46,250 bases of DNA from Lentimicrobium sp. L6. GTDB taxonomy: Bacteria > Bacteroidota > Bacteroidia > Bacteroidales > UBA12170. The DNA lies in contig NZ_JABKCA010000045.1 in NCBI RefSeq assembly GCF_013166655.1, positions 1 through 46,250 on the forward strand. The letters are read 5' to 3'. This document shows, piece after piece, positions 1-46,250 of this stretch. Under the pieces are notes generated by a model that was given only the letters and a program-made list of their open reading frames with translations, was not told the DNA's origin and searched no databases. The first letter of the stretch is position 1, and the number at the start of each line of letters is the position of its first letter. The position numbers and the translations under genes are program-made.

Positions 1-9
1 TTTATTAAA

Positions 10-57
10 AAAACTCTGAGGACTGGAATTTTATTCTAGTTCTTGGAGTTTTTTTAT
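10..57 (+). terminator. Rho-independent terminator of an upstream gene outside the window
   Basis: Positions 10-29 can pair with 33-52 to give a long hairpin with several G-U pairs and a 3-nt loop, and a run of T continues to about 57. No gene in the window ends just before it, so it most likely ends a rightward gene lying before position 1. Confidence 0.6.
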
Positions 58-420
58 TATTAAATCAAGATAATCTACTAGTTTCGTGTAGATATGAATC
101 ATAAGCGCTCCAAATCTATCATATAATCATTATACTATTCAAGATTAAAGTATCCAGAAAAACAAGAAACAATCTCATCAAATTATAAGATGTAATTAAA
201 TAATTGTCTCACAATAAATAATAGAAAAAATTACAAAACACCTATAGAAAAGAACTAATACTACTCATAACTCAAGTGGTGTTTTTCGGCTCCATAACCC
301 ATATTAAAAGCTGATAACATGCGATTTAAGCCCATAACACATGAATGAGAATACCTTATAAGCACAGTATTAAAAAACTAATTTCCCAAAGCGTAAAAAA
401 ATGTTTTTAATTTATCTAAT
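58..420. other. Non-coding stretch before ppiD
   Basis: I see no credible gene here. The sequence is AT-rich. A 24-codon leftward ORF (335-261) is too short to support. Two similar CCATAACnCAT words occur near 291 and 332 but form no clear array. Confidence 0.5.
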
Positions 421-426
421 CTATTG

Positions 427-434
427 TACATTTG
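427..434 (+). promoter_or_regulatory. Bacteroidota -7 promoter element upstream of the PpiD-like gene
   Basis: TACATTTG matches the TAnnTTTG -7 consensus of the phylum exactly and lies 25 nt before the ATG at 460. No good TTTG -33 box is visible at the usual distance. Confidence 0.55.
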
Positions 435-459
435 CAGCTTGTAAAAAAAATTAAGTTTT

Positions 460-2574
460 ATGGCCGCAATTGGACAAATTAGAAAGCACTACGGATTATT
501 AGTAGCAATCATTGGTATTGCACTCGCCGCCTTTATTTTAGGCGATTTATTTAAAGGACAAACCAGAGAAGCTGTCAATATAGGCGTAGTAGACGGAGAA
601 GAAATATCCTACAGGGATTTTAGTTTAGAGGTAGAACAAGCTGTTGAAGCTGAAAAAACAAATAAGCAAAAACTTCAGTTAACTTCTTCAGAAGTATTCA
701 GAATCAAACAAAATACTTGGAATAACATGGTGAAAGAAGTCATCATGAAAAAAGAGATAGAGGAAATTGGATTGGCAGTCACTGCTGATGAATTATTCAA
801 CTTAGTACAAGGCTCGAATCCTCATCGTTATATTCTTCAGTATTTTAAAGACCCAAACACAGGTGAATTCAATGGAGAATTGGTGTTACAATATCTTCAA
901 GGATTGGATCAAATGCCTCGTGAAAGTCAATTACAGTGGATTGAGTTTGAAAGAGCTATTAAAGATGACCAATTGAACACAAAATTCAACAACTTGGTAT
1001 CTAAAGCATATTATTATCCTTCAGCATTTGCTAAGATGGCAGATTCAAGAAAAGAAGCTGAAGTAGAGGTGAAATATCTTGCTCAAGATTATTCATCTAT
1101 TGCTGATGATAAAGTTGAAGTAACAGATGCTGATTACCAGAAATACTATAATGAGAAGAAAGAAAGTTTCAAACAAAAAGAAACTAGAAGTTTAGATTAT
1201 GTAGTTTTCAATGTAAAGCCTTCTGCTGATGACCGTCAGGCACAACAATTGAAATTTAATGAGTATTATGAGGAAATGAAAACGATACCTTTAAATGAAG
1301 TTACTGTTTTCACTAATTCTATATCTGATAAGAAATACGAAGACAAATGGTATAAAAGAGGTGAACTCCCTTTACAAATTGAAGCTACCATGTTTGATGG
1401 TGAGCCAGGCGCTACTGTTGTTCCTTACCTAAGCAATAATGCTTATCATACTGCAATCTTATTAGAAAAAGGAAACCGTCCTGATTCTTTAAAAGCATCA
1501 CATATACTTATCGCCTACGCTGGTGCCACTAGAGCAAATCCAGAAGTAACAAGAATTAAACCTGAAGCTCAGAGATTAGCAGATAGTCTTTTAGCTATTG
1601 TTAAGAAAAACCCTAAGAAAATTGAAGAATTAGCAATTGCTTTTTCTAACGATGGTGGTGTTACTGAAAACAAAGGACATTATGATTGGTTTGCTGATGG
1701 ACAAATGGTTCCTGAATTTAATCAAGCAATTTTAGATAATAAAGATGGCTCTGTTGTTTTAGTTGAATCTGTATTCGGTTTCCATGTTATGAGAATCGAT
1801 GGCAAGAAAGATTTTTCTGATAAAGTAAAAGTTGCCAAAATGGAAAGAGAAATCCAGCCTAGTAACCAAACTTACCAAGATGTTTATGTTAAAGCCAATG
1901 AGTTTGCAAGTAAATGCAAAGTTTCAAGTTTCGATGCTGTAACTGAAGAAATGGGTTTAAGTAAAAGATCATTAGCTGATTTAGATGCTATGCAAGAAAA
2001 TATCCCTGGACAAAAAGAAGGTCGTCAAATTATTATTTGGGCTTATGGTCAAGATAGAGAGCTTAACGACTTAGAATTATTTGATATGGGTGCTAGTTAT
2101 TTGGTTACTACTCTAGCTAAAATCTCTGATGAAGGATATACTCCTTTAGAAGATGTAAAGCAAAAAATTTCTTCCGCTGTTAAGAACTTAAAGAAAGCTG
2201 ATATGATTATGGAGAAGATGCAAAACTCTTCAAACAAAAGCTCTTTAGACAAATTGGCTGCAGAACTTAATGTTAAAGCTGAGACTACTAAACTAACTTT
2301 CGAAACCTCTAGCTTCCCTGGATTTGGTCCTGAAGCTGATGTTATCGGAGTAGCTATGTCATTAGATAAAGGAGAAATGGCTGGTCCTATCAAAGGAAGC
2401 AAAGCAGTATTTATGCTTGAAGCTGTTAATACTAAAGCTGCAACTGAAAAGGCCAACTATAAAGCGTTATCAGATCAAATGAGTAATAGATTCCTTTCTT
2501 CTGTTAACTTCAAGCTTTATAAAGCTATGGAAGAGCAATCAGAAATTGTTGACAATAGACATTTATTCTTCTAA
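460..2574 (+). CDS. PpiD/SurA-like membrane-anchored peptidylprolyl isomerase
   Basis: This is a periplasmic folding factor of the PpiD/SurA type, 704 residues. After a short basic N-terminus, one hydrophobic segment (about residues 12-30) anchors the protein in the inner membrane. A SurA_N-like helical chaperone region follows. One parvulin (PpiC rotamase) domain spans roughly residues 345-455; it begins at the typical SHILI segment and ends with a GFHVMRI motif. The C-terminal 250 residues are SurA-like helical sequence. The family helps outer-membrane and secreted proteins fold after Sec export, which fits a genome rich in TonB receptors and T9SS cargo. A -7 promoter element lies just upstream and a strong terminator follows at 2594, so the gene is probably monocistronic. 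The family call is confident; the orthology to ppiD itself is less so. Confidence 0.88.
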   Translation: MAAIGQIRKHYGLLVAIIGIALAAFILGDLFKGQTREAVNIGVVDGEEISYRDFSLEVEQAVEAEKTNKQKLQLTSSEVFRIKQNTWNNMVKEVIMKKEIEEIGLAVTADELFNLVQGSNPHRYILQYFKDPNTGEFNGELVLQYLQGLDQMPRESQLQWIEFERAIKDDQLNTKFNNLVSKAYYYPSAFAKMADSRKEAEVEVKYLAQDYSSIADDKVEVTDADYQKYYNEKKESFKQKETRSLDYVVFNVKPSADDRQAQQLKFNEYYEEMKTIPLNEVTVFTNSISDKKYEDKWYKRGELPLQIEATMFDGEPGATVVPYLSNNAYHTAILLEKGNRPDSLKASHILIAYAGATRANPEVTRIKPEAQRLADSLLAIVKKNPKKIEELAIAFSNDGGVTENKGHYDWFADGQMVPEFNQAILDNKDGSVVLVESVFGFHVMRIDGKKDFSDKVKVAKMEREIQPSNQTYQDVYVKANEFASKCKVSSFDAVTEEMGLSKRSLADLDAMQENIPGQKEGRQIIIWAYGQDRELNDLELFDMGASYLVTTLAKISDEGYTPLEDVKQKISSAVKNLKKADMIMEKMQNSSNKSSLDKLAAELNVKAETTKLTFETSSFPGFGPEADVIGVAMSLDKGEMAGPIKGSKAVFMLEAVNTKAATEKANYKALSDQMSNRFLSSVNFKLYKAMEEQSEIVDNRHLFF

Positions 2575-2593
2575 AAAAAGAAAAAACATATTG

Positions 2594-2628
2594 AAAAACC
2601 TCTCCTAATCTTAGGGGAGGTTTTTTTT
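2594..2628 (+). terminator. Rho-independent terminator after the PpiD-like gene
   Basis: A stem of about 15 bp pairs 2594-2608 with 2611-2625. It has a very short loop and ends in a run of eight T on the plus strand. Confidence 0.85.
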
Positions 2629-2653
2629 ATTATATTCGTGAAAAATTATTAAA

Positions 2654-3148
2654 ATGGAAAGTATATTTAATACTAATGAAGAAAAGTTTGAACTTAGTCC
2701 CTCCTCTATTCAACACCTTACAGAAGCTGCGAAATGGAGTAAATTCCTATCTATAGTGGGCTTTGTGGGCGTTGCCTTATTTATAGTTCTTGCCCTGTTT
2801 ATGGGAATCGTTTTACCATCATTGAATGAAGGACTTGGGATGGATGCTTTTCAACAGTTAGGTAACCAAGGCAACAAGGGTAATATGGCCATATTTGGCC
2901 CCATCATGGCTTTCATTTATTTGGCTTTTGCCATCCTCTATTTTTTTCCTGTATTATACCTTTTCAATTTCTCTAAAAAGGCTCAATTAGCCATTAAAGA
3001 AATGAATAATGAGCTCATAGAAGCTTCATTCAATAATCTCAGAAAACATTTCAAATTTATAGGAATCCTCGTTATAGTTATCATTGCACTATATGCTTTG
3101 GCATTTGTTGGTGCAATTATGGGTGGAATACTAGCTTCCCAATTCTAG
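2654..3148 (+). CDS. DUF5362 family small membrane protein
   Basis: This 164-residue protein has three hydrophobic segments, at about residues 31-55, 79-103 and 135-160. The N-terminus is acidic and hydrophilic, and a charged helical linker (about 105-130) lies between the second and third segments. The overall pattern and the SPSSIQHLTEAAKWSKFLSI-type start agree with the uncharacterised DUF5362 family of Bacteroidota. No function is known, and nothing in the sequence suggests catalysis. Its last six codons overlap the end of the convergent transketolase gene by 18 nt, and no terminator separates the two. The gene itself is well supported; the family assignment is from memory of the pattern. 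Confidence 0.75.
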   Translation: MESIFNTNEEKFELSPSSIQHLTEAAKWSKFLSIVGFVGVALFIVLALFMGIVLPSLNEGLGMDAFQQLGNQGNKGNMAIFGPIMAFIYLAFAILYFFPVLYLFNFSKKAQLAIKEMNNELIEASFNNLRKHFKFIGILVIVIIALYALAFVGAIMGGILASQF

Positions 3149-3958
3149 TAAGAAATCGTACAATTCAGATTTAGAAGGAGCTTTACCATGCCAGGTATAA
3201 TCTCCTTCTATAGATTTTACGCCTTTTCCCATTAGGGTATGTGCAATGATTATTGAAGGCTTTTGGCTATTCTTTTCAATCTGTTTAAAAACAGATTCTA
3301 GTTCTAGAATATCATTGCCATTACATTCGAATACTTCCCAATTAAAGGCCTTCCATTTATCAACTAGTGGCTCCAGTTTCATGACTTTCTCCGTAGAACC
3401 ATCAATTTGAAGATTATTTCTATCTACTATACCTATAAGATTATTTAATTGGTGATGACCAGCACTCATGGCCGCCTCCCAAATAGCGCCTTCTTGTAAT
3501 TCCCCATCTCCCAAGAGACAGAAAACCCTTGAGTTTCGATTGTCTATTTTATTTGCTAAGGCTATGCCTACAGCAACTGAAAGGCCTTGTCCCAAACTTC
3601 CTGCAGATAATTCTAATCCTGGTAAGCCATGATCCCGACCCGGATGCCCTTGTAGGCGAGAGCCCAACTTTCTAAGACTCATTAACTCTTCTTTCTCAAA
3701 ATAACCTGCTTCAGCTAAACTAGCATATAAAACGGGTGCCACATGTCCTATGGACAATATCAATCGATCACGATCCTCCGATTTTGCATTCTTCGGATCA
3801 TGCTTCATTTCTTTAAAATATAAATAGGCCATTACATCGGCAAGACCTAATGACCCACCAGTATGTCCAGAACCTGCCTCGGAAATCATGCGAAGCACAC
3901 ATTTTCTAATTTCCTTTGCCTTATTCTCTATTTCTATACTCGAAAATTTCTTTTTCAT
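3131..3958 (-). CDS. Transketolase N-terminal (TPP-binding) subunit
   Basis: This is the first half of a split transketolase, 275 residues against about 270-285 usual for the N-subunit. It binds thiamine diphosphate and, with a separate C-subunit, transfers C2 ketol units in the pentose phosphate pathway. The GHTGGSLG segment is near residue 32, a GSLGQGLS block near 121, and the TPP motif runs from GDGELQEG (about 151) to the NN of DRNNLQ (about 180). The C-terminal partner is not beside it: the gene ends at the convergent DUF5362 gene and the upstream neighbour is DUF4159. It is the last gene of a leftward operon, 5 nt after the DUF4159 gene. The partner must be elsewhere if the enzyme is functional. 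Confidence 0.9.
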   Translation of the reverse strand: MKKKFSSIEIENKAKEIRKCVLRMISEAGSGHTGGSLGLADVMAYLYFKEMKHDPKNAKSEDRDRLILSIGHVAPVLYASLAEAGYFEKEELMSLRKLGSRLQGHPGRDHGLPGLELSAGSLGQGLSVAVGIALANKIDNRNSRVFCLLGDGELQEGAIWEAAMSAGHHQLNNLIGIVDRNNLQIDGSTEKVMKLEPLVDKWKAFNWEVFECNGNDILELESVFKQIEKNSQKPSIIIAHTLMGKGVKSIEGDYTWHGKAPSKSELYDFLLELGS

Positions 3959-3963
3959 CCTTC

Positions 3964-4623
3964 TTAATTTGAAAAAACATATTGCAAGATATTGGCGCCC
4001 ATTTTTAAGGCTTCCATCCTTTTTTCACCAGAATCATTATGAACTTCTGCATCTTCCCAACCATCTCCCAAATCACATTCATAAGTATAGAAACAAACCA
4101 GTCTACCTTCATAAATCAATCCAAAGCCTTGAGGTGGTTTTTTATCATGTTCATGAATCTTGGGTAACCCATCTTGAAAATCATATTTCTGATGGTATAT
4201 GGGATAATCAAAAGAAAGCTCTTCGAACTCTAATTCAGGAAATACCTTTTTCATCTCTGGACGAATAAAAGGATCCATTCCATAATTATCGTCGATATGT
4301 AAAAAGCCCCCGGAAATTAGATAATCTCGAAGGTTGGAGGCTTCTTGTGCAGAAAAAACTACGTTTCCATGCCCGGTCATATGAATGAATGGGTGATTAT
4401 AGATATCACGACTACTAGGTTCTACTGTCTTATAATCTTGGTCTAAATCCATCTGGAGATAGGCATTACAATAGGCTATTAAATTGGGTAATGCTGTAGG
4501 ATTTGCATACCAATCTCCTCCTCCATTATATTTTAATAAAGCTATCTGAACAGGTTTTTGAGAAAAGCTCATGAAGCTAATCATTAATAATAAAACCAAT
4601 AGAACGTGTGTTTTTTTAACCAT
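3964..4623 (-). CDS. DUF4159 domain-containing exported protein
   Basis: This 219-residue protein starts with a cleavable signal peptide (hydrophobic about 6-20, ending near FSQ), so it is periplasmic. The rest is a single DUF4159 domain. It opens with the GGDWYANPTALPNL segment and carries the TGHG and GGFLHIDDNYG blocks that recall glutamine-amidotransferase-like (ThuA-like) folds. The biochemical role is unknown. DUF4159 proteins are often encoded near MoxR/BatA-type gene sets in Bacteroidota, but none of those genes is nearby here. The gene sits in the leftward operon between rsmE (10-nt gap) and the transketolase subunit (5-nt gap). Confidence 0.82.
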   Translation of the reverse strand: MVKKTHVLLVLLLMISFMSFSQKPVQIALLKYNGGGDWYANPTALPNLIAYCNAYLQMDLDQDYKTVEPSSRDIYNHPFIHMTGHGNVVFSAQEASNLRDYLISGGFLHIDDNYGMDPFIRPEMKKVFPELEFEELSFDYPIYHQKYDFQDGLPKIHEHDKKPPQGFGLIYEGRLVCFYTYECDLGDGWEDAEVHNDSGEKRMEALKMGANILQYVFSN

Positions 4624-4633
4624 TATGAATTCT

Positions 4634-5338
4634 CTAAGATTGATTTATAAATGCGATACTATGACAGGCAACCACTGCAGCTGTTTCAGTTCTTAATCGA
4701 GAGCTAGAAATACTAACAGGCTCAAAACCTTTATCTTTAGCCTCATTCACTTCTTCTGGTGAAAAACCTCCTTCGGGTCCGATAAGTATCAATGCTTTTT
4801 CACCAGCCTCAACAAACCTATCAATACGATCGCTTTTATCAGCCTCACACCAAGCAATAAGTTTCTTTCCATCAAAATCTTGATTTATCAAATCTTTAAA
4901 TTTCATCATCTCTTTCAATTCGGGATGCCAAGCTTTTAAAGATTGTTTCATAGCCGAGGTGATTACCTTTTGAAGTCTGGGCCATTTTATTTCTTTACGC
5001 TCTGAATGTTCTGTTCGAATAGGTGTAATTACATCAATGCCAATTTCAGTGGCTTTCTCCAAATACCACTCAAAACGATTAATATTCTTTGTTGGAGCCA
5101 CTGCCATGTGAAGTTCATATGGCTTAGAATTGAAATCGCATTTGGTTTCGTTCACTTGAACCAAACATCTTTTTGGATGCGGATCAATAATTTCTGAAAT
5201 CATCCAGTTTCCTTTTCCATCGGTGAGAATTATTTCATCACCCATATCTAACCTGAGCACACGAGCCGCATGTTTCGATTCCTCTTCGGAAAGCTGATAA
5301 GTATTCCCTTGTATATCTGGTGTATAAAAAAGATGCAT
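4634..5338 (-). CDS. rsmE: 16S rRNA (uracil-1498-N3)-methyltransferase RsmE
   Basis: RsmE methylates U1498 of 16S rRNA in the assembled small subunit using S-adenosylmethionine. The 234-residue length is normal. An N-terminal PUA-like domain (about 1-70, with SKHAARVLRL near 20) is followed by a SPOUT methyltransferase domain. The C-terminal trefoil knot is clear: LILIGPEGGFSPEEV, then SSSRLRTETAAVVA. The first base of its ATG is the last base of the preceding T9SS gene's stop codon, so the two are co-transcribed. Housekeeping function; high confidence. Confidence 0.95.
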   Translation of the reverse strand: MHLFYTPDIQGNTYQLSEEESKHAARVLRLDMGDEIILTDGKGNWMISEIIDPHPKRCLVQVNETKCDFNSKPYELHMAVAPTKNINRFEWYLEKATEIGIDVITPIRTEHSERKEIKWPRLQKVITSAMKQSLKAWHPELKEMMKFKDLINQDFDGKKLIAWCEADKSDRIDRFVEAGEKALILIGPEGGFSPEEVNEAKDKGFEPVSISSSRLRTETAAVVACHSIAFINQS

Positions 5339-6321
5339 TATTGCTTAATTATTTTTAAGGTTTGAGTGCTTTGAGTGTTGGTGAGTGACAAAAGATAGAC
5401 TCCCCTATTGAGTTGTCCTAAATCGATATAATGATCATTCGAAGAAATTATTTCTACATGAATTTGATTCCCACTTAAATCATAAACTATCAATTCAACT
5501 GGCTCACCATTCAAACCATAACAAGTAATACCTTCCACAAAAGGATTGGGAGAGACCGTAAACAGAGAAGCAAATTGCTCATCAAGTCCCATGCAAGAGG
5601 TAATGAAAAACGAATTTGAAGAGACAGGACTGGTATAGACGCCTTCCTCCACAAATAAAGTAATACTATCCAACCCAGACCCACTCACAGGCGATACCAT
5701 ATAAGGACCTTGACCTTCTCCACTTAATATAATTAAACTCTCTCCAAAATTCCAATGATAGATAGCATCAGTATTGGCATTTCCAGTATAATTAACTTCA
5801 TATGTGTTTTCATAGCACATTACATTATCTTCTTCAAGGCTAATACTAAAATCACTATGCAATTTAGGTAAAACGGTCACCACAGAGGAGGAATCCACAA
5901 TTTCCCCAGCACTGATTACTACACCAAATAAATCGATAAATACTTCAATGGTAATATATAGCTTATACTCCCCCCAACTGTCCACTTCTGGTGTTCCAAA
6001 AACATTAACACATTTAGGGATTTGAGGATAAAAATCGCAGTTATTATCCTGACATTGATAATTCATTCCTGGAGGAATATTATTTATAGTCACTATTTCT
6101 ATATGATCTAACACCACTCCCTCTTGCTCAGTTGGAGAAATAATTGTCAAGACTTGTTCGTAATACTCATCCTCGATAGCACTAGGAAAATCGGTAGGAC
6201 AAAATTCACCATCTCCTTCAGGGTCGGTACAATTAGGGTCAGGAGTACATTGTGCATTTGTTATATTAATACTCAACAAAATGGAAACTATCAATATAAT
6301 GGATTGTAGAATTCTTTTCAT
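5338..6321 (-). CDS. T9SS type A sorting domain protein, secreted
   Basis: This 327-residue secreted protein has an N-terminal signal peptide (about 1-23, cleavage near NAQ). A Cys-rich stretch follows with repeated CTDP/CPTD motifs (about 24-45), then beta-rich sequence of no recognised family. The final 75 residues are a T9SS type A sorting domain: FTVSPNPFVEG, then VYDLSGNQI, then the GVYLLSL...KIIKQ ending. The cargo is therefore exported by Sec, moved across the outer membrane by T9SS, and probably anchored at the surface. It is the first gene of the leftward operon with rsmE, an unusual housekeeping partner. A good leftward promoter lies about 86 nt upstream. Specific function unknown. 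Confidence 0.85.
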   Translation of the reverse strand: MKRILQSIILIVSILLSINITNAQCTPDPNCTDPEGDGEFCPTDFPSAIEDEYYEQVLTIISPTEQEGVVLDHIEIVTINNIPPGMNYQCQDNNCDFYPQIPKCVNVFGTPEVDSWGEYKLYITIEVFIDLFGVVISAGEIVDSSSVVTVLPKLHSDFSISLEEDNVMCYENTYEVNYTGNANTDAIYHWNFGESLIILSGEGQGPYMVSPVSGSGLDSITLFVEEGVYTSPVSSNSFFITSCMGLDEQFASLFTVSPNPFVEGITCYGLNGEPVELIVYDLSGNQIHVEIISSNDHYIDLGQLNRGVYLLSLTNTQSTQTLKIIKQ

Positions 6322-6406
6322 AGTTTAAATTTAAGTGCTTAGGCCCCATAATGATCAAAGAAAAACAATGAGATAATTATTGAAGGATTAACAGTTTTTT
6401 GATAAA

Positions 6407-6414
6407 CAAAATTA
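6407..6414 (-). promoter_or_regulatory. -7 promoter element of the leftward T9SS/rsmE operon
   Basis: On the minus strand this reads TAATTTTG, an exact TAnnTTTG match, 86 nt upstream of the ATG at 6321. It faces the rightward promoter of the M28 peptidase gene. Confidence 0.5.
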
Positions 6415-6427
6415 CTAAAAACTCTTG

Positions 6428-6435
6428 TATCTTTA
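6428..6435 (+). promoter_or_regulatory. -7 promoter element of the M28 peptidase gene
   Basis: TATCTTTA is one base from the TAnnTTTG consensus. It lies 20 nt before the ATG at 6455, so it overlaps the in-frame codons upstream of that ATG and supports the later start. Confidence 0.45.
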
Positions 6436-6454
6436 CAGCCTAAAAAAAACTCTT

Positions 6455-8236
6455 ATGCTTAACAAAAATCTTATCATTAGCTTTATTGGTCTGCTGGCCA
6501 TTATGCTCACCTCATGTGGTCCTAATCCTGAGATTACAAAAGAAGAACTTCATAATCATATCAGCTATTTATCATCTGATTCTCTTAAAGGTCGTTTCCC
6601 TGGAACACCAGAAATGGAATTAGCGGCTAATTATATCAGAAATGCTTATAACGAAGCTGGAATAAAACTTTTAGCAGAAAAAGGATTACAAGAATTTGAA
6701 GTCACCACAGATATTTCTAGAGGAGAAAACAATATGCTAAGTATTGGAGATTCTATTTATGCTGCGGGCAAAGATTTTGTTCCTTATTCCTTCACTGCCA
6801 ACAAAGAGCTGAATTCTGATATTGTTTTCGCTGGATATGGTTTCAGTTTCAATAAAAAAGGTGTGGAATGGGATGATTTTGAAGGCATTGATGTAAAGGG
6901 AAAATGGGTTTTGATGCTCACGGGTGATCCTGAAATTGACAGTGCAAACTCTATCTATGCTGCCTATTCAGGGGATCGTGAAAAAACCTTAACAGCTACT
7001 GATGCTGGTGCTTTAGGTGTTTTATTAGTGAGTGGTCCGGTGATGGATACTAGAGACAAACTAATCAGCCTTCATTTTGATAAAACTCAAGGCAACTCTG
7101 GTATTCCGGTGATGAACATCAAGAGGAAAGTCGCCAATGAGATATTAAAAAATAGCGGATTCACCGTAGCTCAATTAGAAGAAAAGTTAAATAGTACTCG
7201 TCAAGCCCATAGCTTTACAATAGAAGCACAAGTAAAAGGAAGCACAGAAGTAAATCAAGTAAAAGTGAATACTCATAATGTATTGGGATTTATTGAAGGT
7301 ACAGATCCTGTATTAAAAGATGAGATTATCGTTATTGGAGCACATTATGATCACTTAGGTTTTGGCGGACCTGAATCAGGCTCTAGAATGCCTGACACTA
7401 TCGCTGTTCATAATGGAGCTGATGATAATGCCAGTGGTGTAGCTGCTATCATTGAAATTTCTGAGAAACTAGCTCAACAAGATAATAAAAGAAGTTTACT
7501 TGTTATCGCTTTTAGTGCAGAGGAAATGGGCTTATTGGGTTCTAAATATTTTGTGAATCATCCTGAATTTGATGTGAAGCAGTTTAAAGCCATGATCAAT
7601 TTAGATATGGTTGGAAGAATGAAAGAAGACAATGGAATATTATTGGCAGGAGTAGGAACATCAATAGAAGGGGAAGCCTTACTAAAGAAATTAGAATCAG
7701 TGGATACCACTTTACAATTGGGCTATTCCCCTGATGGATACGGTCCTTCTGATCATGCTGCTTTCTATGCTGAAGGCATTCCTGTATTTTTCCTTTCTAC
7801 AGGAGCTCATGATGAGTATCATACTCCATTTGATGATGTAGAGAAAATCAATATTGAAGGTGAAAAGAAGCTTTCTGATTATTCTTTTGCTTTAACTAAT
7901 GAGCTTCTTAACATGGATAAAAGCTTGACTTACCAAGAAAACGATATGACCGACCAAAGAAAAAGAGGCCGAAGAGGTTTTAGCGTTACACTGGGAATTA
8001 TGCCCGATTATGCTGGTGTTGAAAATTCAGGTTTAAGAATTGATGGTGTAAGAAATGGTGGCCCAGCAGACAAAGCTGGAATGAAAAAAGGTGATATTAT
8101 TGTGGCTATAGACGGAAAAGACATCAAGAATATTTATGATTATATGCACCGTCTCAACACTTTAGAAAAAGGGAAAACAGCTTCTGTGGATATCATCAGA
8201 AACGAGGAAAGACAAATTCTACTCGTACAACTTTAA
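6455..8236 (+). CDS. M28 family zinc aminopeptidase lipoprotein with C-terminal PDZ domain
   Basis: This 593-residue exported peptidase probably releases N-terminal amino acids from peptides in the periplasm or at the outer membrane. The start at 6455 is preferred over the in-frame ATG at 6425 because it gives a clean lipoprotein signal with lipobox LTSC (Cys about residue 21) and follows a -7 element. A PA-like insert (about 110-240) precedes the M28 core. The core motifs are HYDHLG (about 297), DDNASG, FSAEEMGLLGS, INLDMVGRM and DHAAFYAEG, which together supply the two-zinc ligands and the catalytic Glu. A PDZ domain (about 520-593) with a GGPADKAGMKKGD core ends the protein. The GtrA gene follows after 9 nt and may be co-transcribed. 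Confidence 0.92.
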   Translation: MLNKNLIISFIGLLAIMLTSCGPNPEITKEELHNHISYLSSDSLKGRFPGTPEMELAANYIRNAYNEAGIKLLAEKGLQEFEVTTDISRGENNMLSIGDSIYAAGKDFVPYSFTANKELNSDIVFAGYGFSFNKKGVEWDDFEGIDVKGKWVLMLTGDPEIDSANSIYAAYSGDREKTLTATDAGALGVLLVSGPVMDTRDKLISLHFDKTQGNSGIPVMNIKRKVANEILKNSGFTVAQLEEKLNSTRQAHSFTIEAQVKGSTEVNQVKVNTHNVLGFIEGTDPVLKDEIIVIGAHYDHLGFGGPESGSRMPDTIAVHNGADDNASGVAAIIEISEKLAQQDNKRSLLVIAFSAEEMGLLGSKYFVNHPEFDVKQFKAMINLDMVGRMKEDNGILLAGVGTSIEGEALLKKLESVDTTLQLGYSPDGYGPSDHAAFYAEGIPVFFLSTGAHDEYHTPFDDVEKINIEGEKKLSDYSFALTNELLNMDKSLTYQENDMTDQRKRGRRGFSVTLGIMPDYAGVENSGLRIDGVRNGGPADKAGMKKGDIIVAIDGKDIKNIYDYMHRLNTLEKGKTASVDIIRNEERQILLVQL

Positions 8237-8245
8237 CATTAGCCC

Positions 8246-8644
8246 ATGCTACTATTTGAATTATCGCAAGAGCTGATCAGAAAATTCCTTAAGTTTGGTA
8301 TTGTAGGCTTTAGTGGATTATTCATTGATTTCGGATTCACTTTTCTTTCTAAAGAAAAGCTAAGGGTTCAGAAATATTTCTCAAATGCTATTGGATTTAT
8401 GATGGCAGCAAGTTCTAATTATATTCTTAATCGAATTTGGACCTTTCATAGCGAAGACCCAAAAGTATTGGTAGAATACAGCCAATTTATGTTCATCAGC
8501 TTATTAGGACTAGCTATCAACACCTTAGTATTATGGCTCATCGTTAGCAAGCTCAAATGGAATTTCTATATCGCAAAATTAGTAGCCATTGCTGTAGTTA
8601 CTGTATGGAATTTTGGAGCCAATATATTGGTCACTTTTGCTTAG
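8246..8644 (+). CDS. GtrA family membrane protein
   Basis: This 132-residue protein has four predicted membrane helices and fits the GtrA family. The KFGIVGFSGLFIDFGFTFL start and the NYILNRIWTF motif after helix 2 are characteristic. GtrA-like proteins are thought to help move undecaprenyl-linked sugars across the inner membrane for glycosylation of O-antigen, teichoic acid or arabinogalactan. No glycosyltransferase partner is adjacent; the nearest is at 37021. The gene starts 9 nt after the M28 peptidase stop, so the two are probably one transcript. The specific substrate cannot be inferred. Confidence 0.88.
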   Translation: MLLFELSQELIRKFLKFGIVGFSGLFIDFGFTFLSKEKLRVQKYFSNAIGFMMAASSNYILNRIWTFHSEDPKVLVEYSQFMFISLLGLAINTLVLWLIVSKLKWNFYIAKLVAIAVVTVWNFGANILVTFA

Positions 8645-8738
8645 AGTTATTCTAAATACATAAAAATCGAAGATATAAAACACAATCTGGTACTTTAATA
8701 CGTAAATATTATTGATATTTGCACAAAAGAAAATAATC

Positions 8739-8921
8739 ATGGAAAATAAAGAACAAGTTTGTGTATTCTGCAAACAAAATCAAAATGAAGTACCATTGGT
8801 ACAATTAGCTTATATGCAGGGCCAATATTGGATTTGTCCACAACATATTCCTGTATTAATTCATGATCCTGCAAAATTAGCAGGAATGTTACCTGGAGCA
8901 GAAAATATGAAAGCTGGATAG
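8739..8921 (+). CDS. Small Cys-rich, probably metal-binding protein (60 residues)
   Basis: I choose the ATG at 8739 rather than 8712, because a promoter-like GATATTTGC sequence lies at 8713-8721 inside the longer frame. The 60-residue product has a CxxC knuckle (CVFCKQN, residues 7-10) and a second CPQH pair about 26 residues later (WICPQH). Together these could hold one Zn ion as a C2CH ribbon. The tail (HDPAKLAGMLPGAENM) is helical and lacks Cys. I do not recognise a named family. A strong terminator follows at once, so the gene is a complete monocistronic unit and is very likely real. Its role could be nucleic-acid or protein binding, but nothing shows this directly. Confidence 0.75.
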   Translation: MENKEQVCVFCKQNQNEVPLVQLAYMQGQYWICPQHIPVLIHDPAKLAGMLPGAENMKAG

Positions 8922-8943
8922 CAATAGCTACATAAAAGACCGA

Positions 8944-8969
8944 AAGCCTGACTTGTTCAGGCTTTTTTT
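8944..8969 (+). terminator. Rho-independent terminator after the small Cys-rich gene
   Basis: AAGCCTGA (8944-8951) pairs perfectly with TCAGGCTT (8957-8964) around a 5-nt loop, followed by a seven-base T run. Confidence 0.88.
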
Positions 8970-8973
8970 ATGC

Positions 8974-9004
8974 AAAAAAATAAGCCATCAATAAGATGGC
9001 TTAT
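8974..9004 (-). terminator. Leftward rho-independent terminator without a visible gene
   Basis: ATAAGCCATC (8980-8989) pairs perfectly over 10 bp with GATGGCTTAT (8995-9004) around a 5-nt loop. The A run at 8974-8980 becomes a U tract on the minus strand, so it terminates leftward transcription. The only sequence it could end is the non-coding stretch 9005-9455. Confidence 0.6.
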
Positions 9005-9455
9005 ACATGAACTTGAGAATTTTGAACGAATCTAAGGTTAACTTTTTGTTGAATTTGACTGAATGAAGCTTATACCAAAGATTTCAAATATTTCCTGTCG
9101 CCAGGGCTTTGTTTTTCTGTGCAATTAATGTTTGACTCAATCTCTTTTATATTTATCAATATCCATCATCTGAAATGCACATTTATTTTACTAAATTGAA
9201 ATACACCTGTTCGTTTCACAACAAACCAAATTATGATTTCAATTTTTATTATGATGATTTAATATAAAGACCTGAAAAAAAGAAAAAGTTGCCTCTTTAT
9301 GTATAATCTTTTAATTTAATTGAGATTTTAGGCCCCACCAATCAAAAGAAACAGAAAAAATAGTACTTTTGAAAATATTTAATTAATGTTAATTTTTGAC
9401 ACATAATAATACCATCATAAATCATTGTTGATCTTTCAACGTAATATTAATACCC
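9005..9455. other. 450-bp gene-free stretch before the TonB receptor
   Basis: No ORF of reasonable quality is found on either strand. The region ends on the left at a leftward terminator (8974-9004) and on the right contains the TonB receptor promoter (9364-9371). An unannotated leftward RNA is possible, but no convincing leftward -7 element was seen. Confidence 0.4.
9364..9371 (+). promoter_or_regulatory. -7 promoter element of the TonB receptor gene
   Basis: TACTTTTG is an exact TAnnTTTG match about 85 nt before the ATG at 9456. No matching -33 TTTG is at the usual distance, so this is a moderate call. Confidence 0.45.
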
Positions 9456-11753
9456 ATGAGAAAAAAGACTCTTTTAAGCTTTTTATTATTATTTATTGGT
9501 TTAGCTTCCTATGCGCAAACTGCCGGTATCAAAGGTTTTGTCTATGAGAAATCAACTGGAGAACCATCTATTTTTGTAAATGTTTTTTTAGAAGGAACCA
9601 CTATTGGCTCATCCACTGACGATAACGGATATTTTGTTATCAATAAAGTTCCTGCTGGTAGCTACCAGTTATTGGTGACAGCATTAGGCTATGATACCAT
9701 AAGAGAAAGTATCACCTTAGCTCCTGGTCAATTATTAAGTAAAAAGTTTTATATAAATGAAGGAAGTATTAATCTTGAAACAGTATACGTTTCTGCTGAA
9801 CGTCAATCATTAAAAACAGATACCAAAATCTCCGTTACAAAGGTTACTCCAAAGCAAATAGAACAAATTCCTAGTATTGGTGGACAAGCAGATTTAGCCC
9901 AATACCTTCAGGTACTTCCAGGTGTCGTTTTTACAGGAGACCAAGGAGGGCAGCTATATATCCGTGGGGGTTCTCCGATTCAGAACAAGGTATTACTTGA
10001 TGGGATGGTGATATACAATCCTTTCCACTCCATTGGTTTATTTTCAGTGTTTGAAACAGATATTATGCGAAACGCCGACATTTATACTGGTGGATTTGGT
10101 GCGGAATATGGAGGTAGAATATCTTCCATAATGGATATTACCACACGTGATGGTAATAAAAAACGAGTTTCCGGTAAAATAAGCGCTTCTACATTTGGTG
10201 CGAATGTATTGCTAGAAGGTCCCTTAAAAAAACAAAGTGAAGATGGTGGAAGTAGTTCTTCATTTATATTATCTGCTAAGCATTCATATTTAGACAAAAC
10301 CTCAGAAAGCATATATAGTTATGTTGATGAAGAAGGACTTCCTTTTAGCTATACTGATTTATACGGTAAAGCATCTATTAATATGGGTAGTGGTTCAAAA
10401 ATAAATTTCTTCGGATTCAGCTTCAACGACAAAGTAAAAAACTATAAATCATTGGCCAATTTCTCCTGGAATAGTTTCGGAGGAGGATCAAATTTCGTAG
10501 TTATTCCAGCTACTAGTTCTGTTTTGATAGAAGGCCATGTTTCTTATAGCAATTATGAAATTGAATTAGACGAAGCGCAATCTACTCCTCGTAATTCTCA
10601 AATTAATGATTTCAATATTGGTTTGGATTTAACTTATTTTTTAGGTGCTGATGAACTAAAATATGGAATTGAAATTCTAGGATTTACAACAGATTATTCC
10701 TTTTATAATTCTGCAAATAGAAAAATTGAGGAAAGACAAAGCACCACTGAATTTGGAGCTTATGCTAAATACAAATGGACCACAGGAAGATGGATTATTG
10801 AGCCAAGTTTTAGAGTTCAGTTTTATCCTAGCTTAAGTACCATTTCACCTGAGCCAAGGTTAGCTATGAAGTATAAAGCAACAGATAGAATGCGAATCAA
10901 ATTTGCTGGAGGATTCTATACTCAGAATCTAATTGCAGCTACTTCTGATAGAGATGTAGTTAATTTATTCTATGGCTTCTTAGCAGGTCCTGAAAGTATT
11001 CCAGAAACATTTGAAGGCAAAGATGTAAGTGATAAATTACAAAAAGCACAACATGCTATTTTGGGCGTTGAATTTGACTTAAGTAATAGGTTGACATTAA
11101 ATGTTGAAGGATATTATAAGAACTTTAGTCAATTAACTAATCTCAACAGAAATAAAGTATATAACAGTGATACACAGGGTGTTCCTGATGAGTTAAAATT
11201 AGATTTCATAGTTGAAAAAGGAAATGCTAAAGGTGTTGATTTCTCTTTAAAATATGATTACGATAGACTATTTGTATGGGCTGTATATTCTTTAGGATAT
11301 GTTGAAAGAACAGATCCACAAATGACTTATAACCCTCATTTCGATCGTCGACACAATATTAACTTCTTATCCAGTTTAAAACTTGGAGGAGCCTACGATT
11401 GGGAAGTAAGTATCAGATATAACTTTGGTTCTGGATTCCCATTTACTCCCATGGCTGGTAATTACGAGCAAGTTGGATTTAGTGGTGGAATCAATGAAGA
11501 TTACACCACTACCAACGGTGATATGAGTTTCTTATATGGTGACTATAATAGCCAAAGATTACCGAATTATCACAGAGTAGATGCATCAATTAAGAAAACA
11601 TTTGAATTGGGTGAATTCTCTACTTTAGAAGCTAATTTCAGTATTACAAATATCTTAGATAGAGAGAATATCTTCTATGTAAATATCTATAATCGTGAAA
11701 GGGTCAATCAATTACCAATCATGCCTTCTTTAGGATTTACTTTGAGATTCTAA
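9456..11753 (+). CDS. TonB-dependent outer-membrane receptor with N-terminal carboxypeptidase-regulatory domain
   Basis: This 765-residue outer-membrane transporter carries out energised uptake of an unknown ligand. A signal peptide (about 1-20, ending SYAQ) is followed by a CarboxypepD_reg-like beta-sandwich (about 22-105, with GTTIGSSTDDNGYF). The plug domain (about 115-225) has the VTPKQIEQIPSIGG start and YIRGGSPIQNKVLLDG core. A 22-strand-type barrel follows and ends in the aromatic GFTLRF needed for BAM insertion. The length is shorter than SusC proteins (about 1000), and no SusD gene follows, so it is not a classical polysaccharide locus. It could serve siderophores, cofactors or peptides. 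It is monocistronic, with its own promoter element and a very strong terminator. Family certain, substrate unknown. Confidence 0.93.
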   Translation: MRKKTLLSFLLLFIGLASYAQTAGIKGFVYEKSTGEPSIFVNVFLEGTTIGSSTDDNGYFVINKVPAGSYQLLVTALGYDTIRESITLAPGQLLSKKFYINEGSINLETVYVSAERQSLKTDTKISVTKVTPKQIEQIPSIGGQADLAQYLQVLPGVVFTGDQGGQLYIRGGSPIQNKVLLDGMVIYNPFHSIGLFSVFETDIMRNADIYTGGFGAEYGGRISSIMDITTRDGNKKRVSGKISASTFGANVLLEGPLKKQSEDGGSSSSFILSAKHSYLDKTSESIYSYVDEEGLPFSYTDLYGKASINMGSGSKINFFGFSFNDKVKNYKSLANFSWNSFGGGSNFVVIPATSSVLIEGHVSYSNYEIELDEAQSTPRNSQINDFNIGLDLTYFLGADELKYGIEILGFTTDYSFYNSANRKIEERQSTTEFGAYAKYKWTTGRWIIEPSFRVQFYPSLSTISPEPRLAMKYKATDRMRIKFAGGFYTQNLIAATSDRDVVNLFYGFLAGPESIPETFEGKDVSDKLQKAQHAILGVEFDLSNRLTLNVEGYYKNFSQLTNLNRNKVYNSDTQGVPDELKLDFIVEKGNAKGVDFSLKYDYDRLFVWAVYSLGYVERTDPQMTYNPHFDRRHNINFLSSLKLGGAYDWEVSIRYNFGSGFPFTPMAGNYEQVGFSGGINEDYTTTNGDMSFLYGDYNSQRLPNYHRVDASIKKTFELGEFSTLEANFSITNILDRENIFYVNIYNRERVNQLPIMPSLGFTLRF

Positions 11754-11773
11754 TAATAATAAAAGCTAAACTT

Positions 11774-11805
11774 AAGGCTGTTCAATTCTATTGAACAGCC
11801 TTTTT
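11774..11805 (+). terminator. Strong rho-independent terminator after the TonB receptor
   Basis: A perfect 13-bp stem pairs 11774-11786 with 11790-11802 around a 3-nt loop and runs into five T. Confidence 0.92.
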
Positions 11806-11851
11806 CATTATTATTAGGTAGATACTATACTTCTTTATTCTATTTTTTTAT

Positions 11852-12670
11852 TTAGCTCATCCATTTTGACTTAATCACAATAAATCCACCAATTAAAGCC
11901 AGCGCAATAATCAAACTCCAATTGGAAACTGGGACTGGAGCAGCTTCAATGAATTCCACTCTATCTAATCCAATATAATTACTATTCACACCACTTGGCC
12001 CACCATTCTCAACAAAATATCTTAGGGCAAACCTCCCTTGCTCTCCATTAACTAATCCAGTTACAGTATAAGTATATTGCGTCCATACTTCTGGGAAACC
12101 ACCCATATCATAATTTGAATTAATATCATCCAATAAAATATTAAAATCGCCTACTGAAGTGGCCGTAGCACCTACATCAATACTTCCACCGTTAATACTC
12201 ATTCTTACTTGCAAACGATCAGGCCAACCTGAACCAGATACTGTTCGTGTATAAAATGAAAATGAATCTCCATTTTGCAAAGTTAATTCTGGGCTAAACA
12301 TCCAATTACTTATGGTATTGGAACCTGCAACACTATTAAAATTCACACCAATATAGGCTGTTGTAGCACCATCATATGCACTAAAAACTGCATCGTTTCC
12401 TTGAAACCAGCCGGTAGCACCTAATGGAAGGCTGTTATTACTAAACGCCCATCCATCTCCTGCAAGACTTGTAATATCATCAAATCCCTCCCCAAAATCA
12501 GTAGTGCTTTTTTGATCAGGATTAGCTAAAGGTTTCCAAATATCAGGACTCAAGTTGGCATTTTCAGCATACTTCACTCCATTTATGTCATTAGACATTG
12601 TATTCTGCGCAGTAAGAAAACCAATACTGAAGCAAAATAATAACATTAATAAATTTACATTTTTTCTCAT
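11852..12670 (-). CDS. Exported choice-of-anchor-J-like protein with C-terminal membrane anchor
   Basis: The start at 12670 gives a normal signal peptide (MRKNVNLL..., cleavage near TAQ). An upstream in-frame ATG at 12694 is unlikely because the -7 element at 12692-12699 overlaps it. The mature part (about 272 residues in all) is one beta-sandwich of the choice-of-anchor-J/MAM-like type. Signs are FGEGFDDITSLAGDGWAFSN near the start, WMFSPELTLQNGDSFSFYTR in the middle and YIGLDRVEF at the end; such domains bind surfaces or sugars. The tail is not a T9SS domain: a short VPVSNW motif leads into a single hydrophobic helix and a basic end (KSKWMS), as in IPTL/PEP-CTERM-like sorting tails. No sorting enzyme is visible nearby. 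Monocistronic and leftward. Confidence 0.72.
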   Translation of the reverse strand: MRKNVNLLMLLFCFSIGFLTAQNTMSNDINGVKYAENANLSPDIWKPLANPDQKSTTDFGEGFDDITSLAGDGWAFSNNSLPLGATGWFQGNDAVFSAYDGATTAYIGVNFNSVAGSNTISNWMFSPELTLQNGDSFSFYTRTVSGSGWPDRLQVRMSINGGSIDVGATATSVGDFNILLDDINSNYDMGGFPEVWTQYTYTVTGLVNGEQGRFALRYFVENGGPSGVNSNYIGLDRVEFIEAAPVPVSNWSLIIALALIGGFIVIKSKWMS

Positions 12671-12691
12671 GATAATAATTTTTGATGTCAT

Positions 12692-12699
12692 CAAACTTA
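12692..12699 (-). promoter_or_regulatory. -7 promoter element of the choice-of-anchor-J-like gene
   Basis: On the minus strand this reads TAAGTTTG, an exact TAnnTTTG match 22 nt before the ATG at 12670. Confidence 0.5.
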
Positions 12700-12811
12700 C
12701 TCAATATTTATAAATGCAGAATGGTATAATTGTTACACCTCCACATTGAATTGATTTATAAAGAGAATTTTACCATCAATTTTTCAACAAATATTGATTA
12801 ATGTACCGGCA

Positions 12812-12870
12812 AGATATTCTGCACAGTCCTTGTGATAATTATATTACCAAGGCATAATAACAGAATATCT
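12812..12870. repeat. 59-nt long inverted repeat between divergent genes
   Basis: AGATATTCTG (12812-12821) pairs perfectly with CAGAATATCT (12861-12870). Inside, 12828-12837 pairs with 12842-12852 with a single bulged C (12847), closing on a 4-nt loop. No T run follows on either strand, so it does not look like a terminator. It lies in the divergent spacer (12671-13026), which holds no other clear element. Confidence 0.6.
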
Positions 12871-13026
12871 GCTGAAAAAATAAAATCAAATATAGTGAAA
12901 CAATAAAGTATTGATAATAAATATTTTAACATTTACTTCACAATTTAAGAAGATTGAGTCCTATTGAAACTAAACGTAACCATTTCATCTACTCTTCATC
13001 TAATCAATGAAAACAAAAAAAGACAG

Positions 13027-14232
13027 ATGGGGAATCAAATTAAGGGACTACCGAATGGGCATAAGCCAGTTCCGGGTAAGTTCACAAGAACACTATGGTG
13101 GTTTTCTACGGCCATTCCAGAAGTAATAAAAGACTGTACAACGGATAGATATAGAGCCAGAATTATTGGAGCAGCTGTTGTATTTACTTGGATTTATGCC
13201 ACCGTAGCTTGGATGTATTTTTGGTCTTTAAGTATATCCTCCCCTTTCCTATTTGTTCCTCTTGGTTTATTGATTGGCTTCGGAATCCTCAGTATCGACA
13301 GAATGCTCATTGCAAGTATTAACAAGAATAAAAAGAGTAAAATTGCCATTACTTTTAGAGTTTTATTGGCTATTCTCTTAGGTTCTTTCATTGCCCAACC
13401 TATATTATTATGGATGTTTGAAAAAGACATTAGTCAAGAAATTTCTATTGTTCAGGAAGAAAAAGTACAAGAAAAAAGAACAGAGTTATTATCCATTTAT
13501 CAATCAGAAAAAGAAGGACTTATTGCGCAGCAAAACAAACTAGACATTGATAAATCTATCAGATATGCAGCTTTAGAAAGGGCTGAGAAAGAATATATAA
13601 ATGAAATTGATGGTACTGGAGGTTCAAAGAAATTTGGAATTGCTGGAATTGCTCGAGAAAAAGAAAAGGCCTATTTAAGAAGCCAAAAAGCATATAGTGC
13701 CATAGAGGAGTCTCAAAAGAAAGAACTCAGCAAAATTGATGATAGAATAACGAGTATCGATAGTATCGTCAATTATGGAACGGAAGATTTCAGAACCAAT
13801 AAGCTCTCCCAAGGCTTCCTCATTCGAGTGAATGCTTTGCAGAGTTTATTTGAGAAGGACGAGCATTTTGCCCTCCAAAAACGATACTATCTCATTCTTT
13901 TAATATTGGTCCTCTTCGAACTCATTCCCATCATCAGTAAGCTTTATTTGCCCACTGGCTCCTATGATGAAAAAGTAAGATTACAAGACCAATTAGAACT
14001 ACGGCTAGCTCAAATTAATCAAGAACAAAATCTAGATTTCCATCAACATACTTACCAAGTTGCACAAGAAGCTGACAAACTATTATCCTCTGAACTCTAC
14101 AAACTAGCCCCACCAAAACAGCAAGAGCAATTAGAGCTCATGTTTGAAGAGTGGAAATCATCCCCTCAACAAAGTTTTGAGGAGTTCTTGAATCATGTCA
14201 ATTTTAAATTGATGAGAAACAGAAATTTATAA
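13027..14232 (+). CDS. DUF4407 domain-containing membrane protein
   Basis: I choose the ATG at 13027 (MGNQIKGLP) over an upstream TTG at 12964. The product is 401 residues. Three hydrophobic segments lie close together in the first third (about 40-60, 67-85 and 100-125). A long Glu/Lys/Gln-rich coiled coil follows (about 135-265) and a fourth membrane segment is near 285-308. The C-terminal tail is charged and helical. This is the DUF4407 layout, in which a large coiled coil sits on one side of the membrane. The function of the family is not known. The SIDRMLIASI motif after the second helix is a typical conserved block. The gene stands alone, ending about 90 nt before the trp promoter. Confidence 0.82.
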   Translation: MGNQIKGLPNGHKPVPGKFTRTLWWFSTAIPEVIKDCTTDRYRARIIGAAVVFTWIYATVAWMYFWSLSISSPFLFVPLGLLIGFGILSIDRMLIASINKNKKSKIAITFRVLLAILLGSFIAQPILLWMFEKDISQEISIVQEEKVQEKRTELLSIYQSEKEGLIAQQNKLDIDKSIRYAALERAEKEYINEIDGTGGSKKFGIAGIAREKEKAYLRSQKAYSAIEESQKKELSKIDDRITSIDSIVNYGTEDFRTNKLSQGFLIRVNALQSLFEKDEHFALQKRYYLILLILVLFELIPIISKLYLPTGSYDEKVRLQDQLELRLAQINQEQNLDFHQHTYQVAQEADKLLSSELYKLAPPKQQEQLELMFEEWKSSPQQSFEEFLNHVNFKLMRNRNL

Positions 14233-14319
14233 AGTTCAAAAATTCAAATTCTCTTTGTTTATATTTTGGTTCGTTTCTTAGTCTTAATGTTAACAGAAGA
14301 TTAATTTAAACAACCACAT

Positions 14320-14349
14320 TTTGATCATTCAAAAAAATGTCTACATTTG
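14320..14349 (+). promoter_or_regulatory. trp operon promoter
   Basis: A TTTG -33 box (14320-14323) and an exact TAnnTTTG -7 box (TACATTTG, 14342-14349) are separated by 18 nt, one of the best Bacteroidota-type promoters in the window. The predicted transcription start is about 14353-14357, only a few bases before the first leader ATG at 14358. Confidence 0.8.
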
Positions 14350-14357
14350 CCTTCGAA

Positions 14358-14405
14358 ATGAATAACAACATGAACATAAATAATTGGTGGCTTTTAGATC
14401 TATAA
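14358..14405 (+). CDS. trp leader peptide 1 (two Trp codons)
   Basis: This 15-codon ORF encodes MNNNMNINNWWLLDL and stops at 14403-14405. The adjacent Trp codons are at 14385-14390, 15 nt before the stop. An internal ATG at 14370 would give an 11-residue version. A leader hairpin pairs 14390-14399 with 14405-14415 (bulged G at 14411). A ribosome held at the Trp codons would disrupt it and free 14411-14417 (GAAGCAG) to pair with 14447-14453, which blocks terminator 1. This is the standard logic of ribosome-mediated trp attenuation as known from E. coli. Pairings were worked out by eye. Confidence 0.82.
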   Translation: MNNNMNINNWWLLDL

Positions 14406-14441
14406 TCTAAGAAGCAGCTATATTTATATAAAATATTTTAC

Positions 14442-14471
14442 AAGACCTGCTTTAAGAGCAGGTCTTTTTTT
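14442..14471 (+). terminator. trp attenuator terminator 1
   Basis: AAGACCTGCT (14442-14451) pairs perfectly with AGCAGGTCTT (14457-14466) around a 5-nt loop; seven T follow (14465-14471). It lies 37 nt after the stop of leader peptide 1 and would stop transcription when Trp is plentiful. Confidence 0.9.
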
Positions 14472-14491
14472 GTGCAAAAAAATTAAAAAAC

Positions 14492-14554
14492 ATGACAACA
14501 ACAATGACAATTTCAGCTAAATATTGGTGGCGCTACTCAGGAATCCAGACCTAA
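14492..14554 (+). CDS. trp leader peptide 2 (two Trp codons)
   Basis: A second leader ORF of 20 codons begins 20 nt after terminator 1. It starts MTTTMTISA and carries adjacent Trp codons at 14525-14530 inside a KYWWRY segment, so two Tyr codons flank the Trp pair. The stop is at 14552-14554. The Trp codons themselves (14525-14531) can pair with GCCCCA (14558-14563) with one bulged U, a protector hairpin that a stalled ribosome would open. AAGAAGC (14553-14559) can then pair with GCTTCTT (14598-14604) to block terminator 2. No promoter is seen between the two leaders, so this leader should be transcribed only by read-through of terminator 1. Confidence 0.8.
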   Translation: MTTTMTISAKYWWRYSGIQT

Positions 14555-14591
14555 GAAGCCCCAGACTATTATATATATATACATCACATAT

Positions 14592-14617
14592 AAGCCTGCT
14601 TCTTGCAGGCTTTTTTT
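14592..14617 (+). terminator. trp attenuator terminator 2
   Basis: AAGCCTGC (14592-14599) pairs perfectly with GCAGGCTT (14605-14612) around a 5-nt TTCTT loop; the T run covers 14611-14617. It sits only 15 nt before the trpE ATG, so it must be bypassed for trpE expression. Confidence 0.9.
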
Positions 14618-14631
14618 ATACCCAAGAAATA

Positions 14632-16044
14632 ATGAAAAGAAAAGTTTACACCAGTTATTTAAAGACCATTGCCGACCTCATCACACCCGTTGGCGTTTAT
14701 AGTGCATTACGCGATCACTATCCCAATGCCCTCTTACTCGAAAGCGCAGATTACCATGATAGAAGCGATAGTAAAAGCTTTATCTGTCTGAATCCCATTG
14801 CAGGTTTCGAGGCCACTCAAAAGAACTATGAGATACAATATCCCGGAGAGGAGGCTCAAAAAATAGTCGCTACTAAAAACGAAGACATCCTCCAATCTTT
14901 TAAGGAGTTTATTGAGTCATTCGAAGCAGTGGAGACTGACCTACCCTTCAATAGTTCAGGCCTTTTTGGCTATTCTTCTTTTGAGGCAGTCCAGTATATG
15001 GAAGAGATTGAAATGAATAACCCAAGTGATATTATGAAGGATAATCCCGATATGAAATATCAACTTTTTGAATTTATCTTGGTTTTCGATCATTTCAAAA
15101 ATGAACTCTATATCACTCAAAACAGCATCGATAAAAATATCGCTAGTCCTAAGGGTTTGGATAAATTCAAAGGATTATTAAGATTACAAAGTGACCCAGG
15201 ATTCAAATTCAATAAAGAGGGTGAGGAATCAGCAAATATTGATGCAGATACTTTTAAGAATAACGTCACTAAGGGAATTCAACATTGTTTACGAGGTGAT
15301 GTTTTCCAATTGGTTTTATCACGCCGATTTCAACAAAAGTTCAAAGGAGATGACTTTAATGTTTACCGAAGTTTAAGAAGCATCAATCCATCCCCATACC
15401 TCTTCTATTTTGATTATGGGAATTTCAAAATCATGGGCTCCTCCCCAGAATCTCAATTGCAAATAAATAAGGGAATGGCCTATATCAATCCCATTGCGGG
15501 TACTGTATTGCGAAGCCAAAATTCTGCTGAAGATGCCGAAAGAGCAAAAGCTTTACAGAATAACCCTAAAGAAAAAGCAGAACATGTCATGTTGGTAGAC
15601 TTGGCCAGAAACGACCTAAGTATCAACTCCGAAGAAGTAAATGTAGAGACCTATGCCGAAATCCAATACTTTTCTCATGTTATTCACATGGTCAGCAGAG
15701 TAAGTGGGAAATTAGAAAAAGGAGCCAATGGATTAGACATCTACGCCGACACCTTTCCTGCAGGTACACTTTCAGGAGCACCAAAATATAGAGCCTTGGA
15801 AATCATTAATGAAACCGAAACCTGCACCCGAAGCTTCTACGGAGGCGCATTAGGGTTTATGGGCTTTGATGGGAGTATCAATCATGCCATCATCATTCGC
15901 TCCTTATTGAGCAAAAACCAAACTCTCAATTACCAAGCTGGTGCCGGAATTGTTGCCCACAGTACTCCTGAAGGAGAATTACAAGAAGTAGATAACAAAG
16001 TAGCAGCCCTTAGAAAAGCCATTGAATTAGCACAAACCCTATAA
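14632..16044 (+). CDS. trpE: Anthranilate synthase component I
   Basis: TrpE makes anthranilate from chorismate using ammonia from TrpG, the first committed step to tryptophan. The ATG at 14632 is chosen; a frame open back to 14524 runs through the second leader and terminator and is not coding. The 470-residue protein has the N-terminal regulatory domain with LLESA (residues 35-39), the known Trp feedback-binding motif. The C-terminal chorismate-binding domain has GDVFQLVLSRRF, NPSPYLFYFD, NPIAGT, DLARNDL and the FPAGTLSGAPK catalytic block. It is the first structural gene of the trp operon, controlled by the double attenuator. The LLESA motif predicts enzyme-level feedback as well. trpG follows after 10 nt. 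Confidence 0.97.
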   Translation: MKRKVYTSYLKTIADLITPVGVYSALRDHYPNALLLESADYHDRSDSKSFICLNPIAGFEATQKNYEIQYPGEEAQKIVATKNEDILQSFKEFIESFEAVETDLPFNSSGLFGYSSFEAVQYMEEIEMNNPSDIMKDNPDMKYQLFEFILVFDHFKNELYITQNSIDKNIASPKGLDKFKGLLRLQSDPGFKFNKEGEESANIDADTFKNNVTKGIQHCLRGDVFQLVLSRRFQQKFKGDDFNVYRSLRSINPSPYLFYFDYGNFKIMGSSPESQLQINKGMAYINPIAGTVLRSQNSAEDAERAKALQNNPKEKAEHVMLVDLARNDLSINSEEVNVETYAEIQYFSHVIHMVSRVSGKLEKGANGLDIYADTFPAGTLSGAPKYRALEIINETETCTRSFYGGALGFMGFDGSINHAIIIRSLLSKNQTLNYQAGAGIVAHSTPEGELQEVDNKVAALRKAIELAQTL

Positions 16045-16054
16045 ATCAATTAAG

Positions 16055-16639
16055 ATGAAAATATTAGTATTAGATAATTACGACAGCTTCACCTATAATT
16101 TGGTTTATATTTTGAAACAAAACCAAATACAATTTGATGTGATAAGAAATGATAAAATATCAAATGAGGATGCATTAAAATATGATGGTATTCTATTGTC
16201 ACCAGGGCCTGGAATTCCAGAAGAAGCAGGAAATATGCCCAGCATTATTGAAACTTGTGCTGGGATAGTACCAATTTTAGGAATTTGTCTAGGCCACCAA
16301 GCGATTGCACAATATTTAGGTGGCGAAATCATCAATAGAAACGATGTGCTTCATGGCATGCAAACACCCATTATTCGCACACAAAAAGCATCTCCCATTT
16401 TTGAGAATGTGCCAGAAAACTTCGAAGCAGGAAGATATCATTCTTGGGAATTAAATAAAGAAAATATTCCTGAAAAAATAGAATGCACCGCTATAGATGA
16501 GCAAGGAAGCATTATGGCCCTTCAAAATTTAGAATTGAATCTTTTTGGCTTACAATTTCACCCAGAGAGCATCATGACCTCAGAAGGAAAGAAGATGGTA
16601 GACAATTTTATTGAAATCTGTAAATCTACAGCCTCATGA
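16055..16639 (+). CDS. trpG: Anthranilate synthase component II (glutamine amidotransferase)
   Basis: This 194-residue class I glutamine amidotransferase supplies ammonia to TrpE. The oxyanion-hole segment LLSPGPGIP is near 47-55, the catalytic Cys is C78 in GICLGHQ, and the His/Glu pair is H169/E171 in QFHPES. In many bacteria the same subunit also serves PabB for folate synthesis. The position directly after trpE makes the Trp role primary, and I see no pabB here. Its TGA stop overlaps the trpD ATG by 4 nt (ATGA), a sign of translational coupling. Confidence 0.96.
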   Translation: MKILVLDNYDSFTYNLVYILKQNQIQFDVIRNDKISNEDALKYDGILLSPGPGIPEEAGNMPSIIETCAGIVPILGICLGHQAIAQYLGGEIINRNDVLHGMQTPIIRTQKASPIFENVPENFEAGRYHSWELNKENIPEKIECTAIDEQGSIMALQNLELNLFGLQFHPESIMTSEGKKMVDNFIEICKSTAS

Positions 16640-17625
16640 AAATGATATTAGAAAGATTATTTCAGCAACAAAAACTCAGCCGAGAAGAGGCCAAGGAAAT
16701 ATTAGGATTCATCTCCGAAGGAAAGTATAACACCAGTGAAGTGAGCGCATTCCTTACTGTTTTTCGTATGAGGAGTATTACCGTTGACGAGCTGAGTGGT
16801 TTTAGAGATGGTATGATAGAACGCTGTATTCCCATTAATCTAGACGAGTTTAATCCTGTAGATTTATGTGGAACGGGTGGCGATGGAAAAGATACTTTTA
16901 ACATCAGCACATTGTCTTCATTCATTACTGCTGGAGCAGGGCTTAAAGTAGCCAAGCATGGGAATTATGGAGTGAGTTCCTCTTGCGGTTCCTCCAATGT
17001 AATGGAACACTTAGGCTATAAATTCACCAATCAAATCGATATACTTAAGCAACAAATAGATAAAAGCGGAATTTGCTTTTTACACGCTCCTCTGTTTCAT
17101 CCTTCTATGAAAAATGTAGCACCTATCAGAAGAGATATTGGGGTAAAAACATTTTTTAATATGCTAGGGCCTATGGTGAATCCAGCATCTCCCAAAAATC
17201 AAATGGTGGGCGTTTATTCTATGGAACTTCAACGCTATTACAAATATATTTATGAGCAAGAAAATAAGAATTACCGCATTGTTCATAGTATGGATGGATA
17301 TGATGAAATCAGCTTAACCGCTCCGACTAAGGTTATCAGCCCTGACAAAGAATATATGCTAAGTCCAGAAATCATCAGCAAAGAAAAAATAAACCCAGAA
17401 GATTTAAAAGGAGGTAAAACGGTAGCTGAATCAGCAAAAATATTCACCAGCATATTAAATGGAGAAGGAACTTATGCCCAAAACAGAGCCGTAATTGCAA
17501 ATGCTGCTATGGCCATTAATGCAGTTCATTCAGAAAAATCCTTTGAAGATTGTCTAAATATGGCACAAGAATCTTTGGAAAGTAAAAAAGCACAACAAGC
17601 CCTAAAAACCTTAATTTCATCATGA
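16636..17625 (+). CDS. trpD: Anthranilate phosphoribosyltransferase
   Basis: TrpD joins anthranilate to PRPP to give phosphoribosyl-anthranilate. At 329 residues it is standard length. The small helical N-terminal domain (about 1-72) is followed by the PRPP-binding CGTGGDGKDTFNIST block (about 78-92), the KHGNYGVSSSCGSSNVMEHLG segment split across about 107-128, and the HPSMKNVAPIRRDIG motif (near 155) that contacts anthranilate. Start and stop both overlap neighbours by 4 nt (trpG and trpC), so translation is tightly coupled. There is no fusion to trpG, unlike some enterobacteria. Confidence 0.96.
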   Translation: MKMILERLFQQQKLSREEAKEILGFISEGKYNTSEVSAFLTVFRMRSITVDELSGFRDGMIERCIPINLDEFNPVDLCGTGGDGKDTFNISTLSSFITAGAGLKVAKHGNYGVSSSCGSSNVMEHLGYKFTNQIDILKQQIDKSGICFLHAPLFHPSMKNVAPIRRDIGVKTFFNMLGPMVNPASPKNQMVGVYSMELQRYYKYIYEQENKNYRIVHSMDGYDEISLTAPTKVISPDKEYMLSPEIISKEKINPEDLKGGKTVAESAKIFTSILNGEGTYAQNRAVIANAAMAINAVHSEKSFEDCLNMAQESLESKKAQQALKTLISS

Positions 17626-18422
17626 GTATTTTAGAAAAAATAATAGCGACCAAATTAGAAGAAGTCGCCCATAATAAATCAATGACCCCAGTTAAACTTT
17701 TGGAGAAGAGCATTTATTTCGAAACCGAAAAAGTTTCCATGAAAGAATATCTGCTTCGCACAGATAAAGTCGGAATCATTGCCGAAATCAAAAGGAAATC
17801 TCCCAGTACTGGAGAGTTAAAATCAAACGTGAATATTGAAGAATTAAGCATAGGCTATATGCAAGCTGGAGCCACCGCACTTTCTGTACTCACCGACCAA
17901 ACTTATTTCGGAGGCCAAAACAAAGACCTCACCGAAGCCAGAAAATTCAATTATTGCCCCATCCTCCGCAAAGATTTTATTATTGATGAATATCAAATAC
18001 TAGAAGCCAAAAGCATTGGAGCGGATTGTATTTTACTCATTGCAGCCAACTTAAGCCCAAAAAGATGTATCGAACTCGCTGAATTTGCCCAAAAGATAGG
18101 ATTAGAAGTATTAATGGAAGTAAATGCAAAAAATGAAATTGAGAGTCATTGCAATCCTCATATAGATATTGTTGGAGTAAATAACAGAAACCTCCACGAT
18201 TTCACTACAAATCTTGAAACCTCCATGAAACTTTCTGAATTCATCCCTGAAGAATTTGTAAAAATTAGCGAAAGTGGTATTACGGAAGCTGAACAAGTAT
18301 TACAACTGAAGGAATATGGATTCAAAGGATTCTTAGTGGGCGGGCACTTTATGAAAATGGCTGAACCGGTTGTGGCTTGTCGCGAATTGATTTCAAACAT
18401 TCAAAACCAGTTATCATGTTAA
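17622..18422 (+). CDS. trpC: Indole-3-glycerol phosphate synthase
   Basis: TrpC closes the indole ring, converting CdRP to indole-3-glycerol phosphate. The 266-residue TIM barrel carries the catalytic EIKRKSPS motif (E55, K57), then RKDFIIDEYQI, LMEVN, GVNNRNL and the phosphate-binding ISESGI and FLVGGHFM ends. It is a separate enzyme, not fused to trpF as in E. coli. The start overlaps the trpD stop by 4 nt, and its stop lies within the first codons of trpF. Confidence 0.96.
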   Translation: MSILEKIIATKLEEVAHNKSMTPVKLLEKSIYFETEKVSMKEYLLRTDKVGIIAEIKRKSPSTGELKSNVNIEELSIGYMQAGATALSVLTDQTYFGGQNKDLTEARKFNYCPILRKDFIIDEYQILEAKSIGADCILLIAANLSPKRCIELAEFAQKIGLEVLMEVNAKNEIESHCNPHIDIVGVNNRNLHDFTTNLETSMKLSEFIPEEFVKISESGITEAEQVLQLKEYGFKGFLVGGHFMKMAEPVVACRELISNIQNQLSC

Positions 18423-19039
18423 TGAAAGTTTGTGGAATGAAATATTCCGATAATATATCGGCTCTTGCTTCATTAAAACCCGATATGATGGGCTTCATCT
18501 TCTATCCAAAATCAAAGCGGTTTGTGGACAAAAAAGTTTTGGAGATGAGCTTTCGCGAGTTTGATAAAAACATATCAAAAGTGGCTGTATTTGTAAATAA
18601 GTCAGCTGAATTTATTGCTTCCGATCTAGTGGGATTACACTTCGACTATATACAATTACATGGCAAAGAACCCATTGAAGAAGTGATCAAACTAAAGAAC
18701 TATGGCTATAAAATTATTAAAGCTTTTCCTATGAGTAATGCATTCGAATGGGATCGCACTGAAGCATACGAAGCCTATTGTGACTATTTTGTTTTTGATA
18801 CCTCAAGTCCTAATCATGGTGGAAGCGGTCAACAGTTCGACTGGAATATTCTCAAAAACTATCAGGGAAAAACACCTTTTCTATTGAGCGGAGGCATCTC
18901 TATACAAGACATAGAGCAAATTAAAAAGTTTCAACATCCACAGCTTGCCGGAATTGACATCAACAGCAAATTTGAAATAGAACCTGGACTAAAAGATATT
19001 GACTTGGTTCAGAAAATGATTAAAGAATTTAGACGATGA
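18416..19039 (+). CDS. trpF: Phosphoribosylanthranilate isomerase
   Basis: TrpF isomerises phosphoribosyl-anthranilate to CdRP, the step before TrpC. I choose ATG 18416 (MLMKVCGM), which overlaps the trpC stop by 7 nt. ATG 18422, overlapping by 1 nt in a TAATG junction, is an equally reasonable start. An upstream TTG frame to 18377 is not credible. The product is about 207 residues. It has the catalytic Cys in KVCGMK, the LHGKE segment (about 88), and the catalytic Asp in FVFDTSSPNHGGSG; the barrel ends at LSGGIS and GIDINSKFE. The gene overlaps trpB by 4 nt. Confidence 0.95.
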   Translation: MLMKVCGMKYSDNISALASLKPDMMGFIFYPKSKRFVDKKVLEMSFREFDKNISKVAVFVNKSAEFIASDLVGLHFDYIQLHGKEPIEEVIKLKNYGYKIIKAFPMSNAFEWDRTEAYEAYCDYFVFDTSSPNHGGSGQQFDWNILKNYQGKTPFLLSGGISIQDIEQIKKFQHPQLAGIDINSKFEIEPGLKDIDLVQKMIKEFRR

Positions 19040-20211
19040 AAAATACAAAAATATCAAACCATATAGACAGTGAAGGATTTTATGGCGATTACGGGGGAGC
19101 CTTTATTCCTGAAATGCTTCAGCCTAATATTGAAGAATTGAAATCTTCATATATTGAAATATTGGATTCAAAGGAATTTCAAGAGGAGTTTAAAGAGCTC
19201 CTTAGAAACTATGTGGGTCGCCCCACCCCTATTTATCATGCCAAAAGATTAAGTGAACACTATAAAACTCAAATTTATTTGAAACGCGAAGACCTCTGCC
19301 ATACCGGAGCCCATAAAATCAATAATGCTTTGGGGCAAATATTATTGGCCAAAAGACTAAAGAAAAGCAGAATCATTGCAGAAACAGGAGCTGGACAACA
19401 TGGAGTAGCCACCGCTACAGCATGCGCCTTAATGGGAATGCAATGCGTGGTTTATATGGGTGCCGTGGATGTGGAACGTCAATCACCAAACGTAGACAGA
19501 ATGAAAATGCTCGGTGCAGAAGTCATTCCAGTACATAGTGGGAGCAAAACCTTGAAAGACGCCACCAATGAAGCCATCCGCGATTGGATTACAAATCCTA
19601 CAGATACTCACTATATCATAGGTTCAGTGGTTGGGCCGCATCCCTATCCAGATTTGGTAGCCCGATTACAATCTGTAATAAGTGAAGAAATCATAACTCA
19701 AATGCCAGAGGAGCCTACACATATTATTGCTTGTATAGGAGGAGGCAGCAATGCCATTGGTGCATTCTATCACTTTTTAGACAAAGAGCATGTAAACTTA
19801 ATTGGAGTGGAAGCAGCCGGCAAAGGTATTCACACCAATGAAACTGCAGCCACTTTAACTTTGGGTACTACTGGGGTTTTACATGCCTGCATGACTACCC
19901 TTTTGCAAACCAAGGACGGACAAGTCATTGAACCTCATAGCATTTCAGCAGGTTTAGATTATCCTGGAATTGGCCCTCAACATGCCCATTTACATCAAAA
20001 CAAAAGCGTAAAATATGTAAGCGCTACCGATGAAGAAGCTGTTGCAGCCGCATTTCTCTTAACACAAAAAGAAGGAATTATTCCAGCGCTTGAATCTGCA
20101 CATGCCTTTGCTTATTTGGAGCAACAAGAATGGGAACCAACTGATAGAATCCTGATTAATTTAAGTGGTCGTGGCGACAAAGACCTCAGTACTTACTCAA
20201 AATTTATTTAA
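19036..20211 (+). CDS. trpB: Tryptophan synthase beta chain
   Basis: TrpB condenses indole with serine to form tryptophan, using PLP. At 391 residues it matches the TrpB1 type that works with TrpA. The N-terminal GDYGGAFIPEMLQP is the classic TrpB1 opening. The PLP Lys is K93 in HTGAHKIN, the AETGAGQHGVATA block follows near 120, and the phosphate-binding GGGSNAIG is near 234. The C-terminus has the SGRGDKD motif typical of the family. Start overlaps trpF by 4 nt; trpA begins 1 nt after its stop. Confidence 0.97.
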   Translation: MKNTKISNHIDSEGFYGDYGGAFIPEMLQPNIEELKSSYIEILDSKEFQEEFKELLRNYVGRPTPIYHAKRLSEHYKTQIYLKREDLCHTGAHKINNALGQILLAKRLKKSRIIAETGAGQHGVATATACALMGMQCVVYMGAVDVERQSPNVDRMKMLGAEVIPVHSGSKTLKDATNEAIRDWITNPTDTHYIIGSVVGPHPYPDLVARLQSVISEEIITQMPEEPTHIIACIGGGSNAIGAFYHFLDKEHVNLIGVEAAGKGIHTNETAATLTLGTTGVLHACMTTLLQTKDGQVIEPHSISAGLDYPGIGPQHAHLHQNKSVKYVSATDEEAVAAAFLLTQKEGIIPALESAHAFAYLEQQEWEPTDRILINLSGRGDKDLSTYSKFI

Positions 20212-20212
20212 G

Positions 20213-20974
20213 ATGAGCCTACAAGAATTATTTCAAAAAGACCAGAAACCACTTCTGAATATTTATTTCTCAGCTGGTTTTCCTAATATAGACAGCCTAC
20301 CCGAGCTTCTCAAATCGCTAGAGGAAGCGGAGGTTGATATGGTAGAAATAGGCATTCCCTACTCCGACCCACTTAGCGATGGACCAACTATTCAACACAG
20401 CAATAGCATAGCCCTGAAAAACGGAATTACTTTAGAACTCATATTTCAACAATTGGAAAGCTCCTCAAGTAGCATCCCGAAAATCATGATGGGATATTTT
20501 AATTCTGTGCTGCAATTTAGAGTGGAAGAATTCTGCAAAAGATGTTTTGAAAATGGGATTAGCGGAGTCATCCTCCCCGATTTGCCTTTGGAAATATATC
20601 AAAGGAAATACCAAGATATCTTTGAAAAATATGAATTAAGCTTTATCCTACTCATCACTCCTGAAACCACAGAAGAAAGAATCAGAAAGATAGACGAACA
20701 TTCTACTTCTTTTATTTATGCGGTTAGTAGCGCCGGAACAACGGGCACCAAAAAAGGAATACAAGGTGCAGAAAATTATCTTCAAAGAATAGCTTCCATG
20801 AAGCTTAAAACTCCTGTCATGGTAGGATTCAATATCAGCAGCCCAGAAGATTTCAAATTTGCCAGTAAATACACCAGTGGTGGAATCATAGGAAGTGCCT
20901 TCATCAAACATATAGAAAACAGCAAAGATTTATCCCAAGACACCCAACAATTTATCAATTATATTAAATCCTAG
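20213..20974 (+). CDS. trpA: Tryptophan synthase alpha chain
   Basis: TrpA splits indole-3-glycerol phosphate into indole and glyceraldehyde 3-phosphate and channels indole to TrpB. I choose ATG 20213 (MSLQELFQ), 1 nt after the trpB stop; the frame open to 20165 lies inside trpB. The 253-residue barrel has the catalytic Glu and Asp at E45 and D56 within VEIGIPYSDPLSDGPTIQ, matching E49 and D60 of the Salmonella enzyme. SAGTTGTKKG (loop 6) and the GIIGSAFIK phosphate site follow. The DAHP synthase gene starts 4 nt later. Confidence 0.96.
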   Translation: MSLQELFQKDQKPLLNIYFSAGFPNIDSLPELLKSLEEAEVDMVEIGIPYSDPLSDGPTIQHSNSIALKNGITLELIFQQLESSSSSIPKIMMGYFNSVLQFRVEEFCKRCFENGISGVILPDLPLEIYQRKYQDIFEKYELSFILLITPETTEERIRKIDEHSTSFIYAVSSAGTTGTKKGIQGAENYLQRIASMKLKTPVMVGFNISSPEDFKFASKYTSGGIIGSAFIKHIENSKDLSQDTQQFINYIKS

Positions 20975-20978
20975 AATC

Positions 20979-21995
20979 ATGATTATTCAGTTAAATACAA
21001 ATATAAAAGCAGGAGAAAACCTTCAACTTAAACAGGGTTTAGATCAACTCAAAATTCCATTTTATCCCGTCAATACCCAGTTGGGTGAATATCTCATTTG
21101 CACTCCTAATCAAGATTTCGATATCAGAAGAATTGGTCAACTTCATGGAATAAAAGATGTACACCGAGTAAATGGAACTCATAAAATGGTGAGTAGTAAA
21201 TGGAAAGTAAAAAGAAGTATAATAGACATTGGAGATGGAATAGAAATAGGTGCTGGAGAAATGACGGTGATGGCTGGGCCATGCAGCATAGAAGATGAGT
21301 CTCAGGTATTAAAAACGGTGGAGCAACTCAAAAAACATGGTGTGAAAATCATGCGAGGAGGAGTCTATAAACCTAGAACAAGTCCTTATAGTTTTAGAGG
21401 TCATGGTATGGAGGGACTCAAAATGTTTCATGAGATTTGCAAAGCCAATAATATAAAAATCATTACGGAAGTGATGGAAACTGGACAAATTGACGCCATG
21501 GCTCCATATGTGGATATTTTTCAAATTGGTGCTCGGAATTCTCAAAATTTTAATCTTTTAGAAGCCTTAGGGCAAATTGACAAACCTGTGATGATAAAAA
21601 GAGGGATCAGTGGAAGTATTGATGAATTGCTCTATTCGGCAGAATACGTTTTCAAAAATGGGAACGAGAAACTCATTCTTTGCGAAAGAGGCATCCGTAC
21701 TTATGAGAAAGCCTACAGAAATACCCTCGATTTAAATGCTGTTCCCATTTTAAAAGAAAAATCCCACTTGCCTGTTATTGTGGATCCAAGTCATGGAATT
21801 GGTTTGAGGAAACACATTGTCCCTATGACCTTAGCCAGCATAGCTTCAGGGGCTGATGGTGTGATTATTGAAATTCATGAAACACCCGACAAAGCAGCTA
21901 CTGATGGACAACAAACCATTGATTATAATGAGTTTAATTCTTTAATGGGGAAACTGAATAGTCTTTCGGGTATTTTGGGTAATTGGTATAATTAG
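20979..21995 (+). CDS. 3-deoxy-7-phosphoheptulonate (DAHP) synthase, type I beta with N-terminal regulatory domain
   Basis: This enzyme condenses phosphoenolpyruvate and erythrose 4-phosphate into DAHP, the entry step of the shikimate pathway. The 338 residues divide into an N-terminal ferredoxin-like regulatory domain (about 1-75) and a catalytic TIM barrel. The barrel has MAGPCSIEDE (about 91-100), RGGVYKPRTSPYSFRG (about 117), KRGISGS and DPSHGIGLRKHI. In this subfamily the N-terminal domain carries feedback control by aromatic amino acids. Placed 4 nt after trpA, it raises precursor supply together with tryptophan synthesis and falls under the same double attenuator. I leave the symbol blank because aroF, aroG and aroA are all used. 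Confidence 0.95.
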   Translation: MIIQLNTNIKAGENLQLKQGLDQLKIPFYPVNTQLGEYLICTPNQDFDIRRIGQLHGIKDVHRVNGTHKMVSSKWKVKRSIIDIGDGIEIGAGEMTVMAGPCSIEDESQVLKTVEQLKKHGVKIMRGGVYKPRTSPYSFRGHGMEGLKMFHEICKANNIKIITEVMETGQIDAMAPYVDIFQIGARNSQNFNLLEALGQIDKPVMIKRGISGSIDELLYSAEYVFKNGNEKLILCERGIRTYEKAYRNTLDLNAVPILKEKSHLPVIVDPSHGIGLRKHIVPMTLASIASGADGVIIEIHETPDKAATDGQQTIDYNEFNSLMGKLNSLSGILGNWYN

Positions 21996-22051
21996 GCAAA
22001 GGGATTACTCCCCCTCCAAAAAACAATTATACAAACAAAGACTTTATTTCC

Positions 22052-22059
22052 TATTTTTG
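22052..22059 (+). promoter_or_regulatory. -7 promoter element of the DUF1028 gene
   Basis: TATTTTTG matches TAnnTTTG exactly, 24 nt before the ATG at 22083. This suggests the DUF1028 gene is not part of the trp operon. Confidence 0.5.
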
Positions 22060-22082
22060 AGAGCACCAAAAAAAACAAAAAC

Positions 22083-23087
22083 ATGAACATTTCTATAAAA
22101 TCCATTTTACTCAGCTTCATTCTATTATTAAGTTTGAATTCCTTTTCTCAGGATACCTTTTCTATAGTAGCTGTTGATTCAGTTACCGGAGAAGTAGGCA
22201 GCGCTGGAGCCTCATGTGTCAACCTTATTCCTTATCCTAACATGACCAATCACTTTTTGGGAGAATTATTCCCGGGTGTAGGTGCTATAAATTGCCAAGC
22301 TTATTATTTGGCAAACAATCAGGTGAATGCTCGAAACCGAATGAATGAAGGAATGACTCCATCAGAAATTATTACATGGCTGGAAGAAAATGATGTTCAA
22401 AACAATCCTACTAAAAGACAGTACGGGATAGTGGCTATGGTGGATGGTTCTCCAGAATCTGCAGGATATACAGGAGTAAACACAGATGATTACAAAAATC
22501 ATGTGACGGGTCCTAACTATTCCATACAAGGGAATATTCTGCTAGGACAAATGGTTCTAGATAGTATGGAAGCTCAATTTCTCAGAGCAGAAGGCGATTT
22601 GGCTTGTAAACTAATGGCGGCACTTCAAGGGGCTAAAATGGTTGGAGCGGATACGAGATGTACCAGTAATGGTACCTCCTCACTATTCTCCTTTGTGAAA
22701 GTGGCTCAGCCTGATGATATTTTTGGAAGTCCTTCTTTTGTTTTGGGATTAAGAACAGCAAGTAATGCCGGAATCGAACCGATAGATTCTCTTCAAATAT
22801 TATTTGATGAAACTCATTATTGCCCAAGTGTGGGTATAGAGGAGTCTAATGAGTTTGAGAACCACTTTACATTAAAACCCAATCCTGTTGAGGATATATT
22901 GTCCTTAGAATCTGAGCTAAATGGAGTATTCCAAGTTAGAATTGTAGATATCAATGGAAAACAAGTCCTACAAAGTTCTATTCTTAAAAACTTAAGTTTC
23001 GATGTAAGTCATTTAGATTCGGGTATGTATTTTCTTCAGATCTATAATGAGAAGCAAAATTTCATTAAAAAAATTATTAAAAAATAA
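22083..23087 (+). CDS. Secreted DUF1028 protein with T9SS type A sorting domain
   Basis: This 334-residue protein has a signal peptide (about 1-22, ending FSQ). A DUF1028 domain follows at once (DTFSIVAVDSVTGEVGSAGASC), covering about residues 23-240. DUF1028 resembles Ntn-hydrolases; the hydrolytic substrate is unproven. The conserved GANCQAYY-like region reads GAINCQAYY here, and a DTRCTSNGTSS block is near residue 195. The last 75 residues are a T9SS sorting domain (FTLKPNPVEDILSL, then GMYFLQIYNE...KKIIKK), so the enzyme is exported to the cell surface or medium. It stands alone between the trp operon and a degenerate inverted repeat at 23115-23195. Confidence 0.88.
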   Translation: MNISIKSILLSFILLLSLNSFSQDTFSIVAVDSVTGEVGSAGASCVNLIPYPNMTNHFLGELFPGVGAINCQAYYLANNQVNARNRMNEGMTPSEIITWLEENDVQNNPTKRQYGIVAMVDGSPESAGYTGVNTDDYKNHVTGPNYSIQGNILLGQMVLDSMEAQFLRAEGDLACKLMAALQGAKMVGADTRCTSNGTSSLFSFVKVAQPDDIFGSPSFVLGLRTASNAGIEPIDSLQILFDETHYCPSVGIEESNEFENHFTLKPNPVEDILSLESELNGVFQVRIVDINGKQVLQSSILKNLSFDVSHLDSGMYFLQIYNEKQNFIKKIIKK

Positions 23088-23114
23088 ATCAGTAAAAAAG
23101 GCTATCTAAAACAT

Positions 23115-23195
23115 ATTGAATCATAGGTCACTGAGCGGATCCAAAGTGACAAAACAACTGATATTCAATGGTCTTTCCGACTCCGTTCAACGACC
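23115..23195. repeat. Degenerate REP-like nested inverted repeats
   Basis: ATTGAAT (23115-23121) pairs with ATTCAAT (23163-23169). Inside, GTCACT (23127-23132) pairs with AGTGAC (23145-23150) around a GAGCGGATCCAA loop. A second GGTC...GACC pair (23170-23173 and 23192-23195) encloses CCGACTCCGTTCAACG. The words resemble the CACTGAGCGnAGTCGAAGTG type of extragenic palindrome but are eroded. The region is non-coding. Confidence 0.5.
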
Positions 23196-23247
23196 GACAT
23201 GATTTTTTAGACATCATCCAAATTCACAAAACCAAAATCAAAAGCTT

Positions 23248-23607
23248 ATGCAAACCATACTCCTCATCATTAACGATGCCCCATACGGAACAGAGAAAGC
23301 TTATAACGCCTTAAGAATGGCCATGCGTTTACAACAAGATCATGGCGATAATGTAAAAGTAAATATTTTCTTATTGGCCGATGCCGTATTCTGTGGACTC
23401 CCCAATCAGAAGACTCCAAATGGCTTTTATAATATCCAGCGTATGATGAAGTCTGTGGTCAATAATGGAGCTGAGATAAAAAGTTGTGGAGGCTGTTCTG
23501 AGGCTCGTGGAATTGACAAACTAGAAACTATAGAAGGAGTCCAACTCAGCAATATGAAAGAATTTGCACAATGGACCGTGGATTGTGATAAAGTATTAAC
23601 TTTCTAA
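23248..23607 (+). CDS. DsrE family protein
   Basis: This 119-residue cytosolic protein is of the DsrE/YchN type: MQTILLIINDAPYGTEKAYNALRMA is typical of the flavodoxin-like alpha/beta start of this family. Cys residues that could carry sulfur are C49 (FCGLP) and the CGGC pair C80/C83 before SEARGI. Family members pass persulfide sulfur in sulfur oxidation or tRNA thiolation, but many stand-alone members are uncharacterised. No dsr, tus or sox genes are near, so no pathway is assigned. The next gene begins 10 nt later and may be co-transcribed. Confidence 0.85.
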   Translation: MQTILLIINDAPYGTEKAYNALRMAMRLQQDHGDNVKVNIFLLADAVFCGLPNQKTPNGFYNIQRMMKSVVNNGAEIKSCGGCSEARGIDKLETIEGVQLSNMKEFAQWTVDCDKVLTF

Positions 23608-23617
23608 AAAAAGAGAC

Positions 23618-24007
23618 ATGAGAAGAATAACAATATTTATAAGCACCTTAATTTTAATGGTTTTTATTCAATCCTGCGATGAAAAAGAAGATATCAACGG
23701 CCAATGGAAGTTGATGCAAGTTGAAACCAATGATGGAATTTTAATCCCTCAAGTAGATTTTCTTGTTCAAGTTGAAGATCGAAAAATCAGTTTCAACCTC
23801 GATGTAAACTCATGCTTCACAGAAATAGAAATCAGAAACGATAGTATCATCTATCAGTTTGCAGCTTGTAGCAAAATGTGTTGTGATGGAAATACAGACC
23901 CCATTGGTGGATTCCTGAACTATTCAGGAGCTTATTCCTTTATTAATGACACTTTGATTATCACAAATGAAAACAAATATTTCCTGGTAAAAGCAGCTAA
24001 AGAATAA
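23618..24007 (+). CDS. Lipocalin-like lipoprotein
   Basis: This 129-residue lipoprotein has a signal peptide with lipobox IQSC (Cys about residue 20), followed by an acidic DEKED linker. The mature part opens with INGQWKLMQVET, the lipocalin-like GxW signature, and then shows alternating short beta strands. A CSKMCCDGN cluster (about 87-95) is unusual for a lipocalin-like fold and could bind metal or form disulfides. The acidic residues just after the lipidated Cys resemble surface-export signals described in some Bacteroidota (inference). The ligand is unknown. It may share a transcript with the DsrE gene. Confidence 0.65.
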   Translation: MRRITIFISTLILMVFIQSCDEKEDINGQWKLMQVETNDGILIPQVDFLVQVEDRKISFNLDVNSCFTEIEIRNDSIIYQFAACSKMCCDGNTDPIGGFLNYSGAYSFINDTLIITNENKYFLVKAAKE

Positions 24008-24030
24008 AGTAAATCAAGGCTCTATATATA

Positions 24031-24062
24031 TTTGTTTTTATCAAATAATTGCTTCACTTTTG
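24031..24062 (+). promoter_or_regulatory. Promoter of the exo/endonuclease/phosphatase-fold lipoprotein gene
   Basis: A TTTG -33 box (24031-24034), a 20-nt spacer and CACTTTTG (24055-24062, one base off TAnnTTTG) precede the ATG at 24093. Confidence 0.5.
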
Positions 24063-24092
24063 CTCTCAATAATATAAGCACAAAACAATAAT

Positions 24093-25169
24093 ATGCGTAA
24101 TTTACTAATACTTTTAAGCGGTTTCATACTAATATTTACTTCATGTAAAAACTCTCCAATCACTGAGTCTCAAAACACCGCAGAGCCTTTTACCATCGTC
24201 TTTTATAATGTAGAAAACTTGTTTGACACCATTGACGCACCAGACAAATGGGATGAGGAATTTACTCCAGGTTCAGAGAAGAATTGGGATACTAAAAAGT
24301 ATTTCAAGAAATTATCTAACCTGGCGGATGTTTTTGATAGTATTGGAACTAAAGGTTTACCCGCCATTATTGGCCTAGAAGAAGTTGAGAACAGAGCTGT
24401 TTTAGAAGATTTAGTAAAACAAGAAAAACTAGCTGAAGCCCATTATGAAATTATACATTACGAATCTCCTGATTTCAGGGGCATTGATAATGCATTGCTT
24501 TATAACCCCCAAATTTTCACAGTGCTTCACCAAGAAGCCATTCCAGTAAGTATGCCCGAAGAGATTGCTTATCGTAAGAATCAAAAAATGACTAGCCGAG
24601 ATATTCTTTATGTGAAAGGATTGATTAATAAGAAAGATACACTTCATGTTTTAGTAAACCACTGGACAAGCATGTATTATGGAGAGGAAGAAACCATACC
24701 GCATAGAGCATATTGCGCATCAGTATTACGAGATAAGATCAACTTCATTTTTGCACAAAATAGAGAAGCAAACATTATTGCAGGCGGTGATTTTAATGAA
24801 GATAATTTTGGCCCTGCTGTAAACAACGTACTTAAAGCAGATACCGTTTTAAAACAGTTCGAGCTAGGTCAACTATATAGTCTGACCAACTATCTCAATA
24901 CTGTTAAAGGCAAAGGAACCTATAGTTATAAAGGAGAATGGGGTATTTTAGACCATATCATTGTTAGTGGTAGCCTCCTCCAAACCAATAATTCTCTATT
25001 TACTCACAAAGATGCTATTGATGCTTTCGATTCTGATTTGGTATTGAATTATTATAATAATAAATATGGCAAAGGAAATCGCCCGAATCGAACTTATGCT
25101 GGCAATAGATATTTTGGTGGCTATAGTGATCATCTAGCAACTTATATTGAATTTAATAGTTTACCTTAG
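24093..25169 (+). CDS. Endonuclease/exonuclease/phosphatase-fold lipoprotein
   Basis: This 358-residue exported lipoprotein has lipobox FTSC (Cys about residue 18). The mature enzyme has the DNase I-like fold: FTIVFYNVENLFDT near 33-46, the catalytic Glu in IIGLEEVENR (about 91-100), HWTSMYYGEE, the GGDFNEDNFG metal/phosphate block (about 231) and the terminal SDHLATYIEF with catalytic Asp-His. Family members cleave nucleic acids, inositol phosphates or sphingomyelin. The envelope location suggests scavenging of extracellular DNA or phosphoesters, but the substrate is not settled by sequence. The acyltransferase gene follows after 24 nt. Confidence 0.88.
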   Translation: MRNLLILLSGFILIFTSCKNSPITESQNTAEPFTIVFYNVENLFDTIDAPDKWDEEFTPGSEKNWDTKKYFKKLSNLADVFDSIGTKGLPAIIGLEEVENRAVLEDLVKQEKLAEAHYEIIHYESPDFRGIDNALLYNPQIFTVLHQEAIPVSMPEEIAYRKNQKMTSRDILYVKGLINKKDTLHVLVNHWTSMYYGEEETIPHRAYCASVLRDKINFIFAQNREANIIAGGDFNEDNFGPAVNNVLKADTVLKQFELGQLYSLTNYLNTVKGKGTYSYKGEWGILDHIIVSGSLLQTNNSLFTHKDAIDAFDSDLVLNYYNNKYGKGNRPNRTYAGNRYFGGYSDHLATYIEFNSLP

Positions 25170-25193
25170 TCAGCTAAATAAAAGTAAGTATAA

Positions 25194-25763
25194 ATGGGAA
25201 TAAACAGCAAAATATCAGGATTGGTTCTCAAACTTTGGGGATGGAAAGTTAAAGGCAAAAGACCTGATCTAAAAAAATTTGTTTTTATTGCCGCTCCTCA
25301 CACCTCCAATTGGGATTTTCCTATTGGCCGCTTATCAACTTCAGTAATGGGTATCGATAACAAGGTACTTATGAAGAAATCATGGTTTTTCTTTCCTCTA
25401 GGATATATATTTCGTTGGCTAGGTGCCATGCCTATAGATAGAAGCAAATCGGGAACTGTAATAGACCACATCCTTGGATTATTTGAGGAAAATGATGAAT
25501 TTGTTTTTGCCATCACCCCCGAAGGAACACGTTCTTATGTGGAATTTTGGAAAACGGGGTTCTACACTATTGCATTACGAGCCAATGTACCTTTGGTTTT
25601 AGGTTACCTAGATTTTGTAAAGAAAGAAACTGGAGTTGGCCCCACAATATACTTAAGTGGTAATAAAGATGCAGACTTCGAAAAAATCATGCAATTTTAC
25701 AGAACCATTGGAGCCAAATACCCCGAAAAGTTCAATCAAAACCCAAGTCTAGGACGTTCTTAA
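25194..25763 (+). CDS. Acyltransferase of the PlsC (1-acylglycerol-3-phosphate acyltransferase) superfamily
   Basis: This 189-residue protein moves an acyl chain to a lysophospholipid-type acceptor. The PlsC catalytic motif HX4D is present as HTSNWD (about residues 37-42), and the acceptor-binding motif appears as ITPEGTRSYVEFWKTGF (about 106-122). A hydrophobic segment lies around KSWFFFPLGYIFRWLG. The short length and IAAPHTSNWDF form fit a Bacteroidota subgroup that may act on glycine or other amino lipids, but the exact lipid is unknown. It is probably co-transcribed with the preceding nuclease-fold lipoprotein. Confidence 0.85.
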   Translation: MGINSKISGLVLKLWGWKVKGKRPDLKKFVFIAAPHTSNWDFPIGRLSTSVMGIDNKVLMKKSWFFFPLGYIFRWLGAMPIDRSKSGTVIDHILGLFEENDEFVFAITPEGTRSYVEFWKTGFYTIALRANVPLVLGYLDFVKKETGVGPTIYLSGNKDADFEKIMQFYRTIGAKYPEKFNQNPSLGRS

Positions 25764-25810
25764 ATACCTATCTTAGCATAATATTGCCCCTCTCAACTAA
25801 TACCAGCCGA

Positions 25811-25835
25811 ATTTACAAATCAATTATTTGTAAAT
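25811..25835. repeat. Perfect 10-bp inverted repeat upstream of nhaD
   Basis: ATTTACAAAT (25811-25820) and ATTTGTAAAT (25826-25835) form a perfect inverted repeat with a 5-nt spacer, about 92 nt upstream of the nhaD -7 box. There is no T tract, so an operator is as likely as a hairpin. Confidence 0.45.
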
Positions 25836-25926
25836 CAACCGTATACCCTTCCTTTTAGCCAATTTAGACCTCATATAAATTGCAAAATAATGCCTAAAAA
25901 ACTAGTCAAGCATCGTAATCATTTTT

Positions 25927-25934
25927 TACATTTG
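25927..25934 (+). promoter_or_regulatory. -7 promoter element of nhaD
   Basis: TACATTTG matches TAnnTTTG exactly, 34 nt before the ATG at 25968. No clear -33 TTTG is seen. Confidence 0.55.
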
Positions 25935-25967
25935 CGCAAAATCAAAAAAAACTAAACAACAAAAATC

Positions 25968-27362
25968 ATGTTTATATTAATGGTTATCATTTTTGTTCTA
26001 GGATATGCAGCAATTGCACTAGAACATCCCTTAAAAATTGATAAAGCGGCTTCGGCTTTATTAATTGGAGTTTTAACATGGACTGTTTATGTTCTTAATG
26101 GCCATAGCATTCTTAGTCTAGGTTATAGTACATCTTGGAACGACTTAATCGCTGGTTCACATGGGGCAAGTCACGATACTTTTCATTTCATCAAGCACGA
26201 ATTGGAACATCACTTAGTTGAGATTGCTGAAATCTTATTTTTCCTTTTAGGCGCAATGACTATTGTTGAGGTTGTTGACCGTCATGGAGGATTCAGAATC
26301 ATTACTGACAAAATCAAGACATTAAACAAAGTGAAGCTTTTATGGATATTCTCTATCCTTACTTTCTTCATGTCTGCTGCTCTTGATAACTTAACCACAA
26401 CAATTGTAATGTTGGCCTTAATTAGAAAAATCATGGCTGAGAAAGAAGACAAATGGTTCTTCGCTTCTATGGTTGTATTAGCTTCTAACGCAGGTGGTGC
26501 TTGGTCTCCTATTGGTGATGTTACCACCATTATGCTTTGGATTGGTGAGCAAATTACAGCTCAAAGAATTATTATTGACACCATCCTCCCTTCATTTGTA
26601 ACTATGGTTGTTCCTGTGATCATCATGAGTTTCTTTATGAAAGGTGAAGTAAAAGCTGCAGAAGCTGTAGTAGATGATGAAGATAATGGTGAATCTATCA
26701 CCTCTGGACAAAGAAATTTCATCTTTGGTTTAGGTGTTGCTTCTTTATTATTTGTTCCTGTTTTCAAAACAGTAACTCACCTTCCTCCTTATATGGGAAT
26801 GCTATTAGGTTTAGGGAATATGTGGTTGGCAACTGAAATAATCCTTAAGCATAAATCAGCTGCTTTCAAGAAAAAATATAATGTAATTGGAATCATTAAA
26901 CATGTTGATGTGGCTACAGTATTCTTCTTTATGGGAATCCTTACTGCAGTTGCTTCTTTACAGTCAGCAGGTCACCTTGCTATTTTAGCAGGATATCTAG
27001 ATACTAACATCCACAATATTTATGGTATTAATTTAGCTATTGGAGTTCTTTCTGCGATTGTAGATAATGTTCCATTGGTAGCTGGTTCTATGGGAATGTA
27101 TGATGTATTTACTCCGGAGATGGTTCAAGCTGCTGCTGACCAAGCCTATGCTGCTGAATTTATGCAAGATGGTAACTTCTGGAAATTCTTAGCGTTTTGT
27201 GCTGGTACAGGTGGATCAATATTAATTATTGGTTCTGCTGCTGGTGTAGCTGCCATGGGAATTGAAAAAATTGACTTTATCTGGTATTTCAAAAAGATTA
27301 GTATTCTTGCTTTCATTGGATATTTATCAGGTGCTTTCACCTATTGGTTAATGTTCGCATAA
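25968..27362 (+). CDS. nhaD: NhaD-type Na+/H+ antiporter
   Basis: This 464-residue inner-membrane antiporter exchanges cytosolic Na+ (and Li+) for protons, giving salt tolerance and pH control. It shows at least ten hydrophobic helices and the conserved NhaD blocks. LEHPLKIDKAASALL comes after helix 1, SAALDNLTTTIVMLAL carries the buried Asp, WSPIGDVTT is a second Asp-bearing segment, and SAIVDNVPLVAG plus GTGGSILIIGSAAGVAAMG form the later inverted repeat. NhaD is common in marine bacteria, so it is a habitat clue. The gene has its own promoter element, a perfect palindrome further upstream (25811-25835), and a strong terminator, so it is monocistronic. Confidence 0.95.
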   Translation: MFILMVIIFVLGYAAIALEHPLKIDKAASALLIGVLTWTVYVLNGHSILSLGYSTSWNDLIAGSHGASHDTFHFIKHELEHHLVEIAEILFFLLGAMTIVEVVDRHGGFRIITDKIKTLNKVKLLWIFSILTFFMSAALDNLTTTIVMLALIRKIMAEKEDKWFFASMVVLASNAGGAWSPIGDVTTIMLWIGEQITAQRIIIDTILPSFVTMVVPVIIMSFFMKGEVKAAEAVVDDEDNGESITSGQRNFIFGLGVASLLFVPVFKTVTHLPPYMGMLLGLGNMWLATEIILKHKSAAFKKKYNVIGIIKHVDVATVFFFMGILTAVASLQSAGHLAILAGYLDTNIHNIYGINLAIGVLSAIVDNVPLVAGSMGMYDVFTPEMVQAAADQAYAAEFMQDGNFWKFLAFCAGTGGSILIIGSAAGVAAMGIEKIDFIWYFKKISILAFIGYLSGAFTYWLMFA

Positions 27363-27383
27363 TAAAATCAATATATATTATTG

Positions 27384-27415
27384 AGGCTCTCTTATTATAA
27401 GGGAGCCTTTTTTTT
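27384..27415 (+). terminator. Rho-independent terminator after nhaD
   Basis: Positions 27384-27393 pair with 27399-27408 (10 bp, one G-U) around a 5-nt loop, followed by eight T. Confidence 0.88.
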
Positions 27416-27422
27416 GTGCTAA

Positions 27423-27457
27423 AAACTAAAAGTTAACAGTTAAAAACTAATAGTTTG
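27423..27457. repeat. Heptamer array (TTAACTN family), copy 1
   Basis: Five consecutive 7-bp units read AAACTAA, AAGTTAA, CAGTTAA, AAACTAA and TAGTTTG. They are the reverse-complement form of the arrays at 27532 and 27886. Non-coding. Confidence 0.6.
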
Positions 27458-27531
27458 TAGGCTGTTTTCGTGAGAGGAAATACAATCTAAAATCAAGTTA
27501 ATTGCGAACAATATCTCCTAACGAGTCATGT

Positions 27532-27585
27532 TTAACTATTAATTGTTACTTGTTACTTTTCACTATTCACTGTTTCTATTAACTT
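27532..27585. repeat. Heptamer array (TTAACTN family), copy 2
   Basis: Eight units of 7 (two of 6) bp run in register: TTAACTA, TTAATTG, TTACTTG, TTACTTT, TCACTA, TTCACTG, TTTCTA, TTAACTT. Non-coding, between nhaD and hutI. Confidence 0.6.
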
Positions 27586-27630
27586 AATCTCTTTAGAATT
27601 CAAGGAAAAAATAATCCTTTACACTTAGAA

Positions 27631-27863
27631 AAGGGATCAAAGCCCCAAAGGGGATTGAGGCCCTGATATCCGGAAAATAAACCAAGGACGCTATCCCCTC
27701 ATTCTTCTGGGCTACCATCCTTTACATTACCCTAAGGAATCAAAGTCTTAAGTATAGTGAGAGGATTAACAGGGTAATTTAAATTTAGATGCTGATTCTA
27801 GAAAATAAAAAAAAAGGATACTATCCCATTTTACTTCAGGGATAACATCCTCTATATCTTACT
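27631..27863. repeat. Two diverged direct copies of a 100-130-bp hairpin element
   Basis: Copy A covers about 27631-27732 and copy B about 27733-27863. Both start with an AAGGnATCAAAG word (27631 and 27734), pass through GAAAATAAA (27673 and 27801), and end in the same nested palindrome. In B this is AGGAT, TATCCC, an 11-nt spacer, GGGATA and ATCCT (27815-27851). In A it is AAGGA, TATCCC, GGGCTA and ATCCTT (27684-27722). Outer arms are kept although flanks have drifted. No ORF covers them. Confidence 0.6.
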
Positions 27864-27885
27864 AGTAACCAAAAACTAATCATTG

Positions 27886-27927
27886 TTAACTTTTCACTAT
27901 TAACTGTTAGTTCTTAACTATTAACTA
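27886..27927. repeat. Heptamer array (TTAACTN family), copy 3
   Basis: Six perfect-register 7-bp units: TTAACTT, TTCACTA, TTAACTG, TTAGTTC, TTAACTA, TTAACTA. It ends 8 nt from the hutI stop codon. Confidence 0.65.
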
Positions 27928-27934
27928 TCTTCTT

Positions 27935-29176
27935 TTATTTCCAAACCTCTCCATTCAAAATCACTCTATCTACTTTGTTATCGCCAAAAGAATAGGGCAT
28001 ATACTCATAGCTAGGAATTTCCTTTGTGATAAAGAAGCTGGCTCGTTTACCTCTACAAATACTTCCCATTTCTTTACTTAAATCCATAGCATAAGCTGTA
28101 TTGATAGTTGTTGCATTAATAACCTCCTCTGGTGTCATTCTATAAAGAATAGATCCCATGGCCATAATCAATTGCATATTTCCAGAAGGAGCAGAACCTG
28201 GATTAAAATCAGAAGCCAAAGCAACTGGCAAACCAGCATCCATCATTTCTCTAGCAGGAGCATAAGCCATATTTAAAAAGAAGGCAGCACCTGGTAAAAT
28301 AGTAGGCATGGTTTTCGAAGCTAAAAGGCTAGCGATTTCGTCTTTACCTGTAAACTCTAAATGGTCAACAGAAAGGGCTTTATGTTTCACTCCAACTTGA
28401 ATACCACCAGAATAATCTAATTCATTGGCATGAATTTTTGGCTTTAAGCCATACTTAGCAGCAGCTTCTAAAATTCTATCGGTATCTTCAACAGTGAAAA
28501 ATCCTTTGTCACAAAAGACATCAATATAATCAGCTAAATTTTCTTCGGCTACTTTTGGAAGCATCTCGTTAATAACAATATCTACATATTTTTCTTGCTG
28601 TCCTTTATACTCTAATGGAATAGAATGAGCACCCAAGAAAGTGGATTTTATTTGTAAAGGAGATAATTCTTTAAGTCTTTTAATGACTCTCAACATTTTC
28701 AACTCCGATTCAGTGTTTAATCCATAGCCTGACTTAATTTCAACGGCAGCAGTTCCATATTCTGCAATGGTATTCAATCTCACCAAAGCTTGTTCCACTA
28801 AAAAATCCTCACTGGCCTCAGCCATCTTTTTAGCTGAATTTAAAATCCCTCCTCCTCTTTCTGCTATTTCTTCATAGGACAATCCTTTTATCTTGTCTAT
28901 ATACTCTATCTCTCTATTGGCAGCATAAACCAAATGGGTATGGCTGTCTACAAAACCAGGAAACACCATTCTTCCATTGGCATTAATTTCCTCGTCAGCA
29001 CTAATATCAGTAGGGATATCATCCATGCTACCAAAATCTGCAATTCTATCGCCTTCAGTTAAAAGCCAAGCATTTTTAATGGTTTTTATTTTGCTCATAT
29101 CAGCCCCAGCCACCCAGCTTTGAGGAGTTTCTTCTACTTGAACCAATTCTTTGATATTGCGGATAAGGATAGACAT
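27935..29176 (-). CDS. hutI: Imidazolonepropionase
   Basis: HutI hydrolyses 4-imidazolone-5-propionate to N-formimino-glutamate in histidine degradation. I choose the ATG at 29176 (MSILIRNIKEL), giving 413 residues, the usual length. The frame remains open to 29380, but that extension runs through a 9-bp repeat and gives low-complexity sequence. A leftward -7 element at 29201-29208 lies just ahead of the chosen start. Metal-binding HxH is in VDSHTHLVYAANRE (about residues 70-83). EIKSGYGL, FLGAHSIPLEY, HANELDYSGG, SVDHLEF and ASDFNPGSAPSGNM follow as in the family. The other hut genes (hutH, hutU, ftcD) are not beside it. Confidence 0.94.
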   Translation of the reverse strand: MSILIRNIKELVQVEETPQSWVAGADMSKIKTIKNAWLLTEGDRIADFGSMDDIPTDISADEEINANGRMVFPGFVDSHTHLVYAANREIEYIDKIKGLSYEEIAERGGGILNSAKKMAEASEDFLVEQALVRLNTIAEYGTAAVEIKSGYGLNTESELKMLRVIKRLKELSPLQIKSTFLGAHSIPLEYKGQQEKYVDIVINEMLPKVAEENLADYIDVFCDKGFFTVEDTDRILEAAAKYGLKPKIHANELDYSGGIQVGVKHKALSVDHLEFTGKDEIASLLASKTMPTILPGAAFFLNMAYAPAREMMDAGLPVALASDFNPGSAPSGNMQLIMAMGSILYRMTPEEVINATTINTAYAMDLSKEMGSICRGKRASFFITKEIPSYEYMPYSFGDNKVDRVILNGEVWK

Positions 29177-29200
29177 TTTATTGTATGTTTTTGTGAATTG

Positions 29201-29208
29201 CAAAATTA
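29201..29208 (-). promoter_or_regulatory. -7 promoter element of hutI
   Basis: The minus strand reads TAATTTTG, an exact TAnnTTTG match 24 nt upstream of the ATG at 29176. It supports the shorter hutI start. Confidence 0.55.
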
Positions 29209-29269
29209 AGAAATATATATCTATGCTTGGAGGTCTTTGTCTTCCATATTTTACTGAAATTTTGAAAGT

Positions 29270-29323
29270 AGTACTTGAAGTGCCTAGAGTTCGTAGAGTG
29301 CCTAAAGTACTTAGAGTGATAAG
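29270..29323. repeat. 9-bp tandem repeat array
   Basis: Six consecutive 9-bp units all begin with AGT: AGTACTTGA, AGTGCCTAG, AGTTCGTAG, AGTGCCTAA, AGTACTTAG, AGTGATAAG. The array lies upstream of hutI. Because 9 is a multiple of 3 it keeps a leftward frame open without being coding. Confidence 0.65.
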
Positions 29324-29393
29324 GGTATTTAATATGGATAGTTCAAAGGCTAAGTAATCATTAGCCATGTAATTATTCATTTTCTAAAAGTCA

Positions 29394-29449
29394 CCCAGTA
29401 CCCAGTCCCCAGTACCCAGTCCCCAGTACCCAGTACCCAGCACCCGTCA
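29394..29449. repeat. CCCAGTA/CCCAGTC heptamer array
   Basis: Seven clean 7-bp units (CCCAGTA, CCCAGTC, CCCAGTA, CCCAGTC, CCCAGTA, CCCAGTA, CCCAGCA) plus a decayed eighth (CCCGTCA). It is much more GC-rich than its surroundings. Confidence 0.85.
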
Positions 29450-29832
29450 TCTATTCCTTAATTAACACTCTTTAAGTATTTTAGGTGTTTCCACCTAGGG
29501 GAGCCTACCAGATGAACAGGTTATCTAACTGACTATATTTTAATGTTTTAGATAGCATCTTTGTCATATCTTCTTTTGGAGAGAAGATTAAGAATTAGGA
29601 GCTACTTTTTCCTCATAATTTTGATGATAAATAAGCAACTCAAATAACTTTAATTACTAAAAGTGCTCCTATTTCTTTTTTCCTTTTACATTTCCTCAAA
29701 CAGCTTTTTTTCTTTACTTTGCCAAGGATTAGCAAGCGGCATTATTTGTGATTATTATTCATATCATAAAAGCCTCTATGCTTCTGTTCATAGGTGTTAT
29801 GAACATAAACACTCTTTTAAATTCAAGAAAAA
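29450..29832. other. Structured non-coding spacer between hutI and ettA
   Basis: I see no gene. Two inverted repeats stand out. TATCTAA (29522-29528) pairs with TTAGATA (29549-29555). A longer one pairs 29596-29608 with 29659-29671 over 13 bp with one bulge and encloses a 50-nt loop. An imperfect promoter word (TACTTTG, 29715-29721) lies about 110 nt before the ettA start. Short frames at 29663-29920 run into ettA and have no coding character. Confidence 0.45.
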
Positions 29833-31524
29833 ATGGCACAAGATCCTTCAGAAGACAAGAAGATTATATTCTCAATGGAAGGGGTTTCCAAGAAATTTGG
29901 CCCCAGCAAGCAAGTATTAAAAAACATTTACCTTTCTTTTTATTATGGAGCTAAGATTGGTGTCATCGGACTCAATGGTTCCGGAAAATCCTCACTCCTC
30001 AATATTATCTCAGGTAAAGATCAAGCTTTTGATGGTCATGTAGTATTCTCTCCTGGGTTTTCAGTAGGAATGTTAGATCAAGAACCTCATCTAGATGAAA
30101 CCAAAACGGTAAAAGAAATCGTAGAGGAGGGTGTTCAGGAAGTAGTGAACGTATTGAAAGAATACGAAGAAGTGAACAATAAGTTTGCTGAGCCCATGTC
30201 GGATGACGAGATGAATAAGTTAATTGAGCTTCAAGGCGAATTAACAGAAAAACTTGATCATTTGGATGCATGGGAACTCGATAGCAAATTAGAACGTGCA
30301 ATGGATGCACTCCGCTGTCCTCCAAGCGAAACACCAGTTCCGCATTTAAGTGGAGGAGAAAGACGTAGAGTAGCCCTTTGTCGCCTTCTATTACAAGAAC
30401 CAGATGTATTATTACTCGATGAGCCTACCAACCACTTGGATGCTGAATCTATTCAGTGGTTAGAGATATTCCTTCAGCAATACAAAGGAACGGTAATCGC
30501 AGTAACTCACGATAGATATTTCCTCGATAACGCCGCAGGATGGATTTTAGAACTCGACCGTGGCGAAGGAATTCCTTGGAAAGGAAATTATAGCAGCTGG
30601 CTAGATCAAAAATCGAAAAGATTAGCACAAGAAGAAAAAACAGCCAGTAAAAGAAGAAAAACTCTAGAGCGAGAGCTGGAATGGGTAAAAATGGCTCCCA
30701 AAGCTCGTCATGCCAAATCTAAAGCTCGTTTGAACGCGTACGAATCCTTATTGAGTGAAGATGTGAAAGAAACTGACGAGAAGTTAGAAATTTTTATTCC
30801 TAATGGACCTCGTTTGGGATCTCAGGTAATTGAAGCCGTGAATGTTTCTAAAGGCTTTGATGAGAAATTGCTTTATGAAGATTTAAACTTTGTGCTTCCT
30901 CCAAATGGTATTGTTGGAATTATTGGTCCTAATGGTGCTGGTAAAACCACTTTATTCCGTTTGATTATGGAAATGGACACCGCAGATAAAGGGGATTTTA
31001 TTGTTGGGCCCACCGTAAAAGTAGGTTATGTGGATCAAGCTCATGCTGATATTGACCCAGAGAAAACAGTTTGGGAAGTGATTACTGAAGGAAATGAAAA
31101 CATTCAACTTGGAAATCGTACCATGAACTCCAGAGCTTATGTTTCTCGTTTTAATTTTAGTGGGGGCGACCAGCAAAAGAAGGCAGGAGTGCTTTCAGGT
31201 GGAGAAAGAAACCGTATGCATTTAGCCTTAACACTAAAGCAAGAAGCCAATGTTTTGCTGCTGGATGAGCCTACCAACGATATTGATGTCAATACACTAA
31301 GAGCTCTTGAAGAAGGTTTAGAAAGTTTTGCAGGCTGTGCGGTCATCATCTCTCACGATAGATGGTTCCTAGATAGAGTTGCTACTCATATTTTAGCTTT
31401 TGAAGGTGATAGTCAAGTCTATTGGTTCGAAGGTTCCTATTCTGAATACGAAGCCAACCGTAAGAAGCGTTTAGGTGATGAAGGGCCAAAACGTATCAAA
31501 TTCAAGAAACTAAAAGCAGATTAA
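29833..31524 (+). CDS. ettA: Energy-dependent translational throttle protein EttA (ABC-F ATPase)
   Basis: EttA is a soluble ABC-F protein that binds the ribosomal E site and couples translation restart to the ATP/ADP ratio. The 563-residue length matches the family (about 555). The first ABC domain has Walker A GLNGSGKSS (about 47), signature LSGGERRR and Walker B LLLDEPTNHLD. The arm insert lies between Walker A and the signature. The P-site interaction motif linker (about 265-320) is the basic KRRKTLERELEWVKMAPKAR region. The second domain has GPNGAGKTT (about 363), LSGGERNR and LLLDEPTNDID. There are no membrane helices and no partner permease, as expected. A sugar transporter gene follows after 35 nt. 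Confidence 0.95.
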   Translation: MAQDPSEDKKIIFSMEGVSKKFGPSKQVLKNIYLSFYYGAKIGVIGLNGSGKSSLLNIISGKDQAFDGHVVFSPGFSVGMLDQEPHLDETKTVKEIVEEGVQEVVNVLKEYEEVNNKFAEPMSDDEMNKLIELQGELTEKLDHLDAWELDSKLERAMDALRCPPSETPVPHLSGGERRRVALCRLLLQEPDVLLLDEPTNHLDAESIQWLEIFLQQYKGTVIAVTHDRYFLDNAAGWILELDRGEGIPWKGNYSSWLDQKSKRLAQEEKTASKRRKTLERELEWVKMAPKARHAKSKARLNAYESLLSEDVKETDEKLEIFIPNGPRLGSQVIEAVNVSKGFDEKLLYEDLNFVLPPNGIVGIIGPNGAGKTTLFRLIMEMDTADKGDFIVGPTVKVGYVDQAHADIDPEKTVWEVITEGNENIQLGNRTMNSRAYVSRFNFSGGDQQKKAGVLSGGERNRMHLALTLKQEANVLLLDEPTNDIDVNTLRALEEGLESFAGCAVIISHDRWFLDRVATHILAFEGDSQVYWFEGSYSEYEANRKKRLGDEGPKRIKFKKLKAD

Positions 31525-31559
31525 TACAAACACAATCCATTAATCAAAACGAATAAATC

Positions 31560-32813
31560 ATGAATCAACAAAGCAAAACAGGGCCATTAATTATTATAGG
31601 TTCCTTATTTTTTATTTTGGGTTTCATTACCTGGCTTAATGGAATATTAATCCCATATTTAAAAACAGCTTGTGAGCTAACTGATTTTCAGGCATTATTT
31701 GTAGCATTTGCATTTTACATTAGCTATACGGTGATGGCTTTACCTGCTTCATGGATACTTAAAAAAACTGGTTTTAAGAACGGAATGTCTATTGGTCTTT
31801 GGGTGATGGCTGTTGGAGCTTTGGTATTTATCCCTGCTGCTGCTACTCGTATATACTCCTTCTTCCTTGTTGGGCTTTTTATACTTGGAACTGGGATGTC
31901 TATTTTACAAACAGCAGTAAATCCATACATTACCATCCTCGGACCTATTGAGTCTGCCGCTAAAAGAATCAGTATGATGGGAATAGCCAACAAACTTGCA
32001 GGAGCAATAGCTCCACTAGTATTGGCTTATTTCGTAGTTCAACAAGGCGATGATGAAGCCATTAAAAACTTGGTCAATTTAAGTGCAGAAGATAAATCGA
32101 TTTTCTTAGATGGCTTAGCCGCAAGAGTAGTGAATCCATATATCGTCATGGCTATAGTACTTTTTATAGTTGGTTTAGGTTTGAAATTCTCTAATCTTCC
32201 AGAAGTAGATTCAGAAGGAAATGATGACATCAATGATTCTACACAAGAAGATAAATCAAGTGTATTTGCTTATCCATATTTAGTTTTAGGCGTATTTACT
32301 TTATTCTTTTATGTAGGGGCAGAAGTTATTGCAGGTGATACCATCATTCAGTATGGTAAGTCACTGGGAATATCCATGGAATCTGCTAAAATGTTCACCA
32401 CCTACACCATGGTTTCCATGCTAGTGGGTTATGTTTTGGGGATTTTATTTATTCCAAAATACATCTCTCAGCATAGAGCTTTACAAGCATCCGCAGTCTT
32501 AGGAATTGTATTTACAACTGTGGCTCTATTCACCGATGGTTTTGTTTCGGTACTCTTTATTGCCCTATTAGGATTTGCCAATGCTTTGGTATGGCCAGCC
32601 ATTTGGCCTCTTGCTATTAAAGGATTAGGAAGGCATATTAAAACAGGTTCTGCCATGTTGATTATGGCCATTTCTGGAGGAGCGATTCTACCATTAGCCT
32701 GGGGTAAGATGAGCGATTTATATGGTAGTCAAACAGCCTATTTCGTTATGATACCTTGCTATTTGGTTATCTTGTTTTTCTCTACTTATGGGTATAAGAT
32801 TAAGAAGTGGTAG
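31560..32813 (+). CDS. Sugar MFS transporter of the FucP/GluP type
   Basis: This 417-residue inner-membrane symporter has about 12 hydrophobic helices and belongs to the FHS branch of the major facilitator superfamily (fucose, glucose, galactose; H+-coupled). The FILGFITWLNGILIPYLK opening is typical, as are FYISYTVMALPASWILKKTGFKNG and the LQTAVNPYITILGP segment of helix 4-5. An acidic hydrophilic loop (about 218-236) divides the two six-helix halves. Glucose/galactose is the commonest substrate in Bacteroidota, but the exact sugar cannot be read from the sequence. The 35-nt gap to ettA could allow read-through; a terminator follows at 32900. Confidence 0.9.
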   Translation: MNQQSKTGPLIIIGSLFFILGFITWLNGILIPYLKTACELTDFQALFVAFAFYISYTVMALPASWILKKTGFKNGMSIGLWVMAVGALVFIPAAATRIYSFFLVGLFILGTGMSILQTAVNPYITILGPIESAAKRISMMGIANKLAGAIAPLVLAYFVVQQGDDEAIKNLVNLSAEDKSIFLDGLAARVVNPYIVMAIVLFIVGLGLKFSNLPEVDSEGNDDINDSTQEDKSSVFAYPYLVLGVFTLFFYVGAEVIAGDTIIQYGKSLGISMESAKMFTTYTMVSMLVGYVLGILFIPKYISQHRALQASAVLGIVFTTVALFTDGFVSVLFIALLGFANALVWPAIWPLAIKGLGRHIKTGSAMLIMAISGGAILPLAWGKMSDLYGSQTAYFVMIPCYLVILFFSTYGYKIKKW

Positions 32814-32832
32814 TTAAAGAAGACCGAAGTTG

Positions 32833-32858
32833 GAAGCTTGAAGCTTGAAGCTTGAAGC
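32833..32858. repeat. GAAGCTT heptamer array
   Basis: Three perfect GAAGCTT units followed by a partial GAAGC, just after the MFS gene and before its terminator. A third heptamer family in this part of the window. Confidence 0.8.
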
Positions 32859-32899
32859 AAATACGCTAAGGCATATCAATTCTTAAATAGAAAATACAG

Positions 32900-32928
32900 A
32901 GGAGTCCTTGAATAAAGGGCTCCTTTTT
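32900..32928 (+). terminator. Rho-independent terminator after the MFS transporter
   Basis: Positions 32900-32909 pair with 32915-32924 (10 bp, one G-U) around a 5-nt loop; five T follow. Confidence 0.82.
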
Positions 32929-33088
32929 ATTTAGGTCATATTTCCTGATTAAAAAAATCCATTGGATATTATTCATCTATTCAACTCAAATAAAATGAGA
33001 AATGTTATTTCAATATTATTCATCTACTACAGATTGATAATCTGAATATTACAGAATTTTTTGAAAATATTAAAACAGTAGACTTTTT

Positions 33089-33096
33089 TACTTTTG
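33089..33096 (+). promoter_or_regulatory. -7 promoter element before the 46-residue ORF and the 339-residue membrane protein
   Basis: TACTTTTG matches TAnnTTTG exactly. A TTTG word at 33060-33063 is 25 nt away, longer than the usual 18-21 nt. The predicted start is about 33102, giving a long leader if the target is the gene at 33326. The rest of 32930-33325 shows only the small ORF listed next. Confidence 0.45.
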
Positions 33097-33123
33097 TCCT
33101 TATAAACGCAAACCAATAGGAAT

Positions 33124-33264
33124 ATGATAGGAGAAGCCACAGTTATGGCATCAAACATAACGGATAGAGGTTCTTTTACATCCAAATCAAAAATGTTCGG
33201 TAGTTTAGGTTCCGAAATTGAATTGGAAATTTCTGTAAACCACGTTAAACACAATAGTATATAA
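33124..33264 (+). CDS. Possible small protein (46 residues)
   Basis: An ATG 28 nt after a good -7 element opens a 46-codon frame ending at TAA 33262-33264. The start reads MIGEATVMASNITDRGS and the end ISVNHVKHNSI. It has no Cys, no hydrophobic helix and no recognised motif. It lies 61 nt before the membrane-protein gene, so it could be a small cistron or an upstream ORF in that gene's leader. Position and promoter support it; the protein sequence alone does not. Confidence 0.3.
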   Translation: MIGEATVMASNITDRGSFTSKSKMFGSLGSEIELEISVNHVKHNSI

Positions 33265-33325
33265 ATGCCTCATTCACTCTTAAAACCATCAAAGAAAATC
33301 AATCGCTAATCAAAAATCAAAAACT

Positions 33326-34345
33326 ATGAAATTGAAAACCTTAATTCTGTGTTTCTTAATTGGAGCAATGGGTTTATTAAGTACTGTAAGCAGTGCTGCA
33401 ATGGTAACAAATCCTCAAAATGAAATAGAAAAGGTAAGTGAAGACCTTGAAAACACCGTGAAAGAAAGCAAAAGTGAACAAGCACGAGAAAAAACTACAG
33501 ACTGGTTTTCACTTGTTATTGCTCTTGCCTATTTTCTGGGAGTTTTCATTCTACTTCCACTAGTGATTTATACCAATATGAATGAAAAAATCTTTATTGC
33601 TACTGAAAGCCATAAAATAGAGCTTGTTGATGGTCTGGACGAGAAGCAACGCAACGAAAAAGCAGTTGAAATATTAGAAGGGATAGAGGCTCAGATGAGC
33701 AATATTACCGATGATGAAGGTAACGAATTCGTCACAATTACCAGTGGGAAACAAGCTGTTCATACTAAGATGGGTCTTGACTATATTAATAAAAGATTAG
33801 ATCCTAGTGATGAAGATATAAAAAACAGGGTTACTGAATTTACAGAAGTCTATAATGATAGAACTAAACGTGTTTTTACCGGATCGAAGTGGATCATAGG
33901 ATGTGCAATTGGTATTGTCGTTTTATTAGGCATTATAGATATAAGCTTAATATTCAGCTTCTTTATCCTATTACACCTTTTAGGATTAGTTTTCTATTAT
34001 TTATCTAGTAAAACGCCTCTTTATGCATTAGAAAAAAGATTAAAAACTTTCGGCACTTTAAAACTAGGTGTTGTTGGTGGAATATTAACTGGATTATTTG
34101 CTGGTTTTGCGGCAAAAGAATATGTAAGTATCAATGGTGGATCATGGCAACGAGATTATGAAGGAGAATTCAATTCTTCCATGGTTTTAGTTTTAATAAT
34201 TGCAGTTGTTGCTATGTTTATAGCCTTTATGGTTGCCCTTTTCGGCATCATAAATTTCCTCATTAACTATTCTACTTCATTTCTTTCTCCATTGAAGAAA
34301 GAAGATAAATGGTATGCAGAAAATATGCTTAAAACTGATATCTAA
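33326..34345 (+). CDS. Multi-pass membrane protein of unknown function
   Basis: I do not recognise a family for this 339-residue protein. It starts with a signal-peptide-like segment (about 1-24, SSAAM at the possible cleavage site). A Glu/Lys-rich stretch follows (about 30-58), then a membrane helix (about 62-84) and a soluble acidic domain of about 100 residues with an FVTITSGKQAVHTKMG segment. A pair of helices lies near 188-228, another near 249-266, and a long hydrophobic segment near 284-320. The soluble domain would be on one side of the membrane between helices 1 and 2. It has its own terminator and no obvious partner genes. Confidence 0.7.
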   Translation: MKLKTLILCFLIGAMGLLSTVSSAAMVTNPQNEIEKVSEDLENTVKESKSEQAREKTTDWFSLVIALAYFLGVFILLPLVIYTNMNEKIFIATESHKIELVDGLDEKQRNEKAVEILEGIEAQMSNITDDEGNEFVTITSGKQAVHTKMGLDYINKRLDPSDEDIKNRVTEFTEVYNDRTKRVFTGSKWIIGCAIGIVVLLGIIDISLIFSFFILLHLLGLVFYYLSSKTPLYALEKRLKTFGTLKLGVVGGILTGLFAGFAAKEYVSINGGSWQRDYEGEFNSSMVLVLIIAVVAMFIAFMVALFGIINFLINYSTSFLSPLKKEDKWYAENMLKTDI

Positions 34346-34359
34346 ATGTGAAAATATGG

Positions 34360-34389
34360 AGGAGCCTTTTTAAACAAGGGCTCCTTTTT
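34360..34389 (+). terminator. Rho-independent terminator after the unknown membrane protein
   Basis: AGGAGCC (34360-34366) pairs with GGCTCCT (34379-34385) around a 12-nt loop, followed by five T. The spacer 34390-34603 beyond it holds only a TATACTAT/ATAGTATA inverted pair (34437-34444 and about 34465-34472) and REP-like fragments. Confidence 0.7.
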
Positions 34390-34603
34390 CAGTTCAACTC
34401 CGCTCTATTTAGAGTCTGTCGATAAAGTCGAATGTATATACTATAAAGTTCAAATTACTCACAAATAGTATAATATATTTTGTGTTCGTGAGCTCCGTTC
34501 AATCGGTTCTAGGCGTGTGAAAAATTCAAACCGTAGAATACTGGTGTAATTGAGGATTTGGATTTTGAGCAACAACGATGATGCTGGGCTTTATAGACGA
34601 GCA

Positions 34604-35686
34604 CTATTTAGGAGCATTCCTAACCAAATAGAAAGCAATAAAAGAGAAAACTATATTGGGAATCCAAGCAGCCAAAATGGGAGATAATCCTCCATAAACC
34701 GCAAAAACAGTAGCAAATTGCATAAAGAGGATATAGATAAAGGTGAGGGCAATTCCTAAGCCTAAATGCATTCCCATTCCTCCTCTTACTTTTCTAGATG
34801 ATAGCGAAACACCAATTAAAGTCAGAATAAGCGCTGCAAATGGATAAGCCGTTCGCTTTTGCTGTTCTACTTCGTATTGAATGACATTTCCGGCGCCTTT
34901 CATCTTTTGATCTTTGATAAACTTATTGATTTCAAAAAAGTCCATCACTTCATAATCCTCTTTAATCAGTATCAAATCTTTGGGTATCAAAGCCAAGGTG
35001 GTATCCATTTCGGAGCCTTTTGTTAACACCTCCTTCAAGCCATCTATCTCTCTAATATAAAAGTCCTTGATTTTCCAATTGTTATTTACTGTATCATAAA
35101 TAGCTTTTCCACTATTGAGCTTATATATCAAGCTTCCGTCATCATCAAATTGCTCCAAAGAAAATTTCATAGCAGACAGTGTTCTTTCATCGTAGCGCTC
35201 CACATAAACAAAGTTATTCCGGGAAATCTGAAAATGAATATTTTGTCCCCTATCCATCTTCAAGTTAGAAATATACTTCTGCTTAAACTCTCGCATCTTA
35301 ACATTGGTGTGAGGAATTACAAAATTACCCAACACAAAAGACATGAGTGCTAAAAAAGTAGCGGCAATCATATAGGGTCTCAGTAATCGTCTAAAACTAA
35401 CCCCACTACTGAGGATGGCAATAATTTCGGTATTGGTTGCCAATTTGGAAGTAAAGAAGATAACGGAGATAAAAACAAAGAGGTAACTAAAAAGATTGAT
35501 AAAGTATGGGAGAAAATTTAAGTAATACGAGAAAATAATCTCATATAATGGAGCTTTATTCTCCAACAAATCCTGAATCTTTTCCGATAAATCAAAAACA
35601 ATAATCACCCCTGCCAAAAGTGTAATGGCATAGAAAAAAGTTCCTAAAAACTTCTTGATGATATATCTATCAATCTTTTTGAGCAT
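34604..35686 (-). CDS. LptF/LptG family permease
   Basis: This 360-residue inner-membrane protein belongs to the YjgP/YjgQ family, the permease half of the LptB2FG machine that extracts lipopolysaccharide for transport to the outer membrane. Three helices are in the first 110 residues (KKFLGTFFYAITLLAGVIIVF; LPYFINLFSYLFVFISVIFF; then near 100). A periplasmic beta-jellyroll-like domain follows (about 125-265) and three further helices (about 275-355). The conserved LATNTEIIAILSSGVSFRRLLRP coupling region follows helix 2. The sequence does not decide between LptF and LptG. It is co-transcribed with tgt, which ends 3 nt before it. Confidence 0.9.
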   Translation of the reverse strand: MLKKIDRYIIKKFLGTFFYAITLLAGVIIVFDLSEKIQDLLENKAPLYEIIFSYYLNFLPYFINLFSYLFVFISVIFFTSKLATNTEIIAILSSGVSFRRLLRPYMIAATFLALMSFVLGNFVIPHTNVKMREFKQKYISNLKMDRGQNIHFQISRNNFVYVERYDERTLSAMKFSLEQFDDDGSLIYKLNSGKAIYDTVNNNWKIKDFYIREIDGLKEVLTKGSEMDTTLALIPKDLILIKEDYEVMDFFEINKFIKDQKMKGAGNVIQYEVEQQKRTAYPFAALILTLIGVSLSSRKVRGGMGMHLGLGIALTFIYILFMQFATVFAVYGGLSPILAAWIPNIVFSFIAFYLVRNAPK

Positions 35687-35689
35687 ATA

Positions 35690-36820
35690 TTATAGTCTAT
35701 TCTGTAATTTTGGAACCATCATATTTTTCCATGAGGCAAAATCACCTGCTAAGATATGCTTTCTAGCTTCGCCTACCAACCATAAATAAAAACGAAGATT
35801 ATGCAGACTTGCAGCCATAGGACCTAGAGTTTCTTTGGCCACAAATAGATGACGGATATAGGCTTTGGAATAAATACTGTCTACAAAAGAGAATCCATTT
35901 GGATCGATAGGGCTAAAATCTTTTTCCCATTTCTTATTTTTAATATTGATGATTCCTTCACTGGTAAACAACATTCCATTTCTTCCATTACGAGTAGGCA
36001 TCACACAATCAAACATATCTATTCCTAAAGCAATTCCCTCTAAAATATTCACTGGTGTTCCTACACCCATTAAATAACGTGGCTTATCTTTTGGTAAGAT
36101 ATCACAAACCTCTTCAGCCATTTCATACATCATCTCAGCTGGCTCACCAACGGATAATCCACCAATTGCATTTCCTTCGGCTCCTACATTAGCAATATAC
36201 TCTGCCGACCGTTTCCTCAAATCACTATAAGTACTTCCTTGCACAATAGGGAATAAGGCTTGTTTATGCCCATACTTTCCTTCTGTATTTTTGAATTGAT
36301 TCACACACCTGTCCAACCAACGATGTGTCATTTCCATAGAATTCTTAGCATAATCATAATCGCAAGGATAAGGTGTACACTCATCAAAAGCCATCATGAT
36401 ATCGGCACCAATACTCCTTTCAATGTCCATGACTCTTTCCGGAGTAAACATGTGTCTTGAACCATCTATATGAGATTGAAAAAGAACACCCTCCTCAGTC
36501 AACTTACGAGTACCAGCTAAACTATAAACTTGATATCCACCACTATCTGTCAATATTGGTCTATCCCAACCATTGAATTTATGCAATCCTCCGGCTGCTT
36601 CCATTATTTCCATACCAGGACGAAGATAAAGGTGATAAGTATTCCCTAATATGATTTGGGCATTGGTATCTTCCTTTACATCACGTATATGCACTGCTTT
36701 TACCGCACCAGCAGTACCGACAGGCATAAAGATAGGAGTTTGTATTTTTCCATGATCGGTTGTAATCTCACCCGCTCTTGCTTTACTTTTATCGTCTAAT
36801 TTATCAATCCGAAAATCCAT
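35690..36820 (-). CDS. tgt: tRNA-guanine(34) transglycosylase
   Basis: Tgt exchanges the wobble guanine of tRNAs for Asp, Asn, His and Tyr with preQ1, the key step in queuosine formation. The 376-residue TIM barrel shows PIFMPVGTAGAVKAV (about 31), the catalytic Asp in TDSGGYQVYSL (about 92) and the second in GIDMFDCVMPTRNGRNG (about 264-280). GGLSVGEP and YLMGVGTP lie between. The usual CxCxxC...H zinc site near residues 300-330 is not evident: the segment here reads INIKNKKWEKDFSPIDPNG. The missing Cys cluster is unusual and may mark a Bacteroidota subgroup. A leftward promoter lies upstream and the LptF/G gene follows after 3 nt. Confidence 0.93.
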   Translation of the reverse strand: MDFRIDKLDDKSKARAGEITTDHGKIQTPIFMPVGTAGAVKAVHIRDVKEDTNAQIILGNTYHLYLRPGMEIMEAAGGLHKFNGWDRPILTDSGGYQVYSLAGTRKLTEEGVLFQSHIDGSRHMFTPERVMDIERSIGADIMMAFDECTPYPCDYDYAKNSMEMTHRWLDRCVNQFKNTEGKYGHKQALFPIVQGSTYSDLRKRSAEYIANVGAEGNAIGGLSVGEPAEMMYEMAEEVCDILPKDKPRYLMGVGTPVNILEGIALGIDMFDCVMPTRNGRNGMLFTSEGIINIKNKKWEKDFSPIDPNGFSFVDSIYSKAYIRHLFVAKETLGPMAASLHNLRFYLWLVGEARKHILAGDFASWKNMMVPKLQNRL

Positions 36821-36837
36821 GCTATTCTAGTTTTTTG

Positions 36838-36845
36838 CAAAGATA
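36838..36845 (-). promoter_or_regulatory. -7 promoter element of the tgt-lptF/G operon
   Basis: The minus strand reads TATCTTTG, an exact TAnnTTTG match, 17 nt before the tgt ATG at 36820. Confidence 0.6.
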
Positions 36846-36991
36846 GAAAATGCCTTATTGTCTGCTATTTTTGTAAGTTATTAATTGTTAAGGAATTCAA
36901 GAAAAAGCTGTTCTGTCTTGCATTCATTTTTATCAACAAATGGTCTTTAGTAAATAAGCAAGGGCCGAAAAAATACAGTCCATGCCTTTTG

Positions 36992-36999
36992 TACTTTCG
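36992..36999 (+). promoter_or_regulatory. Possible -7 element of the glycosyltransferase-sigma operon
   Basis: TACTTTCG is one base from TAnnTTTG and lies 21 nt before the ATG at 37021. Confidence 0.35.
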
Positions 37000-37020
37000 T
37001 TTCTTGTAAATAAAGCATAA

Positions 37021-38142
37021 ATGATCAATTTCTACGATATAAACATTATTATTTTCGGTGTTTTTGCATTGGCCTTTTTGATACAGATGATCTATATCTG
37101 GTTCATTTTTGGGCGTTTGGCTTTTTATAAACCAAACATAGATAAGCGAATTGAAAAACCTGTTTCGGTGGTTATTACTGCTAGAGATGATTATTTCTTT
37201 CTACAAAAACATCTACCCAGTATTTTAACACAAGACTATCCTGAATATGAAGTAGTAGTGGTAAATGACCGCTCCGATGATGAAACCATGGCCTTACTAG
37301 ACAGATTGAATAATCAGTATGACCATTTGAAAGTGGTGAATATGAATCATAGTGTGAGTTTTTACCCTGGCAAGAAATTCCCACTTTCTATTGGAATCAA
37401 ATCGGCCAAACATGAAATATTACTTCTAACCGATTCCGACTGTCAAGTAAATAGCAAAGACTGGATAAGGAATATGCAAATGGGATTTGATGAACAAACT
37501 CAAATCATTTTAGGATATGGTCCTTACCAACCCAAAAAAGGAATTCTTAATTCACTTATCAGATATTATAGTTATTTCACAGCCTTACAATATCTTTCCT
37601 TTGCTTTAGCAAAGATGCCATATATGGGTGTAGGTAGAAATTTGGCATATACAAAATCCCTTTTTTTTAAGAATAATGGATTTATCTCACATTATAGGGT
37701 CGCTTCTGGTGACGATGATTTATTCGTGAACGAAACTGCAAAAAAGAATAATGTAAAAATTTGTATTAATCCAGATAGCTTCACCTACAGTGTACCTAAA
37801 ACGACTTTTGGTCAATGGATCAAACAAAAGAAAAGACATTTGTCAGCGGGTAAATTATACAAAAAAAGACATCAATTTGTATTGAGTTTATACCCATTCA
37901 GCTTGCTCTTATTCTATTCTCTATTTGCTTTCCAGATGTATACTGGATTCCTATTTTACTATGTATTAGGCATTTTGGCTGTTCGTTTAATCAGTTTCAT
38001 GGTGATTCAGAAAACTAGTATGAATAAGCTCAACGAAAAGAAATTATTTTTAACTTCGCCAATATTAGAACTGTTTATCTTTTTACTCAATAGTTTATTG
38101 GTAATGAGTAACACCATCTACACTAAAAACAAATGGAAGTAA
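37021..38142 (+). CDS. Family 2 glycosyltransferase, membrane-bound
   Basis: This 373-residue GT-A enzyme adds sugars from a nucleotide-sugar donor. One N-terminal helix (about 7-32) is followed by the catalytic domain: VSVVITARDDYFFLQKHLPS (about 48), VVVNDRSDDET (about 79), the DxD metal motif in LLTDSDCQV (about 135-143) and the acceptor-side ASGDDDLFVN (about 234). A QWIKQKKRH block (about 263) matches the QxxRW-like motif in altered form. Two to three helices close the protein (about 285-325 and 345-365). Product unknown; exopolysaccharide or membrane glycolipid is likely. Its end overlaps the sigma factor gene by 10 nt. Confidence 0.88.
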   Translation: MINFYDINIIIFGVFALAFLIQMIYIWFIFGRLAFYKPNIDKRIEKPVSVVITARDDYFFLQKHLPSILTQDYPEYEVVVVNDRSDDETMALLDRLNNQYDHLKVVNMNHSVSFYPGKKFPLSIGIKSAKHEILLLTDSDCQVNSKDWIRNMQMGFDEQTQIILGYGPYQPKKGILNSLIRYYSYFTALQYLSFALAKMPYMGVGRNLAYTKSLFFKNNGFISHYRVASGDDDLFVNETAKKNNVKICINPDSFTYSVPKTTFGQWIKQKKRHLSAGKLYKKRHQFVLSLYPFSLLLFYSLFAFQMYTGFLFYYVLGILAVRLISFMVIQKTSMNKLNEKKLFLTSPILELFIFLLNSLLVMSNTIYTKNKWK

Positions 38143-38741
38143 ACAATAAGCTGACTCATAAAGCTCAACGAGACTACGAATTAGTTTTAAAGGCCCTAAA
38201 AGGTAATCAAGATGCTTATGCAGAATTGATGAAAAATTATAGGGATAGCCTTTACTTCATGCTCCTAAAAATGACTAATAATGCCACCGATGCTGAAGAT
38301 TTAACCATTGAAGCCTTTGGAAAAGCATTTAAAAATATCAAATCCTATTCACCCAAATATGCTTTTAGCACCTGGCTTTTTAAAATAGCAACCAATAATG
38401 CTATTGATTTTATTAGAAAGAAAAAGCAACGCACACTAAGCATCGACAAACCATACTCCAATAGTGAGGAAGGGCCTGATATGTCACAAAATATTGAATC
38501 TGGAGGATTAGACCCAGAGGAAGCTTTCATTAGACAGCAAAAAATTCAGTTGATGAGAGGAATAGTAGACAAGTTGAAGCCGCACTATAAAACACTTGTT
38601 GAACTCAGGTATTTCAAAGAATATTCCTATGAAGAAATTGCTGAAGAACTAGAGCTCCCATTAGGAACAGTTAAAGCCCAATTGTTTAGAGCTCGTGAGT
38701 TTCTCTATAATGTTTTGAAAGAATCTAAAGACAAAATTTAG
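38133..38741 (+). CDS. Sigma-70 family RNA polymerase sigma factor (ECF type)
   Basis: This 202-residue sigma factor has only regions 2 and 4. Region 2 spans about residues 25-95 (YRDSLYFMLLKMT, then DAEDLTIEAFGKAFKNI and the TWLFKIATNNAIDFIRKKK segment that contacts the -10 region). An acidic linker (about 100-130) separates it from region 4 (about 135-190, with YSYEEIAEELELPLGTVKAQLFRARE as helix-turn-helix). Its ATG lies inside the end of the glycosyltransferase gene (10-nt overlap), implying translational coupling. No anti-sigma gene follows; the next gene is a DUF4136 lipoprotein with its own promoter. The regulon is unknown. Confidence 0.92.
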   Translation: MEVNNKLTHKAQRDYELVLKALKGNQDAYAELMKNYRDSLYFMLLKMTNNATDAEDLTIEAFGKAFKNIKSYSPKYAFSTWLFKIATNNAIDFIRKKKQRTLSIDKPYSNSEEGPDMSQNIESGGLDPEEAFIRQQKIQLMRGIVDKLKPHYKTLVELRYFKEYSYEEIAEELELPLGTVKAQLFRAREFLYNVLKESKDKI

Positions 38742-38804
38742 AACCAAATTTCACGAATTATCCTAATATTCCTTTTTCATTTTTTTTAATATTAATTGAA
38801 AATA

Positions 38805-38836
38805 TTTGATTTTCTTTGTATAAACAAGTATCTTTA
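38805..38836 (+). promoter_or_regulatory. Promoter of the DUF4136 lipoprotein gene
   Basis: TTTG (38805-38808), a 20-nt spacer and TATCTTTA (38829-38836, one base off consensus) precede the ATG at 38866 by 29 nt. Confidence 0.5.
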
Positions 38837-38865
38837 AAATTATAAAACGATTTAAAATATCCATT

Positions 38866-39441
38866 ATGAATAAACTTTTCCCTTTACTTATCATACTTGC
38901 ATTGGCTCTCACCTCTTGTAATACTGTAAAAACTACCGTTGACTATGATCCGCAAGCTGATTTTAGCGTATACAAAACATTTTCTTATGTACCATGGAAC
39001 AAACAAAGTGATGAGATTTTAAGTGAGCGCGATAAAAAAAGATTTAGAGCTGCTTGCACAGCTCAATTAGAAAAAATAGGTTATGTAAAAGGTGAAGGAA
39101 AAACAGATTTAGTCGTCAATCTATTTTTAATAATTGATGAAAAAACTGGAACTGCTACTTTTAATGACTTCTACTCTTCTGGTGGCCCAACTGTAGGATA
39201 TTATTATGGCCCTTGGGGATATAATAGCCCAGGTGGAGTTTCTGTTGTTGGAACCATGCATAGTTACGATTATGAAGAAGGAACATTAATAGTTGACCTT
39301 TTGGATGTGAAGAAAAAACAATTGGCTTGGCAAGGTATTGCTAAAAAGACTTTAAAGTCTCATAAAAAAGGTGACGGTGAGGCCATAAATGTAGTTATGG
39401 AAAAACTTTTTAAAGGTTTCCCCCTTCAAGCCTCAAAATAA
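38866..39441 (+). CDS. DUF4136 lipoprotein
   Basis: This 191-residue envelope lipoprotein has lipobox LTSC (Cys about residue 18). The mature part is a single DUF4136 domain: VDYDPQADFSVYKTFSYVPW (about 25-44), the KTDLVVNLFLIIDEK strand near 83 and the GTLIVDLLDVKKKQLAWQGIA segment near 138-158. A Gly/Tyr-rich insert (about 105-125, GYYYGPWGYNSPGG) is unusual but seen in some members. Function unknown; the family is common in Bacteroidota and Gammaproteobacteria. The kinase gene at 39447 begins 5 nt after its stop, so the two are likely co-transcribed. Confidence 0.88.
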   Translation: MNKLFPLLIILALALTSCNTVKTTVDYDPQADFSVYKTFSYVPWNKQSDEILSERDKKRFRAACTAQLEKIGYVKGEGKTDLVVNLFLIIDEKTGTATFNDFYSSGGPTVGYYYGPWGYNSPGGVSVVGTMHSYDYEEGTLIVDLLDVKKKQLAWQGIAKKTLKSHKKGDGEAINVVMEKLFKGFPLQASK

Positions 39442-39446
39442 ACCCA

Positions 39447-40580
39447 ATGGAACTCAGCGAAAGACCACGTGTATTAATAGTTGATGATGACAAGCAAAAC
39501 CTTTTAGTAACTGCTGAAGCACTCAAACATCTAGGAGCTGATATTGATATCACAACCAAAGCAAAAGAAGCCATTTACTGGATTAATAGTAAAAATTATG
39601 CACTATTGATTTTTGATGTGCAAATGCCTGAAATGGATGGTTTTCAGTTGGCAGAAATAATACAAAGTGGTTATCGAAATAGCAAAACCCCAATCATCTT
39701 TATCAGTGGGGTATACTTTGATGAGTTCAGTATTTTCAAAGGATACAGGAAGGGTGGTGTAGACTATATGACAAAACCACTTAATATGGAAATCCTTCAA
39801 TCTAAAGTCCTTATATTTTTAGAGATTGAACAATCTCGACGAGATCTGGAAATAGAGAAGACTAAATCCTTAAAAGCCCTAGAAGATAAGATCCTTGCTG
39901 TTGGAACGGTAAGTCATGAAATACGAAATCCGCTTGGCGTCATAGCTAGTATTGCAGACTTAATGCGTGACGATATTAAAGATCCTGAACTATTAACCTA
40001 CCTGAATATACTAAGTTCCTCCACCGATCACATGTCCCGTTTGCTGAATGACTTAGTTGATTATTCAAAAATAGAAATGGGCCAGATAGAACTTGACCGC
40101 TCTCATTTTAATCTGAAGAAAGAGCTGGAACTAATGATCAAGTCTTTCGAACTTCAGAATACAGGAAATAAAAATAGTTTCTTTTTAAATATTGACGATA
40201 ATATCCCAGTGCAATTATCTGGGGATATTACACGCTATAAGCAAATTCTATATAATTTAGTTGGGAATGCTAACAAGTTCACCAAAGGCGGTGAGGTTAA
40301 ACTTAATGTCATCATTGAGAATAAAAGCGAAAACCATTTATTCATAAGCACTCAGGTTTGCGATAACGGAATTGGAATGAATGAGGAAGAGCAAAAAGAC
40401 ATTTTTAAACCATTCTCACAAAGCAACCAAACTATCACTAGAAGGTTTGGTGGCAGTGGCCTAGGCTTGAGCATTTCGAAAAGATTAAGCCAAATTATGG
40501 GTGGTGATATCGAGTTAAAAAGCGAAAAAGGAGTGGGTTCTTGTTTTACTTTTACTACTCGTTTCCGTCTCTGCAAATAG
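39447..40580 (+). CDS. Soluble response regulator-histidine kinase hybrid (REC-HisKA-HATPase)
   Basis: This 377-residue cytosolic signalling protein carries an N-terminal receiver domain (about 5-125) with phospho-acceptor D57 in FDVQMPEMDG, acidic pocket DDD (13-15) and conserved K110. A short helical linker leads to a HisKA domain with H157 in SHEIRNP. The HATPase domain (about 260-375) has N-box GNANKF, DNGIGM, and FGGSGLGLSISKRL. There is no membrane segment or PAS domain, so it probably receives signals through its receiver from another kinase. No output regulator is adjacent. It follows the DUF4136 gene by 5 nt and precedes the MBL/kinase pair, which has its own promoter. Confidence 0.92.
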   Translation: MELSERPRVLIVDDDKQNLLVTAEALKHLGADIDITTKAKEAIYWINSKNYALLIFDVQMPEMDGFQLAEIIQSGYRNSKTPIIFISGVYFDEFSIFKGYRKGGVDYMTKPLNMEILQSKVLIFLEIEQSRRDLEIEKTKSLKALEDKILAVGTVSHEIRNPLGVIASIADLMRDDIKDPELLTYLNILSSSTDHMSRLLNDLVDYSKIEMGQIELDRSHFNLKKELELMIKSFELQNTGNKNSFFLNIDDNIPVQLSGDITRYKQILYNLVGNANKFTKGGEVKLNVIIENKSENHLFISTQVCDNGIGMNEEEQKDIFKPFSQSNQTITRRFGGSGLGLSISKRLSQIMGGDIELKSEKGVGSCFTFTTRFRLCK

Positions 40581-40697
40581 TATCCAAAGCCGTTTGTCTA
40601 GAATTAAACACCTAATTATCAAACCCTTAAACACTAGGCTAATTTTTAAAGCTCCTCTATCTTTCTATAAAATACCATAGTTTATTATATTTTCCGA

Positions 40698-40728
40698 TTG
40701 TATTATTACCTATTTTTTCTTATATTTG
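40698..40728 (+). promoter_or_regulatory. Promoter of the MBL-kinase pair
   Basis: TTG (40698-40700), a 20-nt spacer and an exact TAnnTTTG match (TATATTTG, 40721-40728) lie before the ATG at 40752. This makes the longer TTG-started frame from 40698 unlikely. Confidence 0.6.
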
Positions 40729-40751
40729 GTAGTGAACAATCTTTTAAAACT

Positions 40752-41555
40752 ATGGAAAACCAGATTAATTTAGGCGAATTAAATATCCCTATCGACCAGC
40801 TGACCGGCAAACCTTGCCCTGTCTTTATTAATGATGCCCAACACGCTATCTATTGGCTTGGAATACCAGAGGATACAGCATTTAGATGTAACACCTATCT
40901 CATAGTAAGCGGTGAAGAAGCTATTCTATTCGATCCTGGGAGCAGAGCCTATTTTGATTTTGTGAGAAAAAGAGTAGAAGAAGTTATTCCTTTAGAACAG
41001 CTCAAAGGTATTGTATTATGTCATCAAGATCCTGATGTGGCTGGCTCCATGGTTGACTGGCTAACTCTAATACCAGAACTAAAAATAATCACCTCCGACC
41101 GCACTCAAGTTTTAATACCTCATTATGGGGTTGAAGATTACCAATTCTATAGTATTGGTGAAGATAATGATTTCAAATATCAATTTTCAAATGGTAGAAT
41201 TTTAGAGTTTATTGAGGCTCCATTTTTACATTTCCCTGGTGCCTTTACCACCTTAGACCGAGAGAGCCATTTTTTGTTGAGTGGTGATATTTGGGCGGCT
41301 CTAGATATCAATTGGAATCTGGTAGTTGATGATTTTGAAGACCATCAAATGAAATTAGATTTATTCCATTTGGATTATATGGCCTCTAATGTAGCAGCAA
41401 AAGGCTTTGCCTTGAAAATTCAAGACCAAAAAATAAATTGCATTTTACCACAACATGGAAGTATTATCCCAAAAGAATACGTAATTGATGCCATTAAATA
41501 TTTAGAAGATTTAAAATGTGGATTAGATATTGTATATCCCGAACTCAGTCATTAG
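40752..41555 (+). CDS. MBL-fold protein of the oxygen-binding di-iron (ODP/flavodiiron-like) type
   Basis: This 267-residue soluble metallo-beta-lactamase-fold protein has ligands that follow the flavodiiron pattern rather than the hydrolytic HxHxDH: H91, D93 and D95 in LCHQDPDVAGS, H160 in LHFPGAF, D179 in LLSGDIWAA and H235 in PQHGS. Flavodiiron proteins have HxExD; here Asp replaces Glu. Stand-alone members of this group (ODP) are known to bind oxygen at a di-iron centre and act as sensors. There is no flavodoxin domain, so NO or O2 reduction by itself is unlikely. A hybrid kinase gene starts 4 nt after its stop and no other gene shares the promoter, which suggests a sensor-kinase partnership. 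Confidence 0.82.
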   Translation: MENQINLGELNIPIDQLTGKPCPVFINDAQHAIYWLGIPEDTAFRCNTYLIVSGEEAILFDPGSRAYFDFVRKRVEEVIPLEQLKGIVLCHQDPDVAGSMVDWLTLIPELKIITSDRTQVLIPHYGVEDYQFYSIGEDNDFKYQFSNGRILEFIEAPFLHFPGAFTTLDRESHFLLSGDIWAALDINWNLVVDDFEDHQMKLDLFHLDYMASNVAAKGFALKIQDQKINCILPQHGSIIPKEYVIDAIKYLEDLKCGLDIVYPELSH

Positions 41556-41559
41556 AATT

Positions 41560-43632
41560 ATGGAAACAGCCGACGAATTTCAAAAGAGAATAAAAAGCCT
41601 TGAAAAAGAAAACGCTTTTCTCAAGCAAGCCATGAAACAATGGAAAACCATTGAAAAGTTATACAAAACTTCAGCTGGCAAACTAAAAGAGAGTGAAAAG
41701 CGAATTCGTAATATTATTGAGAATACTCCTATTGGAATGTCAGTCTCAGATGAAAATGCTGTATTTGAATATGTAAACCCTGCCTTTTGTGAGCTCATGA
41801 ATTGTTCTTTATTCGATCTCAAAGGTCAAAATATATGGGGCATTTTCCATAAAAGTGATCTGGAACAAATCCAACAGGATTATTACGATTTATATAGAGG
41901 AAAAAATGACATCAGAAGAGATTGGCAATTAATATCAAAAGATAAAGAAGACAAATATGTTTTAGCAGATACCTCCTTATTAACCGGAGAGGATGGCAAA
42001 CCTAAAATACTTACTTTTATTACCGATATAACTGAACGTAAGAAACTGATGAATGAGTTGGTAGAGGCCAAAGAGAAAGCCATTTTAGCCAATAAAACTA
42101 AAAGTGCTTTTCTGGCCAATATGAGTCATGAAATCAGAACACCCATGAATGGTATTATGGGAATGACAGAAATATTAAAGCAAACTACACTCGACAAGGA
42201 GCAGGTTGAATATTTAGATGTTATTAATACTTCAGCTAATAATCTATTAAGTATCATTAATGATATTCTAGATTTCTCGAAAATAGAAGCCGGGAAAATT
42301 GAATTAGAACAAACCCCAATTAATATCGATGAGGTAGTCAGTGAAATTGCCGATTTATTGGTGTTTAAAGCAGACCATAAAAAGATAGAGCTCATCACTT
42401 ATACCAAAATAGATGTGAAACATCAATTATTAGGGGATCCCGTTCGTTTAAAACAAATCATGATCAACTTTGCCAATAATGCCATTAAATTTACACCAGA
42501 AGGTGGCGAAGTATTAATTTCTGCAGAGGTCACAGAAGTGATTTATGATGAAGTGGAAATCCTCTTTAAAATCCAAGATACAGGTGTTGGTATTTCAAAG
42601 GAAGGAATGAATAAACTATTCAAACCATTTAGCCAGGTAGACGCCTCTACCACACGAAAGTTTGGAGGGACTGGCCTTGGATTGATTATTGCAAAAAGAC
42701 TCGCAAATCAAATGAAAGGCGATGTGTCAGTTGAAAGTGAAGTAGGAGAAGGTTCTACCTTTAGCTTTACCGCTAAGTTGAAAATGGACATGAATAAGAC
42801 CTATCAAGAACCAGAAATAGAACTGGCCGGTTTAAAAGCACTTATTCTAGATGATAATGTCACCAACGTAAAAATCTTAGAGAAGTATCTAGGTTTCTGG
42901 GGATGCAAGAGCGACTCCGCATATTCTGCCTATGAAGCCTTTAAACTTTTAGAGGAGTCTTATGATAACCATCAACCCTACGATTTTGTACTTTCAGACT
43001 ATATGATGCCAGATATAGATGGTTTTGGATTTGCAAAAATGGTAAGAAAGAGTCCAAAAACTAAAAATGCAGTGATGGTACTCTTATCATCTATGACACA
43101 ACTTAGCTTGAAAAAGGAATTCCAGATAGCAGGATTTCAGGCTTATCTCTATAAGCCCATTAAACTCGAGCAACTCAAGAGGACATTAATGCATGTATTA
43201 TTTAGCGAGGAATTGGTAGAGCAAAAAGAAAAAAATACTAGTCAGGATAAATATAAAATTCCTCCTCTAAAAATCTTATTGGCGGAGGATAATTTAATTA
43301 ATCAGAAAGTTGCCATCACTGTACTTCAGAAATTAGGACACCACGTGGAAATAGCCGAAAATGGCTTACAAGCGGTTCAGAAATTTGAGCAAAACAAGTA
43401 TCACATCATCCTAATGGATATGCAAATGCCAGAGATGGATGGACTAGAAGCCACTCGAATCATTAGAGAATATGAGAATGAGAAAGGTCTGAAAGCCATT
43501 CCAATCATCAGTATGACTGCTAATGCCATGAAAGCAGATATGGACAGAAGCATGGATGCCGGCATGAATGATTTCATTAGCAAACCTTTTAAACAAGAAC
43601 AGCTTTTAGAAACTTTGAGTAAATTTGTATAG
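41560..43632 (+). CDS. Soluble PAS hybrid sensor histidine kinase with two receiver domains
   Basis: I choose ATG 41560 (METADEFQ), 4 nt after the MBL gene stop, giving 690 residues. A coiled coil (about 5-50) leads to one PAS domain (about 45-160), then HisKA with H190 in MSHEIRTPMNG and HATPase (about 300-415) with FANNAIKFTPEGG, DTGVGI and FGGTGLGL. Two receiver domains follow (about 425-545 and 565-688), each with a phospho-acceptor Asp (SDYMMPDIDG and MDMQMPEMDG). There is no Hpt domain and no membrane segment, so the signal is cytosolic. The neighbour suggests that the MBL/ODP protein supplies or modulates it (inference). Confidence 0.93.
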   Translation: METADEFQKRIKSLEKENAFLKQAMKQWKTIEKLYKTSAGKLKESEKRIRNIIENTPIGMSVSDENAVFEYVNPAFCELMNCSLFDLKGQNIWGIFHKSDLEQIQQDYYDLYRGKNDIRRDWQLISKDKEDKYVLADTSLLTGEDGKPKILTFITDITERKKLMNELVEAKEKAILANKTKSAFLANMSHEIRTPMNGIMGMTEILKQTTLDKEQVEYLDVINTSANNLLSIINDILDFSKIEAGKIELEQTPINIDEVVSEIADLLVFKADHKKIELITYTKIDVKHQLLGDPVRLKQIMINFANNAIKFTPEGGEVLISAEVTEVIYDEVEILFKIQDTGVGISKEGMNKLFKPFSQVDASTTRKFGGTGLGLIIAKRLANQMKGDVSVESEVGEGSTFSFTAKLKMDMNKTYQEPEIELAGLKALILDDNVTNVKILEKYLGFWGCKSDSAYSAYEAFKLLEESYDNHQPYDFVLSDYMMPDIDGFGFAKMVRKSPKTKNAVMVLLSSMTQLSLKKEFQIAGFQAYLYKPIKLEQLKRTLMHVLFSEELVEQKEKNTSQDKYKIPPLKILLAEDNLINQKVAITVLQKLGHHVEIAENGLQAVQKFEQNKYHIILMDMQMPEMDGLEATRIIREYENEKGLKAIPIISMTANAMKADMDRSMDAGMNDFISKPFKQEQLLETLSKFV

Positions 43633-43826
43633 GATAAAAATTGGCAATACAAAACGAGCTAAACAAGCCTTCCTACTCTATAAGAACAGAGTATCACTCC
43701 CTCAACAGAACACAAAAGTTAGTGAAAAGCACTTTTTATTTCTCATTATTTTCAAGTGAAATATGTTTATAAAACTATTTTTCTTCTATCGATAATAAAA
43801 AGACTTATATCTAGTTTTACCAAATA

Positions 43827-44885
43827 ATGCATCCGCTAAATAAACATATATATTTTATTCTTCTTGTATTCCTGTCATGGAGTTCATGGGCTATTGAAAT
43901 AGACACTAATTTCAAGTTAAAACCATTAAAATATGACACTAATTATATTGAAAGCAGAAGTGATCATATTCATTTAGCTCCAATTGCTGTAAGTCAGCAA
44001 ACGGGAATCGATTTAGTAAACACCAAAACAGATTATCGTTATCGTTTTGTTTCAAATACACCTTTGCGCTTTGGATTAGGTTTTGATTACGAATGGCTGG
44101 CATTGGAAATAACTTATGCCATCCCCGGACTTGAGCTAAATAACAAAGACAAAGGTGATTCTGAAACATTTGCTATTAAGCTAGGTATCTCCGGTAGAAA
44201 GCTTCGTGCCAATGCTTATTACAGAGGGACAAAAGGATTTACTCACCAGAATGTAGAAGGATTATATCCCGACTGGTTCTTAAATGAAGAATACTATCCA
44301 TACCTTAAGAATTTAAGAAACAGGACATTAAACCTAAGCGTATATTACACATTTAATCATAAAAAATATTCCAATAAAGCGGCACTGCGCCCAATAGAAC
44401 AGCAATTAAAAAGTGCTGGCTCTCCTGTCATTGGTATTTTGGCCACCATGGAGGGAATATACTCTCCAACACCCATCATTAAAATAGATAGTTTACAAAA
44501 TTCCTATCTCAATTTTAAAAAAGCTGAATATCTAAAAATAGGGTTGAATGCTGGCTATATGTATACTTTTAGTATTAAGAAGAAATACTATATCCATGCT
44601 GCATTAATTCCTGGCTTACTGTATAGTTATGGAGATATACTTTTACATAATGAGAATGAGGTTCGCTTTTCCAATAGTCTAGGAGGCTCTATTTATACTA
44701 GAATAACAGCAGGGTATAATGGAAAACGTTTTTATGGAGGAGTGTTCGCTGTAGCCGATATTTATGCCAGTGACCTCTTCGCTGATAGGTACGCAACTAC
44801 TTCTTATACATATCTTAAAATCTTTGTTGGTTACCGCTTCCCTATTAAAAAAAGGAATTGGATGAAGTATGTGTTTTTAGATTAG
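43827..44885 (+). CDS. DUF4421 family outer-membrane-like beta protein
   Basis: This 352-residue protein has a signal peptide (about 1-22, LSWSSWA). It is rich in alternating aromatic strands and matches DUF4421: the RFVSNTPLRFGLGFDYEWLA segment near 73-92, the GRKLRANAYYRGTKGF block near 129, and a late YTRITAGYNGKRFYGGVF strand. The shape suggests a small outer-membrane barrel, though the C-terminus (MKYVFLD) lacks a clear terminal Phe. Function unknown. No operon partners; a weak -7-like word (TAGTTTTA, 43812-43819) is 7 nt before the start. Confidence 0.75.
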   Translation: MHPLNKHIYFILLVFLSWSSWAIEIDTNFKLKPLKYDTNYIESRSDHIHLAPIAVSQQTGIDLVNTKTDYRYRFVSNTPLRFGLGFDYEWLALEITYAIPGLELNNKDKGDSETFAIKLGISGRKLRANAYYRGTKGFTHQNVEGLYPDWFLNEEYYPYLKNLRNRTLNLSVYYTFNHKKYSNKAALRPIEQQLKSAGSPVIGILATMEGIYSPTPIIKIDSLQNSYLNFKKAEYLKIGLNAGYMYTFSIKKKYYIHAALIPGLLYSYGDILLHNENEVRFSNSLGGSIYTRITAGYNGKRFYGGVFAVADIYASDLFADRYATTSYTYLKIFVGYRFPIKKRNWMKYVFLD

Positions 44886-45161
44886 CTACTAAGTAACAAA
44901 TTAATATCTAATTTCAATTATTGATTAGCTAAAAGATAAAGATTGTCATCAGGAATTTAAAGGACTTCCACTCCGAAATTTTACATTAGGAATAGTAAAA
45001 TTAAATAATCAGATTTTGCCCTTAATTTTGTCTTTCAGTGCACAAGTTCTGAGTTTTTTTTAATGGCTGCTAATCAGCTCACTATGCTCAAAACATTGGT
45101 TCCTTTGATTAGTTTAGAGATAAAAGAAAGACATTAGAAACAATTTTACAGAGCACTATTC
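44886..45161. other. Non-coding spacer between convergent genes
   Basis: About 280 bp between the DUF4421 gene and the convergent T9SS gene's terminator. It is AT-rich; I see only short repeats of ATTAGCTA and no gene or clear rightward terminator. Confidence 0.4.
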
Positions 45162-45197
45162 AAAAAAAAGCGAGCTTTAAATGAATAAAGCTCGCTT
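45162..45197 (-). terminator. Terminator of the T9SS repeat protein gene
   Basis: AAGCGAGCTTTA (45168-45179) pairs perfectly with TAAAGCTCGCTT (45186-45197) around a 6-nt loop. The A run at 45162-45169 becomes the U tract on the minus strand. Confidence 0.9.
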
Positions 45198-45215
45198 CAT
45201 ATTGTTTATTAAAAA

Positions 45216-46250
45216 TTATTGAATAATAATTTTTTGCATTCTTATTTCAGTACCATTATCTAGCTTCAAGAAATATATTCCTGTTACCAAACCATCAAAT
45301 TTCATAACCGGTTCATGATGATTGGCAATAAATACTTCCCCATTATGTATTTCATTACCAGAAATATCTAATAATTGATATTTATAGCTACCATCAAGTG
45401 TTGTAGATAGAACTTTGAATGTTCCATTACTAGGATTAGGGTAAGTCATATCTTTACTGTCAGGTTCTGAAATTGATATTGCAAAATAACTAGTCCAGCT
45501 TCCTTCATCGGAAGTAATTTCCAAGGTAAACATGACATCTTTCGCTGGACAATTAGGCGATATTACAAAATCATATGAATAATTACTCCATTCGGTCTCT
45601 AGTGCATCAATATCTCCATAATTTTCGTTAATGTCCACTAATTGAATATGTGGATCATCACAAGAAAGTACTGCAGAAACATTATTGGCCATTCCGTTGC
45701 CTTCGTTGTAAATTCTCACTGGTAGCTGTACAGATTCTCCAGATTCAGGAATACCATCTCCATCACTTTCATCAGAATCAGTATCATCTATTTCATGATC
45801 AAAATAAACAAGTTCTGGCATAAGTAAACTGTTGTCAGGGAAAATTTCAAGAGAGAAGAAGTCTATCCATGTTCCTTCATCTGAATTCATTTCAATAGCA
45901 AACTCTACAAAGCGCGCTTGAGTGATACCAGGTGCAATATCGAAGTTGAAATTATAGTCAGACCACTTATCGTTACTAGGGCTTATTGGAGGATAGTATT
46001 CGAAATCATCTGTAATTGTAATAGATGGGTCTGTGGTAGAAATAGTAGCAGATACACCATTGGCTTTAGCAACACCAGAATTTAATATTTCTATAGGCAT
46101 TCTGATGGATTCGCCACCTTCTGGGAGGTCATCATCGTCTTCACCTGCTTGAACATAATAATGAGATTGGTACACTAAATTCGGTAAAGGAGTTTCATTA
46201 TCAGGATAAATGGTTACGATAAAAGTATCAGTCCAAGTGCCTTCATTAGA
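45216..46250 (-). CDS. T9SS cargo with repeated beta domains, 5' end beyond window
   Basis: The gene is cut by the window edge: the frame remains open to 46250 with no credible start, so the GTG at 46175 is not the true start. The visible C-terminal 345 residues contain two full tandem copies of a roughly 120-residue beta-sandwich and part of a third. Each repeat runs from an acidic D/E/G-rich calcium-like loop and PExGESVxLP through WSxYxFxxxI to SDEGxWxxxFxLxI. The last 75 residues are a T9SS type A sorting domain (MTYPNPSNGTFKV, then GIYFLKLDNG...QKIIIQ). This is a surface or secreted protein; such CARDB-like repeats often serve as stalks in larger adhesins or peptidases, and the catalytic part, if any, is off the window. 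Confidence 0.85.
   Translation of the reverse strand, partial: SNEGTWTDTFIVTIYPDNETPLPNLVYQSHYYVQAGEDDDDLPEGGESIRMPIEILNSGVAKANGVSATISTTDPSITITDDFEYYPPISPSNDKWSDYNFNFDIAPGITQARFVEFAIEMNSDEGTWIDFFSLEIFPDNSLLMPELVYFDHEIDDTDSDESDGDGIPESGESVQLPVRIYNEGNGMANNVSAVLSCDDPHIQLVDINENYGDIDALETEWSNYSYDFVISPNCPAKDVMFTLEITSDEGSWTSYFAISISEPDSKDMTYPNPSNGTFKVLSTTLDGSYKYQLLDISGNEIHNGEVFIANHHEPVMKFDGLVTGIYFLKLDNGTEIRMQKIIIQ

Follow-up and report, generated by a model that had tools for sequence, protein, structure and literature searches.

Two putative tryptophan peptide attenuators in series ahead of trpE in Lentimicrobium sp. L6, an arrangement that recurs among trpE leaders

The window analyzed here is a stretch of 46,250 nucleotides of the Lentimicrobium sp. 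L6 genome (contig NZ_JABKCA010000045.1, positions 1 to 46,250), in which a trp operon with the gene order trpE-G-D-C-F-B-A-DAHP synthase occupies positions 14632-21995 of the forward strand. The first gene, trpE (P0001, 14632..16044), encodes anthranilate synthase component I, based on its match to the NCBIfam model TIGR00564 trpE_most (E-value 1.2e-124), although the score of 416.8 bits is below the curated cut-off of 517.7. The remaining genes, on the same strand (16055..21995), were likewise assigned from NCBIfam matches; trpG, trpD, trpC, trpB, trpA and the DAHP synthase gene each match a model over its cut-off, and trpF has sub-cut-off matches only (148.8 bits versus 215). Directly upstream of the leader of this operon is an ORF of 422 amino acids (12964-14232) with no NCBIfam match at E 0.001. 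With regard to the distribution of trpE itself, we noted a TrpE match at E ≤ 1e-100 in three of 11 genomes of the window's genus, some of which are incomplete, while the closest TrpE outside the genus (62% identity) is found in another order, in genome G396; in that order, two of 42 genomes match at E ≤ 1e-140, G396 included. The genomes concerned are G000 (the window), G003, G005 and G396, and the trp operon may have moved between lineages.

The leader between the upstream ORF and trpE contains two units on the forward strand, each of which has a short ORF with adjacent Trp codons, followed by an intrinsic terminator that precedes the first gene, based on the sequence and on folding. The first leader ORF, MNNNMNINNWWLLDL, spans 14358..14405, with its Trp codons (TGGTGG) at 14385..14390 and its stop codon at 14403-14405. 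A candidate antiterminator segment, CTAAGAAGCAG, lies directly 3' of this stop codon at 14407..14417, and terminator 1, which ends in seven T residues, is located at 14442..14471. The second leader ORF, MTTTMTISAKYWWRYSGIQT, spans 14492..14554, with its Trp codons (TGGTGG) at 14525..14530 and its stop codon at 14552-14554. The candidate antiterminator segment of this unit, CTAAGAAGC, at 14551..14559, overlaps the stop codon, and terminator 2, also with seven T residues, is located at 14592..14617. Both terminators were called by a consensus scan and by folding. A sequence-only reading of this DNA had reported these Trp codons and terminators, as well as a repeated segment that follows the Trp codons in both leaders, and a check of the sequence found all of them where they had been placed; the repeat, CTAAGAAGC, is present at 14407-14415 and again at 14551-14559.

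The same reading had set the start of the arrangement at 14342. There is indeed a promoter motif at that position, but it is the -7 motif that begins at 14342 and not the leader, and thus the ATG of leader 1 is most likely that at 14358 or an alternative inner ATG at 14370; another ATG, at 14337, sits upstream of the -7 motif. The adjacent Trp codons in each unit argue for a single signal read by both leaders. Leader 1 also contains runs of Asn codons and leader 2 has a run of Thr codons near its start, so a second signal may be read as well.

The occurrence of two such units is not explained by chance. In the region 14200-14700, the consensus scan found only these two terminator-like sites, compared to a mean of 0.2 in shuffled sequence, and the hairpins are more stable than expected (-15.6 kcal/mol, z -5.2, for terminator 1 and -13.7 kcal/mol, z -5.8, for terminator 2). 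We also used an automatic unit finder, which calls an ORF of at most 60 codons with WW or WxW that is followed by a hairpin and at least five T residues. When this finder was applied to dinucleotide-shuffled versions of 285 trpE upstream regions, each shuffled five times, a unit was found in only one of 1425 copies; two units in one region are therefore not a chance result.

For the two units to act in series, they would have to lie on a single transcript. The promoter motif upstream of leader 1 (14319..14349, forward strand) is composed of TTTTG at 14319-14323, a -33 element that was read by eye only, and a -7 box, TACATTTG, at 14342-14349, which begins after a spacing of 18 bases and which we take to follow the Bacteroidota -7 consensus. 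A sigma-70 scan of 14200-14700 gave no promoter match, and the Bacteroidota -7 motif was examined in its place. Across trpE leaders with one unit (collected as described below), the distance from the start of the exact motif, TANNTTTG, to the first Trp codon is 30-60 nt in 118 of 188 units and 60-90 nt in 18 of 188, but each bin from 90 to 240 nt contains only 1-5 of 187-188 units. Of the 11 genomes that we found to have two units, five have the exact motif 30-90 nt ahead of the Trp codons in unit 1, and the remaining six have boxes with one mismatch, a count that comes without a chance rate. By comparison, none of these 11 genomes has the exact motif at this distance from the Trp codons of unit 2. 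Boxes with one mismatch precede unit 2 in three of the 11 (again a count without a chance rate), and favor a reading in which each unit has a promoter of its own and the two act in parallel instead of in series. In the window, this box is simply the T-run of terminator 1 and it is missing from the sister genome; in light of this, and of the frequency with which the exact box precedes single units, we consider separate promoters very improbable. One promoter probably serves both units. As a side observation, an ATG is found 4-10 nt after the -7 box in 50 of 95 single units with both a box and an in-frame ATG (for example, L101), a count that predates the re-orientation of minus-strand loci. With this spacing, which in the window corresponds to the stretch 14342-14360, the leader mRNAs would be near-leaderless.

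In trp attenuators of the E. coli type, the position of the ribosome selects between an antiterminator and a terminator. We consider it probable, at roughly 0.84, that the leader in the window comprises two ribosome-controlled trp peptide attenuators of this kind, arranged in series on one transcript. This transcript would begin just after the -7 box and would carry both attenuators ahead of trpE-G-D-C-F-B-A-DAHP synthase. When charged tRNA-Trp is plentiful, a ribosome translating a leader ORF would reach the stop codon and cover the antiterminator segment, which would allow the terminator hairpin to form and RNA polymerase to halt. When Trp is scarce, the ribosome would stall on the two Trp codons and leave the segment exposed, and the exposed segment would pair with the terminator's loop and 5' arm, such that polymerase continues. 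Transcription of the genes would require read-through at both terminators; thus, repression at high Trp would be approximately the product of the repression at the two sites, and we infer that the result would be multiplied repression and a sharper response.

We modeled this choice by masking the RNA that is hidden by a ribosome, to 12 nt past the codon that it occupies, and by calculating the pairing of the terminator 5' arm with upstream RNA before the terminator 3' arm emerges. With the ribosome stalled at the Trp codons, the antiterminator pairing is 0.99 for unit 1 and 1.0 for unit 2, but it is only 0.06 and 0.12, respectively, once the ribosome has reached the stop codon. Thus, in the model, the segment of each unit is free at a Trp stall and covered at the stop codon. 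When the spacers were shuffled, none of 100 shuffles matched the switch of the window's unit, for either unit. Similar behavior is obtained from the larger collection of units, although with greater variation. For 209 of 211 units (the other two were left out because the spacer is too short), the median pairing is 0.96 when stalled and 0.27 at the stop codon, compared to 0.70 and 0.61 after shuffling; the corresponding medians for the 22 units from the two-unit genomes are 0.96 and 0.18. Against ideal behavior, the pairing still exceeds 0.5 when the ribosome occupies the stop codon in five of these 22 units (L101 unit 1, L261 unit 2, L283 unit 2, L288 unit 1 and L333 unit 1), and it does so in 53 of 187 single units. 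With no ribosome on the leader, a situation in which a classical attenuator should terminate, the model gives an intermediate pairing of 0.51 for unit 1 and 0.46 for unit 2.

Folding order decides the outcome in any attenuator. When units from the two-unit genomes were folded at equilibrium (12 units), the terminator was present in every state, and thus the mechanism requires kinetic, co-transcriptional folding, which our masking only approximates.

An alternative pairing that competes with each terminator had been proposed, and we find one in both units: the segment at the stop codon pairs with the terminator 5' arm. The calculated energy of this duplex is -9.1 kcal/mol for the unit 1 segment region with the terminator 1 arm, and likewise -9.1 kcal/mol for unit 2 with the terminator 2 arm. 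If segments and terminators are partners, cognate duplexes should be stronger than those formed with the terminators of other units. Indeed, cognate duplexes have a mean energy of -11.51 kcal/mol over the 211 units, while the mean with permuted partners is -8.76 kcal/mol (sd 0.17), and the lowest value in 5000 permutations is -9.40 kcal/mol; therefore, segment and terminator co-vary. For an individual unit, the preference can be weak, as segments often pair equally well with other terminators, which for the two units of the window amount to 16% and 26% of all terminators.

To examine whether both units are maintained, we compared the window with its sister genome, G003, in which TrpE is 92% identical and both units are present. 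The promoter stretch differs at 4 of 31 bases. In unit 1, leader 1 differs at 2 of 48 bases with identical Trp codons, the segment at 0 of 13, the spacer at 0 of 23 and terminator 1 at 2 of 30, but given how close the sister is, the conservation of unit 1 constitutes weak evidence. Unit 2 is more informative. Differences are found at 12 of 63 bases in leader 2 and at 10 of 26 in the spacer before terminator 2, but the start codon, the adjacent Trp codons (0 of 6) and the stop codon are retained with no indel, and the segment region and terminator 2 differ at one base each (1 of 15 and 1 of 26, respectively). These differences bear on whether only one unit works as an attenuator, with the other either a duplicate in decay or simply a terminator that serves as a backup. 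An unselected duplicate would be expected to decay, and the divergence of leader 2 is in line with this expectation. However, the changes spare the functional elements while the peptide drifts, a pattern unlike that of a decaying copy. Moreover, both units of the window behave as switches in the masking model, two units are also found in L003, the TrpE of which has only 62% identity to that of the window, and two-unit leaders are spread over 8 family-level groups. We therefore regard a single working unit as quite unlikely. The Trp codons and terminators, the loss of which in relatives had been named as grounds for abandoning the idea of two attenuators in series, are conserved in the relatives.

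The repeated segment had also been taken to mean that one unit probably arose by duplication of the other. For the clade of the window, this origin is plausible from the sequences, but the similarity between sibling units that it implies is mostly missing in other two-unit leaders. If the corresponding unit of the sister is set aside, the closest match to unit 2 of the window is the single unit of L004, an outgroup, and L004 ranks second for unit 1, behind L266; the window's units rank each other 12th and 4th of 214. Among the nine two-unit leaders outside the sister pair, L333 is alone in having both sibling units within the top 10 (5th and 10th). The sibling ranks are 3rd and 23rd for L003, and range from 23rd to 131st for the others. 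Sibling similarity as proof of duplication in every two-unit leader thus failed in most cases.

To determine how widely two units occur, we surveyed 287 distinct trpE upstream regions, of which 189 have one unit, 87 have none and 11 have two. The regions were obtained from the contigs of trpE relatives (of these 80 loci, L002-L026 were counted) and by searching whole genomes from the class to which the window belongs; 121 full loci were read on the strand of the match, 44 of which were on the minus strand. Six duplicates were dropped from an initial 293 regions, three of them repeats of one genome and three of them from pairs of distinct genomes that share an identical core sequence. L088 and L207 each had two automatic units but were counted as single by inspection, since the first of the two was a long ORF that looks like a coding gene and its hairpin was either weak or far away. 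The sample is uneven, in that one whole-genome search gave at least 154 matching genomes, of which a subset was read. Of the 87 regions with no unit, three (L023, L157 and L259) provided under 300 bases upstream of trpE. In other such cases, another gene, such as trpB, may come first in the operon, a possibility suggested by several genomes in which the match to the Rfam family RF01692 lies far upstream of trpE. Among 55 further loci (L027-L081), there were no two-unit leaders, but 19 leaders with one unit and 36 with none.

The 11 genomes with two units are G000 (the window), G003 (the sister), G396 (locus L003), G016, G066, G090, G580, G572, G661, G594 and G608. A family-level search around G090 yielded G580, but no further two-unit leader was found by an order-level search around G396 or by family-level searches around G066 and G395. 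None of the 11 genomes has a match over the cut-off to the Trp repressor family; there is one sub-threshold match, in G396. We then placed the number of units on a tree of TrpE with 102 rows, limited to loci with a TrpE sequence, from which 13 near-copies from the Flavobacterium group and regions with upstream sequence only were excluded. By parsimony, the two-unit state requires 7 changes on this tree, which may be gains or losses, and at least 3 changes are forced by well-supported branches. The state is clustered, since shuffled labels require a mean of 10.6 changes and none of 500 shuffles gave a number as low. L003 and the two sisters form one clade (SH-aLRT 93), with L004 and L113, each with a single unit, next outside it.

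Two other types of leader were noted in the course of the survey. Five loci (L271, L272, L284, L289 and L330) have leaders with WWW or WWWW but no adjacent terminator that passes the threshold, possibly because their terminators are weak or because control operates in another mode. In five loci outside Bacteroidota (L041, L050, L052, L072 and L077), one Trp-rich leader is followed by at least two terminator-like hairpins, which is possibly another way to double the stop signal.

The two units of the window may not be fully independent of each other. In the window, segment 1 pairs better with the arm of terminator 2 (-14.7 kcal/mol) than with that of its own terminator (-9.1 kcal/mol), and the same is true in the sister (-13.7 versus -9.6 kcal/mol); thus, the product of two independent gates may be an incomplete description. 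These energies raise the possibility that a stall on leader 1 frees the segment at 14407-14417, which opens terminator 1 and later pairs with the terminator 2 arm. The second pairing would take place once terminator 1 has refolded behind the polymerase, such that both terminators would be opened by leader 1, leaving unit 2 as a conditional second gate. We consider this course of events rather unlikely; it would be a special form of the arrangement in series, with which its odds overlap. We modeled it in six of the 11 two-unit genomes (the two sisters, L261, L003, L101 and L238). With ribosome 1 stalled, the terminator 2 arm pairs with segment 1 at 1.0 in the window and its sister for any position of ribosome 2, and in L261 the value is as high as 0.86 when ribosome 2 occupies its stop codon, but only 0.23 when ribosome 2 is stalled. 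L003, L101 and L238 reach at most 0.48 with leader 1 stalled. Furthermore, segment 1 prefers terminator 2 in six of the 11 two-unit leaders, but the reverse preference, which would be mechanistically useless, is found in three of the 11, with no clear difference between the two. The cross-match could also be explained by shared ancestry of the units, and the model pairings were obtained by equilibrium folding. An interlocked pair, in which a single antiterminator strand is passed as an RNA relay from terminator 1 to terminator 2, is unlikely. If it did exist, it would act as a ratchet that is shut more strongly at high Trp and makes only one decision when Trp is low.

The sequence-only reading had proposed a series of two complete trp peptide attenuators, and this is the interpretation that the evidence supports best. 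The single unit is already known in Bacteroidota, as the Bacteroid-trp family (Rfam RF01692) is listed in a table of Weinberg et al. 2010 (PMC2864571), and is mentioned for F. psychrophilum in PMC6414381. The doubling, on the other hand, was not found: among the matches listed for open-licence papers in PMC, there was no tandem peptide trp leader. What we find is a real and recurrent doubling of a known type of attenuator.

Like Bacteroid-trp, the units of the window have a leader with Trp codons upstream of Bacteroidota trp genes, and both align with RF01692 over its full length, but at 38.1 bits (14341-14451) and 26.4 bits (14481-14600) in a permissive Rfam scan, both are below the cut-off of 49. 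In a scan at the gathering score of 13 loci, only the Flavobacterium locus L006 matched (67.5 bits); L004, L113 and the two-unit loci (0 of 10 scanned) did not. An order-wide search with RF01692 matched 58 of 393 genomes, with one match each, under stricter filters by which the window itself was missed. Both units are also below the cut-off of 41 for RF00513 Trp_leader (35.6 and 24.6 bits). At the gathering score, no Rfam family was found in the window. The permissive scan gave 38 matches, and those other than RF01692 and RF00513 were to unrelated weak families, which we took as chance. The units share with the E. coli-type trp attenuator the adjacent Trp codons, the segment at the stop codon and the competition of antiterminator and terminator, but differ from it in that there are two in series, in a genome without a Trp repressor match over the cut-off.

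The nearest arrangements described among the open-licence papers listed are tandem T-boxes, which precede trpE in Bacillota, and the mgtCBR leader of Salmonella. The latter contains two short ORFs that respond to different signals (ATP and proline), according to PMC3641672, which contrasts mgtCBR with the metE leader, where two sites are expected to be intrinsic terminators. The window likewise has two leader ORFs, with no exact -7 box between them, and they would lie on one mRNA, but in contrast to mgtCBR as described there, both units contain adjacent Trp codons, with a separate terminator for each unit. T-boxes bind tRNA directly, whereas the sensor here would be the translating ribosome, and the permissive Rfam scan found no T-box structure at 14250-14660 up to E 5. 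Of the contiguous T-boxes before trpE in Bacillota, 99% are pairs and 1% are triples according to PMC12452182, and these resemble the leader described here in having two sensors in series ahead of the same operon. Single trpL candidates are the subject of discussion in a Chlamydia paper (PMC3937554).

In Bacillota and Bacteroidota, paired sensors precede the same operon, with T-boxes in one phylum and peptide leaders in the other, and thus with unrelated chemistry. We hypothesize from this that a single attenuator may be too leaky for a costly pathway in genomes without TrpR; the TrpR scan behind this idea covered the 11 two-unit genomes.

In textbooks, peptide-leader attenuation operates with one switch for each operon. 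A doubled trp-sensing switch could allow a costly pathway to be controlled more tightly. The TrpE tree provides neighbors that differ in having one or two units (L258 and L101, L094 and L288, and L004 and the clade of L003 and the window), and such pairs constitute a natural experiment on how the number of gates relates to dynamic range.
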